This document shows, piece after piece, positions 1 through 50,663 of a DNA stretch of 50,663 nt. This stretch comes from Verrucomicrobiales bacterium (lineage in GTDB: Bacteria > Verrucomicrobiota > Verrucomicrobiia > Limisphaerales > CANJXF01). Numbering within the stretch: the first letter of the stretch is position 1; every line of letters starts with the position of its first letter. The notes under the pieces were generated by a model that was given only the letters and a program-made list of their open reading frames with translations, made no database searches and had not been told where the DNA came from. The stretch covers positions 1 through 50,663 of the forward strand of contig CANJXF010000029.1 in NCBI GenBank assembly GCA_947478865.1, written 5' to 3'. The position numbers and the translations under genes were made by a program.

Positions 1-1
1 G

Positions 2-163
2 GCAGAGCAGAACGAGTTTTTATTGGAATGGGAAAAGAACATTGCTGACACGCGCATTCATGGCACGACCCGACAACAGGTGGGCCAGATTTTCAATCAA
101 ATGGAGAAGCCCAAACTGTTGCCGTTGCCGCAAATGGTGTTTCCGGTGTGCCCTGCATCGTGA
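2..163 (+). mobile_element. IS21-family transposase (IstA) remnant, C-terminal part, cut by window edge
   Basis: The open frame from base 2 to the TGA at 161-163 encodes a 53-residue piece that contains the IstA-like stretch ADTRIHGTTRQQVGQIF followed by LLPLPQ. In IS21 IstA proteins this stretch lies behind the DDE catalytic core, and about 100 further residues normally follow (a 'HxDGHxEV...YYSVPP' region). Here the frame ends shortly after FPVCPAS, so the copy is truncated at its 3' end. No istB follows. The upstream part lies outside the window, so the catalytic residues cannot be judged. It is most probably a dead IS remnant. Confidence 0.6.
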
Positions 164-191
164 TCGGGCACTGCAAAGGAAAGGCAAAGTT

Positions 192-419
192 ATGGCAAAT
201 CACAAAACATCCCTGTCGTTCGCGCGTCTTCCCGACACCGAACTCAACGCATTCGCGGGAACCGTCATCACCAAGATGACCGGCAACCTGAACTTCCCCA
301 CGCCGCTCGTCAGCATGGCTGATCTGACGGCGGCACAACCCGGAGCGGGAAATCGGCCAAGGCCGAACGCGACACTCCTTAGAAACGAAAACTCAAAAGA
401 GCGAGCCATCCTCTTTTGA
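192..419 (+). pseudogene. Truncated small verrucomicrobial protein (N-terminal fragment)
   Basis: A 75-codon frame begins MANHKTSLSFARLPDTEL and continues with FAGTVITKMTGNLNFPTP. This pattern resembles the start of a small protein family common in Verrucomicrobia, often annotated as fibronectin-type-III-like. Those proteins normally continue for a further 100 or so residues. Here similarity seems to stop after SMADLTAAQ, and the frame then runs through a proline- and arginine-rich tail straight into a terminator stem. That suggests an internal deletion joining the gene start to its old terminator. Family assignment is from memory of sequence patterns and is moderate. It might alternatively be a functional short ORF. 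Confidence 0.45.
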
Positions 420-426
420 GTTTTTT
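390..426 (+). terminator. Rho-independent terminator
   Basis: An 11-base stem (aactcaaaaga at 390-400 with tcttttgagtt at 412-422) encloses an 11-base loop and runs into six T residues at 421-426. It overlaps the end of the truncated ORF before it, which supports the idea that this ORF is a deletion product, and it insulates gmd from the IS remnant. Confidence 0.8.
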
Positions 427-500
427 CGTGGTTCGATTTGGTGCGCTGCCGGTTCGTTCTTGCGCTGAATCTTCAAGTTGCCGAATCTATCGCCCAAAAT

Positions 501-1514
501 ATGGCTAAAAAAGCGTTGATCACCGGCATTACCGGTCAGGACGGCTCCTATCTTGCAGAGCTGCTGCTGTCGAAAGGTTACGAAGTTCACGGAATCATCC
601 GGCGCGCGAGCACGTTCAACACGGGGCGCCTGGATCCCATTTACGCGGACCCGCATTCCGGCCGGACGCGGCTCGTGCTGCATTACGGCGACCTGAGCGA
701 TGCGAGCGGCCTGGCGCGGCTGATCGGGAAAATCCAGCCGGAAGAAATTTATAATCTCGCGGCGCAAAGCCATGTGCGGGTCAGCTTCGACGCGCCGGAA
801 TACACCACCGACGTGACGGCCACGGGCACCGTCCGCTTGCTCGAAGCAATTCGCGAAACCGGGATTCAACCGCGCTTTTACCAGGCGTCATCGAGCGAGA
901 TGTACGGGCTGGTGCAGGAGGTTCCTCAAACGGAAAAGACCCCGTTTTATCCGCGCAGCCCGTACGGTTGCGCCAAAGTCTATTCGTATTGGATCACGGT
1001 CAATTATCGCGAGTCCTACAACCTGCACGCCAGCAACGGAATTTTGTTCAACCACGAATCCCCCCGGCGCGGCGAAACATTTGTCACCCGGAAAATCACC
1101 CGCGCCCTGGCACACATCAAAGCCGGCTTGCAGGAGAAGCTGTTTCTCGGAAACCTGGATGCCAAGCGGGATTGGGGTTACGCCAAGGAATACGTGGAAG
1201 CGATGTGGCTGATGCTGCAACAGGAGAAGCCGGATGATTACGTCATCGCCACCAACGAAACGCATTCGATCCGGGAATTTCTCGACGTCGCTTTCACGCA
1301 TGCAGGAATGGACTGGAATCAATACGTGGAAATCGATCCGCGTTATTATCGCCCGGCCGAAGTCGAGCTGTTGATCGGCGACTACAGCAAAGCCAAACGG
1401 CAACTGGGCTGGTCGCCAAAAACCACCTTCGTCGATCTCGTGAAACTGATGGTCGATGCCGACATCAAGCTGCTCCAGGATTATCGCGAAGGCCGAGCGC
1501 GAGTCACCGGCTAA
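501..1514 (+). CDS. gmd: GDP-mannose 4,6-dehydratase
   Basis: The protein (337 aa) converts GDP-D-mannose to GDP-4-keto-6-deoxy-D-mannose in the cytoplasm, the first step toward GDP-fucose, GDP-rhamnose and related deoxysugars for surface polysaccharides. It is an extended short-chain dehydrogenase: the NADP-binding GITGQDGSY is at residues 9-17, the SSSEMYG strand holds the catalytic Ser/Glu region, and the YGCAK motif supplies the catalytic Tyr and Lys. Length fits the family. The frame is open from base 438, but family proteins start at [12 protein letters not shown], so ATG 501 is chosen. No second GDP-sugar enzyme is adjacent, so the final sugar cannot be told. It converges on mlaD with 42 bases between. 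Confidence 0.93.
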
Positions 1515-1556
1515 AAGCCCAAAGGCTCTGCAAAACGGGTCTGCTCCGACGGTGGG

Positions 1557-2528
1557 CTAGAACAAACTGTTCACCGCTGTTCCCAAAATGCTGAGCGGGC
1601 CGGTGTCTTCAAGGCTTTCCGTGGCCTTATCTAGTTTTTGGAGGGAGAGCTTCACATTTTTCAACAGGCTTTCGTCATTGACGAGCTGCCCGACCGATCC
1701 CTGGCCGCGGTTTATTTTTTCCAAAATCTCTTTCAGGTTCGTCATGGCAGCGGCTGTTTCAGAGTAAAGCTTTTCGTCCTTCGCGAGCTTCCCGAGAGTT
1801 CCGTGGCCCGCATTGATATCGTCCACGACCAACCTGGCGCGGCTGATCGTCACCTTAATTTCCTCGGAGGTCGACTGGAGGTTGGAAACGGTATTGATCG
1901 CCGATGTGTACAAGGCCTCATCGTTGATCAGCTTGCCAATGGTCCCTTTGCCTTCCGCAATTTGAGAAGAAATGGTCTGCAGGTTCCCGAAAATCGTGGT
2001 CAACTTTGGCCCGTTTTGTTTCAAGAAATCGGTGAACGGCCCGAGCAAATTATCAATCTTATCGCCGGTGAAACTTGCGGTCAGGTTTTCCACGTTGCCG
2101 GCCACTTTATCGAGTTTGGCCATCATTGCGGTGAGGTCCGGCTGCTCGGCCGTTTGCAAATACGCGCCATCGGCCGCCTTGACACCCTTGGAAGTTCCGA
2201 AATCAAGCGAGACAAAATTTTCGCCCATCAAGCCGGTGAATTTGATGGTCGCGGTGCTGTCCGTTCTCACATCGGCATTGCGATCGAGCTTCATCGTCAC
2301 GTTCACCTGGTCGTTGGTGATCTGGATTTTCTCAACCTGGCCAACCTGCACCCCAGCGAGCTTGACCCGGTCGCCGACTTTGAGTTCCTGGACATTTTTG
2401 AAAAGGCCATGCACGCGATAACCTTTTTTCAAAAAGGCGGCGCCGCCGAGCATTTCGAGGATGATGAAGGCGGTAATCAGCGCGAGGGCAAAGAATATCC
2501 CCAGCCGTGTTTCAAGCGTGTTTTTCAT
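1557..2528 (-). CDS. mlaD: MlaD-type MCE substrate-binding protein
   Basis: This 323-aa protein is the periplasmic, membrane-anchored lipid-binding part of an Mla ABC system that moves phospholipids between inner and outer membrane. One N-terminal membrane helix (about residues 9-32) is followed by a single MCE domain (about 36-115, with KVGDRVKLAGVQVGQVEKI). The long C-terminal part is helical and has three related blocks at about 193, 241 and 275, each reading G-x-G-(T/S)-x-G-x-L-x-x-D-E-x-L. The start codon overlaps the stop of mlaF by 4 bases. The E. coli protein is about 183 aa, so this one has an extra arm of roughly 200 residues, a layout seen in other MCE proteins. Confidence 0.9.
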   Translation of the reverse strand: MKNTLETRLGIFFALALITAFIILEMLGGAAFLKKGYRVHGLFKNVQELKVGDRVKLAGVQVGQVEKIQITNDQVNVTMKLDRNADVRTDSTATIKFTGLMGENFVSLDFGTSKGVKAADGAYLQTAEQPDLTAMMAKLDKVAGNVENLTASFTGDKIDNLLGPFTDFLKQNGPKLTTIFGNLQTISSQIAEGKGTIGKLINDEALYTSAINTVSNLQSTSEEIKVTISRARLVVDDINAGHGTLGKLAKDEKLYSETAAAMTNLKEILEKINRGQGSVGQLVNDESLLKNVKLSLQKLDKATESLEDTGPLSILGTAVNSLF

Positions 2529-3298
2529 GGAGTGGTTCGGGTTCGGTCGAGCGTCAGTTCAGCGTGGATGAATTTTTTGATCAACGGATCGGAGTGGTTT
2601 TTAACCTCGTTGGGTGTTCCGATAAACAAAATTTTACCTTCATTGATAATCGCAATCCGGTCCGCGACGCCGAACGCCAAATCGCGATCATGCGAAACGA
2701 CGATGGATGTGACTTGAGTGCGCCTTTTGAGATTCAAAATTTCCTCGGCAATCGTCACCGCCATCAATGGATCCAACTCGCTGGTGGGCTCGTCGTATAA
2801 AATCAGTTGCGGCTCGATCACCAGAGCGCGCGCCAGGGCGACGCGTTTTTTCATGCCGCCGGACAGTTCGCTCGGGGAACGATTTTCCAGGCCTTTCAAG
2901 CCGACAACTTCCAGGCTTTCTGCCACGACGCGGGCGATATCCTCGGGCGGCCTCAAGCGGTGTTCCGTGAGATACAGGCCAACATTTTCGCCGACGGTCA
3001 GCGAATTGAGCAGCGCGCCGGATTGAAACACCATCGCCATGCGGACCTTGTCCATCACGCCCGGTTTTTGAATCGATTCGCCATCAATCAGAATCTCGCC
3101 TTGATCGGGAATTTCCAGGCCGATGATGTGTTTAAGCAGAACACTTTTGCCGCTGCCACTTGGCCCCATGATGACGAACACTTCGCTGCGATGGACCTCG
3201 AAATCCAATCCCCTGAGCACGGGAACGCCGTCAAAACTTTTGCGCAAGCCATGCACTTGCACACTGACGCTATGAGAATTCTTCGAGTGGTCGCTCAT
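2525..3298 (-). CDS. mlaF: MlaF-type ABC ATPase
   Basis: This is the cytoplasmic ATPase that powers the Mla lipid transporter with MlaE. The Walker A motif GPSGSGKS lies at residues 45-52, the signature is LSGGMKKRVALARAL, and Walker B with the catalytic glutamate reads LILYDEPTSELDP. The H-loop follows in IVVSHD. The length of 257 aa fits. The ATG at 3298 sits two bases after the mlaE stop. A TTG two codons upstream (3304) would overlap mlaE and is less likely. The gene is translationally coupled to both neighbours. No MlaB (STAS) or MlaC gene is present here. Confidence 0.92.
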   Translation of the reverse strand: MSDHSKNSHSVSVQVHGLRKSFDGVPVLRGLDFEVHRSEVFVIMGPSGSGKSVLLKHIIGLEIPDQGEILIDGESIQKPGVMDKVRMAMVFQSGALLNSLTVGENVGLYLTEHRLRPPEDIARVVAESLEVVGLKGLENRSPSELSGGMKKRVALARALVIEPQLILYDEPTSELDPLMAVTIAEEILNLKRRTQVTSIVVSHDRDLAFGVADRIAIINEGKILFIGTPNEVKNHSDPLIKKFIHAELTLDRTRTTP

Positions 3299-3300
3299 CG

Positions 3301-4041
3301 TCAAAAATTAATCAGGATTCGGGTCAGGAAGTAATCAAGAATCAAAATCAGGACGATGGAATTCACGACCGCCTTCGTGACGGACCGCCCGATGCCGCGA
3401 GGCCCGCCAATGGTTTGCAAGCCCTGATGGCAGGAGACGACACCGATGACGAGCGCGAAGACAAAGCTCTTGATCAAACCGTTGGCGACATCGCCGACAT
3501 CGACCACCTGCCGCAAATTGTTGAAATAGGCCTCGAAGCTGATCCCGATCATCTGGTTGTAGGCGGAAACCAGCGCCCCACCAAACCAGCCGACCATCAC
3601 TGAAAATATAACCAGAAGCGGCAGCGCGACAGCGATCGCCAGAAGCCGCGGCAGCACCAGGTAATGGATCGGATTGATGTTCATGGTTCGAAGGGCATCA
3701 ATTTCCTGATAGGCGCGCATCGAACCGATTTCTGCAGCCATGGATGAACCGATGCGCCCGGCAATCAAAATGGACATCATCACCGGACCGAGCTCTTTGG
3801 CCATCGAGACCCCAACCATTCCGCCGATGACATTGCCGAGACCGCGCTGCACCAGCACGGAGCCCGCCTGGAGCGCCAGAACGCCGCCGATGAACAGGGA
3901 GAGAATGCAGGCCATCAAGAGGCTGGCGTTGCCAATCTCGAAAAGCTGATCAAGCGTTTTCTGGCGCTGACGCCAGGCAAAAGGCAATGCCTGAATCGTG
4001 CGCCAGAAAAGCAGAAGCATTTCTCCAATGTTCTGAAACAT
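3301..4041 (-). CDS. mlaE: MlaE-type ABC permease
   Basis: The 246-aa integral membrane permease forms the channel of the Mla phospholipid transporter. It shows the family features: an amphipathic N-terminal segment, then helices including GGVLALQAGSVLVQRG, the coupling region with KELGPVMMSILIAGRIGSSMAAEIGSM split over residues around 80-110, and a C-terminal membrane segment ending in ILDYFLTRILINF. It is the first gene of the mlaE-mlaF-mlaD set in transcription order. Only about 56 bases separate its start from the end of the repeat protein upstream, so cotranscription is possible. Confidence 0.92.
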   Translation of the reverse strand: MFQNIGEMLLLFWRTIQALPFAWRQRQKTLDQLFEIGNASLLMACILSLFIGGVLALQAGSVLVQRGLGNVIGGMVGVSMAKELGPVMMSILIAGRIGSSMAAEIGSMRAYQEIDALRTMNINPIHYLVLPRLLAIAVALPLLVIFSVMVGWFGGALVSAYNQMIGISFEAYFNNLRQVVDVGDVANGLIKSFVFALVIGVVSCHQGLQTIGGPRGIGRSVTKAVVNSIVLILILDYFLTRILINF

Positions 4042-4097
4042 ATCTTAGAGTTTCATTCTGAACGGTAGAATTGGCAATTCACAAAAGCGGTTCCGGC

Positions 4098-5543
4098 TCA
4101 CGGTTTCCCCATTGAGGCAGTGTTTCGCGGCTCGCGCCCGAATGGAATGTAAAACAGCCGCCAACGGTCGGCTTGCGCGCTGGATTCATGTTGGACCATT
4201 CCAAAAAGGGCCGAGGTTTTCGTTGTGGAAGGAGTCATGTCGCGGCGATAAAGATTCCAAAGGAGAGATTGGCTGGAGGCTTTGGTTTTTGGATTTTTTT
4301 CCGAGCGCCAGAGCGACCAGAGCGGCGAATAATCGCGTTCCACGCTTTTGTTGGTCGGCAAAAACGGCTCGAGCAACGATAAAACCTGCAGCCGCTGTTT
4401 GCCTTCAAGATCGCGGCGGAAAGTGTAAAACGGCAAGAAATCGACGCGGCGCATTTGATCTTTGGTTTCCAAATTAGTTTCGCGAAGGTCCGAGTAGAGG
4501 AAGAACAGAATCCGCGTTCGCTCCCGTTCCAGAGGCGGCGATTTGAGGCGGTTGACTTTGTAAATCGGCCAGAGGTAAAACTTGCTCTGAAGGTTGGTGG
4601 TGGCCGCCTGGCTGTAGAAAGGCCAAATTCGAGAGGTGTTTTTTCCTTCTCCATGCGCAAAGACAATGAAGGGCCACGGGCAGCCGACTTCATGATAATT
4701 TTTTTCACGGTCATCAATCACCGTCAATCCCAGAGGCCAAGGTGATGAGAAGGAGTCGCGTTTGGGCGAATGTTGCGTCGTAAAGAGCGGCAGAACCGAA
4801 AGTTCGCGCGATGGGTTTTCGGTGCCGATTCCTGTCGTGTTTTTCAAGAAAACCGGCCAGAGCACAAAACGCTTATCGTAACCGCCCAGGATTTCGATTT
4901 CGTCATACCGGTTGGTGCGCTGGGTCACTTGCTTTTGCTCCATCCCGACCAGCGGCCAAAACTGCCAACCGTGCATGGCATCGCCCTGTCGCAAATGAAA
5001 AATGGGATAAACGTAGTTGGTAGTGACGACATCTTTTTTGATGGTCCGCGCGTAAAGAGGGAAGGCAGCGAAATGGATTTCGTCGCGGAACAACCGGTTT
5101 TTCAACGTCCCATAAAAGGGGAACACCGCCGTATAATTAAACTCAGGAGTTTTCGACCGTTGCTCAAAGTAAACCGGGAACAGGGTGAATCGGCGATTTT
5201 GCTGTTCGTTTTGGGTCTTTCCTCCGGAAAAGGCGAACAGTTGCACAATCTGGAACCGATACTCGCCGCCGAATCGGTCATAGGTCAGGAGCGGATATAA
5301 AATGTCGATCTCTTCGGCTTCGACGTCAGGATCATAGGTGCGGGAAAAAAGCGGAGGAACGGCGATTTGCTGCTGAGATTCCTTTTGTTCGGAGTAAAAC
5401 AAGGGCCCCGCCGCCTCGGTTCGTTTTCCCGGGGCCAGCGTGAGAGAAAATTCTTCGTAAATCGGGCCGATAGAGGCGTCCGCTCTAGCTCCCGAGAAAG
5501 AGCAAGCGCAGAAGATGCAGATGGCGATGCGGACGAAGTGCAT
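4098..5543 (-). CDS. Secreted protein with about 16 aromatic-Pro-aromatic repeats, function unknown
   Basis: The family was not recognised. The 481-aa protein begins with a likely signal peptide (MHFVRIAICIFCACSFSGARA, about 21 residues). The body repeats a short hydrophobic motif, aromatic-Pro-hydrophobic-aromatic, at about residues 46, 63, 83, 122, 141, 161, 179, 196, 229, 251, 269, 290, 307, 325, 347 and 370, for example FPVY, FPFY, FPLY, WPFY and WPIY. Spacing is about 15-25 residues, with charged and polar residues between, and there are weaker related stretches near the C-terminus. Such alternation suggests beta strands, so a beta-barrel or beta-solenoid in the outer membrane or periplasm is possible. 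It lies between the HpnN-like transporter and mlaEFD on the same strand, which hints at a role in envelope lipid transport. That is inference. Confidence 0.75.
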   Translation of the reverse strand: MHFVRIAICIFCACSFSGARADASIGPIYEEFSLTLAPGKRTEAAGPLFYSEQKESQQQIAVPPLFSRTYDPDVEAEEIDILYPLLTYDRFGGEYRFQIVQLFAFSGGKTQNEQQNRRFTLFPVYFEQRSKTPEFNYTAVFPFYGTLKNRLFRDEIHFAAFPLYARTIKKDVVTTNYVYPIFHLRQGDAMHGWQFWPLVGMEQKQVTQRTNRYDEIEILGGYDKRFVLWPVFLKNTTGIGTENPSRELSVLPLFTTQHSPKRDSFSSPWPLGLTVIDDREKNYHEVGCPWPFIVFAHGEGKNTSRIWPFYSQAATTNLQSKFYLWPIYKVNRLKSPPLERERTRILFFLYSDLRETNLETKDQMRRVDFLPFYTFRRDLEGKQRLQVLSLLEPFLPTNKSVERDYSPLWSLWRSEKNPKTKASSQSLLWNLYRRDMTPSTTKTSALFGMVQHESSAQADRWRLFYIPFGREPRNTASMGKP

Positions 5544-5729
5544 TTCTAGTTCAGTTCAACGGGCGGAATAGTAAAAGCGGCTGGAAAGCCGTCAAGTCCG
5601 ACAAATCAATTTGAGGGGCGCAAACGTTACCGAAAGCAATCTGGCAGGCCTTTTGCCTGTTTAGATGAGTAGACATTCGGTTTGACTTGAACCTGCTGGA
5701 TTCATATCCTCGCGGTATTGATTGAGGTT

Positions 5730-8465
5730 TTACCTCGGTTCCTCCGAACTCGGTGGCGATTGTGCATTTTCGCCACCGGGTTTTTTAAATTTCCAACCGA
5801 CTCGCATTAGCAAGTTCAACAAGGCCGGCAGGAAAGTAAGTGCTGCCAGCATACAAGTTGTCACACCGACGGACATGACAAATCCCAGACTCGCAATCCC
5901 CTTATGTTTTGCGAGAATCAAACTTCCGAATCCCGCGACGGTCGTCATTCCCGAAACCAGAACAGCCTTGCCCGTGCTCTTTCCAAGGATCGCCGGTGTG
6001 CTCTCTTCCACAAACCGATTCAAAATGTGTATGCCATTGGTCACGCCGATTCCAATGACGAGTGGCAGAGTCATAATATTCGCAGGATTAAAGGGAATCT
6101 CAAAAACACCCATTAATCCCGCCATCCACGCTGCGCCAATCGCGACCGGCAACAGCGCCAGCACCACGGCGACCAGCGAGCGGAAATGAATGAACACCAG
6201 AATCGCGATTGCGCCCAGGGCGTACCAGGCGGCCTCTTCGTAGCTGTCCTTCAGCAACGTTGTGTACTCAAAAAGTTGAACCGGTGTTCCCGTGACATCC
6301 GGATCAACCGTGCGCAATTCCCGCACAAATTCCTCCTGGTTTTCGCGCTGCCAGACATCTTTCTTGGGATACACTTGCAGAAGGTATTTTCCGGTCACCC
6401 CGATAAAGCGGTTGCGCAGTGCGGGAGGAAGGTCGTCCGAGCGAATCCGGCCGGTCGCATCCTGATTTTTGAGCGCTGTGAACGTATCGCCAATATCCGA
6501 AAACAAAGCGTTTTGAAATTGCGTCAGACGCAAAGCGGTCTTGTTCTGCGGTCGAAGCATTTCTTTCCGAAGGTCAACAATTCCCGAACGCATCGAGAGT
6601 AAATTATCAGCCAGCTTTGCGTCCTCTTTCACGGTAAGTTCCGCCGCGAGACCCAGGTAGCCTTGCAAGGCCCACAAGGTTTGGCTCAACTCGGGAATGT
6701 CGATCGGCTCCGGATCAATCTGCGCAAAATGGATCAGAGAAACATCGGCCGTGATTTGCCGGACCAACGCCAGGTTTTTGGATTGATCGTCGGTGAGAAA
6801 TTCAGAAATTGGATCCACGCTGGCCACCGTCGGGAGCTTCTTCACTTTTTCTTTTAGCTCGGCCAAATGTTCGAGATTTGTCGCAACAACCGCCCCGAAC
6901 AGAACTGATTTTTCGGCGGATTCAATCAGCTTCTGCTCGAACACCACCGCCGGCAGTCCCTGGCTTTGCATGTTGAGCAGGTTATAATCGAAATGCACCT
7001 TGCGAAATTGCGCGACGGCCAGCCCACAAAGAACCGCCGTGACCGCAACCACCAGGACCGGGCGCCGCAGCCAAAGGTTCTCGATCCTGGCCCGTCGATC
7101 CACTGCTGGCGCCGCCCCGGAATCAATCACGTTTTGCCGGCCGCGCAGGAGCAAAACCGGCAGCAATGTCATCATTGGTATGAGGCACACGAGCATTCCA
7201 CCACCGCAAATGATTCCCATTTCCTGGATGCCTTTGAAGTTGGTCAGAGCCATCGCGAAAAATGCGCCAGCCGTCGTAAACGCACCGGTGAAAATTCCAA
7301 TGCCGGTGTTGACCATCGCAATTTCAATAGCCTCGTTGGGGCTCTTGCCGTGGCGCAGCTCTTCCTCGTAACGGGTGATCAAATGCACCCCGAAGTCGAT
7401 GGCTAACCCGATGAGAATCGGAACGAACGTAATCGTCAGAATGTTGAGGTGACCAACGGCCAGGGTGGTGTAGAGCATCGTGTAGCCAAGCCCCACGATC
7501 AGGCAGAGGGTCGCCTTGAGCGGCCGCCCGGTTTGGCTGTAGCCATAGATAAAAATCAACGCGCAAACCACGAGCGAGACGATGCTGGCAACAGTGGAAT
7601 CGAATTGCGACTGGGCCATTTCGTCGTATTCGAGAACCGGTTCGCCCGTGATGCCGACGTTTAACCCAGGGACTTCGAACTGCGTTTGCTGCACCAATTC
7701 GCGCAATCGCTCTACCGCACGGCCATTTAATTCCTCGGTCAACGCACGGGTTGTGACGAGGTAAATCCGCCCTTGGGAAAACGTGATGTAGATTTCGCGT
7801 TCCGCCTCGTCGCCCGCGCCGAACAACGCGTTTAATCCCGGCGACGGTGCGGTTCCGGGTCGTTTTAAACTTTGCGATGCCTGAACGATGATCCGTTCGA
7901 GCGCCGGCATCGCTTTGATCAGCGATTCGTTCTCCGCATTTTCTTCCTGCCGCGCCGTGCGAAACTGACGGTTGACCAGGCCGAACAGCGAATTGAGATT
8001 CGTCGCTTGCGTGAACTGGTCGATGAAAGGGCGAAAATCCTGCAACGTCTTTTGCAGTTCCTTGAGGTTATCTTCGGGCACGAACAACAGCGCTTTTCGA
8101 CCAAGCATTTTCAAGTCGCCCTTGTAAAAAACATCGGCAAACAAGTTCGTTTCCGCTTCGAGCCGCGCACTCAGGCGCTCGACGAATTGCCGATTCTTCT
8201 CCATCAATTCGCTTTCCACCACCACGACCAGATCGTCCTGCGTTGGAAACTCCTTTTTAAACTTCAGGAAATTCTGGTGATAAAGCTTGTCCGAGCCGAC
8301 GAGGTCGTTGCGGCTGGTGTCGAATTGCAGCTTCTTGATGGTGAAGCCAACGCCAAAGAGAAAAAGCAGGATCTGTGGATAGAGAAAAAGTTTCGGCCGG
8401 GCGCAAACGGCGCGGGCCAGCCGGCGCAACAATCGGACTGCTAAGGAATCGGGTGACTTGCTCAT
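5730..8465 (-). CDS. HpnN-like RND (MMPL) family lipid transporter
   Basis: The 911-aa protein has the two-fold RND layout: one membrane helix (about 26-45), a large periplasmic domain, a block of five or so helices (about 285-440), then a second helix, periplasmic domain and helix block (about 765-895). The N-terminal periplasmic pattern (FDTSRNDLVGSD followed by the helix QNFLKFKKEFP and DDLVVVVES) matches the hopanoid-transporter HpnN subgroup. Those proteins export hopanoids or other lipids to the outer membrane. No hopanoid synthesis gene is visible here, so the substrate is open. It starts 24 bases downstream of yebC and is followed, after 186 bases, by the repeat protein. Confidence 0.82.
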   Translation of the reverse strand: MSKSPDSLAVRLLRRLARAVCARPKLFLYPQILLFLFGVGFTIKKLQFDTSRNDLVGSDKLYHQNFLKFKKEFPTQDDLVVVVESELMEKNRQFVERLSARLEAETNLFADVFYKGDLKMLGRKALLFVPEDNLKELQKTLQDFRPFIDQFTQATNLNSLFGLVNRQFRTARQEENAENESLIKAMPALERIIVQASQSLKRPGTAPSPGLNALFGAGDEAEREIYITFSQGRIYLVTTRALTEELNGRAVERLRELVQQTQFEVPGLNVGITGEPVLEYDEMAQSQFDSTVASIVSLVVCALIFIYGYSQTGRPLKATLCLIVGLGYTMLYTTLAVGHLNILTITFVPILIGLAIDFGVHLITRYEEELRHGKSPNEAIEIAMVNTGIGIFTGAFTTAGAFFAMALTNFKGIQEMGIICGGGMLVCLIPMMTLLPVLLLRGRQNVIDSGAAPAVDRRARIENLWLRRPVLVVAVTAVLCGLAVAQFRKVHFDYNLLNMQSQGLPAVVFEQKLIESAEKSVLFGAVVATNLEHLAELKEKVKKLPTVASVDPISEFLTDDQSKNLALVRQITADVSLIHFAQIDPEPIDIPELSQTLWALQGYLGLAAELTVKEDAKLADNLLSMRSGIVDLRKEMLRPQNKTALRLTQFQNALFSDIGDTFTALKNQDATGRIRSDDLPPALRNRFIGVTGKYLLQVYPKKDVWQRENQEEFVRELRTVDPDVTGTPVQLFEYTTLLKDSYEEAAWYALGAIAILVFIHFRSLVAVVLALLPVAIGAAWMAGLMGVFEIPFNPANIMTLPLVIGIGVTNGIHILNRFVEESTPAILGKSTGKAVLVSGMTTVAGFGSLILAKHKGIASLGFVMSVGVTTCMLAALTFLPALLNLLMRVGWKFKKPGGENAQSPPSSEEPR

Positions 8466-8489
8466 TTCCGGTGCACGAAGTCTGAGCGG

Positions 8490-9218
8490 CTAATCTGCAA
8501 ATTGCGCGTTACAATAAACCTCTTTCACGTCGTCGTTGTCTTCAAAAGCATCGATGAGTTTATTGACCGCATCAATGTCGCCCGGATCCGAGATGGGCAC
8601 CGTGAGAGTCGGCAGCGAAGTCACTTCAGCGGCGTCGCATTTAATTCCCTTCGCTTCCATTTCCTTGTGCACCAGCTCAAAGCGCGATGGCTCCGTCAAA
8701 ATTTCATAGGAATCATCTTCGGCCTTAAAGTCATCGGCGCCTGCCTCCAACGCGATTTCCATCAACTGATCTTCGTTCGCCGCTTCGCGTGAAATGATCA
8801 TTTGCCCTTTGCGTTGGAACAACCGGCTGACGGATCCCGCCGTCGCCAAGGTTCCGCCGTTTTTTGTCAAAATGATCCGAACGTCGGCCGCGGTGCGATT
8901 GCGATTATCGGTGCTCATTTCCACGAGCAGCGCCACGCCGTGCGGACCGTAAACTTCGTAAGTCAAATCTTCAAATACAGCGAGCTCTCCGCCGCCTGTG
9001 CCTTTCTTGATCGCTCGATCGATGTTGTCGGACGGCATGTTCGCACCGCGGCATTTGAACAACACCATGCGCAATCGCGGGTTCAAATCGGGATCGCCGC
9101 CCGCGATTTTCGCCGCAATGGCAATTTCCTTCGCCAGCTTGGCGAAGATTCGGCCGCGCTTTACATCCAGCGCTCCTTTGGCCCTTTTGACTTTTGCCCA
9201 TTTGCTATGACCGGCCAT
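8490..9218 (-). CDS. yebC: YebC/PmpR family (TACO1) protein
   Basis: The 242-aa protein begins with the hallmark MAGHSKWAKVKRAKGA and contains GGDPDLNPRLR and the region MPSDNIDRAIKKGTGGGE, all typical of the YebC/TACO1 family. Family members act as DNA-binding regulators or as translation factors that help ribosomes through proline-rich stretches. YebC is often encoded next to ruv genes, and here ruvB lies just upstream with one small gene between. Length fits the family (about 240-250). Confidence 0.93.
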   Translation of the reverse strand: MAGHSKWAKVKRAKGALDVKRGRIFAKLAKEIAIAAKIAGGDPDLNPRLRMVLFKCRGANMPSDNIDRAIKKGTGGGELAVFEDLTYEVYGPHGVALLVEMSTDNRNRTAADVRIILTKNGGTLATAGSVSRLFQRKGQMIISREAANEDQLMEIALEAGADDFKAEDDSYEILTEPSRFELVHKEMEAKGIKCDAAEVTSLPTLTVPISDPGDIDAVNKLIDAFEDNDDVKEVYCNAQFAD

Positions 9219-9250
9219 AAATTTGAACTAGAAATTAAGCTGTCTTCCAA

Positions 9251-9619
9251 TCAATGCAATGAAGCGGGCGATGCGCCCGACGCCTGGCTGATTTCCACAT
9301 GAACAGCCGTGCCGTAACACAAAACTTCAGTGATGCCCTGCCCGATCTCCGTCGCATCGTAGCGGATGCCAATCACCGCATTCGCCCCCAACTCCGAGGC
9401 GTGCGCCAGCATCTGGCGAAACGCGTCATCGCGCGCCCGCTCACAAAGCGTGGTGTATAGGGTAATATTTCCACCAAAAATGCTTTGAATTGACGCGCCG
9501 AAATTTCCGATGATCGACCGCGAACGAACGATGATCCCGCGCACCACGCCCAGCGATTTGACCACGCGATGGCCGGGCAATTCAAATGCGGTCGTGGTAA
9601 ATGGATGTGTATGGCTCAT
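9251..9619 (-). CDS. YbjQ/UPF0145 family heavy-metal-binding-like protein
   Basis: The 122-aa protein matches the UPF0145 (YbjQ) pattern: a [17 protein letters not shown] start, [32 protein letters not shown], and [17 protein letters not shown] near the C-terminus. The family forms small oligomers and is often labelled a putative heavy-metal-binding domain, but its cellular role is not settled. The frame is open from 9664. The ATG at 9619 (MSHTHPF) is chosen because the upstream 15 residues have no family counterpart. It sits between ruvB and yebC on the same strand. Confidence 0.88.
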
Positions 9620-9708
9620 CGAATGTGAAATTGAACACAAATGTGCTCCCAAGCAGAAGCACAATTTATCTTCAGAACTGCCGGGGATGAACGAACCGTG
9701 CGCTGCAT

Positions 9709-10728
9709 CTAAAACAGCTTTGTTTGATTGCCCGCCGCCGGTCTGAGCCCAAGTTTGGTGTAACTCAATTCTGTGGCCACGCGGCCTTGCGATGTTCGAT
9801 TCAGATATCCTTCCATGATCAAATAGGGTTCGTAAACCTCTTCGAGCGTGTCCGATTCTTCACCGACCGCCACTGCGAGCGAACCGAGTCCAACCGGACC
9901 GCCGCCAAATTTCACAATGATCGCTTCGAGAATGCGTTTATCCATTTCATCGAGGCCATTCTGGTCGATTTCCAACATGGCCAGAGCTTGATCGGCAATC
10001 TGCGCGGTGATGCGCCCGTCGGCCCGGACCTGCGCATAATCCCGGACACGGCGGAGTAAATTATTGGCAATGCGCGGGGTGCCGCGACTCCGCCGCGCGA
10101 TTTCAACCGACCCTTTTTCCTCGATCTCGATGCTGAGCAAATTGGCGGAGCGCGTGACAATTTTTTCCAACTGCTCGGCCTTGTAGTAATCCACCCGCTC
10201 CCGCACCGGAAACCGGGTCAGTAGCGGAGCCGTCAATAAACCGCTGCGCGTCGTGGCGCCGATCAAAGTAAAGCGCGGCAAATTCAGGCGAACACTCCGC
10301 GCGTTTGGACCCTGGTCGATGATGATGTCCAACTTGAAATCTTCCATCGCCGGGTAGAGATATTCTTCAATCGTCTTTTGCAAACGATGGATTTCATCGA
10401 TGAACAACACGTCGCCCTCCTCCAAATTCGTGAGCAAGCCCGCGAGATCGCCCGCCTTCTCAATGGTGGGGCCGGACGTGGATTTCAAATTGGTACCCAT
10501 CGCCTTGGCAATGATGTTGGCTAAAGTCGTTTTGCCCAGACCCGGAGGTCCGCTCAACAGGATGTGGTCGATGGCTTCGCCCCGTTGCTTGGCGGCTTGC
10601 ACGGCGATTTCGAGTCGTTCTTTGACCTTGGCCTGGCCGGTGAAATCGGAAAAAAGCGATGGCCGCAAAGTCATTTCCAATGCGGCGTCGGGCTTGGTCA
10701 ACACGTCTGAGATAATGCGCTCGGGCAC
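9709..10728 (-). CDS. ruvB: Holliday junction branch-migration ATPase RuvB
   Basis: RuvB forms hexameric rings that, with RuvA, drive branch migration at Holliday junctions during recombinational repair. Visible are the N-terminal [12 protein letters not shown], Walker [10 protein letters not shown], Walker B DEIHR, sensor-1 region TLIGATTR, the arginine-finger region and the C-terminal winged helix ([29 protein letters not shown]). The frame is open to 10857, but related proteins begin at PERII, so the GTG at 10728 (VPERIISD) is chosen, giving 339 aa. No in-frame ATG lies between there and LRPS except one inside the conserved region. ruvA and ruvC are not in the window. It is divergent from hppA with 123 bases between. 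Confidence 0.93.
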
Positions 10729-10851
10729 TGGAACAACATGCGGAACGGCCCGAAACACGACAAGGGAAAAGAGGATGACAAAATCATGAGCGCCGTCGAA
10801 AATTAAGTTGGCAATCAGCATTCCTTTTGGAAATAGTGCCGCATTCACTCT

Positions 10852-13380
<2,529 letters not shown>

Positions 13381-13396
13381 GCGCGGATGGATGGAT

Positions 13397-13419
13397 AGCA
13401 CCCGCCTCTGGCGGGTGCT
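13397..13419 (+). terminator. Perfect 10-bp hairpin after hppA, likely terminator
   Basis: agcacccgcc (13397-13406) pairs perfectly with ggcgggtgct (13410-13419) across a three-base loop, 16 bases after the hppA stop. Only a weak T run (aagattt) follows, so it may end transcription inefficiently or stabilise the 3' end of the mRNA. Confidence 0.6.
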
Positions 13420-13447
13420 AAGATTTGGCTAATATAAGGTTCGGCCT

Positions 13448-13782
13448 ATGGAGTTCACCGCCACAGAATCCGGTTTCGAGGACGGGATGGGCGGCGCTTC
13501 AAATGCGGCCGACACGAAAGACTACCATTACGTTTTGTTCGGTCGTCACTGGATGACCAGCACCCAGAGTGCAGCGGCGTTTACTTTGAGTTCGATGACC
13601 AGATTCACGGCTCAGTGGATTCGGTCACGAGAGTTGTGGTAGCCGATGATGTGGTGGCGTTCGAGATGAAGGATCAGCAGAGGATTGTTGTCAGACGTGG
13701 TACGAGCGAGCCACAATGGAGCCGATTCGTGAGAGGGATTTACGATGCATTTAGAGATGTCACTGTCCACAAGGCTTCCTGA
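13448..13782 (+). pseudogene. Frameshifted Imm10-like immunity protein
   Basis: Two overlapping frames together read as one small protein of about 111 residues. The first frame (from ATG 13448) gives ...DYHYVLFGRHW. From about 13554 the reading continues one base back with DDQHPECSGVYFEFDDQ, then VADDVVAFEMKDQQRIVV and FVRGIYDAFRD to a TGA at 13780-13782. Restoring one G in the sequence tggatgacc joins them. The joined product resembles Imm10-type immunity proteins (Y-x-L-F-x-R, acidic patch, G-V-Y-x-E-x-D-D-Q). Such proteins neutralise polymorphic or contact-dependent toxins. No toxin gene is adjacent. It is either a true one-base deletion or an assembly error. The family call is tentative. 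Confidence 0.55.
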
Positions 13783-13878
13783 ATAACAGAACAGGCAAGT
13801 GGTTAAGCTCGGATGAGTTTCATGTTGAGGGCTTGGGCTTGGTTTTGGAGGTTTTTGAAGCTGCACCCGCCGCAGATG

Positions 13879-16041
13879 CTACCCGCGTTGCACTGCTGCC
13901 CGGTAAATCCGCATCAATCCATAATCATATTTATTTCCCAGGAATTGGCGCGCGCCGCCCAGATTTCCAAAACCAAATTTCTCAAATGCGGCGGCGATTT
14001 CCTTTTGCTCTTCCGGCGTGAGGAATTGTTGCAGTTCAATCTTTTCGCCCGCCTCAACCGCAGTGGCCAAGTGGCCATAAATCGTGCTGCCCGCGAAACC
14101 GCGTTGCCGCGCGATCGATTCCACCGTCTCTCCTGATTGAAATAATTTCAAAGTCTCGCGAGTCGTTGTGTTCAGGTGCGGCTTGGCCGCGGGCTGCGCA
14201 ACGAGCGCCTCGTCGGCAAAAATCTGGCGCGGATTGCCCTGCAAATGCGCTGAGATCTCGGCCAAAAAGATTTCGCCGAACTCCCGCAATTTCTTTTCAC
14301 CCACACCGCTGATGCGCGCAAATTCGCGCTCGTTCGAAGGATAATTCCGCGCCATTTGCCGCAGGGAAACATCCGAGAAAATAATGTAGGCGGGCAACTG
14401 GCGTTCGTCGGCCAGTCGCTTGCGAACTTCCCGCAAACGTTCGAACAAAACCTCGTCGCAGGAAATCTCCCCGGCGCGATGCGTTTTGGTCTCAGGCGCT
14501 GCGACCGGTTTGGTCAGCGTCACAGATTTGCGCTGTGTTAAAACGTTTCGCCCGTCCTGGGTCAGTTCCAGCACGCTGAATTTCTCCGTCGTCTGCCGCA
14601 AATGACCGAGCCGCACGAGCTCGCGGCCAATCGCGCCCCACTCCGGGCGCGTGTGTTCTTTGCCGATGCCGTAGGTCGAAAGTTGTTCATGGCCCCACCG
14701 CCGGATTTTATCGGTATCGGCTCCCGTCAAAACTTCGACAATGTGATTCATGCCGACGCCAAATCCGCTTTTCTCGCGAATGCGATACACGCACGAAAGA
14801 AATTTTTGGGTCGCGAGCGTGCCGTCAAACGTGGCGCGGGGCGAAAGGCAATTATCGCAACCGCCGCAATCTTCCTCGGCAGACTCCTCCCCGAAATAGC
14901 GCAACAATTCCGCCCGCCGGCAGACGGCGCATTCCGCATAATGCACCATCTGCTGCAATTGTTCGCGCGCGATTTTTTGTTCCTGCTCGTTTTTCTCGTC
15001 GATGAACTGCATCTGCTTGACGACATCACCCACGCTGAACAGCAAAACGCATTCGCTCGGCAAACCGTCACGGCCCGCCCGCCCGGTTTCCTGATAATAA
15101 CCTTCGATGTTTTTCGGCAGATCGTAGTGGATGACAAAGCGCACGTTCGATTTGTTGATGCCCATGCCGAAAGCGATCGTCGCGCAAATCACGCGGACTT
15201 CATCGCGCAGGAACAACTCCTGATTTCGCGCGCGCTCCTTTTGATCGAGCCCGGCGTGATACGCTCTGGCTTTAACCCCATCCGCACTCAAACGGTCCGC
15301 GACCATCTCGGCCGATTTACGACTTTGGCAATAAACAATCCCGCTCTCCTGCGGACGTTCGCGCACAAACGCCAACGTCTGATCGTAGGCCTTGCTCTTC
15401 GCCAGGACGCGATAAGTCAAATTGGGACGGTTGAAGCTGGCGACGTAGGTCAGCGACTCGCGCAGGCGCAGATGTTTGACGATATCCTCGCGCACACGCT
15501 CGGTTGCCGTCGCAGTGAGCGCCATCAGCGGGACATTCGGCAAGTGGTCGCGCAGCTCCGCAAGCTGGCGATATTCCGGGCGAAAATCGTGACCCCATTC
15601 ACTGATGCAATGCGCTTCATCAACCGCAATGAGATTTATATTCCAGCGCTGCAAATCGGAAATGAACCCGGAGAGCATCAACCGCTCCGGCGCAACGTAA
15701 AGCAGGCGAAATTCGCCATTGTGCAAACCGCGCAACCGTTTTCGCGCTTCGTCCGGTTCGAGAGAAGAATTGAGAAACGTGGCCGCGACACCGCTGGCCT
15801 GCATGGCGTCCACTTGATCCTTCATCAATGCGATCAAGGGTGAAACAACGACCGTTAAACCTTCGCGCGCCAAGGCGGGGAGTTGAAAGCAGAGTGATTT
15901 TCCGCCGCCAGTTGGGAGCAGCGCAAAGACATCTTTTCCCGCGAGCGCGTCGCGAATGATTTCCTCCTGCAACGGGCGAAAGGAGGTGAAGCCGAAATAC
16001 CGCTTGAGCAAGGGCAAGAGTTGGCTGGCTGATGGCGTCAT
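13879..16041 (-). CDS. recQ: ATP-dependent DNA helicase RecQ
   Basis: RecQ unwinds DNA 3'-5' in recombination and replication-fork repair. In order the 720-aa protein shows the helicase core (TGGGKSLCFQLPA Walker A, VDEAHCISEWGHDFRPEY with DEAH box, AFGMGINKSNVRFVIHYDLP, QETGRAGRDG), the RQC zinc site (ECAVCRR and DCGGCDNC), the RQC winged helix, an HRDC domain (about 515-590) and a C-terminal helix-turn-helix-like extension (about 620-720) seen in many longer RecQ proteins. The ATG at 16041 is chosen over a TTG four codons upstream. Neighbours are unrelated. Confidence 0.95.
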   Translation of the reverse strand: MTPSASQLLPLLKRYFGFTSFRPLQEEIIRDALAGKDVFALLPTGGGKSLCFQLPALAREGLTVVVSPLIALMKDQVDAMQASGVAATFLNSSLEPDEARKRLRGLHNGEFRLLYVAPERLMLSGFISDLQRWNINLIAVDEAHCISEWGHDFRPEYRQLAELRDHLPNVPLMALTATATERVREDIVKHLRLRESLTYVASFNRPNLTYRVLAKSKAYDQTLAFVRERPQESGIVYCQSRKSAEMVADRLSADGVKARAYHAGLDQKERARNQELFLRDEVRVICATIAFGMGINKSNVRFVIHYDLPKNIEGYYQETGRAGRDGLPSECVLLFSVGDVVKQMQFIDEKNEQEQKIAREQLQQMVHYAECAVCRRAELLRYFGEESAEEDCGGCDNCLSPRATFDGTLATQKFLSCVYRIREKSGFGVGMNHIVEVLTGADTDKIRRWGHEQLSTYGIGKEHTRPEWGAIGRELVRLGHLRQTTEKFSVLELTQDGRNVLTQRKSVTLTKPVAAPETKTHRAGEISCDEVLFERLREVRKRLADERQLPAYIIFSDVSLRQMARNYPSNEREFARISGVGEKKLREFGEIFLAEISAHLQGNPRQIFADEALVAQPAAKPHLNTTTRETLKLFQSGETVESIARQRGFAGSTIYGHLATAVEAGEKIELQQFLTPEEQKEIAAAFEKFGFGNLGGARQFLGNKYDYGLMRIYRAAVQRG

Positions 16042-16134
16042 TGGCAGCAGCAACTAAACGCTTTCAATGAAGGAGATTCAAGCTCGCGAAAATTTCCCCT
16101 GCGAATTTCTCGAAACGTTTGCTGAAGAACCAAC

Positions 16135-17559
16135 TCAAGCGCTCACGCCCGAAAACCCTGCGTCAGCCAAGCCCTCTAGCTCACCGGTGCTGTCCGCGAA
16201 TTTTTCCGCGGGCGCACCAACCCGGGTGAGCATCGAACGGTAGAGATTGCTGAGCGGCGTTCCTTTTTTGTAAACGAGGTGACGTCCGGTGGCGAGGGCT
16301 CCTCCACCTTTTCCGGCAAGGACGATGGGGAGATTCCGCGGATTATGGGCGTTGCCATCTCTCATTCCCGCGCCGAGCAGGATCATCGAGTTGTCGAGCA
16401 AGGTGCTCTCGCCTTCACGAATCGATTTCATTTTTTCCAGCATGTAAGCGTACTGCGAGAGGTGCCAGGTGTTGATTCGTTTGTACTGCTCCAGCTTGCT
16501 CGCGTTATCCTGATGATGAGATATTTCGTGATGACCGCCTCCCACGCCTTCAAGAAAGGAGAAATTCTTTCCGCTCACGGCGTTGCCAAACATGAAGGTG
16601 CTGATGCGGGTCGAATCGCTCCAGAACGCCAGCACCATCAAATCCAGCATCAACCGGACATGCTCGGTGTGATTGCTTTGGCGCTCGCTGACCTTGGCGG
16701 GATCCGCGTAATAATCTTTGATGCGACCGCCAAGCCGATCGATTTCTTTCATCACCAGCGGATCGGCATTGGCTTCCTCAGCTTTTCGCCTGGCATCGAA
16801 CTCGATTCTTTTTTCAACGGCGCGGACGGATTCCAGATATTCCTCCAGCTTGATTTGATCCGCCTTGCCGACTTTGCGCTGAAGCCGCGCTGCGTCCGCC
16901 ATCACGAGGTCCAAGACGCTTTGATTGCCGGCGGCATTCGCGCCGGTGTCCCCGTGGCTGGAGCGAAATAATCGGTCAAAGGCGAGCTGCGGATTAATCT
17001 CTTTCGCCACCGGAGTCGTCGGCGTGTTCCAGGAAATGTGCCCGCCGTAAAGCGTCGTGAAACCGACGTTCGTATCGACGAAGGTGTTGGTCGGTTCAAT
17101 GCCGAGTTCCAAAGACGGCAGCAGGGTGAGATTGCCGATCTTCCGCGCGGCTAACTGGTCCATGGAAATTCCGCCGCTGCAAATATTGCTTCCGGTCGTG
17201 CGCGTGATCGTGGTTCCAGTGAGAAAACCGCCGGTCTTCACATAATGCCCGTCGCCCGTGTCGGCCGCGGCATTCCATAATTCCGAGAGGACCAGAATGT
17301 CGTTTTTGACTTTGGCTAGCGGCGAGAGAATGGGAGAAAGCTCAAAGCCGCTGCCCCGCGCGGCCGGCGTCCATTGGTGCGGGTTCACTCCATTGGCCAT
17401 GTAAAGCACGGCCATTCGCACTGGAAACTTGGACGGGGCCGCCAACGAGGCCGAAAGCGCCTTGAGCGGCGTCATCGCTTCGAGCAGCGGAAGTCCCATC
17501 ATCGCGCCAACGCCTTTGAGCATCGTGCGCCGCGAAATCTGCCAGGTTTTCTTGCTCAT
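16135..17559 (-). CDS. DUF1552 domain secreted protein (Tat signal)
   Basis: The 474-aa protein starts with a twin-arginine-type signal (ISRRTMLKGVGAMMGLPLLEA) and continues with the DUF1552 pattern (RMAVLYMANGVNPHQWTP, SELWNAAADTGDGHYVKTGGFLTGT, LPSLELGIEP). Members are common in Planctomycetes and Verrucomicrobia and are nearly always encoded next to a DUF1592/DUF1588-type cytochrome, as here: the start overlaps the stop of the upstream partner by 4 bases. The pair probably works in the periplasm on a shared substrate. The reaction is not known. Confidence 0.88.
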   Translation of the reverse strand: MSKKTWQISRRTMLKGVGAMMGLPLLEAMTPLKALSASLAAPSKFPVRMAVLYMANGVNPHQWTPAARGSGFELSPILSPLAKVKNDILVLSELWNAAADTGDGHYVKTGGFLTGTTITRTTGSNICSGGISMDQLAARKIGNLTLLPSLELGIEPTNTFVDTNVGFTTLYGGHISWNTPTTPVAKEINPQLAFDRLFRSSHGDTGANAAGNQSVLDLVMADAARLQRKVGKADQIKLEEYLESVRAVEKRIEFDARRKAEEANADPLVMKEIDRLGGRIKDYYADPAKVSERQSNHTEHVRLMLDLMVLAFWSDSTRISTFMFGNAVSGKNFSFLEGVGGGHHEISHHQDNASKLEQYKRINTWHLSQYAYMLEKMKSIREGESTLLDNSMILLGAGMRDGNAHNPRNLPIVLAGKGGGALATGRHLVYKKGTPLSNLYRSMLTRVGAPAEKFADSTGELEGLADAGFSGVSA

Positions 17560-19412
17560 GGTTTGCCTTCGGTTTGGCTGTCACGCCGGTATTGGAATGG
17601 ATAACTTTTAGCGATTTCCAGAATTAACGTCGAGCTTCGATAATCGTTCTTCGCCAATTCCTTCGTAATATTCTTCAGGGTTGGCCGATCGCAAAATTCC
17701 AATCCGCGCCCGAGGGCATAAGCCAGCATTCGTTCGCTCAGGTTCCGAATGAACAACGATTTCTTCTCCAGCATGATTTTCTTCAACTCTGCCGGGCCTT
17801 GAAATTGTTCGCCGGTCGTGAGCACACCGCTCGAATCCACTGGTTCGTTCCCGATCTTGGTGCGCCATCGGCCAATTGCGTCGAAGTTTTCCAAGCCGAA
17901 TCCCAGAGGATCCATGCGTTGATGACACGTGGCGCACTCGGCTTTGGAACGATGTTTTTCCAGGCGTTGCCGCAAGCTCAATCCATCCCGCGGCTTGTCG
18001 TCCGGAGGCAGGCTTTCGACGAGCGGCGGAGGTGGAGGCGGTGGCGTGCCGAAGATTTCATCAAGCACCCAACGCCCGCGCAGAACCGGGCTCGTGCGCT
18101 GCGGATAAGAGGTCAGCGTCAAAACGCCAGCCATCCCGAGCACGCCACCCCGATTGGCATCGTTGAGCGAAACGCGCCGCATCTTCGTCCCCACCACGTT
18201 GGTGAGGCCGTAGTGTTTTCCCAACTCCTCGTTGGCAAAGGTGTATTTGGAATCCAACAGATTCAGCAGGCTTTGGTCTTCGCGCAGCAGCGAATGGAAA
18301 AACTCCACCGGCTCCTTTTGCATCGCAGCCCGCAAGGATGCCGTGTAGCTCGGGAACAGTTTTTGGTCCGGCTGCACGCTTCCTTCCAAGCGCCGCACAC
18401 CCAGCCATTGAACGGTGAAATTATCCGCCAGCGTTCTTGCCTTGGCATCGCGCAACATGCGGCGCACCTGACCTTCAAACACGTTCGTTTGCCGCAGCCT
18501 TTGTTCCCGGGCCAGTTTGAATAACGCCTCATCCGGCATCGAAGACCAAAGAAAGTAGGAAAGCCGCGTGGCCAGCTCGTAATCGTTCAGGGGATACGGA
18601 TCCTTGCCGGCACGCTCGGTCTCGATGCGGAACAGGAAATTGGGCGAAATCAAAACAGCTTTCAGGGCCAGTTTCAGCGACTCGTCAAAGCCCGCTCCCG
18701 CCTTTTGGCTCCGACCAAAAAGCGCCAGCAACGGCTCTATATCCTCGGACGTGGCTGGGCGGCGGAAAGCGCGCGGCACAATGGTTTCAAGATTCTTGCG
18801 CGCCGCCGAATGCGCGTCGGTGAAGATTCCCGCGTGCACGAATGCTTTCTGGAAGTTGACCTGCGCCAAAATCTCGTCTGCCGCGACCAGGTATTTCTCC
18901 ATGAGAATCGGCGGGATGAAAAGTGTGTCGGCGTTATTGTCGAATCCCCCTCCTCCACCCGCGTCGCCTGGAAACTTGTCTGCCGCCCTCGTCTCGACGC
19001 CCAATAAATCGCGAATGGTGTTGTTGTATTCCAGCCGGTTGAGCCGATGTATGGCTTTGCGACCGGGATCTCGGGCAAGCTGTCCTTCGTCCAAATTATC
19101 GAACGTCTGCTCGATCCAATGCGCGACGCGATCGCGTTCGTCGACGGTCGGCTGCGGCTTCCCGCTTGGAGGCATGGCACCCTCGCGCAATTGGCTCATC
19201 ACCTTCAGCCAAAGTTTTGGATCCCGCTGAACCGAAGTAAGATCAGGAAACGTGCTGAGATTCACGTCGCCCTTGGCTTTCTTTTCCCCGTGACAGTTGA
19301 AGCAATAGTTTTCGAGGATCGGGCGGATATCTTTTTCAAACGGCGCTTCAGCCGCTTGGGCGAGACCGAGCGCGGCGAAAACAAAACCGAAAATGAGCCG
19401 ATGCAATTTCAC
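17556..19412 (-). CDS. DUF1592-family protein with cytochrome c-type heme sites
   Basis: The 618-aa protein has a signal peptide (LIFGFVFAALGLAQAAEA), an N-terminal heme-binding CFNCH within a planctomycete-cytochrome-like domain (about 20-95), the DUF1587 region (RLNRLEYNNTIRDLLGVE), then DUF1595, DUF1592 (YFLWSSMPDEALFKLA), DUF1588 with a second CATCH site (about 505) and DUF1585 at the C-terminus. It starts at GTG 19412. Two CxxCH motifs imply covalent heme and a redox role outside the cytoplasm. It overlaps the DUF1552 gene by 4 bases, forming a two-gene operon. The substrate is unknown. Related gene pairs often accompany secreted polymer degradation. Confidence 0.88.
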   Translation of the reverse strand: MKLHRLIFGFVFAALGLAQAAEAPFEKDIRPILENYCFNCHGEKKAKGDVNLSTFPDLTSVQRDPKLWLKVMSQLREGAMPPSGKPQPTVDERDRVAHWIEQTFDNLDEGQLARDPGRKAIHRLNRLEYNNTIRDLLGVETRAADKFPGDAGGGGGFDNNADTLFIPPILMEKYLVAADEILAQVNFQKAFVHAGIFTDAHSAARKNLETIVPRAFRRPATSEDIEPLLALFGRSQKAGAGFDESLKLALKAVLISPNFLFRIETERAGKDPYPLNDYELATRLSYFLWSSMPDEALFKLAREQRLRQTNVFEGQVRRMLRDAKARTLADNFTVQWLGVRRLEGSVQPDQKLFPSYTASLRAAMQKEPVEFFHSLLREDQSLLNLLDSKYTFANEELGKHYGLTNVVGTKMRRVSLNDANRGGVLGMAGVLTLTSYPQRTSPVLRGRWVLDEIFGTPPPPPPPLVESLPPDDKPRDGLSLRQRLEKHRSKAECATCHQRMDPLGFGLENFDAIGRWRTKIGNEPVDSSGVLTTGEQFQGPAELKKIMLEKKSLFIRNLSERMLAYALGRGLEFCDRPTLKNITKELAKNDYRSSTLILEIAKSYPFQYRRDSQTEGKP

Positions 19413-19507
19413 AATTTTGGAGGAAGCAAAATACCTTCAAAACTGATGGCGGGCGATTTGCTTCTCGCCTCGGGCTTCAGCGGAGTTGCGCCTTCCAACG
19501 CAACAAC

Positions 19508-21298
19508 TCAGTGATATTCCTGCACCGTCTTCACACCATAGCCGCTCTTCTTCAACGCGGCGATGCCCAGTGCGGCTGCTTCAGCGCCGCTGATCGTGGT
19601 CATGATGGGCGTTCCGGTGTAAACCGCAGTCGTGCGAATTTTCACTTCATCGGCGCGCGGGGTCTGGCCGGATGGAGTATTGATCACGAGTTGGATCTCG
19701 CGATTCTTTAGAAGATCGACGGCGTTGGGTCGGCCTTCGGAAAGTTTGAAAATGCGCTGCACCTTGAGTCCGGCTTGTTCCAAGACGGTCGCCGTTCCGC
19801 TGGTGGAAACAATCTCGAACCCGAGATCCACAAATTTCTTGGCGACTTCGACCGCTTCCTTCTTGTGCATGTCGCTCACGGAAATAAAGACCCGGCCGCT
19901 CATCGGCAAGGGCGCGTTCGCCGCCATTTGCGATTTCGCGTAGGCAATCCCGAGATCGGTGTCCAGCCCCATGACTTCGCCCGTGGAACGCATTTCAGGT
20001 GAAAGCAGGATGTCCTGGCCATGAAATTTATTGAACGGGAAAACGGACTCTTTGACCGCCCAGTATTTCGTCCAGATTTCCTTGGTGAAATTAAGTTCCT
20101 TCAACGTCTTGCCCGCCATGACTTTCGCGGCAAGCTTGGCGAGCGGATAACCAATGGCTTTGCTGACGAACGGAACGGTGCGCGAGGCGCGCGGATTGAC
20201 TTCAAGAACGTAAACGGTGTCGCCTTTCACGGCATATTGCACGTTCATCAACCCGATCACTTTCAACTCGCGCGCCATGGCGTGCGTGTATTCACGAATG
20301 ATGTTGATCACTCTTTCGGAAAGTGTGTGCGGCGGCAAAACCATCGCGGCGTCGCCGGAATGAACGCCCGCAAACTCGATGTGCTCCAGCATTCCGCCGA
20401 TGACGATCGTGCCTTCGTCGGGATTCTTGAAATGGCCAACGTCGGTGATGCAATCGACATCCACTTCCGTGGCGTCCTCGAGGAATTTATCCACGAGAAC
20501 AGGGCGTTCGGGCGATGCTTCAACGGCAAAACGCATGTAGTGCGAAAGCTCGCTGTCGGAATAAACAATCTGCATGGCGCGCCCACCGAGCACGAAAGAA
20601 GGGCGAACCAAAACGGGATAGGTCAACCGCTTTGAAATGACGAGAGCTTCTGCTTCGTTAGTAGCGAGACCGTTGGGCGGCTGCGGGATTTTCAGCTTAT
20701 CGAGCATCGCGGCGAACAGTTTCCGGTCTTCGGCGATTTCGATGCTTTGCGGCGAGGTGCCGATGATGTTGACGCCGTTTTTCTGGAGAGCGAGAGCGAG
20801 ATTGAGCGGAGTTTGCCCGCCGAATTGCGCGATGGCTCCCCAGCACTTTTCGCGTTCGTAGATGTGCAATACATCTTCCAGCGTGAGCGGCTCAAAATAA
20901 AGTTTGTCGCTGGTGTCGTAATCGGTCGAAACCGTTTCCGGATTTGAATTCACCATCAGCGTTTCAAACCCATCTTCCTTCAACGCAAACGCCGCGTGGA
21001 CGCAGCAATAATCAAATTCAATCCCCTGCCCGATTCGGTTCGGCCCGCCGCCGAGAATCATTACTTTCTTTTTATCGGACGGCTTTGTTTCATCGTCGCC
21101 GCGATCGTACGTGGAATAAAAATACGGTGTGTAAGCTTCAAACTCGGCCGCGCAGGTGTCCACGAGGCGATAGCTCGGAATGAGGCCGATTTCCTTTCGT
21201 TCGGCGCGAATCGCGTCCTCGGTCGTGCCGGTCAAATGGGCAATCTGCCGGTCGGAAAATCCGAGCGACTTGGCTTTGGTCAATAGTTCAACATTCAT
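19508..21298 (-). CDS. carB: Carbamoyl-phosphate synthase large subunit, C-terminal half only
   Basis: The 596-aa protein matches only the second half of CarB: part of the oligomerisation domain (GFSDRQIAHLTG, VDTCAAEFEAYTPYFYSTYD), then the carbamate-phosphorylating half (GGGPNRIGQGIEFDYCCVHAA, NSNPETVSTDYDTSD, FGGQTPLNLA, ATP-grasp core with RPSFVLGGRAM and EVNPRASR), and the MGS allosteric domain (about 450-596). Full-length CarB is about 1070 aa. A TAA stop lies in frame just upstream of the start, so this is a real gene boundary. The first half (bicarbonate phosphorylation) must be encoded elsewhere if the enzyme works. Split carB genes are known in some archaea and bacteria. Confidence 0.9.
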   Translation of the reverse strand: MNVELLTKAKSLGFSDRQIAHLTGTTEDAIRAERKEIGLIPSYRLVDTCAAEFEAYTPYFYSTYDRGDDETKPSDKKKVMILGGGPNRIGQGIEFDYCCVHAAFALKEDGFETLMVNSNPETVSTDYDTSDKLYFEPLTLEDVLHIYEREKCWGAIAQFGGQTPLNLALALQKNGVNIIGTSPQSIEIAEDRKLFAAMLDKLKIPQPPNGLATNEAEALVISKRLTYPVLVRPSFVLGGRAMQIVYSDSELSHYMRFAVEASPERPVLVDKFLEDATEVDVDCITDVGHFKNPDEGTIVIGGMLEHIEFAGVHSGDAAMVLPPHTLSERVINIIREYTHAMARELKVIGLMNVQYAVKGDTVYVLEVNPRASRTVPFVSKAIGYPLAKLAAKVMAGKTLKELNFTKEIWTKYWAVKESVFPFNKFHGQDILLSPEMRSTGEVMGLDTDLGIAYAKSQMAANAPLPMSGRVFISVSDMHKKEAVEVAKKFVDLGFEIVSTSGTATVLEQAGLKVQRIFKLSEGRPNAVDLLKNREIQLVINTPSGQTPRADEVKIRTTAVYTGTPIMTTISGAEAAALGIAALKKSGYGVKTVQEYH

Positions 21299-21418
21299 GC
21301 TCACCAATGCGAATTAAAATCGGGCAAAGCAAAACGGAACAGGGCACGGCTGTCGAGAAGGAAAGCCGGTGATCACTGAGCTTTCCAACCTGCCGAGTCT
21401 CGGGTAAAGAAATTCTTC

Positions 21419-23755
21419 ATGCGCTTGTGTTGTTCCACGAATCTCCTGGGCCAACTGGCAATCTCGCTCGTCGCGCTGTCCTGCGCCGCCGCGGATCGCA
21501 GCGCTCCGCGCGATGATCCCAGCGCCATCACCGTCACTCCCGCGGCCACCGGGGAACAGCTGGTGCGCGCTGCTCTGCCCTTGCCGCGCGGATTGCTGCG
21601 CGAGGATCAGGCGTTCAGCATCTCGGATGGCAAAAGAAATTTCGCGGCGGCGGTCCGGCCTTTGTCGTGGCATCCGGCAACGAACGGCGAACCGAAATCC
21701 GCGCGGCGTGCGCTGGTCACATTTCCCTTTTCGTTTCGGACCACTGAACCGGTGAAGTTTTCACTTGGGCCGGTTGCGCCCAGGAAGTCTTCCCCGCGAG
21801 CGTTGCCCGTGACCGCGGCTCTTCGCGGCGAAACCATCACCCTGACTTGGAAAAACGGTCCGCGTGTGGAAACGAGCCTTCTCGCGCCCGCACGGACCTC
21901 CACCGAGGCGCCGCGGCTTGAAGTGGTGGAGGAGAACGACGCCTATCGCTGGCTGCGCTGGCATTTTTCCGATCCCCACTGGCCAAGGATCATTGAGCTG
22001 CGCTGCGATGCGCTCGGGGGAGTGGTGCTCATTGCCCATTTGCAGCGCAACTTGCCCGCAGATGGCCGCGCGCCCGGCTTCGGCTGGAGCGCGAAGACCC
22101 AGGCCCCGTTCCTTACTGGTCAATCAACAAACGCAACCCTGCATTTGAAAGGCGTATCGTTCCGCCACAGTTTTGCTGACGGTGCGGAAGCCAGGTTCGT
22201 GCTCGGGAAGGACGGCCTGGCCTTCTATCATCCGGCGGCTCCGCTCAAACGGCGGGGGCACATTGACATTGCCTTTTCCAAGCCCGGCCAACTCGACTAC
22301 CGATACCTTCGCTGCACCGCAGAAGAGGAAGTGCCGATGCAATCAGCTACCTGGCAACGGGCGGAGATGGTCATCGCCCCATCCCATCTGGCCCAACTTT
22401 CAGCGACACTGGAATCGCCACACACGGTCGTGGTATCGCCGGCCCGGTGGCAGGAACTTTACGGCGTTGAAGGCGAGCCAGCCACGCTGCCGCCCGAGTT
22501 GAACTCGCTGGTCAGTTACCATCGCAATGCGATCGTCCGCAGCATGGCTGTTGGCGACGACTGGGGAAATGTGATCGGGTATACAGACGGGACGCAACAC
22601 GGAGGAACCATCGGCATGAACCGGCTTAACCATTGCGCGGCTATTTTCGAGGAAGGCTGGCGCAGCGGCGACCGGCGGCTGCTCGAAACGGGCGTGCTCT
22701 GGTGCGACAATTTTTTCGACCAATCCATCTGGTGGGGTGAAAAGGAACGCGGCGGAACTCGCTACAACAACGTGACCGGCATGAACCAAACGCCACCCGA
22801 CAAAAAATACATGTGGCGTTCCAACACCTCGGTAAACTTCTGCACGAAGGGCTATGACGCATTCTGGCTCGCATGGGAGCAAACCGGCGATCCCCGCATG
22901 CGCGAGGCGCTCGATGCCCAGGTCGCCTACGCCGGGAAACATCTGCACGTGGACCAGGGAGAGTGCCGCAACATCGGCGACGCGCGCGACTTCATCCGCC
23001 TGTATCGCTACACCGGTGAACAACGTTACTTGGATGAGGCCCTGCGCTTGTTTCGTGAACTCCGCAACAAACTTTCAACCGGCGATCTCTTCGACCAGGG
23101 AGGCAAGCCGCTCGATCCCGACCCGCCGTTCATCGACGAAGACCAGCGCGGATTGAACGTGGGCTACGCGAAGCCTTACATCATCGGCTACGCGCTGGCC
23201 GGGTTGCCTGAGTTGCTCACTTGCGCGCCGGACGAGCCGAAGCTGCGTGACGTCGTGCGGGCCGTCGCAAAATTTCTTGCGGAAAGCCAGGACCCGGTTG
23301 GCGGCTGGCGCTATCCGCATCCGCACACCAGTGCCATCATCATGAGCCAGGCCCTAGAACACGCCTGGCAAATCACCCAAGCCGCGCGAATGCTGGGGCC
23401 GGATGAACAATTGCTCGATGCCATTGAGGCAACCCTGCGTCAGCGCATCCAGGGTTGGCGGCGAACCGGCAAAGTTTTCAGCGGCCTGGACGGATGGGAG
23501 ATCACCACCGGCAAGGTCAAAGATCGCAAGGAACTCTACGATCTCTACCAGAAACCGGGCGACCGCGACCCGAGGCGCGACTACACCGACGGGCGCGCCA
23601 GTTTCAGCAGCGCACCGCCCGAGGGCATCGTCTATTTCACTGAGGTCCTCCAATACTACTTGCAGCATCGCCCGGCGGCGCGGTTGCTGGCAGAATCCAA
23701 ATCGGACAGCCCGCTGGGCCAGGTGTTGTCCCGCGTTCCCGCAACTCTGCCATGA
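21419..23755 (+). CDS. Secreted carbohydrate-active protein, exo-rhamnogalacturonan-lyase-like
   Basis: The 778-aa protein has an N-terminal signal peptide (ending near SCAAA). The first 120 residues look like a RIFT-barrel domain (EQLVRAALPLPRGLLREDQAFSI split around residues 45-65), followed by a beta-rich middle and a helical alpha/alpha-toroid-like C-terminal part (about 350-760). The latter has GNVIGYTDGTQHGGTIGMNR, WCDNFFDQS, RDFIRLYRYTG and GGWRYPHPH. This order resembles PcRGLX/YetA-type rhamnogalacturonan lyases. The match is by pattern only, and another polysaccharide-active role is possible. It overlaps the esterase gene downstream by 4 bases (ATGA), so the two are made together and probably attack the same plant-type polymer. 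Confidence 0.6.
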   Translation: MRLCCSTNLLGQLAISLVALSCAAADRSAPRDDPSAITVTPAATGEQLVRAALPLPRGLLREDQAFSISDGKRNFAAAVRPLSWHPATNGEPKSARRALVTFPFSFRTTEPVKFSLGPVAPRKSSPRALPVTAALRGETITLTWKNGPRVETSLLAPARTSTEAPRLEVVEENDAYRWLRWHFSDPHWPRIIELRCDALGGVVLIAHLQRNLPADGRAPGFGWSAKTQAPFLTGQSTNATLHLKGVSFRHSFADGAEARFVLGKDGLAFYHPAAPLKRRGHIDIAFSKPGQLDYRYLRCTAEEEVPMQSATWQRAEMVIAPSHLAQLSATLESPHTVVVSPARWQELYGVEGEPATLPPELNSLVSYHRNAIVRSMAVGDDWGNVIGYTDGTQHGGTIGMNRLNHCAAIFEEGWRSGDRRLLETGVLWCDNFFDQSIWWGEKERGGTRYNNVTGMNQTPPDKKYMWRSNTSVNFCTKGYDAFWLAWEQTGDPRMREALDAQVAYAGKHLHVDQGECRNIGDARDFIRLYRYTGEQRYLDEALRLFRELRNKLSTGDLFDQGGKPLDPDPPFIDEDQRGLNVGYAKPYIIGYALAGLPELLTCAPDEPKLRDVVRAVAKFLAESQDPVGGWRYPHPHTSAIIMSQALEHAWQITQAARMLGPDEQLLDAIEATLRQRIQGWRRTGKVFSGLDGWEITTGKVKDRKELYDLYQKPGDRDPRRDYTDGRASFSSAPPEGIVYFTEVLQYYLQHRPAARLLAESKSDSPLGQVLSRVPATLP

Positions 23756-24915
23756 ACTCGATCAAACGTCTCGCCCTTCCAGTCGCAACCTCGCTCGCCT
23801 TCGCTTTCCCAACACTGGCCGCACCGGAAAATTTCCAATCACCCGGGGTCGTCAAGAACCTGCCGGCCTTCCACGAACGTCTTGCGGAGCGCTTGGAGTT
23901 TCCGCTGTCCTGGCTGAATGCTGGCCGTGGTGATTTTGATTCCTGGCGACAAGAAGCCCGGGCTCAGGTGATGAAATGTTTACTGCCGCCGCCACCCGCG
24001 GCGACATTCGCTCCCGCCGTAACCGGGGAACAGGACCGTGGCACTTACGTCGCTCGCAAGGTGGTCTTCAACATCACAGGCGACAGCCGGGTGCTGGCGT
24101 ATCTGCTTGTTCCCAAATCTGCGGGCCCGCATCCGGCCGTGCTGCTGTTGCACGATCACGGGGCGAAGTTCGACATCGGCAAGGAAAAGGTAATCGCGCC
24201 GTGGGATGACAAACCTGAGAAGATCGAGTCAGCGCGCAAATGGGTGGAGAAATATTACGGCAACCGGTTCATTGGCGACCAGCTCGCGCAGCGCGGATAC
24301 GTCTGCCTCGCCACCGACATGCTCAACTGGTCCGATCGCGGCGGAGGCGGCTACGACGGGCAGGAGAAGCTGGCCGCCAATCTCCTTCAATTTGGCACGA
24401 GCTGCGCCGGCCTGATCGCTCACGAAGATTTGCGCGCAGCAGAGTTTCTAGCCACGCAACCCGAGGTTGACCCGAAGCGCATCGCCGCGATGGGTCTTTC
24501 CGTCGGTGGCTTTCGCACCTGGCAGCTCGCGGCCTTGTCCGACCGCATTGCCGCAGGAGTGTCCGTGTGCTGGATGGCCACGGGGAAGGGTTTGTTGGTC
24601 CCAGGCAACAACCAGACGACCGGCCAGTCCGCCTTCACGATGACCCATCCGGGGTTGGCCAATTTCCTCGATTACCCGGACGTGGCCAGCATCGCGTGCC
24701 CAAAACCGATGATGTTTCTCTGCGGCCGACGCGATGGTCTTTTCCCGGTGGCCACAATCGAGGAATCCTTCGGGAAAATGCGCCGCGTGTGGAACTCGCA
24801 AAATGCAGGCGCAAAACTGGAGACGCGACTCTATGACGCCCCACACGAATTCAACGCCACGATGCAGGACGAAGCATTTGCGTGGCTCGACGCCCGGCTC
24901 CAACCGAAGCATTGA
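23752..24915 (+). CDS. Secreted alpha/beta hydrolase (dienelactone-hydrolase/acetyl-esterase-like)
   Basis: The 387-aa protein has a signal peptide (about 1-23, ending in LAAPE) and an alpha/beta-hydrolase fold of the Abhydrolase_7 or dienelactone-hydrolase type. Visible are the oxyanion strand AVLLLHDHGAK, the nucleophile elbow GLSVGGF (Ser about 247), the acid region CGRRDGLFP and the catalytic His in DAPHEFN near the C-terminus. Related secreted proteins in polysaccharide loci remove acetyl or other ester groups. The overlap with the upstream lyase-like gene supports such a role. The exact substrate is unknown. Confidence 0.8.
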   Translation: MNSIKRLALPVATSLAFAFPTLAAPENFQSPGVVKNLPAFHERLAERLEFPLSWLNAGRGDFDSWRQEARAQVMKCLLPPPPAATFAPAVTGEQDRGTYVARKVVFNITGDSRVLAYLLVPKSAGPHPAVLLLHDHGAKFDIGKEKVIAPWDDKPEKIESARKWVEKYYGNRFIGDQLAQRGYVCLATDMLNWSDRGGGGYDGQEKLAANLLQFGTSCAGLIAHEDLRAAEFLATQPEVDPKRIAAMGLSVGGFRTWQLAALSDRIAAGVSVCWMATGKGLLVPGNNQTTGQSAFTMTHPGLANFLDYPDVASIACPKPMMFLCGRRDGLFPVATIEESFGKMRRVWNSQNAGAKLETRLYDAPHEFNATMQDEAFAWLDARLQPKH

Positions 24916-25008
24916 TGCCACTGCCCGCACCAGAACTTACGGCGATAGCACAAGCGTTGGGGTCCATTCGCTCGCCTGGGAGGAATCCTCTAAACGACCG
25001 AATATAGT

Positions 25009-26283
25009 TTACACTCGCGCCGGCAATTTTTTCTCCACCAAAACCTTGTCCAGCACGACGTATTTGGGCAAACCGCCTTCGGTCGGCACCTTGACTTCGC
25101 CTTCGATGAGCGGGCGGCAATATTCCACGAACTTTTCGTTCGGCATGAAACCGTCTTCGCTCAACCAATCGCGCGGTATGAGATTCTCGACGTTGGCGAT
25201 GTCGGCCAACGATTGCAGCCCGGTCGTCCAGCGATAGGGATTCGTTTGCGTGCGAACAATTTTCACCATGAACCCGCTCTGGCCATCAACCGCCGCCCGG
25301 ACGGCTGCACCGCCACATGCCGCTGCTTGTTCCGCATCGGTCGCGCTCGCGTAATGCGCCGCGCAACGTTGTGCGTAACCCAATTTCACGGTGCGGGTTT
25401 TGGTGTTCAGTTTTTCAGTGACGATTTCCGCCAGACGATCGGCTGCTCCCGAAAGGACCGGGTGTCCGAATGAATCAAGACGCGTCGAATCGGCGCTGAA
25501 TTCGCTGCCGTCCACTTTCTTCAAACCTTCGCCCACAACGACAATACAGTATTTCAACTGGTCAACCGTCGCCTTGACTCGCGCCAAGAAAGCTTCTTCG
25601 TTGAAAGGAATTTCCGGCAAAAGAATCACGTGAGGCGCATCGGTCGGCAACCGTTTCGCCAGCACCGCGCTGGCGGCGATCCACCCTGCTCCGCGCCCCA
25701 TCACTTCGATGATGCAGCAGGAACCGTCGTCGGTCGTCATGCTGCTGACGTCGTCGGCAATTTCCATCACGGTCGTTGCGTTATATTTCGCAACCGATCC
25801 GAAGCCGGGACATTGATCGGTGTGCGGCAAATCATTATCGATGGTCTTCGGAACTCCAATCACGCGCAGTTCGTAACCACGTTGGATCGCCTGCTCATGG
25901 ATTTTGTGCGCGGTGTCCTGCGAATCATTTCCGCCGACGTAAAAAAAGTAACGAATGTTGTGCGCTAGAAACACCTCGAACAAACGGTCCATGTCGCGCG
26001 CGGCTTTTTCCGGTTTCTTTTTGAAATCAATTTTGTAGCGGCAGGTCCCCAGGGCGGCAGCGGGCGTGTGTTTCAGGCCCTCGATCGTGTTACGCTTCTC
26101 TTCCTGAATGTCGATCAGCTCCTCGTTCAAGATGCCGAGAATGCCGTTCAGCCCGCCGTAAATCTCCTCGATTTGGTCCGGATGCCGTCCCGCTTCTTGA
26201 ATGACTCCAGCGACGCTGGCGTTGATAACGGCAGTCGGACCGCCCGACTGTGCCACTAGAATATTTCCAACTAAATCAGCCAT
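25009..26283 (-). CDS. 6-phosphofructokinase, probably PPi-dependent
   Basis: The 424-aa enzyme interconverts fructose-6-phosphate and fructose-1,6-bisphosphate. The donor-deciding residues are visible: GGNDS carries Asp at the place where ATP enzymes have Gly (E. coli 104), and PKTIDND carries Lys at E. coli 124. The Asp/Lys pair is the mark of PPi-dependent enzymes, which block ATP binding and use pyrophosphate reversibly. Other motifs are AQSGGPTAVINAS, the F6P-binding EVMGRGAGW, and a C-terminal extension typical of longer PFKs. The ATG at 26283 (MADLVGN) is chosen; the frame is open a further eight codons. A second, different phosphofructokinase is encoded at 47547. Confidence 0.85.
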   Translation of the reverse strand: MADLVGNILVAQSGGPTAVINASVAGVIQEAGRHPDQIEEIYGGLNGILGILNEELIDIQEEKRNTIEGLKHTPAAALGTCRYKIDFKKKPEKAARDMDRLFEVFLAHNIRYFFYVGGNDSQDTAHKIHEQAIQRGYELRVIGVPKTIDNDLPHTDQCPGFGSVAKYNATTVMEIADDVSSMTTDDGSCCIIEVMGRGAGWIAASAVLAKRLPTDAPHVILLPEIPFNEEAFLARVKATVDQLKYCIVVVGEGLKKVDGSEFSADSTRLDSFGHPVLSGAADRLAEIVTEKLNTKTRTVKLGYAQRCAAHYASATDAEQAAACGGAAVRAAVDGQSGFMVKIVRTQTNPYRWTTGLQSLADIANVENLIPRDWLSEDGFMPNEKFVEYCRPLIEGEVKVPTEGGLPKYVVLDKVLVEKKLPARV

Positions 26284-26368
26284 AATTTTGGGTTGAGACC
26301 TTGCCAATCCGAGCTGCTGCTGTCAAAGGGGAACTGCGCCCCACCGCACGAATTGAGGAAAGCTGGCG

Positions 26369-27121
26369 CTAATCCATTTTTTGCACGAGGCCGTTTTTGC
26401 ATTCAGCCAGGAAGCCAAGTGTTTCGCGTTCGAGGCAAAACGCGACATCGCCGCGCAACTCTGGATTCGCAAGAAGTCGCCGACCGTTCTGGGCGTCGTT
26501 CATCGCTCCCATCAAATCCATTTGCGACAGCGAATAAATTTTTCGAGCGATTCCTGCCGCATCGGACACCTTGCCGCCCGCGTACTGCGGCCAAATTTGT
26601 TCGCAAAGAGCGCCGGCGGCCAAGGTATCTTCAAGAGCCGCCTGCTCACCGGTTCCTGAACAAACCAAGATCAATTCCTGCGGTTGCTGCTCGATAATCC
26701 ACGCGGCCACTGGCCGAAGATTCAGGAACGAGCCGATTAAAATTTTGCGCGCGCCGGAACAGGCTTGCAGGGCGCGGGTTCCGTTGGAGGTGGTCATCAC
26801 GATCGTTTTGCCGCGAACTTTTTCCTGCGTAAATTCGCGCGGTGAATTGGCCAGATCGAAATCAACTCCGCCGGTTTGGTCGGAGCGAATCCTCACTCCT
26901 TCCCGCTCCCCGGCAAGCAACAGGTCCGGATTTTTTTTCCGGAGTGACAGCGCCTCGTGAATTCCCGAGACGGGAATAATTCCATCTGCTCCATTCGACA
27001 ACGCGGTCATCATCGTCGTCGTGGCGCGCAGAATATCGAAAACGACACAGACGGTGTCGCTCAGATCACGCTGTTTGAGCAACGAGAACTCAGCAGGCGT
27101 TAACAGAACTTCGAGCGTCAT
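26369..27121 (-). CDS. comB: ComB-like 2-phosphosulfolactate phosphatase
   Basis: The 250-aa protein matches the ComB family: VFDILRATTTMMTALSNGA near residue 30-45, GERE about 72, DLANSPREF about 93, TTSNGTRAL about 110 and CSGTG about 150. ComB removes phosphate from 2-phosphosulfolactate in archaeal coenzyme M synthesis. Many bacteria carry homologues without the rest of that pathway, where the physiological substrate is uncertain (sulfolactate formation is one idea). No comA or comC is present nearby. Confidence 0.87.
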   Translation of the reverse strand: MTLEVLLTPAEFSLLKQRDLSDTVCVVFDILRATTTMMTALSNGADGIIPVSGIHEALSLRKKNPDLLLAGEREGVRIRSDQTGGVDFDLANSPREFTQEKVRGKTIVMTTSNGTRALQACSGARKILIGSFLNLRPVAAWIIEQQPQELILVCSGTGEQAALEDTLAAGALCEQIWPQYAGGKVSDAAGIARKIYSLSQMDLMGAMNDAQNGRRLLANPELRGDVAFCLERETLGFLAECKNGLVQKMD

Positions 27122-27154
27122 GACGTTTTCAGTTAAACAGATTTACGGGGCACA

Positions 27155-28027
27155 TCAACGAGGCTCCTCGTTCATTTTCATCCGCATATAATGAAATAAA
27201 TATTGCTGAGCGTAACCGGCGTTCGGCCCGAAATGCGTTTGGGAAAATTTCTGGAGCCGCTTCAGATGAGCCCGCCGCTTCGGAAAATAAAGTTGCTGCA
27301 ATGCTTTCATGATCCACACATCCACCGGAAACGCGCTCTGAAAACCGTAGGCGAAAAGCAATACGCAGTCGGCGATTTTTCGACCCACGCCCGGAAATTT
27401 CAATAGTTCGGCACGCGCGTCCTCGACGGAAGACCCGTGCAATTTCGCCAGGTCCACTTCACCGCGGGCGATCATGCGCGCCGTTCCCAAAAGATACGGC
27501 GCGCGAAAGCCCATTTTGCAGGCGCGCAAATCCGCTTCGGTTCTCTGCGCAATTTGTTCCACCGTCGGAAAAGCGAACATCGGCTCGCGGCCCGTTGGAA
27601 CGGCGACCGTTGTGCCAAACCGTTCACACAGCAGGGTCACGATTTGCTGGATCTGAACAATCTGTTTGGTGGAGGAAAGAATGAAGGACGCGAGGCATTC
27701 CCACGGGTCCTGTCGCAGCAAACGCAAGCCGTGACACGCAGCGACGGCGGCGCGCATCGGCTCATCGTCCGGGAAAGTGGAAAGAATTTTTGGCAAATCG
27801 ATTTCGAGCTGGAGATAGTCGGCCAGCCACTTCCAGTCATCATTCTGGACGAGGGTTTGGGCAAAGAACTGATTCCGGTTTTGCTTCAGGCAAATCCAGC
27901 GTGAATTGACAACGCTCTCCCAGGCGTCATCGCGGAATCTCCAACGAAAGGCCTGGCCCGAAGTCAACGTTGCGGCGAGATCGTAATCAGCGACGGCGAA
28001 CGCCTTCTGATATCTGTGCGGGTTCAT
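27155..28027 (-). CDS. ogg: Ogg1-type 8-oxoguanine DNA glycosylase
   Basis: The 290-aa protein belongs to the HhH-GPD DNA glycosylases with an Ogg1 N-terminal domain: LTSGQAFRWR at about 21-30, DPWECLASFILSSTKQI at about 107-123, and the helix-hairpin-helix PGVGRKIADCVLLFAYG with the Schiff-base lysine in GVGRK and the catalytic aspartate in FPVDVW. It would excise 8-oxoguanine from DNA and nick the strand. Ogg1-type enzymes are less common in bacteria than MutM. The start overlaps the stop of the upstream glycosyltransferase gene by 4 bases, which looks like packing rather than a functional link. Confidence 0.88.
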   Translation of the reverse strand: MNPHRYQKAFAVADYDLAATLTSGQAFRWRFRDDAWESVVNSRWICLKQNRNQFFAQTLVQNDDWKWLADYLQLEIDLPKILSTFPDDEPMRAAVAACHGLRLLRQDPWECLASFILSSTKQIVQIQQIVTLLCERFGTTVAVPTGREPMFAFPTVEQIAQRTEADLRACKMGFRAPYLLGTARMIARGEVDLAKLHGSSVEDARAELLKFPGVGRKIADCVLLFAYGFQSAFPVDVWIMKALQQLYFPKRRAHLKRLQKFSQTHFGPNAGYAQQYLFHYMRMKMNEEPR

Positions 28028-30261
28028 CTCGATGGCTCACGCAGATCGCGACACTCGAAAAGTTGCACGCGCCGCAGCAATCGCTTGCGATAAAAGACGT
28101 CCTGCACGCCGAGGTCGGTAATGGACGCAAATTGTTTCCGCAGCTCGGCCGGAAGCCGCGGCAGTTTTGGAACCTCATTTTCGGAAAGGGCTTTCTTTCC
28201 GCGCAGCCAATTTGTAACCCAACCTTTCTGCAGGTCCGGCAAATCGACTTGCTGAACGTAGATCGCATTTTGACCGGCCCGCGATTCGTAGCCCGGCCAA
28301 AAATAAAACTGATTCTTTGGCGTGGAAGTAGAGCGGAAAAAAACGAGCGGGTTGGCCCGGATTTGTCGGCACGAATCTGGAGAGTAAAACGAGATCAAAC
28401 CGACTGATCCATAGTGATCGCCGATGATGAATGCCGGCTTGCCCTCGGCCTCCAATTTCTGCCGCGCGGCGTCAACGATTTTTGAAGCCTCTTTCCAGCC
28501 TCTCACACGGCGGAGCGGGTCAACTTGCGCGGGCAGCAATCGCTTGGTGACGTTTCCAAGTAAGTCGGTGTTGTGCAGGAAAATTACCATGACCGCTCCG
28601 AGGATTAATCCTGTGGCGAGACACGGTTTTAGGACGCGGCGACTCTGATCCCATCGCTTGTGGAAATATAAAACCATGAAGCAGAACAGCGGGACAACCG
28701 ATGGCGCGATCCAGTTGGGCAAAATCCGGGAATGAAAACTGAAGACAAAATAGAATAAAAAGATCGGCGCCCCCATGCAGAATAGAAAAAGGAGCAAAGG
28801 ATTTGCTGAGCGAGAGCGCCAAAATCCAATGCTGGCCCAAATCGTGGCGATGAAAAAAACGGGATTCAGGAGAAACATTTCAGCCCCGAGAAAATCAATC
28901 GTGTAACGCAAAGTCGGCTTCCATTTGTTCCCGAAGCCACCGTTGTTGGAAACGTGTTCAATGGTGATCCAGCCGTGGTGTTGGTTCCAAATCAACACCG
29001 GTGTTAGGCTGAGCGCGACAATGAGGAGCGCCAGATAGGGTCCGGGACGCCGCAAGTGTTTTCGCGCCGGCGGCCAGAGAGCAAACAGCACAACCCATGA
29101 AAGAAGCTGGAATAGATTGGTGTATTTGCTCAGGAACCCGAAACCCATCCAGACACCAACCCAAATCCAATCGCGAGTGGTGCCAGCCGGCTGAACGGCG
29201 CGCCAACCGGCTAGCATCGCCGCAGTCCAAAAAATCACCGAGAGGGGGTCGATCGTCATCAAAATGGAACCGACGGAGGCGAGCGGGGTCGCGGTGAGGA
29301 TCGCAATCAGGATGAGTCCAACGCGCGCGTTTGCCTCGCGCGCCACAAAGCGCAGCAACAGGAGCGAGACCATCGCGGTGATCACGGGCGAAAAGAAACG
29401 GACTCCCAGATCGGTGTCGCCCCAGATCGAGGTTCCAAGAAATTGCGTGTAGGCGATCAGGGGCGGTTTGCTGAAGTAGGAGAGAGCCAGATGTTTGGAC
29501 CAGGTCCATTGATAGGCTTCATCCTCACTCAATTCGATCGTGCCCGAAGCGATGTAAAACAGTCGGAACACGAGCAGCGCGAAAATAAAAATGTATCCGA
29601 CGCGCAACCATTGCTCGCCGAGGGCCGAAGGTCGACAGTCGAGGGCTGGAGCTGGCTTTACCGAGTTTTCGGCAGGCAGGAGCGCGGGAAGTTTTTTCCA
29701 CCAGATCGGGAACCAGCGTCGTCCGATAAATTGCCACACCGAGTTCGCGATTAGAAAAACCGCGGCTGAAGTGCCCGCACCGATGCTCGCACCGACCAAC
29801 ACGTCGGTCGGATAATGAACGCCGTTGTAAATGCGCGAGAAGGAAACGAGCAACGCCAGCGGCAGCATGAAACGGTAACTGCGGCGATAGAAAATGAAAG
29901 CCATCATGGTTCCGGCAAACCAATTTGCGGCGTGCGCCGATGGCATTCCGTTGCTGTGGCCGCGCCCGACCAGAAGATGCGTATCCAACAGATCAATATA
30001 TGGACGAGGTCGCGCCACTGCTTCTTTGAGAGCGTTGCAAATCCAACCATCGGCGACCGCCACCGAGGTCAAAACAAGAAGGACGAATAGTCGTCCGCGA
30101 ACTCCGCCTTTCCAGATCAGCGCCACCGCAACAAAAATCAGGATGGGAACGAAGAACGCATTCCCGCTGACGAATGGCATCAGTTTATCGAATAAAGGAT
30201 TGCTCAATGCGCCGTTAATGAAACGGAAGGCGGCGACATCGAGTGATTGGAGCCAGAGCAT
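28024..30261 (-). CDS. PAP2 phosphatase fused to ArnT/GT39-type glycosyltransferase
   Basis: The 745-aa membrane protein joins two enzymes. Residues 1-190 form a PAP2 lipid phosphatase with the full catalytic set: K-x6-RP in KEAVARPRPY, PSAH, and SR-x5-H-x3-D in SRIYNGVHYPTDV. From about 225 a polyprenyl-phosphate-sugar glycosyltransferase of the ArnT/GT39 type follows, with the acidic catalytic loop SEDEAYQWTWSKH and SYFSKPPLIAYTQ, about ten membrane helices and a periplasmic C-terminal domain. Such a protein could transfer a sugar from a lipid carrier and recycle or prepare the carrier phosphate in one place. Acceptor and sugar are unknown. Confidence 0.88.
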   Translation of the reverse strand: MLWLQSLDVAAFRFINGALSNPLFDKLMPFVSGNAFFVPILIFVAVALIWKGGVRGRLFVLLVLTSVAVADGWICNALKEAVARPRPYIDLLDTHLLVGRGHSNGMPSAHAANWFAGTMMAFIFYRRSYRFMLPLALLVSFSRIYNGVHYPTDVLVGASIGAGTSAAVFLIANSVWQFIGRRWFPIWWKKLPALLPAENSVKPAPALDCRPSALGEQWLRVGYIFIFALLVFRLFYIASGTIELSEDEAYQWTWSKHLALSYFSKPPLIAYTQFLGTSIWGDTDLGVRFFSPVITAMVSLLLLRFVAREANARVGLILIAILTATPLASVGSILMTIDPLSVIFWTAAMLAGWRAVQPAGTTRDWIWVGVWMGFGFLSKYTNLFQLLSWVVLFALWPPARKHLRRPGPYLALLIVALSLTPVLIWNQHHGWITIEHVSNNGGFGNKWKPTLRYTIDFLGAEMFLLNPVFFIATIWASIGFWRSRSANPLLLFLFCMGAPIFLFYFVFSFHSRILPNWIAPSVVPLFCFMVLYFHKRWDQSRRVLKPCLATGLILGAVMVIFLHNTDLLGNVTKRLLPAQVDPLRRVRGWKEASKIVDAARQKLEAEGKPAFIIGDHYGSVGLISFYSPDSCRQIRANPLVFFRSTSTPKNQFYFWPGYESRAGQNAIYVQQVDLPDLQKGWVTNWLRGKKALSENEVPKLPRLPAELRKQFASITDLGVQDVFYRKRLLRRVQLFECRDLREPSR

Positions 30262-30352
30262 GAATTTTTCGATTTACGTTCGAAGACGCGGAACAGGATG
30301 CGCCATAACGATCCTAAATCTTAGATCATAAATCATGCGGGCGAACTTCGTC

Positions 30353-30889
30353 TCAATAGACCACGAGCGAGCGGACGGGGAACCCTTGCAATTTTTCGCG
30401 GCCGTTCAGGAAGCTGAGTTCGATGAAAAATGTAATCTCAAGAATGTTCGCTCCGACTTTCTTCAACAACTCAGCGGCAGCACCGGCTGTTCCGCCAGTG
30501 GCGAGCAAATCGTCGATGAGCAATACTCGACTGCCGTGGCGGATGGAGTCGGTGTGGATCGCGATCGTGTTTGAGCCGTATTCGAGATCGTAACTTTCTT
30601 CGTAGGTGGTGAACGGCAGCTTGCCTTGTTTGCGAACCGGAACGAAGCCGCACTGCAACTTCAAAGCGGCAGCCGCGGCGAAAATAAAGCCCCGAGCATC
30701 GATTCCCACCACGGCATCAACATCGCCCGGCTTGAAATCGCCGCAAAGTTGATCAATGCATTTGGCGAATAATCGGCCATTAGCCAGGAGCGGGGTGATG
30801 TCTTTGAATTGAATCCCCGGTTTGGGGAAATCAGGCACGTTGCGCACGGCCTGTTGCAAGTCGCTGATCGAGGGATTTAAATTGCTCAT
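30353..30889 (-). CDS. apt: Adenine phosphoribosyltransferase
   Basis: The 178-aa cytoplasmic salvage enzyme makes AMP from adenine and PRPP. It shows VPDFPKPGIQFKDITPLL at the N-terminus, GIDARGFIFAAA, and the PRPP-binding loop VLLIDDLLATGGTA. A GTG at 30910 is in frame seven codons upstream. The ATG at 30889 (MSNLNPSI) is preferred because it gives the usual length of about 175 aa. It lies between the fusion glycosyltransferase and the sigma factor gene, with no visible functional link. Confidence 0.94.
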   Translation of the reverse strand: MSNLNPSISDLQQAVRNVPDFPKPGIQFKDITPLLANGRLFAKCIDQLCGDFKPGDVDAVVGIDARGFIFAAAAALKLQCGFVPVRKQGKLPFTTYEESYDLEYGSNTIAIHTDSIRHGSRVLLIDDLLATGGTAGAAAELLKKVGANILEITFFIELSFLNGREKLQGFPVRSLVVY

Positions 30890-30987
30890 CTGCGCTGAAT
30901 TTAGGGGCACAGATGCGGACTCGGCCAGAATTTTTTCACCGGAAGAGTCACTCCAGCGAAGAAAAGCGGACAGAATATCGAGGCCAA

Positions 30988-32028
30988 TTACTTCTGAACC
31001 GCCTCGAGCTTTTCAATCATGCGCCGCAATTTATTCAGCGCGATATTCTGGATTTGCCGAACGCGTTCGCGGGTCACGCCGAATTTCTGCCCGACCTCCT
31101 CCAATGTCTTCTCGGCGCCGCCGTCGAGTCCAAAACGGTAACGCAGGATGGTCGCTTCACGCGGATCGAGCGTCTTGACCATTTCCTGCAACATTTTCGT
31201 CACCGTCTTGTCTTCCAGTTGTTCGTAAGGCGTATCGGCGTTCTCGTCCTGAACGACTTCCGCGAAATTGTTCGAATCATCATCGCCGATGGGTGCATCA
31301 AGCGACGCCGGGCGAATGGCCGCGGTGCGCATTTGGGCAACACGCGTGGTGGTCATCCCCATTTCCTCGGCTAATTCTTCATCGGTCGGCTCGCGTCCGA
31401 AAACTTCCTGAAGTTTCATCGCGGTCCGGCGCATCTTCGAGATTTTGTCCACCAAATGGACTGGCAATCGAATCGTTTTCGACTGATTGGCCAGAGCGCG
31501 TTTGATCGATTGCTTAATCCACCACGAGCCGTAGGTGGAAAGTTTTCCGCCTTTCGCCGGATCAAATCGCTCCACGGCCTTCATCAAGCCGATGTTCCCT
31601 TCGTTGATTAAATCCAGCAAGGGCAGGCCAAAATTCTCGTAATCGTACGCGATCTTTACGACTAATCGCAGGTTGGCCTTGATCATTTGCTCGCGCGCTT
31701 TTTTGTCGCCTTTTTTTATCTTCGCCGCCAACTCAATTTCCTCCTGCGGCGTGAGCAATTTGACCTGCCCGATTTCGCGGAGGTAGAGCTTGATCGCGGT
31801 ATCGCCATCGTAGGAAGTGCGTTCTTTGACCGGTGGCGACAGGTCGCGCGGAACGGCGGGCGGCTCTGGGAGTTCCACCCGTGTGGGGGCGGAAGGATTC
31901 AGAGTTGGCGCGGACGCTTTCCGGGCCAGTATCTTCGCTCGGGTCGATGAACCTAGCGAAACAGAGCGGCGGTTGGTGCGCTTGCCGTGGCGGGCAAGGT
32001 TTTTTTTCGGTTGAGTCCTTACAGCCAT
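30988..32028 (-). CDS. rpoD: RNA polymerase sigma-70 factor, RpoD/SigA type without region 1.1
   Basis: The 346-aa factor has a basic N-terminal tail of about 60 residues in place of region 1.1, then region 1.2 (AIKLYLREIGQVKLLT), region 2 (ANLRLVVKIAYDYENFGLPL, DLINEGNIGLMKAVERFDP, STYGSWWIKQSIKRAL), region 3 and region 4 with the helix-turn-helix TLEEVGQKFGVTRERVRQIQ. It directs polymerase to -35/-10 promoters. It could be the primary factor of a lineage with a short N-terminus or an alternative group 2 (RpoS-like) factor; the window cannot decide. The ATG at 32028 is preferred over a TTG 14 codons upstream. Confidence 0.88.
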   Translation of the reverse strand: MAVRTQPKKNLARHGKRTNRRSVSLGSSTRAKILARKASAPTLNPSAPTRVELPEPPAVPRDLSPPVKERTSYDGDTAIKLYLREIGQVKLLTPQEEIELAAKIKKGDKKAREQMIKANLRLVVKIAYDYENFGLPLLDLINEGNIGLMKAVERFDPAKGGKLSTYGSWWIKQSIKRALANQSKTIRLPVHLVDKISKMRRTAMKLQEVFGREPTDEELAEEMGMTTTRVAQMRTAAIRPASLDAPIGDDDSNNFAEVVQDENADTPYEQLEDKTVTKMLQEMVKTLDPREATILRYRFGLDGGAEKTLEEVGQKFGVTRERVRQIQNIALNKLRRMIEKLEAVQK

Positions 32029-32400
32029 AACGTTTTTTTTTACTCTCTGAGTTTCGATGCCTCTGCGCAATCTGACTTAACCCGATTCTCTCTTGCTGGA
32101 TTCCCTGAATACTCATCCAGGTCGTCATATTCGGGTTCGCCGAGCGCTTTCAAGAGTTAGACATCTCCCCAGTCCGCTCTGTTTGAAATTTGTTCACTTA
32201 TTTTGCGCGTCCCGAGAGGCCGATTCGAGCCCCAGGTTACCAGACCGGCTCCAAACCTTTCAGGCCCGAGCAAATCACGTTCCTTGTTGTCCCGCCGGAT
32301 GATGCTGAACCGGAGCGCCGATCACTGAACTCCGAGCCGTTGCTCGACTCCTTCACGTTTTCAGGGCAGCGAGAGCGTCCGCGGAAAAAAGAGCTTCCGC
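32029..32400 (-). other. 372-base gap upstream of the sigma factor gene, no gene seen
   Basis: No convincing coding frame is present; the open frames on both strands lack any recognisable motif. A possible promoter reading leftward is TTGAAA (32153-32148) and TATGAC (32129-32124) with an 18-base spacer, which would give a leader of about 90 bases before the sigma factor start. No long hairpin with a T run was found. The A-rich run just before the start codon leaves no clear Shine-Dalgarno sequence. Confidence 0.4.
32124..32153 (-). promoter_or_regulatory. Possible sigma-70 promoter for the sigma factor gene
   Basis: On the minus strand TTGAAA and TATGAC stand 18 bases apart, matching the -35 and -10 consensus at five and four of six positions. 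It is the best candidate in the gap before the gene, judged by eye only. Confidence 0.25.
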
Positions 32401-33387
32401 TCAGCTTGCCGGCGAACGCTTGGAAATATATACCGCTTCCAATAAAACCAAAATATTCGCCCCTGTAATCAAGCCACCGCCAATGAGGAGGTTCGCGGTC
32501 AACGTTTCATTGGGGTAATTGATCGCCGCAAAGCCCGAGAATAGCTGCGGAATGAACAGGGCAAACAAACTGGCGAACAGCGGCTCCGCGCAATAGATCA
32601 GGCCGGCGCGCGTCGCGTCAATGTGCCGTTGCCAATAGTTCATCAAAGTATAAGCGCCGAGTGTGCAAAACAGCGTCAGAATTACGTAGAGCAAGAGGAC
32701 TGGCGCTGAATTGCATACCGCGACCACCTGATGCCAAGGCGGTTTGACCAAGAAAAACGTGGGCAGAACGGAAAGGAGATTCACGACGAACATGATGATG
32801 GTGACGTGATTCATGTTGTTGCGAGAAAACACCGGCCGCTCCAACCAAAGAATCTGCGCGGTGAAAAACATTGATGCGACGATGGCTTCCCATTCGCCTC
32901 GACCCAAACGCATTTCTTGCCAATGGAATTTCGAGAGGATCGCCACGCCCATTACGACCAGGATCGAACTAAGCGCGACGAACTTTTTCGGCAAACATCG
33001 ATTTCGGATCGCCACGAAGACGGGAATAAAAAGACAATAACACTGGGTCAGAAATGCGGCAGTCGAAGCCGATGTGTAGTTGACCGCATCCATTTGAAAG
33101 AGGAGACCGACGCCACCGACCAGGCCGAGACCAATGCCTTGCTGGAATTCAAGACGCGTCATTCCGGGCAAGGTTCGCACGGACCAAAGAAGCAAAATCA
33201 GTGACGAGATTCCGAAGCGAGCCACCAGCGAAAGGGAAGCGAAGAACCACGTGCTGCCGCCCGGCAATAGGCCCTGCTGCACAAGTCCAAGGGCTTTCAT
33301 GCCTAGAAAACTGAATCCCCAAAACACGGTGGCCAGGAGCAGAATCCAGGAGGCTTTCAGTGCGTTACGGCGATTTCCCAAATCCAT
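32401..33387 (-). CDS. EamA/DMT-family membrane transporter
   Basis: The 328-aa protein has about ten membrane helices in two EamA repeats (about residues 10-150 and 170-315), the pattern of the drug/metabolite transporter superfamily. Typical signatures are WILLLATVFWGFSFLGMKA at the first helix, ASTAAFLTQCYCLFIPVFVA at the end of the first repeat and ATRAGLIYCAEPLFASLFAL in the second. Such proteins usually export amino acids or other small metabolites. The substrate cannot be told. It is divergent from the small membrane protein that starts at 33504. Confidence 0.88.
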   Translation of the reverse strand: MDLGNRRNALKASWILLLATVFWGFSFLGMKALGLVQQGLLPGGSTWFFASLSLVARFGISSLILLLWSVRTLPGMTRLEFQQGIGLGLVGGVGLLFQMDAVNYTSASTAAFLTQCYCLFIPVFVAIRNRCLPKKFVALSSILVVMGVAILSKFHWQEMRLGRGEWEAIVASMFFTAQILWLERPVFSRNNMNHVTIIMFVVNLLSVLPTFFLVKPPWHQVVAVCNSAPVLLLYVILTLFCTLGAYTLMNYWQRHIDATRAGLIYCAEPLFASLFALFIPQLFSGFAAINYPNETLTANLLIGGGLITGANILVLLEAVYISKRSPAS

Positions 33388-33503
33388 GTTATTGCTCTCT
33401 GTTTTATTTTGAACGGGAGGAGTTTAGCTCATCGAAATTTATTTCCGCAACCGCCGACATTGTCTTTAAACGCGCTCGGCAAAAGGCTAAAACTGCAGCG
33501 GTG

Positions 33504-34001
33504 ATGAATCGTTACTGGCCAGCTTTCGCGGATCTAATTCGCGTCCCATTTGAAAACCCCGAACTGATTTGGGGAATTGTCCCGCTCTACTTCGGTTGGA
33601 TGTTGAACGAGCTGACGTCGAGCAAAGCTTCGTTTCGCACCGCCGTGCAGACCGGCTTCGGTTTCGTTTGGGCAGGAGCGCATTGGAGCTATCTTTATTT
33701 CCATCGCTCGGCACACGCCCCACGATTCTCCCTCGACGCGCTGCTCGCGGTCAATGTTGCCGTGACCCTCCTGATTTTGTCGATGGGCGCCGTTGCGCTG
33801 GTCAGTGGAATACGCCGCCGCTATCCACCCGGCTGTTCGTTTCTCGGGCATGCGCGGTTTGCGAACTATTTCATGATTGCCATTTTTCCCATGCAATCCA
33901 ACTACCGCGACTGGAGCTGGCACCGCCTTGCGGCCATTTTGATCTTCGCGGTTCCCATTTGGATTCTGCTGCACTTCGGCTTGAAACCATTTCGGAAATA
34001 G
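33504..34001 (+). CDS. Small membrane protein, function unknown
   Basis: The family was not recognised. From ATG 33504 a 165-aa protein is predicted with about four hydrophobic segments: LIWGIVPLYFGWML (about 22-36), a second around residues 48-65, LLAVNVAVTLLILSMGAVALV (about 80-100) and AAILIFAVPIWILLHFGL at the C-terminus. Between the third and fourth lies a conserved-looking polar loop (GCSFLGHARFANYF). The frame is open upstream to 33360, but that part overlaps the divergent EamA gene and is rich in residues unlike a start. No neighbour explains its role. Confidence 0.65.
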   Translation: MNRYWPAFADLIRVPFENPELIWGIVPLYFGWMLNELTSSKASFRTAVQTGFGFVWAGAHWSYLYFHRSAHAPRFSLDALLAVNVAVTLLILSMGAVALVSGIRRRYPPGCSFLGHARFANYFMIAIFPMQSNYRDWSWHRLAAILIFAVPIWILLHFGLKPFRK

Positions 34002-34251
34002 TTGTTCTGCAATTCCCGGAAACCAGTTCCGCATTCAGAACTCCTTCCGGAACTTTTCATCCGCCGCGCAATGCCACGCACGGACGAGCCCCTCGCTCAT
34101 CGAAGCGTTTCTATATTTGGCATTAACCCCCGTTTGAGAGCCGCATGATTGATTTCCAACGAGCCGGCCTGATTTCATGGGCCTGCGAAGGGTGGAAATT
34201 GACAGAGCAAACAGTTGTAACCCATCCCTCCAGGAAATAGTCTGCCAGCGA

Positions 34252-37200
34252 ATGAATTTAGTCTCCGCTTCCATGCGCCGTCCCCTGGCGGTGATCGTTT
34301 TGATCATCGCCGTTTCATTTGGCGCGTTGCTCGCAGTCAAAAAAATGTCGCGCGACATTTTTCCGCCGCTGGGCATTCCGACAATTTACGTTGCCCAACC
34401 TTACGGCGGCATGGATCCGGCGCAGATGGAAGGCTATCTCACCTATTATTACGAATACCATTTCCTCTACATCACAGGAATTGAACACGTTGAATCGAAA
34501 TCCATTCAAGGCGCGTCCATCATTAAGCTGCAATTTCATCCTGGGACAGATATGGCCGCAGCGATGGCGGAAACGGTCAGCTACGTCAATCGCGCGCGCG
34601 CTTTCATGCCGCCCGGAACCGTGCCGCCGTTTGTCATGCGCTTCGATGCCGGCAGTGTGGCCGTGGGAAATTTAGTTTTCGCCAGCGAAACGAAAACCGT
34701 CGGACAATTGCAAGATGCCGCTCTCAATTTAGTCCGCCCGCTTTTTGCGACGTTGCCGGGAGTTTCTGCGCCGCCACCATTCGGCGGAAGTGCGCGCAGT
34801 ATTTTGGTAAACCTAAAACCAGACCGGCTTCGCGCCTTCAACATATCGCCCGATGAAATTGTCTCCGCCATGACGGCGGCCAACACGATCAGCCCCTCCG
34901 GCAACATGCAGATTGGCGATAAATTTCCCATCGTGCCGATGAATGCCGTCGTGAAAAATATCAAGGACCTCGAAGCCGTCCCGATTCGTGCGGGGACTTA
35001 TCCGGCGGTCTTTCTCCGCGACGTTGCCGACGTGGTCGATGGCTCAGACCTTGTCACCAGCATTGCGCTCGTGAATGGCCGTCGCACCGTTTACATACCG
35101 GTCACCAAACGCGCCGATGCCTCAACCCTTTCGGTCGTCGAACTGGTCAAGCAGAGCATCCCGAAGTTTCAAAGCGTTTTGCCTGACGACGTCAAAGTGA
35201 GTTATGAATTTGACCAATCGCCTTACGTCACCCGCGCCATTCGCGATCTGGTCAAAGAAGGCGCGCTCGGAGCCATTCTGACCGGCTTGATGGTCCTGCT
35301 TTTTCTGCGCGATTGGCGCAGCGCCTTTATCGTTGTCATCAACATCCCGGTTTCGCTGCTCGCGGCCGCCTTCGCTCTTTGGATTACCAAACAAAATGTA
35401 AACTTGATGACGCTGGGAGGCCTGGCTTTGGCGGTTGGAATTCTTGTCGATGAGGCCACCGTCGCGATCGAAAACATTCACGCGCATTTGGCGCGAGGAA
35501 AAACTCTGGCCCGTTCCGCGCTCGATGCGACTACCGAAACGGCTGTTCCCCGTCTGCTCGCGATGCTTTGCATTCTGGCGGTTTTCATTCCGTCCTTTTT
35601 CATGGTTGGCGCGGCGCGCGCCCTTTTCGTTCCGCTCTCACTCGCGGTCGGTTTTTCCATGGTCGCTTCCTTTATTTTGTCCAGCACGCTGGTTCCAATA
35701 TTGTCGGTTTGGCTTTTGCGCGGACACGAAAAGAGCTCCGGGCAAAACGAAAAAAATTCTCTTTCACGACCAACGCAGGAAAATTTCTTTGCCCGCTTGC
35801 AGAAACGTTACGCCACCCTGGCACAAACCATCGTTCACGCTCGATGGCTCGTTTTATTGGTGTATCTCGTCGTCGCCATCGGGGTGATTTGGAATTTCGG
35901 CCGCTCGCTCGGCACAGAAATCTTCCCGAAGGTTGACGCAGGCGAGCTTTCCGTCCGCCTCCGCGCGCCCACCGGAACACGCGTTGAAAAAACCGAAGCG
36001 ATCGCGTTGCAAACCATCGAACTCATCAAGAACGAAGTGGGTTCCAACAACGTTGCCATCACGCTCGGATTCGTGGGAGTTCACGCGCCCAATTATCCCG
36101 TCAACCTCATTCATCTCTGGAACAGCGGAACGGAAGAAGGGGTCGTGCAGGTGCAATTGAAGCATGGCGCCCCTGTAAAAATCGAAAGCTTGAAGGAACG
36201 GATGCGCCAGGTTTTCGCCGAACAAATGCCCGACGTGAAATTTTCTTTCGAACCGAGCGACATCGTCAGCCGCGTCATGAGCTTTGGCTCCCCCACACCG
36301 ATTGAAGTCGCGGTTGCCGGACCCAACCTTGCGGCCAGCCGCGAATATGCCGAAAAGATTCGCGAGAAGCTTTTGAAAATCCCGGCGCTGCGCGACATCC
36401 AATTTGGCCAGTCGCTTGATTATCCGACCGTCGATGTCGCCATCAATCGCGAGCGCGCCGGTTTGATGGGCGTGAAGGTTTCCGATACCACGCGCTCGCT
36501 CATCGCCGCCACAACGTCCAGCCGTTTCACCGTCGCGAACTATTGGGCCGACCAAAACAGCGGCGTCAGCTACAATCTTCAGGTTCAAATTCCGCAGGCA
36601 AAAATGAATTCCATTGAAGAACTTCGCAATGTTCCCATCTCGAACAAGGATGGAAAATCCACCCTCCTCCGCAATATTGCGAATGTCACGGAAGGCACGG
36701 CCGTCGGTGAATATGATCGTTACAACATGCAACGGCTCATCACCTTGACGGCCAATATTTCCGGCGGCGACTTGGGCAGCGTCGCAAAACAAGTTGGGAA
36801 AGCCCTCCGGGAAGTGGGCGAACCTCCGGCCAAAACAACCGTCAGTTTGCGCGGACAAATCATGCCCATGGAACAGATGCTCGATGGATTACAAACCGGT
36901 TTGCTGCTGGCGGTCGCGGTGATTTTCCTTTTGCTCGCCGCCTATTTTGAGTCGGTTCAATTATCGTTCATCGTGATTTCCACCATCCCCGCGGTGATTG
37001 CAGGCGTGGCCATTTCGCTCTGGTTGACGGGGACAACTTTGAACATTCAATCCTTCATGGGCGCGATCATGTCAGTCGGTGTAGCCGTGGCGAACGCCAT
37101 TCTTCTCGTGACTTTTGCGGAGAGAAATCGGCTGACCGGAGCAGAGTCTTCGACGGCCGGCGTGGAGGGCGCGCGCAGCCGATTGCGTCCGATTTTGATG

Positions 37201-37443
37201 ACCAGTTTTGCAATGATCGCCGGGATGATCCCAATGGCACTCGGTCTCGGCGAAGGCGGCGAACAAACCGCGCCGCTGGCCCGCGCCGTGATTGGCGGTT
37301 TGATCGCGGCAACCGTCACGACCTTGTTCGTCCTGCCCTCGGTTTTTGCCATCATCCGAAAACACGCCAGTCGCGCCTCAATGTCCCTGGATCCTGATGA
37401 TTCCATGAGCGGCCATCACCTCTCCAAACTCGGTCCCGATTAA
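34252..37443 (+). CDS. RND efflux pump (AcrB-type inner-membrane transporter)
   Basis: The 1063-aa proton-driven transporter has the AcrB architecture: helix 1 (PLAVIVLIIAVSFGALLAV), a periplasmic porter domain, helices 2-7, a second porter domain, and helices 8-12. The proton-relay helix reads GILVDEATVAIEN; E. coli AcrB has Asp-Asp at this place, here it is Asp-Glu. The C-terminal helix block holds SFMGAIMSVGVAVANAILLV and the GMIPMALGLGEGGEQTAPL motif. It is the first gene of a three-gene pump operon (pump, adaptor, outer-membrane channel). Metal-pump signature residues of CzcA are not evident, so organic compounds are the more likely cargo. ATG 34252 is chosen; the frame is open 25 codons upstream. 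Confidence 0.92.
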   Translation: MNLVSASMRRPLAVIVLIIAVSFGALLAVKKMSRDIFPPLGIPTIYVAQPYGGMDPAQMEGYLTYYYEYHFLYITGIEHVESKSIQGASIIKLQFHPGTDMAAAMAETVSYVNRARAFMPPGTVPPFVMRFDAGSVAVGNLVFASETKTVGQLQDAALNLVRPLFATLPGVSAPPPFGGSARSILVNLKPDRLRAFNISPDEIVSAMTAANTISPSGNMQIGDKFPIVPMNAVVKNIKDLEAVPIRAGTYPAVFLRDVADVVDGSDLVTSIALVNGRRTVYIPVTKRADASTLSVVELVKQSIPKFQSVLPDDVKVSYEFDQSPYVTRAIRDLVKEGALGAILTGLMVLLFLRDWRSAFIVVINIPVSLLAAAFALWITKQNVNLMTLGGLALAVGILVDEATVAIENIHAHLARGKTLARSALDATTETAVPRLLAMLCILAVFIPSFFMVGAARALFVPLSLAVGFSMVASFILSSTLVPILSVWLLRGHEKSSGQNEKNSLSRPTQENFFARLQKRYATLAQTIVHARWLVLLVYLVVAIGVIWNFGRSLGTEIFPKVDAGELSVRLRAPTGTRVEKTEAIALQTIELIKNEVGSNNVAITLGFVGVHAPNYPVNLIHLWNSGTEEGVVQVQLKHGAPVKIESLKERMRQVFAEQMPDVKFSFEPSDIVSRVMSFGSPTPIEVAVAGPNLAASREYAEKIREKLLKIPALRDIQFGQSLDYPTVDVAINRERAGLMGVKVSDTTRSLIAATTSSRFTVANYWADQNSGVSYNLQVQIPQAKMNSIEELRNVPISNKDGKSTLLRNIANVTEGTAVGEYDRYNMQRLITLTANISGGDLGSVAKQVGKALREVGEPPAKTTVSLRGQIMPMEQMLDGLQTGLLLAVAVIFLLLAAYFESVQLSFIVISTIPAVIAGVAISLWLTGTTLNIQSFMGAIMSVGVAVANAILLVTFAERNRLTGAESSTAGVEGARSRLRPILMTSFAMIAGMIPMALGLGEGGEQTAPLARAVIGGLIAATVTTLFVLPSVFAIIRKHASRASMSLDPDDSMSGHHLSKLGPD

Positions 37444-37450
37444 TTTGCCC

Positions 37451-38527
37451 ATGAAAAAAATACTCCTCCCGTTGTTGAGCGGCTTTGCCATCGCGCTGGT
37501 AGTGGTTGGCTGCAAGCCGGAGCAACCTGCTCCTCCGACCAAGAATTCCGCGCCGCCCGTCGGCGTGAAACTGGTCCAGCCAAAGCGCGGCGAGATTCTA
37601 CGCAATGTCTCTTTGCCGGCGAACGTCGCCGCAAATCAGCAAGCAACTCTCTATGCCAAAGTCACGGGGTATTTGAAAACCATCGCGGTCGACAAAGGCG
37701 ATGAAGTCAAGAAAGGCGACGTGCTCGCCGAAATTGAGGTGCCCGAACTTCTGGCCGATGCAGCCAGATACAAAGCGGAATTTGAAATTGCTGAGTTGGA
37801 TTACAAACGCGCCAATGACGCACAAAAGAAGGCGCCGGACTTGATTCTTCTGCAATCGATCGATGCCGCCAAAGCCAAGGCGGCGACCGCCAAGGCGAAT
37901 CTGGATCGCGCTGAAACACTCCTCAGCTTTGGCAAGATTGCCGCGCCGTTTCCCGGTTTCATCAGCAAGCGCTTCGTTGATGCCGGCGCATTTGTTCCCG
38001 CGGCAAGTTCCGGTGGATCGGCGCAAAATTCAGCCCTCCTGACCCTGGTCGATTTTAAAACAGTCCGAATTCAAGTGGCGGTTCCTGAGCCGGAAGTTCC
38101 GCTCATCAAGAAAGGTTTGCCGGTAAAAGTCAGTGTCGAAGAATTGCCGGGCAAACTATTTCAAGGAACGATTACCCGCTTTTCTCAAGCCCTTGATGAA
38201 GCCACCAAAACCATGCTCGCCGAAATTGATTTGGAGAATTCCAGCGGGGAACTTCGTCCCGGCATGTATGCGATGACAAAAATCGGGGTTGAAAAGCACT
38301 CCGATGTTTTGCTCCTGCCCATCGAAGCAGTGCTGATGGAAAAATCTGGCGCTTCCATTTTCACCGTCACGGAGAACAAAGCGAAAAAGACTCCGGTCAA
38401 AACCGGTTTCAACGACGGCGCGTTTATCGAGATCATCGAAGGTCTGGCGTCAAATCAGCCCGTCATCGTTGTTGGAAAAATGACTTTGGCCAACGGACAA
38501 CCGGTCAATGTCTCGGAGGCGAAATGA
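37451..38527 (+). CDS. RND periplasmic adaptor lipoprotein (membrane fusion protein)
   Basis: The 358-aa adaptor bridges the inner-membrane pump and the outer-membrane channel. It has a lipoprotein signal with lipobox VVGC (Cys about 21), a biotinyl-lipoyl half (GYLKTIAVDKGDEVKKGDVLAEIEVPEL split near residues 75-100), a short coiled-coil hairpin (about 100-155), the second lipoyl half (FPGFISKRFVDAGAFV) and beta-barrel and membrane-proximal domains. It starts seven bases after the pump stop and overlaps the channel gene by 4 bases. A TTG two codons upstream is also in frame. Confidence 0.92.
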   Translation: MKKILLPLLSGFAIALVVVGCKPEQPAPPTKNSAPPVGVKLVQPKRGEILRNVSLPANVAANQQATLYAKVTGYLKTIAVDKGDEVKKGDVLAEIEVPELLADAARYKAEFEIAELDYKRANDAQKKAPDLILLQSIDAAKAKAATAKANLDRAETLLSFGKIAAPFPGFISKRFVDAGAFVPAASSGGSAQNSALLTLVDFKTVRIQVAVPEPEVPLIKKGLPVKVSVEELPGKLFQGTITRFSQALDEATKTMLAEIDLENSSGELRPGMYAMTKIGVEKHSDVLLLPIEAVLMEKSGASIFTVTENKAKKTPVKTGFNDGAFIEIIEGLASNQPVIVVGKMTLANGQPVNVSEAK

Positions 38528-39870
38528 AACCGACCGCTTTCATCTTGGGATTAGCACTTTTGTTTTCGCCAAAAGATTTGCCGGCAGAAACGCCTGTTTC
38601 CGGCGCTCAAGCTGACTTGGCGAATCGCGACGGCGCTTACGTCATTGACCTTCCAGCGGCGCTTCGTCTGGCGAATGCGCAAAGTCTCGATGTGAAAATC
38701 GCGCGCGAAAAACTAACCGAGGCAAAAGCGCTTCACAGCAGCGCAACTTCACAATTTTTTCCGTGGCTTGAGCCGGGAATTGCGTATCGACGTCACGATA
38801 ATTTGATTCAGGCCGTTGACGGACAGTTTCTCAATGTTCACAAGCAGTCGTATGCCCCGGGGGCGACGCTGGCTGCGCAGGTTGACCTGGGCGAGGCCAT
38901 TTACAAAAATCTCTCGGCCAAACAACAGGTCCATTTTGCCGAACACGCCTTGGCGGCCCAGCGGCAAGAGACGACGCTCGCTGCCGCGCAAAATTACTTC
39001 GCGCTGCTTTTCGCCCAGGCCGCGGCGGGCGTGTCGCAGGAATCCATTCGCATTTCCACCAATTACGAAGCACAGGTCGTGCAAGCCGTTGCCGCAGGAC
39101 TTGTATTCAAAGGGGACGAATTGCGTGTCCGCACCCAGACCGAACGCAACCGACTCACGCTGCGCCAGGCGATTGAGCAAAAGCAAACTGCGTCAGCGCG
39201 ACTCGCTCAAACATTGCGACTTGCCGCAGGTGTCGATCTCGTCGCGACGGATTCAGATTTAGCGCCGCTCAATATCTTTGAAGCAAAAAGCTCGCTGGGA
39301 TCACTGATCGCGCAGGCGATTGCCGAACGGCCCGACCGAAAACAGAGCGCGGCTGCAATCGCCAGCGCTCGCGCGACCAAAGATGGCGCCGTTTTCGGCC
39401 CGTTGATCCCATCGATTGGCGCACAGGCATTTGTCGGCGGGCTCGGTGGAGACAGCAGCGCAGGACCGAGCAAATTCGGAGATCAGGAGGAATATTTTGT
39501 CGGTGTGAGCTGGCGGATTGGGCCGGGCGGATTGTTCGATGTGGGCCGGACACGCGCCGCAGAATCGCGCCTGAAATCCTCCGAACTTGCCGCCCAGAAA
39601 CTCGATGACGAAATTTCACGGCAGGTCGTGGACGCGTTTATGCGCGTCCAATCTTTGCGCGATCAGATCGACGCCGCCAAGCGCGTCTTGGCCGCGGCCG
39701 AAGCAGGGTTGCGCCTCGCCCAACTCCGCAAAGAATTTGCGGTCGGCATCGTGCTCGAAAATATTCAGGCGGAACAGGAGTTGACTCGCGCCCGCTTCGA
39801 TTACCTGAAAGCCATCACCGAATTTAACAGCGCGCAATACGTTCTCCGTCGCGTTTTGGGAAATCTTTGA
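38524..39870 (+). CDS. TolC-like outer-membrane efflux channel
   Basis: The 448-aa outer-membrane factor has a signal peptide (about 1-21) and two OEP repeats rich in alpha-helical heptads. The first begins at DLPAALRLANAQSLDVKIAR (about 40-60), the second near IAQAIAERPDRKQSAAAIAS (about 265). It would form the trimeric exit duct of the pump. Its start overlaps the adaptor stop by 4 bases (ATGA), so the three proteins are translationally coupled. It ends 163 bases before the porin gene. Confidence 0.9.
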   Translation: MKPTAFILGLALLFSPKDLPAETPVSGAQADLANRDGAYVIDLPAALRLANAQSLDVKIAREKLTEAKALHSSATSQFFPWLEPGIAYRRHDNLIQAVDGQFLNVHKQSYAPGATLAAQVDLGEAIYKNLSAKQQVHFAEHALAAQRQETTLAAAQNYFALLFAQAAAGVSQESIRISTNYEAQVVQAVAAGLVFKGDELRVRTQTERNRLTLRQAIEQKQTASARLAQTLRLAAGVDLVATDSDLAPLNIFEAKSSLGSLIAQAIAERPDRKQSAAAIASARATKDGAVFGPLIPSIGAQAFVGGLGGDSSAGPSKFGDQEEYFVGVSWRIGPGGLFDVGRTRAAESRLKSSELAAQKLDDEISRQVVDAFMRVQSLRDQIDAAKRVLAAAEAGLRLAQLRKEFAVGIVLENIQAEQELTRARFDYLKAITEFNSAQYVLRRVLGNL

Positions 39871-39959
39871 GCCCCTTTTCAAAACCAACCGCATCAACCG
39901 CGAGGGCGACCAACTTTTGACCGATTTTAACGGACTCCCTGATGGGAAAAAAGACGGCA

Positions 39960-40014
39960 TTGTCACACAATCGTAACTAAAACGCCGTTTAGTTGTCATA
40001 AACATTTCGTAATC
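39960..40014 (+). promoter_or_regulatory. Pho-box-like repeats upstream of the porin gene
   Basis: Read in 11-base steps: TTGTCAC at 39960, TCGTAAC at 39971, a weak unit at 39982, TTGTCAT at 39993 and a weak unit at 40004. PhoB binds direct repeats of CTGTCAT with 4 bases between, also at 11-base steps. The arrangement matches that upstream of pstS nearly base for base in the strong units. Confidence 0.65.
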
Positions 40015-40033
40015 TCTCGCCGAACAAAACTTC

Positions 40034-41404
40034 ATGATTTTGATGAAAAATAAACTAACCGTCGCAACGATAACCGGCGTCACCGCTTTCACCCTCGCAT
40101 TCTGCGGGTCCGCTTTCGCCCAATCTTCGGATGCGTTGATCGACAAGCTTGTCGAGAAGGGAATCCTTTCGGTCAAAGAGGCCACCGAATTGCGCGAAGA
40201 AACCGACAAAGGTTTCACCCAGTCGTACGCAGTCAAGAGCGGCATGCCCGAATGGGTCAACAGCTTAAAATTCAATGGCGACCTCCGCCTGCGCTTCGAC
40301 AGCATCTACAATGACGACCCGACCTTCATCGACCGGGATCGTTTTCGTTACCGAATGAGGTTTGGAGCGACGGCGATGCTGGCCAATAATTTTGAAGCCG
40401 GGTTGCGCTTGATTTCCGGTGAAAATGCGAAGGGCGGTTTCACCAGCATCGATCCGATTTCTGGAAACGCCTCCTTCGAAGACAACGCCTCGAAAAAAAT
40501 CATCGGGCTCGACCTCGCCTACCTTAAATGGTCGCCCATTAACACGCCCGATTGGTCGGCGACATCTATTGGCGGCAAAATGGAAAACCCCTTTATTTTT
40601 TCGGATATCGTATTCGATCCCGATTACACGCCGGAAGGTTTCGCCCAACAGATTGGTTACAATATCAATGATAGCCACGCGGCCAAACTGAATCTCGGTG
40701 GATTCATCCTCGACGAAATAAGCCGCAGCAGTAGCGACCCCTTTTTGCTCGGCTCGCAATTGCGATTGGAATCCACCTGGAGCCCAAAATGGCAAACCTC
40801 TTTCGGCCTTTCCGCATTGATGATTTCCGGCACTGAAAATCTGACTTCCGCCAATGTTCCCGATCAGAACAAAGGAAACACGCGGGTGAACATCAACGCC
40901 GGCACGACCAACAAACCGAGCTACGGACCGCTGGCCAATACGTTCAATCCCATCGTCGTCGATGGCGCAGTGATCTATTCCCTGGAAAGTTTTCCCACTT
41001 ACACCGGGGCTTTCCCGATTCGACTCGCTGCCGACTACGTCAACAACCCGGCGGCTCACAACAACAACCAGGCTTTTTCGGCGGGAATTACTTTTGGAAA
41101 ATCTGGAAAGAAAGGGACCTGGGATTTGACCTACAAATACAAATATCTGGAATCTGATTCCTGGTTTGAAGAACTGGTCGATTCCGACACGGGCGCCTTC
41201 TACAAAACCGGCATCCCTCAATCCGGCGGCGGCACGGGATACGGAGCTGGCACCAACTTGCGCGGCCATTACTTGCGCGCGGCCTATTCGCCTTACGATT
41301 TCTTCACCTTCTCGGCGAACTATTTTCTTTTCGATGTCATCCAAGGCCGCAGCAAAAATTCAGAATCAGGGCGTGTGCAAGTCGATGCGACGGTGAAATT
41401 TTAA
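40034..41404 (+). CDS. Putative porin (outer-membrane beta-barrel)
   Basis: The 456-aa protein has a signal peptide (cleavage near SAFAQ, residue 30), an N-terminal helical stretch typical of these porins (ALIDKLVEKGILSVKEATEL) and then a long beta-barrel-like body starting at LKFNGDLRLRFDS with alternating patterns, ending in VQVDATVKF with a C-terminal phenylalanine, as expected for barrel insertion. It resembles the 'putative porin' family found in Verrucomicrobia and Bacteroidota. The Pho-box-like repeats just upstream, shared with pstS, suggest a phosphate-starvation porin like E. coli PhoE or Pseudomonas OprP in role, not in family. Confidence 0.85.
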   Translation: MILMKNKLTVATITGVTAFTLAFCGSAFAQSSDALIDKLVEKGILSVKEATELREETDKGFTQSYAVKSGMPEWVNSLKFNGDLRLRFDSIYNDDPTFIDRDRFRYRMRFGATAMLANNFEAGLRLISGENAKGGFTSIDPISGNASFEDNASKKIIGLDLAYLKWSPINTPDWSATSIGGKMENPFIFSDIVFDPDYTPEGFAQQIGYNINDSHAAKLNLGGFILDEISRSSSDPFLLGSQLRLESTWSPKWQTSFGLSALMISGTENLTSANVPDQNKGNTRVNINAGTTNKPSYGPLANTFNPIVVDGAVIYSLESFPTYTGAFPIRLAADYVNNPAAHNNNQAFSAGITFGKSGKKGTWDLTYKYKYLESDSWFEELVDSDTGAFYKTGIPQSGGGTGYGAGTNLRGHYLRAAYSPYDFFTFSANYFLFDVIQGRSKNSESGRVQVDATVKF

Positions 41405-41492
41405 GCGGAATTCAGGGCGAGAAATCGTTGTAGTGCGAAGAAGGCATTGTTCCACAGTTTCCCGGCAACCAGAAAGCGGTTTCACGCCGGGA

Positions 41493-41543
41493 TTGTCACA
41501 CAATTGTAACCTTCGCGCCCTCAAATTGTCATAAGCGGTTGGT
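41493..41543 (+). promoter_or_regulatory. Pho-box-like repeats upstream of pstS
   Basis: In 11-base steps: TTGTCAC (41493), TTGTAAC (41504), a weak unit (41515), TTGTCAT (41526) and GGTTGGT (41537). The first and fourth units are 33 bases apart, exactly as upstream of the porin gene. The site lies 22 bases before the pstS start, which suits activation by a PhoB-type regulator. Confidence 0.75.
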
Positions 41544-41564
41544 AATTTTACTCAGAAGAATCAT

Positions 41565-42413
41565 ATGAAAAAAATCCTCAACAAATTCAGCATTTTTGCC
41601 GCGACTATTGGCGCGGTCGTCTCGGCGAACGCTGCCAATATCACGGTCAAAGGTTCGGATACCCTGGTCATTCTTGCCCAAAAATGGGCCGAGGTTTACA
41701 TGCAGAAACATCCGGAAACCAAAATCCAGGTGACCGGTGGCGGCTCGGGCATTGGCTTCGCCGCGTTGCAAAACAAAACCACGGACCTCGCCAACGCCTC
41801 GCGCAAAATCAAAGTCAAAGAAATTGAGTCGTGCGTGAAAGCTTTTGGCAAACGGCCGACGGAATACAAAGTCGCGCTGGACGGCCTTTCCGTTTACGTC
41901 AACGAGGCCAACCCGGTGCAGGAGCTGAGCCTCGAACAGCTTGCCGGTATTTTCACCGGACAGATCAAAAACTGGAAACAAGTCGGCGGCAATGACGCGC
42001 CGATCACCATCTACAGCCGCGAAAACAGCTCCGGCACTTACGAGTTTTTCAAAGAAAACGTTCTGAAAGGAAAAGATTTTGCCGCCAACGCACAAACGCT
42101 TCAGGGCACCGCGCAAGTCATTCAAAATGTCGCGAAGGAGAAAAATGGAATCGGCTACGGCGGCGGCGCTTACGGCGCGGGCGTGAAACATTTGAAGGTC
42201 AAGAAGGACGAAGGCTCGCCTGCAATCGAGCCGAGCGAGGAAACCGTGGTCAACGGCACCTATCCCATTTGGCGCTATCTTTTTATCTACGTGAATCCGG
42301 CAGTCGATAAGGGAGAAACCGCGTCCTATCTAAGTTGGATTCGCAGCGATGAAGGACAAAAGGTAGTGAAGGATGTTGGCTATTATCCGCTGCCGGCAAA
42401 TTTGCGGCGATAA
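41565..42413 (+). CDS. pstS: Phosphate-binding protein PstS
   Basis: The 282-aa periplasmic protein captures phosphate for the Pst ABC importer. It has a signal peptide ending near ANAAN (about 23), the phosphate-binding motifs ITVKGSDTL and VTGGGSGIGFAAL, NASRKIK, and YSRENSSGTYEFF (the serine-rich binding loop). C-terminal ligand-domain motifs are YGGGAYGAGVKHL and PIWRYLFIYVNP. It heads an operon pstS-pstC-pstA-pstB-phoU and sits just behind a Pho-box-like array. The short-type PstS length is normal. Confidence 0.95.
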   Translation: MKKILNKFSIFAATIGAVVSANAANITVKGSDTLVILAQKWAEVYMQKHPETKIQVTGGGSGIGFAALQNKTTDLANASRKIKVKEIESCVKAFGKRPTEYKVALDGLSVYVNEANPVQELSLEQLAGIFTGQIKNWKQVGGNDAPITIYSRENSSGTYEFFKENVLKGKDFAANAQTLQGTAQVIQNVAKEKNGIGYGGGAYGAGVKHLKVKKDEGSPAIEPSEETVVNGTYPIWRYLFIYVNPAVDKGETASYLSWIRSDEGQKVVKDVGYYPLPANLRR

Positions 42414-42484
42414 TCGAACACCAACGGTGCGGGCGAGCTCCGTTGACGGAACCCTCCCGCAGCACTCTGAGCCACGACAAAGAA

Positions 42485-43660
42485 ATGCCGCAAACGCAAC
42501 AAACCAAACGAAGCATCGGTTGGATGGGGCTGCATCGCGGCCACAAAGCGCGGCCGCTCGAATGGCTCGTCGAGAAATTTATTTTTCTCGTTTCGCTCTC
42601 AGCCATTGTGATGGTGTTTTTGATTTTCGTTTTTGTGCTTCGCGAAGCCCTCCCCGTCTTTTTGGGCAAAGCTAACAGTTCTTCGGTTCAACCCGTCATC
42701 GCTCCGGATCAAATGGGGAAACTTTCGCCTGAGAAACTCCGTGAATATCTGGGGCTGACCAAACAGGAATTCGCCGCAAAAGATCGGGAGACGTTACAGC
42801 TTCTGATGGAACTCAAAGTGGAGTCCGCCGCTGAGGCTCCGACCGATAAAGATGCCAAGGTGAACACCACGGATTGGCGCTATCTCTTGTTACCCTATCA
42901 GTGGAGTGGTTACACCAAGCCTGAATACATCTGGCAACCCATTTCCCAGGTGCCGAAGTACAATATCATCCCGCTTCTGGTCGGCAGCCTGAAAGTGACT
43001 TTGGTGTCGCTCCTGTTTGCAGTGCCCCTTGCTTTGGGCGCGGCGATCTACGTTTCGCAACTCGCCAAGCCTCGCTGGAAAGAAATTATCAAGCCCACCA
43101 TCGAGTTGCTCTCAGGAATTCCCTCGGTGGTGCTCGGGTTTTTCGCATTGATCGTCATGGCGAGTTTCCTGCAATCGGTCTTCGGCTACGAATCGCGGCT
43201 CAATTCATTCGTCGCGGGCGTGGCGCTAGGCCTGGCAATTATTCCAGTGGTGTTTTCAATTGCAGAAGATGCGATGACCAGCGTGCCACAAAGTTACGTG
43301 CAAGCAGCGCTTGCGCTGGGTTCCACGCGATGGCAGGCCGCCTGGCAAATTGTTCTGCCCGCCGCGATTCCCGGAGTATTTGCGGCCGTGGTTCTGGGCT
43401 TCGGCCGCGCTGTTGGCGAAACCATGATCGTTCTCATGGCCAGCGGCAACGCGAGCATCATGTCATGGAACGTTTTTGATTCCACGCGAACGATCACCAC
43501 AACGATCGCCGCCGAATTGGCTGAAGCCGTCTTTGGCGGCCATCACTATGGAATTTTATTCATGATCGGAACGCTGCTCTTCGTCATCACGTTCATGTCA
43601 AATCTGGCGGGCGGCCTGGTGATGCAGCGGCTGAAAGGTCGTCTCGAAGGGAAAAAATGA
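42485..43660 (+). CDS. pstC: Phosphate ABC permease PstC with long periplasmic insertion
   Basis: The 391-aa permease has a first membrane helix at about 33-55 and the BPD_transp_1 core (about 155-385) with the EAA loop LGSTRWQAAWQIVLPAAIPGV. E. coli PstC is 319 aa. The extra length is a polar, probably helical insertion of about 90 residues between the first two helices, containing LSPEKLREYLGLTKQEFAAK and a proline-rich end. The frame is open to a TTG at 42443; the ATG at 42485 gives a plausible start. Its stop overlaps the pstA start by 4 bases. Confidence 0.92.
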   Translation: MPQTQQTKRSIGWMGLHRGHKARPLEWLVEKFIFLVSLSAIVMVFLIFVFVLREALPVFLGKANSSSVQPVIAPDQMGKLSPEKLREYLGLTKQEFAAKDRETLQLLMELKVESAAEAPTDKDAKVNTTDWRYLLLPYQWSGYTKPEYIWQPISQVPKYNIIPLLVGSLKVTLVSLLFAVPLALGAAIYVSQLAKPRWKEIIKPTIELLSGIPSVVLGFFALIVMASFLQSVFGYESRLNSFVAGVALGLAIIPVVFSIAEDAMTSVPQSYVQAALALGSTRWQAAWQIVLPAAIPGVFAAVVLGFGRAVGETMIVLMASGNASIMSWNVFDSTRTITTTIAAELAEAVFGGHHYGILFMIGTLLFVITFMSNLAGGLVMQRLKGRLEGKK

Positions 43661-44595
43661 AGAGCCGCTTTCAACGACAACATTTCGATTACGTTTCATT
43701 CCTTTTCACAGGGCTGACAGGCGCCGCGACGTTTCTAATTCTAGCCATTCTCGCCGTCATCCTCGGGAACGTGGTTTACAACGGTTGGGGCAGTTTCTCC
43801 TGGCGCTTTGTCACAGGCGGAACCGAGCGCGATATGTTCAGCGTCGCCAATGCGGGAATTCTTCCGATGATCGTCGGCACGTCCATTCGCGTCATTCTCA
43901 TGACCATTTTCGTGGTGCCCATCGGCGTGATCACCGCGATTTACCTGACCGAATATGCGAATGCCACGTCGCTTTTCACGCGGATTATTCGCGGCGCAGT
44001 CAACAATCTCGCGGGCGTGCCATCGATTGTTTTTGGTCTTTTCGGCCTCGGATTTTTCATCAACTTCGTCGGCCAAAATATGGATGCCGTTTTTAACGCG
44101 CATAATTCTGCGCCAATCTGGGGCAAGCCCGCCTTGATCTGGGCATCGCTGACGCTGGCTGTGATGACATTGCCAGTCGTAATCGTGGCGACGGAAGAAT
44201 CTTTGAAAGCCATTCCCTCCGGTTTGCGTGAAGCGAGCCTCGCGCTGGGCGCCACGAAACTGGAAACCATTTTGAAGATTGTTCTGCCGCAAGCGTTACC
44301 CGGGATTTTGACCGGCACCATTTTAGCCGTGGGACGCGCTGCAGGAGAAGTCGCGCCCATTCTCTTCACCGGCGCCGCGTATTACATGGCGAGTATGCCC
44401 AAATCGTTCACCGATCAATTCATGGATTTGGGTTACCACGTGTTTATTCTTTCCACGCAATCGCCGAACATCGAACAGACTCGTCCGATTCTTTACGCGA
44501 CGGTTCTCGCGCTGTTGATCCTAACTTTTGCGCTGAATATCGTCGCGGTTTTCGTCCGGGCACGCATGCGTGCGACGATGCGCTTACTCCAATAA
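43657..44595 (+). CDS. pstA: Phosphate ABC permease PstA
   Basis: The 312-aa permease pairs with PstC to form the phosphate channel. It has six membrane helices; the motif LGATKLETILKIVLPQALPGIL is the cytoplasmic loop contacting PstB, and NNLAGVPSIVFGLFGLGFF is a family signature. Length and order fit PstA. It overlaps pstC by 4 bases and precedes pstB by three bases, so the genes are cotranslated. Confidence 0.95.
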   Translation: MKSRFQRQHFDYVSFLFTGLTGAATFLILAILAVILGNVVYNGWGSFSWRFVTGGTERDMFSVANAGILPMIVGTSIRVILMTIFVVPIGVITAIYLTEYANATSLFTRIIRGAVNNLAGVPSIVFGLFGLGFFINFVGQNMDAVFNAHNSAPIWGKPALIWASLTLAVMTLPVVIVATEESLKAIPSGLREASLALGATKLETILKIVLPQALPGILTGTILAVGRAAGEVAPILFTGAAYYMASMPKSFTDQFMDLGYHVFILSTQSPNIEQTRPILYATVLALLILTFALNIVAVFVRARMRATMRLLQ

Positions 44596-44598
44596 TGT

Positions 44599-45417
44599 AT
44601 GACTGAAGCTCCGCTGCGAAAAATAAAGACCAACGACCCGAGCGGCCAGGATCGGCCCGCCAACTCCACGTTGATCGAGACCCAAAATCTCTCGCTGTTC
44701 TACGGCAAGTCACAGGCGCTGAGGAATATCAGCTTCGGAATTTCCGAGCGCATCGTGACGGCGTTCATCGGGCCGTCCGGCTGCGGCAAATCCACGCTGC
44801 TCCGCTGCTTGAATCGAATGAATGACCTGATCGACAATGTGCGCATCGAAGGGACGGTGTTGATCGGCGGCGAGAATATTTACAGCAAAGATGTGGACGT
44901 GATCGAACTTCGCAAACGCGTTGGCATGGTTTTCCAGCGCTCCAACCCGTTCCCAAAATCGATTTACGAGAACATTTCCTATGGTCTCCGCCTGCACGGG
45001 ACAAAGAATAAGTCGGACCTCGATGGCATCGTGGAAAAAAGCCTTCGACAGGCCGCGCTCTGGGACGAGGTGAAGGACCGCTTGAATTCCAGCGCGCTCG
45101 GTTTGTCCGGTGGACAACAGCAGCGGCTCTGCATCGCGCGCGCCATTGCGATTCGACCGGAGATTATTTTGATGGATGAACCCGCATCGGCGCTCGATCC
45201 CATTGCCACGGCGAAAATCGAGGAGCTGATTCTGCAATTGAAAGAGGAATTCACGATCGTGATTGTGACCCACAACATGCAGCAGGCGGCGCGCATTTCT
45301 GATTTCACCGCGTTCTTTTATATGGGCGAACTCATCGAATACGATGTCACGGCGAAGGTTTTTACAAACCCAGCCAAGAAACAAACGGAAGATTACGTGA
45401 CGGGGAGATTTGGATAA
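44599..45417 (+). CDS. pstB: Phosphate ABC ATPase PstB
   Basis: The 272-aa ATPase powers phosphate uptake. Walker A is [20 protein letters not shown], a PstB-specific signature; [20 protein letters not shown] and [11 protein letters not shown] are the ABC signature and Walker B, followed by the H-loop in IVIVTHNM. The N-terminal 30 residues are variable. It is followed by an 83-base gap with a hairpin before phoU. Confidence 0.96.
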
Positions 45418-45428
45418 TTCCACTCCTG

Positions 45429-45463
45429 CTCCCAGGCGCAATCTTATCGCGGCGACCTGGGAG
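45429..45463 (+). other. Hairpin between pstB and phoU
   Basis: ctcccagg (45429-45436) pairs with cctgggag (45456-45463) around a 19-base loop. No T run follows, so it is not a classical terminator. It may protect the upstream mRNA or set the pstB:phoU ratio. Confidence 0.35.
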
Positions 45464-45500
45464 ATTAAGAGTTAGATTAGGATTGAGACCGGAAAAAATT

Positions 45501-46151
45501 ATGCAAACACACTTTGAGCAGGAACTCGCGGAGTTGAAAAACAAGCTGTTGACCATGGCCAGCCATGCGGAGACCTCCGTCACGAACGCGATCAAAGCGT
45601 TGATCGATCGCGACGACGAGTTGGCGCAAAAGGTGGATGCCGACGATGCGATTATCGATCATCTCGAAATGGAGATCGATGAGATGGCGATTCGTCTCTT
45701 GGCCAAAGCGCCGCTTGCCAGCGACCTTCGGCTCATCACGGTGGCGATGAAGATCTCACAGAACCTGGAGCGGGTCGGCGACGAAGCGACGAAGATTGCG
45801 CGGCGCGTCCAGGATTTGAATCAGGAGCCGCAATTGAAACCCTACGTTGACCTGCCCAACATGGCGAAAATTGCATTGCAGATGCTGAAAACTGCGCTCG
45901 ACAGTTTTGTAAATCGCCAACCGGATACCGCGCGCGAAATCATCCCGCGCGACAAGGAGGTCGATCTGCTGAACAAGCAACTGCACCGCGAGCTGGCCAG
46001 CTATATGATTGAAAAGCCAAGCACGATTACGCGCTGCCTGAATCTGATGATCATTTCGAAAAGCCTCGAGCGCATTGCCGACCACGCCACCAATGTGGCG
46101 GAAGAAGTGGTTTATTTGTGCGAAGCGCGCGATATTCGCCATGGAGGTTGA
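45501..46151 (+). CDS. phoU: Phosphate signalling protein PhoU
   Basis: The 216-aa cytoplasmic protein consists of two three-helix PhoU domains (about 10-100 and 115-205) with the metal-binding motifs near ERVGDEATKIA and ERIADHATNVAEEV (E/D-x-x-x-D pattern). PhoU conveys the transport state of PstSCAB to the PhoR kinase and keeps the Pho regulon off when phosphate is ample. The ATG at 45501 is chosen; the frame begins six codons earlier at a TTG. Five bases separate its stop from sixA. Confidence 0.95.
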   Translation: MQTHFEQELAELKNKLLTMASHAETSVTNAIKALIDRDDELAQKVDADDAIIDHLEMEIDEMAIRLLAKAPLASDLRLITVAMKISQNLERVGDEATKIARRVQDLNQEPQLKPYVDLPNMAKIALQMLKTALDSFVNRQPDTAREIIPRDKEVDLLNKQLHRELASYMIEKPSTITRCLNLMIISKSLERIADHATNVAEEVVYLCEARDIRHGG

Positions 46152-46156
46152 TCTCA

Positions 46157-46660
46157 ATGAATCTTTACCTGTTGCGACATGCCAAAGCGGAGGAACCCGG
46201 TTCTCGCTACTCGGATGACAGCAAACGTCCTCTGACCGAAGACGGCGAAAAGGAAATGTTTCGAGTAGCCAAAGGGATGCGCGAGATGGAACTCAATTTC
46301 GAATTAATTTTGAGCAGCCCATTCGTTCGCGCCAAACGAACCGCGGAAATCGTCGCCGAAGTTTTCAAATCCAACAAGTTGCGATTCTCCAAAAATCTGG
46401 CGAGCGGAGCGGACGCGCGAAATCTGATCGACGAACTGAACGAGGATTATGCGTCGTTCAAAAACATCCTGTTGGTTGGGCACGAACCTTATTTGAGCAA
46501 ACTCATTTCACGGTTGTGCGCGGGCGATGACAAGTTTCCGCTGCATTTCAAGAAAGCCGGCCTTTGCAAGTTGACGGTCGGCGAGCTGCGCGCGGATCGC
46601 TGCGCCCGCCTCGAATGGCTGCTCACTCCGAAACAGCTAACGGCGCTGGGCAAACGCTGA
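46157..46660 (+). CDS. sixA: SixA-type phosphohistidine phosphatase
   Basis: The 167-aa protein belongs to the histidine phosphatase superfamily, SixA branch: catalytic LLRHAKAE (His 8), a second conserved ILSSPFVRAKRTAEI, and LVGHEP with the second histidine. SixA in E. coli dephosphorylates phosphohistidine on Hpt domains and on the nitrogen phosphotransferase system. Here it lies five bases after phoU and just before a CHAD gene. A link to phosphate signalling is inferred from position. Confidence 0.9.
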   Translation: MNLYLLRHAKAEEPGSRYSDDSKRPLTEDGEKEMFRVAKGMREMELNFELILSSPFVRAKRTAEIVAEVFKSNKLRFSKNLASGADARNLIDELNEDYASFKNILLVGHEPYLSKLISRLCAGDDKFPLHFKKAGLCKLTVGELRADRCARLEWLLTPKQLTALGKR

Positions 46661-46668
46661 GGGGCTCT

Positions 46669-47550
46669 ATGATCTATCGTGTTGAGAAGAACGAACCGGT
46701 TTCTGACGGGGTTCGACGCATTGCGGCGGAAGAAATCCATGCCGTCATGGCCGAGCTTGGTTCGGTCCCGCTTGATTCCGAGAATATCCACGAAGCCCGT
46801 CGCCACCTGAAAAAACTGCGGGCGCTTCTGCGATTTGCTCGCGAGCCGTTTTCAAACGCTTTGTTCCGAAAGGAGAACCAGACATTTCGTGCCATGGGTA
46901 AAAGGCTGTCCCCGGTGCGCGATGCCTTCATCATCAACCAAGCCTTCGCTCTGGTTCTGAAACACTCCTCTGGAAAAACGAAGACCCGCTTCAGATTTCT
47001 CTCCACCGCTTTCCAAAACGATTGTGAACGGCGCACCATCGGAAAAGCAGAACTCGCCAGAATTATGAAGTCGCTTCGCGCGGCGCTTGGCCGGGTTGAA
47101 CTCTGGCCACTGGGAGATTTTGGCCTCAGAGAAGTGCGAGCCGCCTTGGAACGAAGCTTTCGCCGCGGCAAAAAAACCTTTCGCAAAAGCCTCAATACAG
47201 AAACGAGTGAAGCGTTTCATGAATGGCGCAAACGAGTTAAAGATTTGGAATTCCACTTATCTTTGCTCGAACTGACGTGGCGCAAAGGGATGAAGCGCCC
47301 GTGGAGTAAAATCCAGCGATTGGATAATTTTTTGGGTGAAGACCATGACCTCGCGGTGCTTTCAGAAAAATTGCACCTCTTCAAATTCAAGGGTGAGGAA
47401 TTACAAAATGGCTATCGGAAACTTGTCGCAGTGATTGGCCGGCGACGGGCGAAATTTCAACACCGCGCCATAAGAATCGGGAAAGACCTTTTTGCGAAGC
47501 GGCCCAGAAGTTTCGTTTGCCAGAATGTTGGATTAGAGTTTTTCACATGA
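46669..47550 (+). CDS. CHAD domain protein, likely polyphosphate-binding
   Basis: The 293-aa protein is a CHAD domain from about residue 7 to 285: it is helical and rich in Arg, Lys and conserved His, with [33 protein letters not shown] and [14 protein letters not shown] as typical motifs. CHAD domains bind inorganic polyphosphate. Many occur beside CYTH domains; none is fused here. ATG 46669 follows a good Shine-Dalgarno (gagggg). It sits between sixA and pfk, overlapping pfk by 4 bases, so it is part of the phosphate operon. Confidence 0.9.
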
Positions 47551-48665
47551 GCAAATATATCGGCATCTTGACTTCAGGCGGCGACTGTCCGGGACTTAAC
47601 GCCGCCATTCGTGGCGTTGGAAAAGCCGCCCAGGGTTTGGGAATGCAGGTCCTCGGGTTTCGCGATGGTTTCCGGGGCCTGGTCGAGAATCGCACCATCC
47701 CACTCGATCGAGCGATGCTGTCTGGAATACTCACCGTCGGGGGGACAATTCTTGGCACCAGCCGCGACAAGCCGCATCGCATGCCGGTGGGCGGCAAGGT
47801 GATCGATGCCACCGATATTATCGTGGAGAATTACCACAAGAATCATCTCGATGCCCTCGTCTGCATCGGCGGCGGCGGAACGCAAAAGAACGCGCTCCAC
47901 CTCAAGGAGCAAGGGCTCAACGTCATTACGCTCCCGAAAACCATCGACAACGACGTCGCCATGACCGACGTCACTTTCGGTTTCGACACGGCTTTGGGAA
48001 TTGCGACCGAAGCCATTGATCGTTTGCATAGCACGGCTCACAGCCATCATCGGATTGTTGTCGTGGAAATCATGGGTCATCGCGCCGGCTGGCTGGCCTT
48101 GGGCGCAGGGATTGCCGGCGGCGCAGATGTAATCTTGATTCCAGAAATCCCTTATGATGTGGAGTCGATCGCCAAAGGTATTCGCCAACGCAGCCGCACC
48201 GGAAAACCATTTAGCATCGTCGCCGTCGCAGAAGGCGCTTTGTCGAAACAAGACGCAATTAAAGTTCGGGCCGCAGAAGTGAAGAAAGAAAAAGCCCGGT
48301 CCAAACTCGAAAAGAAAAAGGCCAAAACCTCTCTCGCCGAACTTTACGCGCAACATGCCGGGAATACCTTTCGCCTTTCCGAACAGTTGGAACACCTCAC
48401 ACACCTCGAATCGCGCGTCACCATTCTCGGTTATGTGCAACGCGGCGGAACCCCTTCTGCGGTGGATCGCTTGCTCGCCACCCGGCTGGGCACCGCTTGC
48501 GCCGACCTGATCAATGAAGGCACTTACGGGGTCATGGTTGCCGCACGCGGGGATGGAACCAAAGCCGTTCCGCTGCAAGAAGTCGCCGGCAAACGCAAGA
48601 TGGTTCCCGCCTATCACCCATGGATCGAAAGCGCGCGTCACGTTGGGACGAGCCTCGGCGATTGA
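47547..48665 (+). CDS. 6-phosphofructokinase, probably ATP-type of the mixed group
   Basis: The 372-aa enzyme starts [20 protein letters not shown] and carries PKTIDND, MGHRAGW and a lysine-rich insertion at about 245-270. At the donor site it reads GGGGT: Gly at E. coli 104 (as in ATP enzymes) and Lys at 124. Gly104/Lys124 occurs in ATP-using members of the third PFK group. The Asp before it (E. coli 103, Mg contact) is Gly here, so the donor is not certain. It overlaps the CHAD gene by 4 bases, placing glycolytic control in the phosphate operon. It differs from the PPi-type enzyme at 25009. Confidence 0.85.
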
Positions 48666-48685
48666 CCGGGTTCAATGAAACGCAT

Positions 48686-48703
48686 TTGTCACCCAGATGT
48701 AAC
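48686..48703 (+). promoter_or_regulatory. Pho-box-like repeat upstream of the first response regulator
   Basis: TTGTCAC (48686) and ATGTAAC (48697) stand 11 bases apart, as in the pstS and porin sites. The start of the downstream gene follows after 44 bases. Confidence 0.6.
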
Positions 48704-48747
48704 CCTACCGCTGTTGAGGTCTGGGATCGTTGTGCTAACCAGAAGCC

Positions 48748-49152
48748 ATGCACTCAAAGATTCTGGTGGTGGATGACGAACGGGATGTAGTTGACCTCAT
48801 CGGCTTCAATTTGAAGGCCGCTGGTTACGACGTGGAAACGGCCGACACGGGACTCGAAGCGCTCAATAAGGCCCGTTCCATTCTGCCGGATTTGATTATT
48901 TTAGATCTGATGTTGCCGGAGTTGGACGGGACCGCAGTTTGCGAGATTCTCCGCAAGCTACCTTCGACGGCGGCGATTCCCGTGTTGATGCTGACGGCCT
49001 GTTCCAGCGCCGCGGCGAAAGTCGTTGCGGTCAAAGCCGGCGTGGATGATTTCATGACCAAGCCGTTCAGCCCGATTGATCTTGTTCACCGAGTCGGGCA
49101 AGTGCTCGAAATGCGAAATCCCCTGCTGACGATCGAAGGCGAAACCGTTTAG
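48748..49152 (+). CDS. Single-domain response regulator (receiver only)
   Basis: The 134-aa protein is a CheY-like receiver without output domain. The acidic pair is in LVVDDERDV, the phospho-acceptor Asp is in LIILDLMLPELDG, Thr in LMLTAC and Lys in FMTKPFS. Its sequence resembles the receiver of the next gene, so it may be a duplicate that lost, or never had, the DNA-binding part. It may serve as a phosphate sink or a shuttle for the missing kinase. A Pho-box-like repeat precedes it. Confidence 0.85.
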   Translation: MHSKILVVDDERDVVDLIGFNLKAAGYDVETADTGLEALNKARSILPDLIILDLMLPELDGTAVCEILRKLPSTAAIPVLMLTACSSAAAKVVAVKAGVDDFMTKPFSPIDLVHRVGQVLEMRNPLLTIEGETV

Positions 49153-49165
49153 CCACTCGTCAAAA

Positions 49166-49183
49166 TCGTAACAGCCTTGTCAC
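49166..49183 (+). promoter_or_regulatory. Pho-box-like repeat upstream of the second response regulator
   Basis: TCGTAAC (49166) and TTGTCAC (49177) are 11 bases apart, in the reverse order to the other three sites, with a weaker TCGTCAA at 49157. They lie 45 bases before the GTG start. Confidence 0.5.
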
Positions 49184-49227
49184 CCTGCCGACGTCGTGCT
49201 GGAACCTCCGAGTGATAAATACACAGT

Positions 49228-49914
49228 GTGAAACAGAAAATTCTGATCATCGAAGACGAGCCAGATGTCGTGGAGCTGGTCAGATACAACCTCGTGGAAG
49301 CGGGCTTCGTGGTCGAAGCTGCTCTGACCGGTGCGGAGGGGTTGCGAATGGCGAGAACAGCCTCTCCCAATTTAATCCTGCTGGATCTCATGCTGCCAGA
49401 GATTGATGGTCTGCAAGTTTGTAAACTGCTTCGACACGATTCCAAGACTTCGGGCATTCCAATCATAATGGTGACCGCGAAGTCGTCCGAGATTGATCGA
49501 GTTCTTGGTCTGGAATTAGGCGCGGATGATTACGTCACAAAGCCTTTTAGTCCCAGGGAGCTGACCTTGAGGGTGAGAAAAATGCTTGAGCGAGCGCGAT
49601 TACCCGATGTGCCAAGGGAGTCCTTTCATTTCGATGATTTGCTGGTGGATATTCCGCGTCATGTGGTCAGCGTCAGAAGCAAACGGATTGATTTAACCGC
49701 AACTGAATTCAAACTTCTTGTCACGCTGATTCAACGTCCGGGTCTTGTCCAATCGCGCGATCAATTACTGCGCGATGTCTGGGACTACGATCAGCAGATC
49801 GACACGCGCACCGTGGATACCCACATGCGACGCCTTCGCGAGAAGCTGGGCCCAATCGGCGCGAAGTATTTGGACACGGTCAGGGGCATGGGCTATCGGT
49901 TTCTGGAGAATTAG
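49228..49914 (+). CDS. phoB: PhoB-like winged-helix response regulator
   Basis: The 228-aa regulator has a receiver (acidic pair IIEDEPDV, phospho-acceptor in LLDLMLPEIDG, Lys in VTKPFSPREL) and an OmpR/PhoB-type winged helix (about 130-227) with LTATEFKLLVTL, the recognition-helix region TRTVDTHMRRLREKLG and YLDTVRGMGYRF. It starts at GTG. The position next to pst genes and Pho-box-like sites supports PhoB identity and autoregulation. No PhoR kinase follows in the window, so the cognate kinase must be elsewhere. Confidence 0.88.
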   Translation: MKQKILIIEDEPDVVELVRYNLVEAGFVVEAALTGAEGLRMARTASPNLILLDLMLPEIDGLQVCKLLRHDSKTSGIPIIMVTAKSSEIDRVLGLELGADDYVTKPFSPRELTLRVRKMLERARLPDVPRESFHFDDLLVDIPRHVVSVRSKRIDLTATEFKLLVTLIQRPGLVQSRDQLLRDVWDYDQQIDTRTVDTHMRRLREKLGPIGAKYLDTVRGMGYRFLEN

Positions 49915-50071
49915 CTGTTCGCAAAAATACCAGAACGGTGGAGGCGCAGGGTGCGTCCTGGCTGACTGACAGGTCATCCCACCTTTTTGGACTTTTCTTC
50001 GGCAGAGCCGTAAAACTCTCCGCTCAAATGGTGGTATCAGAGCCTTCTTATTCCTTATTCAATCAGCACAT

Positions 50072-50098
50072 AAAAAAAAAGAAGCCCTTTCGGGCTTC
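50072..50098 (-). terminator. Rho-independent terminator for the minus-strand gene
   Basis: gaagccc (50081-50087) pairs with gggcttc (50092-50098), loop of four, and on the minus strand the stem is followed by nine T residues (the A run at 50072-50080). It terminates the gene at 50130. Confidence 0.85.
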
Positions 50099-50129
50099 TC
50101 TCGATTACCGCGGTTGTCAGGGTGGCTGA

Positions 50130-50663
50130 CTACTGAACCAGGACGCGATAAAATGCGTTCGTCGGGCTGATGGATTGAACGAACGTGATATTCGATCCCG
50201 TTCCGGTCACGGCCGGGCCGATCCCAATCCAGGCCGGTAACGTTCCCAGACTTTCGGCGCTCTGGAGTTGGTAGGTGCGCCCGATTTGCGAAGCGCAGCC
50301 TAAAGTGATTGAGCCGCCACTCGCACTAAAGGAAATGGTCGGTGCCATGATCGCAGGCAAGCTGACGATCGCCGCAGGCACGCCGCCTCCAGCGCTATTC
50401 AGGACGTGATATTCTGAGAGTGCAGTCCAATCCGCCGCCCAGTTCACCGTATTGAATGCTCCCTGATAACTTACTTGAGTATAGAACCCGTTGTTGGGCG
50501 GGATGAGGCCGCCAGTGAGGGCGGGGCTTCCGGGAGAGGGACGCGGGTCCAGTCCGCCGGTGTCGAGCCGGTTGATGCCGCGCAACTGCGGGTTGACGAT
50601 GGAGTTGCTTCGGCTGGCGTCGGTGAACAGCACGCTGCCGTTATCAATGACAATGTTTGTCAC
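50130..50663 (-). CDS. C-terminal part of a large secreted protein, cut by window edge
   Basis: Only the last 177 codons are in the window; the frame is open at the edge, so the start is elsewhere and the apparent first codon is not a true start. The piece has low charge and is rich in Ser, Gly, Thr, Asn and Pro. It shows the DPRPSPGSPALTGG and YQGAFNTVNWAADWTALSEY pattern often found near the C-terminus of secreted repeat proteins in Verrucomicrobia and relatives, followed by a beta-rich domain (RTYQLQSAESLG) ending FYRVLVQ. Function is unknown. The terminator follows 32 bases downstream. Confidence 0.7.
   Translation of the reverse strand: MTNIVIDNGSVLFTDASRSNSIVNPQLRGINRLDTGGLDPRPSPGSPALTGGLIPPNNGFYTQVSYQGAFNTVNWAADWTALSEYHVLNSAGGGVPAAIVSLPAIMAPTISFSASGGSITLGCASQIGRTYQLQSAESLGTLPAWIGIGPAVTGTGSNITFVQSISPTNAFYRVLVQ

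Follow-up and report, generated by a model that had tools for sequence, protein, structure and literature searches.

A secreted beta-hairpin-repeat protein encoded beside mlaEFD, a candidate partner of Mla lipid transport in Verrucomicrobiota

The window analysed here, a stretch of 50,663 nucleotides from a Verrucomicrobiales bacterium, encodes MlaE, MlaF and MlaD (PF02405, PF00005 and PF02470, all above cut-off) in adjacent overlapping genes between positions 4041 and 1557, and thus holds the core of an Mla operon. No match to PF04333 (MlaA) or PF05494 (MlaC) was found in the genome of the window (assembly 97% complete), so the canonical pair of MlaA and MlaC was not recovered there. Which protein, then, meets MlaD on the outer-membrane side? 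PMC10665443 describes the MlaD of PVC bacteria as having no C-terminal barrel and MlaABC as mostly proteobacterial, and it suggests “as yet unidentified proteins”. Beyond that suggestion, open-licence full texts yielded no earlier account of an Mla partner from Verrucomicrobiota or PVC bacteria, nor of the gene directly upstream of mlaE in the window. We describe this gene here and refer to it as X (Table 1).

Gene X and its repeat array

The open frame of X fills its interval exactly, starting with an ATG at position 5543; the plus strand of the same interval has stops within the frame translated. mlaE starts 56 bp downstream of X, and 4-bp overlaps join mlaE to mlaF and mlaF to mlaD. Against NCBIfam, MlaF matched many ABC-ATPase models, none above its own cut-off among the matches listed. 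The MlaD of the window has a long C-terminal extension, and the MCE domain is its only Pfam domain above cut-off.

Table 1 Features of the window around gene X, with the evidence for each.
Feature	Position	Strand	Evidence
Gene X, encoding a secreted protein of 481 aa with beta-hairpin repeats and no family assignment	4098..5543	minus	Open frame
Predicted Sec signal peptide, residues 1-22	5478..5543	minus	By eye; AF2 helix at residues 2-15
Repeat array, residues 27-468, ~22 beta-hairpin units	4140..5465	minus	Motif counts, position profile, 45 DSSP strands
Sole long internal helix of mature X, residues 399-409	4317..4349	minus	DSSP on the AF2 model
mlaE, lipid ABC permease	3301..4041	minus	PF02405, 247.6 bits; TIGR00056 above cut-off
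mlaF, ABC ATPase	2525..3304	minus	PF00005 and operon position
mlaD, 323 aa	1557..2528	minus	PF02470, 71.1 bits; MCE domain at residues 35-111
HpnN-like RND/MMPL transporter, upstream of X	5730..8465	minus	PF03176; TIGR03480, 582 bits, below the cut-off of 752

An earlier note on this DNA, made from the letters alone, had called X an unrecognised protein that stands between an HpnN-like exporter and mlaEFD. The Pfam and NCBIfam matches of the flanking genes agree with that placement, and the searches with X itself agree with the rest. X matched no Pfam family at E ≤ 1, hence neither PF04333, PF05494 nor MORN, and no NCBIfam model. Among the sequences of solved structures (PDB), a profile of 81 X sequences found just one match, at chance level (E 0.97). 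When 53 sequences of the X family were searched against Pfam, the sole family at E ≤ 0.1 was DUF6421, in one member, and MORN was again absent. As these profile searches gave no match, membership of X in the MORN, MlaA or MlaC families was rejected. A search for paralogues of X in its own genome gave one match only.

Each hairpin turn of the array carries the motif [FWY]-P-hydrophobic-[FYW] or a degenerate form of it. The strict motif, [FWY]P[hydrophobic][FYW], occurs 7 times in mature X against 0.25 expected, and a loose form (hydrophobic-P-hydrophobic-hydrophobic) 15 times, where shuffled sequences averaged 2.5; neither count was attained in any of 20,000 shuffles. The motifs are mostly spaced by 17–22 residues, and the gaps hold degenerate copies. 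With these included by eye, some 22–24 units extend from residue 27 to 467. The hydrophobicity profile, for which 16 units were aligned on the proline over 81 sequences, gave hydrophobic fractions of 0.79, 0.80, 0.97 and 0.90 at P-2, P-1, P+1 and P+2, and at most 0.45 elsewhere within 10 residues. Invariant positions are few among the 53 sequences, the most distant of which is 24% identical to the X of the window, and are mostly motif prolines. Because the counts exceed those of the shuffles and the motif prolines are invariant in relatives, the recurring aromatic-Pro-hydrophobic-aromatic motif that had been reported for X is confirmed. The regularity of the repeat stands too; the former estimate of about 16 repeats over some 330 residues falls short of the longer array.

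Signal-peptide cleavage was guessed at ARA/DAS (…GARA/DAS, read by eye). No lipobox occurs in the X of the window, and a simple lipobox pattern matched 3 of 53 and 2 of 81 sequences of the two alignments; one further member of the 53-sequence set (L060) has an SGC site, seen by eye, that the pattern missed. Therefore no outer-membrane anchor is evident.

Five long relatives of 865–1425 aa have the same [FWY]P[FL][FY] turns (L201, 5812-9687; L202, 4899-9173; L203, 4636-8709; L205, 2-3265; L206, 5958-8552), and no mla genes lie nearby in the stretch read. In L201–L203 the X-like repeats run on into a helical-looking region. L206 and the shorter L207 each show an apparent lipobox by eye.

Neighbours and phyletic distribution

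Synteny was read at named loci. The best 80 of 115 relatives form a set that we label Limisphaerales, since the nearest named relatives are titled Limisphaerales, Pedosphaera and Verrucomicrobia subdivision 3, although a few of the 80 bear other names; 79 have enough downstream sequence. mlaE follows X directly in 65 of these 79 testable loci, with mlaF and mlaD as well in 64, and an RND gene lies upstream of X in 62 of 75. Both flanks are testable at 74 loci, which divide into 48 with RND and Mla neighbours, 12 with Mla only, 13 with RND only and 1 with neither. At 14 of the 79 loci mlaE is not found beside X, and in 13 of these 14 X stays with the RND gene. Twenty wider loci (L081–L100) represent other families within the class and the phylum, with X 23–28% identical. 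mlaE, mlaF and mlaD follow X in all 20, and an RND match adjoins it in none. At 20 loci chosen among the most diverged X matches (L181–L200), mlaE follows X in 10. Upstream neighbours of X vary in the 14 wider loci inspected. The wider-locus counts thus indicate that the X-mlaEFD unit is conserved, and that an adjoining HpnN-like gene is confined to one order. Positions were taken from tblastn. When a script applied a tighter overlap criterion, adjacency was scored at 63 of 80 and 19 of 20 loci; L110, L137 and L086 fail that criterion, yet tblastn sets MlaE directly after X in each.

The expectation that homologues would cluster with mla or hpnN genes is therefore upheld phylum-wide for mlaEFD, and within Limisphaerales, not in the wider loci, for HpnN. 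The MlaD beside X is long, with approximate medians of 329, 333 and 330 aa (taken over 62, 20 and 9 loci in the respective sets), as against 147–151 aa for MlaD in those EFDC(A) operons that were read.

At three Limisphaerales loci without mlaEFD beside X (L143, L150 and L175), X is followed in the same orientation by a gene that looks by eye like a glycosyltransferase. In family f60, mlaE occurs without adjoining mlaF or mlaD at L215, L217 and L224.

Among 58 genomes of the same order, X is present in 54, MlaA in 9, MlaC in 1 and MCE proteins in all 58. For 288 genomes of the phylum a wider profile was used, which found X in 143; MlaE is present in 267, MlaA in 113 and MlaC in 30. The 143 comprise 126 genomes with strong matches (E below 1e-20) and 17 with weak ones (E 1e-10 or weaker). 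The weak matches were counted as absent in the main table and dropped in a second, with the same conclusion. Strong X and MlaA occur together in 12 of the 288 genomes, X only in 114, MlaA only in 101 and neither in 61 (Fisher test, 3e-21, which ignores relatedness). The corresponding counts for strong X and MlaC are 7, 119, 23 and 139 (p 0.02, which likewise ignores relatedness). A partial answer to relatedness comes from a hand count of families: f62, f68, f91, f93 and f99 each hold members with X and without MlaA as well as members with MlaA and without X. Of the 24 genomes in f62 that have X or MlaA, 17 of the 19 with X lack both MlaA and MlaC, and each of the 5 without X carries the two.

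MlaE is present in all 126 strong-X genomes, because 20 of the 21 MlaE-negative genomes are listed, none of them with X, and the remaining one was deduced to be G315, which is X-negative. G315 is MlaA-positive and so stands outside the group with neither X nor MlaA. Fifty genomes that are not listed as MlaE-negative have neither protein; therefore MlaEFD can exist without X or MlaA. No X-like gene was seen upstream of mla in the upstream stretches viewed in genomes without X and MlaA.

Where X and MlaA share a genome, they lie in separate clusters in the cases examined, a survey of MlaA contexts that leaves out G094, G100, G106 and G146. G158 and G266 have an X-mlaE-mlaF operon (mlaD was seen in G158; the contig of G266 ends) and a separate mlaE-mlaF-mlaD-mlaC-mlaA cluster. 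In G234, X-mlaEFD is accompanied by a second cluster, mlaE-mlaF-mlaD-mlaC, with MlaA mapped next to it. G116, G225 and G327 have X-mlaEFD, and mlaA-mlaC elsewhere with an RND gene; in G328 (viewed in part, as G278), MlaA is beside an RND gene.

MlaA and MlaC occur with an RND transporter and without mlaEFD at L232, L234 and L236, and MlaA alone with RND at L242. The former arrangement suggests that MlaA-MlaC can serve another lipid exporter. In families f74, f79, f90, f92 and others, the MlaA domain lies in frames of about 600–880 aa, as against about 260–300 aa, possibly a domain fusion.

Predicted fold

AF2 on X alone gave a pLDDT of 29.9. This run was superseded by one with an alignment of 81 sequences (X and 80 relatives from the named loci), which gave a mean pLDDT of 91.6 and a pTM of 0.79. 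By DSSP, the model is an all-beta hairpin-repeat ribbon of 45 strands of 3–8 residues (~6). Judging from DSSP and sequence, proline turns and polar loops would connect the strands in alternation, giving a meander of some 22 hairpins in which the aromatic-proline turns all lie on the same side.

The VIA-align 2 top rows for X include MORN1 (Z 10.0 and 9.9, with a loose rmsd of 10.9–11.7 Å over 160–162 residues), the CPAP/TCP10 G-box (Z 8.9–9.4) and the single-layer sheets of OspA; Z values of this size may reflect merely a common arrangement. X superposes loosely on the MORN and G-box structures, at 5.7–11.7 Å. A segment of 18 strands, residues 140–305, aligned with the walls of the porins OmpU, OpdO and maltoporin at 4.0–4.9 Å over 135–153 residues (Z 5.8–7.6), and the ribbon is therefore probably curved at this segment. 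Foldseek found no global match to X; its listed rows, which include WD40, megalin and teneurin, have TM values of about 0.1–0.2 normalised by X. In a library of viral structures, MORN proteins were among other repeat and tail proteins matched to X.

A new regular beta barrel or solenoid had been suggested for X. The prediction of a regular beta architecture is of high confidence; the barrel and the wholly new fold are not retained. Absence of a fold from the VIA results is not evidence for a new one, and the architecture of X is not wholly new, because its nearest known folds are MORN, the CPAP G-box and the OspA single-layer sheets. X is predicted to be built of tandem beta-hairpins, which may form an elongated antiparallel sheet like that of MORN proteins (TbMORN1, TgMORN1) and the G-box (VIA Z 9–10). 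Unlike them, it is predicted to be secreted, has no Pfam MORN match and superposes only loosely. Its consensus, hydrophobic-[FWY]-P-hydrophobic-[FY], also differs from the MORN consensus YxGEWx2Gx3GxG given in PMC7725318. X is a widespread, previously uncharacterised component of the verrucomicrobial Mla operon, and represents a new protein family with a predicted MORN-like architecture.

A proposed role beside MlaEFD and its rivals

The clustering of X with mlaEFD and its occurrence mostly where MlaA is absent support the earlier suggestion of an outer-membrane or periplasmic partner of lipid transport. We think it probable, with a fair margin of doubt, that X is a dedicated periplasmic or outer-membrane-side partner of MlaEFD in much of Verrucomicrobiota and replaces MlaA and the carrier MlaC there. 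X would be exported by Sec and fold to an extended ribbon built of some 22 beta-hairpins, with an aromatic ridge formed along one edge by their W/F-P-hydrophobic-Y turns. MlaE and MlaF would move phospholipid at the inner membrane, and the long MlaD (~330 aa) would span the periplasm. At the distal end X would make contact with MlaD, and its aromatic ridge may take lipid from, or give it to, the inner leaflet of the outer membrane. The adjoining HpnN-like RND lipid exporter is probably served by X as well in Limisphaerales. The location of X, its binding to MlaD, its contact with lipid and the direction of transport are what we infer here. An analogy is TbMORN1, which according to PMC7725318 co-purifies with phosphatidylethanolamine and has an aromatic-lined groove. 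TbMORN1 did not, however, bind vesicles or membranes in that paper; a sheet like X therefore need not contact the membrane. Also against this role stand the 50 genomes with neither X nor MlaA, the loci at which mlaE is not found beside X, and the want of an evident outer-membrane anchor.

Like MlaA-MlaC, X is encoded with mlaEFD, is largely present where the other is absent and is a presumed distal partner of MlaD. In contrast to that pair, it is an all-beta repeat protein without PF04333 or PF05494 matches and mostly without a lipobox, and it is one gene upstream of mlaE, whereas MlaA-MlaC are two genes downstream of mlaD. The system of the window resembles MlaEFD of Veillonella parvula in its long MlaD and in a genome without MlaA or MlaC. 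The distal part in V. parvula is the C-terminal barrel of MlaD itself, as PMC10665443 describes, whereas here it would be the separate secreted protein X. A further comparison is PqiC of the MCE system PqiABC, which PMC10897342 presents as an octamer that forms a toroid at the outer membrane. X is like PqiC in its proposed place, capping an MCE protein at the distal end; unlike X, PqiC is a lipoprotein.

Another reading makes X itself the bridge, a periplasm-length, aromatic-lined beta-hairpin ribbon that would let phospholipids slide from MlaD to the outer membrane or back. The 45 short strands (about 6 residues each), which follow one another along the sequence, and the restriction of hydrophobic and aromatic residues to one end of each hairpin are in keeping with it. 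A span of about 190–200 Å is close to the width of the periplasm, and the bridge reading is based on X reaching that span if straight. At the rise of MORN1, about 80 Å per 9 repeats in PMC7725318, the ~22 hairpins of X would extend over some 190–200 Å if straight. The same source describes TbMORN1 as interacting with the aliphatic chains of lipids. However, the segment that matches curved porin walls suggests that the ribbon may coil and not extend, and the long MlaD encoded next to X is by its length a bridge candidate itself. We regard this reading as possible and rather unlikely. Slightly more doubtful still is its fuller form, in which X would be a new bridge-like lipid-transfer protein with an aromatic track between MlaEFD and the outer membrane, unrelated in sequence to MCE, AsmA/TamB or VPS13-type proteins, that replaced the MlaA-MlaC shuttle in much of Verrucomicrobiota.

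X might instead be a structural envelope scaffold, a protein-protein module without any part in lipid transport that merely lies in one operon with mlaEFD. PMC7725318 argues that MORN repeats serve as modules of protein interaction, and the long relatives carry similar repeats away from mla genes. A scaffold would leave the exclusion of MlaA and the conservation of the operon unexplained, and we judge it improbable.

That X belongs to the HpnN-like RND transporter, with its place beside mlaEFD secondary, has a low probability in our view. The retention of the RND gene at nearly all Limisphaerales loci that lack an adjoining mlaE would fit, as would the clustering of MlaA-MlaC with RND genes elsewhere (L232, L234 and L236). 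Against this, the 20 wider loci all have mlaEFD beside X and gave no RND match, for which reason X as a partner of HpnN only was set aside, and the 12 Limisphaerales loci with Mla neighbours only keep mlaE beside X with no RND gene.

Outer-membrane beta-barrels have strands of about nine or more residues with alternating lipid-facing hydrophobics, and a C-terminal aromatic residue. A barrel or pore through which lipids cross the outer membrane would suit the signal peptide, the all-beta prediction and the partial alignment with porin walls, but is the least likely of these readings and was rejected as a transmembrane barrel, as the strands of X are too short, both faces are polar away from the proline turn, round which alone the hydrophobics lie, and there is no C-terminal aromatic signal (the X of the window ends in P, and the final residue is F in just 1 of 53 and 1 of 81 sequences).

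As the probable partner of MlaEFD, X is a concrete candidate for the missing Mla piece in Verrucomicrobiota, and it opens the route by which lipids reach or leave the outer membrane of this phylum to direct tests. It also suggests that the outer-membrane end of Mla may be swappable for an unrelated protein.

Follow-up and report, generated by a model that had tools for sequence, protein, structure and literature searches.

Conserved arrays with the geometry of Pho boxes precede a Porin_5 gene and pstS in an order of Verrucomicrobiota

Two arrays of 11-bp repeats, one preceding a porin gene and the other pstS, are found in the window (by which we mean the whole stretch of DNA analysed here, 50,663 nucleotides from a Verrucomicrobiales bacterium). 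These arrays would be PhoB operators that activate a porin-pst operon at low phosphate, with the Porin_5 protein encoded at its head serving as the entry route for phosphate, a reading to which we give a probability of about 0.85. A Pho box consists of a pair of 11-nt direct repeats, each with 7 conserved and 4 less conserved bases (PMC4415409). Both arrays are built of 11-bp direct repeats, their half-sites (TTGTCAC, TTGTAAC and TTGTCAT) are CTGTCAT-like and, judged by sequence, their architecture is that of classical Pho boxes, from which we infer binding by PhoB.

The array before the porin reads TTGTCACACAA TCGTAACTAAA ACGCCGTTTAG TTGTCATAAAC ATTTCG TAATCT and that before pstS TTGTCACACAA TTGTAACCTTC GCGCCCTCAAA TTGTCATAAGC GGTTGG TAATTT, that is, four 11-bp half-sites, the third of which is degenerate, followed by a -10 hexamer at +50 to +55 (Table 1). 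They start 74 bp (porin) and 72 bp (pstS) before the ATG codons, and the pattern TTGTCAC-N4-TYGTAAC-N15-TTGTCAT describes both. A sequence-only reading of this DNA had reported TTGTCAC-ACAA-T(C/T)GTAAC at both sites and a TTGTCAT unit 33 bases past the first; the motif was indeed found at 39960 and 41493, with exactly this offset in each case. The two arrays are identical at 40 of 55 bases; units 1, 2 and 4 agree at 20 of their 21 bases, and the mismatches lie mainly in the spacers.

Table 1. Putative Pho operators and neighbouring genes in the window
Feature	Position	Strand	Remarks
Putative Pho operator/promoter of porin	39960..40015	+	half-sites 39960, 39971, 39982 (degenerate), 39993; -10 TAATCT 40010-40015
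Porin gene	40034..41404	+	456 aa; Porin_5 (PF16930); alternative start ATG at 40043
Putative Pho operator/promoter of pstS	41493..41548	+	half-sites 41493, 41504, 41515 (degenerate), 41526; -10 TAATTT 41543-41548
pstS, phosphate-binding protein	41565..42413	+	TIGR02136
pstC permease	42443..43660	+	TIGR02138
pstA permease	43657..44595	+	TIGR00974
pstB ATPase	44599..45417	+	TIGR00972
phoU	45483..46151	+	TIGR02135
Weaker putative Pho operator before receiver-only regulator	48686..48741	+	held-out rank 3, 12.0 bits
Receiver-only response regulator	48748..49152	+	134 aa; PhoB-like receiver
Weaker putative Pho operator before phoB	49166..49221	+	held-out rank 4, 12.0 bits
phoB-like response regulator	49228..49914	+	receiver + winged helix; 42% identical to E. 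coli PhoB

Conservation was assessed in 97 genomes (the window's own and others of the same order), 68 of which have porin homologs, and in 60 porin loci fetched from the relatives, which yielded 58 usable porin upstream regions. The window-derived pattern, with one mismatch allowed, matches in 26 of the 97 genomes and its reversed version in none; since it was drawn from the window alone, this count is independent of the porin promoters of the relatives. With the threshold set at 17 or more of the 21 consensus positions, the array is present before the orthologous porins in 46 of 58 relatives, with 12 promoters below the threshold and no match (0/58) for the reversed pattern, while no sequence upstream of the pstC, pstA, pstB and phoU genes of these loci reached 18/21 and the scores there were those of shuffled sequence. 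In the only confirmed relative among the GTDB contigs (L014, porin 50% identical), the array stands 79 bp before the listed porin start. A profile built from the relatives matches in 73 of the 97 genomes, and among the 95 top-scoring sites listed (E up to 7e-4), 51 have a Porin_5 match no more than 250 bp downstream. Porin counts obtained with this profile are partly circular because it was trained on porin promoters, a circularity from which the window-pattern scan, the promoter count and the held-out test of the window (see below) are free, and the whole-genome profile search, which scores only part of the candidates, missed both weak regulator sites of the window. The proposal that the operator is conserved in this lineage is thus supported by all three counts (26/97, 46/58 and 73/97): the repeats are kept in the relatives and, both there and in the window's own genome, matches are enriched before phosphate genes.

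The matrix of 46 relatives consists of TTGTMAC, TTGTAAC, a degenerate but conserved CCGCCCTTTGT and YTGTAAC at 11-bp steps, with a T-G-T-M-A-Y core in the half-sites, then 10 nearly free bases past the fourth unit and finally a near-invariant -10 hexamer (A at +51 in 41/46, T at +55 in 44/46). The array had been described as 'four or five 11-base steps', of which the four half-sites stand but the fifth does not: both in this matrix and in the window, the place of a fifth 11-bp unit is taken by the spacer plus the -10 element.

For a held-out test, the window was scanned, with filters off, by a profile to which the 46 relatives alone had contributed. It ranked the pstS array (31.4 bits) and the porin array (29.5 bits) first, followed by two weaker sites at 12.0 bits each, with noise at 5.2 bits. 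Each weaker site lies 62 bp before a gene start, one belonging to a receiver-only regulator and the other to phoB. The former reads TTGTCACCCAG ATGTAACCCTA CCGCTGTTGAG and has lost its fourth unit (-10-like TAACCA), the latter reads TCGTAACAGCC TTGTCACCCTG CCGACGTCGTG CTGGAACCTCC (-10-like TAAATA), and in both units 1 to 3 are good and unit 4 is poor. Their placement suggests positive autoregulation, and phoB upstream regions score above 99% of shuffles (units 1 to 3) in 7 of 27 relatives. In two relatives (L117 and L116), the distance from site to phoB start is 62 and 64 bp, nearly that of the window. At both weaker sites, just 6 bases separate the end of the predicted -10 from the start codon, and both regulator mRNAs may therefore be leaderless. 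The receiver-only regulator might serve as a phosphoryl sink or dimer partner; at loci L090 and L099, a shorter and more distant PhoB match likewise stands directly before phoB.

Two PhoB-like regulators of this genome are candidates for binding these operators. The phoB product of the window has a recognition helix (RTVDTHMRRLREKL) that closely matches that of E. coli PhoB (RTVDVHIRRLRKAL), with RTVDxHxRRLR common to both, and scores below the NCBIfam PhoB equivalog cut-off (236 vs 296 bits). The second PhoB-like regulator, which has the same recognition helix, is encoded on contig C51 beside its PAS histidine kinase, whereas no kinase gene adjoins the window phoB. That the operators are bound mainly by this second PhoB, leaving the window regulator with another role or as a modulator, is a serious prospect that falls somewhat short of even odds, since in many relatives it is the ortholog of the window PhoB (~60-67% identity) that closes the porin-pst-phoU operon, and since a weak site precedes the window phoB itself.

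The porin matches Porin_5 at 108.8 bits (gathering score 22) and no other Pfam family, as do 27 of 27 aligned orthologs for Porin_5, and it is the only Porin_5 member in its genome, where no Porin_O_P (PF07396) member was found. A profile of 27 porin sequences matched no solved structure in the PDB, 2O4V, 4RJW and 4RJX included; in the same profile search, the Porin_O_P proteins of two relatives matched the OprP and OprO structures at once. Membership of the window porin in the OprP family was rejected by sequence, on the strength of this PDB result and of a profile search that gave no PF07396 match. An AlphaFold model made from two sequences had a pLDDT of 30. The sequence-only reading had placed the porin in a family not related to OprP, which holds for the barrel but not for a short N-terminal segment (type DALxDKLVEKGILTxKEA; hhalign probability 95.6, profile columns 14-90), the sole part common to Porin_5 and the Porin_O_P proteins of the relatives.

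It is the genomic setting that speaks for a role in phosphate uptake. The usual order in relatives is porin, pstS, pstC, pstA, pstB, phoU and often phoB; of 60 porin loci, 46 have a pst or phoU gene downstream of the porin, at most 5 kb away and on the same strand, and in 38 the first such gene is pstS (21-293 bp from the porin). The other 14, four of which are at contig ends, have no pst or phoU gene within 5 kb downstream. Since both the site and the gene order recur across the order, a part in phosphate uptake is very probable for Porin_5. The best evidence is a swap of porin families. Four relatives (G036, where the gene start is provisional, G038, G051 and G059) lack a Porin_5 match, and in them the operator precedes a Porin_O_P gene; in G059, the one among the four for which the pst neighbourhood has been established, the series runs operator, Porin_O_P, pstS, pstC, pstA, pstB, phoU, phoB; because Porin_O_P replaces it, Porin_5 would serve the same purpose. 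The idea of a phosphate-starvation porin, put forward from sequence alone, thus draws support both from position and from reuse of the operator. Downstream of phoU in the window (46118-47550), genes for a SixA-like histidine phosphatase and a CHAD-domain protein overlap end to end; CHAD domains are linked to polyphosphate.

The porin could instead be Pho-regulated yet general for anions or non-selective, induced to raise permeability, for which the Pho-regulated, anion-preferring PhoE of E. coli offers a precedent. We regard this as possible but doubtful: although sequence is silent on selectivity and no homolog of the barrel has a solved structure, a general porin would hardly explain the constant place directly before pstS, nor the replacement, in the same place and behind the same operator, by a phosphate-selective family.

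Most relatives have a single strong operator, before the porin, and 12 of 39 have, like the window, a second array before pstS that scores above 99% of shuffles (units 1-3). The solitary porin array of most relatives, together with the overall identity of the two window arrays, might be taken to mean that the pstS array arose by recent duplication of the porin array and has no separate function, which is improbable because the contact bases and the -10 hold most of the identity, which is lost in the spacers, the flanks differ and those 12 relatives have the pstS site too.

The full three-box pattern is absent elsewhere in the 4.4-Mb genome, and the two-box core (TTGTMAYN4YYGTMAY) has 2 matches in it, which are the same two sites, as compared with one match for the reversed two-box control. 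The motif is therefore not scattered genome-wide; scattering without enrichment at phosphate genes would have spoken against a Pho operator. Weak matches in this genome such as C77:4388, with no fitting gene start, were taken as chance. Under a first-order Markov model of the window, the expected number of three-box arrays is about 1.7e-6 for the window and 1.5e-4 for the genome. That the arrays resemble Pho boxes by chance alone has a negligible probability and is already refuted by the comparative data, for although short degenerate units are common in isolation, several of them inside coding regions, so low an expectation and the upkeep of the array at a constant position across tens of families leave it no room.

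Beyond the porin, sites in the relatives precede pstS, PhoU, DUF47 (PhoU_div), polyphosphate kinase (ppk1) and PhoB genes, as well as genes for a phytase-like protein, DUF3450 and TonB systems, and some genes without an evident phosphate role. PhoU domains fused to a low-molecular-weight phosphotyrosine phosphatase domain are encoded directly downstream of putative Pho operators at L175 and L037. At L193 (G007:C28), such an operator stands before a gene for an MGDG-synthase-like glycosyltransferase, which suggests membrane lipid remodelling at low phosphate in this relative. In the window's own genome, two operators (L141, G000:C51:22000-30651, sites 3905 and 8294) precede an operon for ExbB, ExbD and a TonB-dependent receptor and a gene for a secreted protein, all divergent from the genes for the second PhoB and its PAS histidine kinase, and the ExbB gene of relative G036 (L017) likewise has an operator. 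Also in this genome, a weak operator (L142, G000:C26, ~4867, minus strand) lies before an aquaporin (MIP) gene that is followed by a gene of the low-molecular-weight phosphatase/arsenate-reductase type, possibly a matter of arsenic defence during phosphate starvation.

Across 145 genomes of the phylum, the profile matches (E up to 0.001) in six besides the window's, all of the same class; in two of these (G141, G236) a Porin_5 homolog comes directly after the match, and a third (G176) has matches before pstS and before a pstB-phoU pair. In other classes, Porin_5 homologs also adjoin pstS, pstB or phoU, and the operator was not found beside them in the stretches read, so the link between porin and pst genes looks older or wider than the operator.

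The working model would be as follows. At low phosphate, phosphorylated PhoB would bind head to tail on the four half-sites and recruit RNA polymerase to the -10, whose start is offset by 50 bp from the start of the array, the promoters being putatively of class-II activator type. This would switch on the porin-pstSCAB-phoU operon, in which Porin_5 may provide the outer-membrane route feeding phosphate or phosphate-containing anions to PstS, as OprP and OprO do elsewhere. Since pstS has a second copy of the promoter, PstS, the periplasmic binding protein, could be made in excess of the porin.

Although the architecture of the Pho box is known, its order-wide conservation in Verrucomicrobiota and the placement of Porin_5 in the Pho regulon are new. 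A literature search found no description of Pho boxes in a Verrucomicrobiota Pho regulon, the nearest match on that subject concerning plcP in marine bacteria; of two other papers, PMC10875860 is not about Pho boxes and PMC5439949 (Xanthomonas) holds nothing on porins. The broader proposition is that Porin_5 at the head of the pst operon is a phosphate porin family separate from OprP/OprO, with which it would be interchangeable at one locus under one operator, and that Verrucomicrobiota share the E. coli pstS geometry of four half-sites plus -10, for which we consider the balance to be even. The benefits are (i) a likely role for an outer-membrane family annotated only as 'putative porin', (ii) an operator profile with which whole genomes of a little-studied order can be scanned and (iii) a two-family swap under one operator that makes the phosphate-porin idea directly testable.

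How does this system compare with those already known? As with PhoE, the porin is presumed to be induced by phosphate starvation, but PhoE of enterobacteria is a general porin encoded outside the pst operon, whereas the window porin has no Pfam match other than Porin_5. As for OprP and OprO, which are porins for phosphate and polyphosphate, their family (Porin_O_P) carries the same operator in relatives and can head a pst operon there, while the window barrel is Porin_5 (PF16930). The closest parallel is the pstS promoter of E. coli K-12, where PhoB binds two Pho boxes in tandem, and which according to the genome record reads CTGTCATAAAA CTGTCATATTC CTTACATATAA CTGTCACCTGT TTGTCC TATTTT and likewise has four half-sites at 11-bp steps, a degenerate third and a -10 at +50 to +55, from which it follows that the 'four or five steps' are four half-sites plus a core promoter. 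The differences concern the half-site (CTGTCAT there, TTGTMAC here), the third unit (CTTACAT there, CCGCCCT-like here) and the reach of the site, which here precedes both porin and pstS. The spacing between pho box and core promoter is strict (PMC10294691), and the -10 spacing is fixed alike in the window, its relatives and E. coli; such identical geometry in E. coli and Verrucomicrobiota suggests a strong constraint on the contact between PhoB and RNA polymerase.
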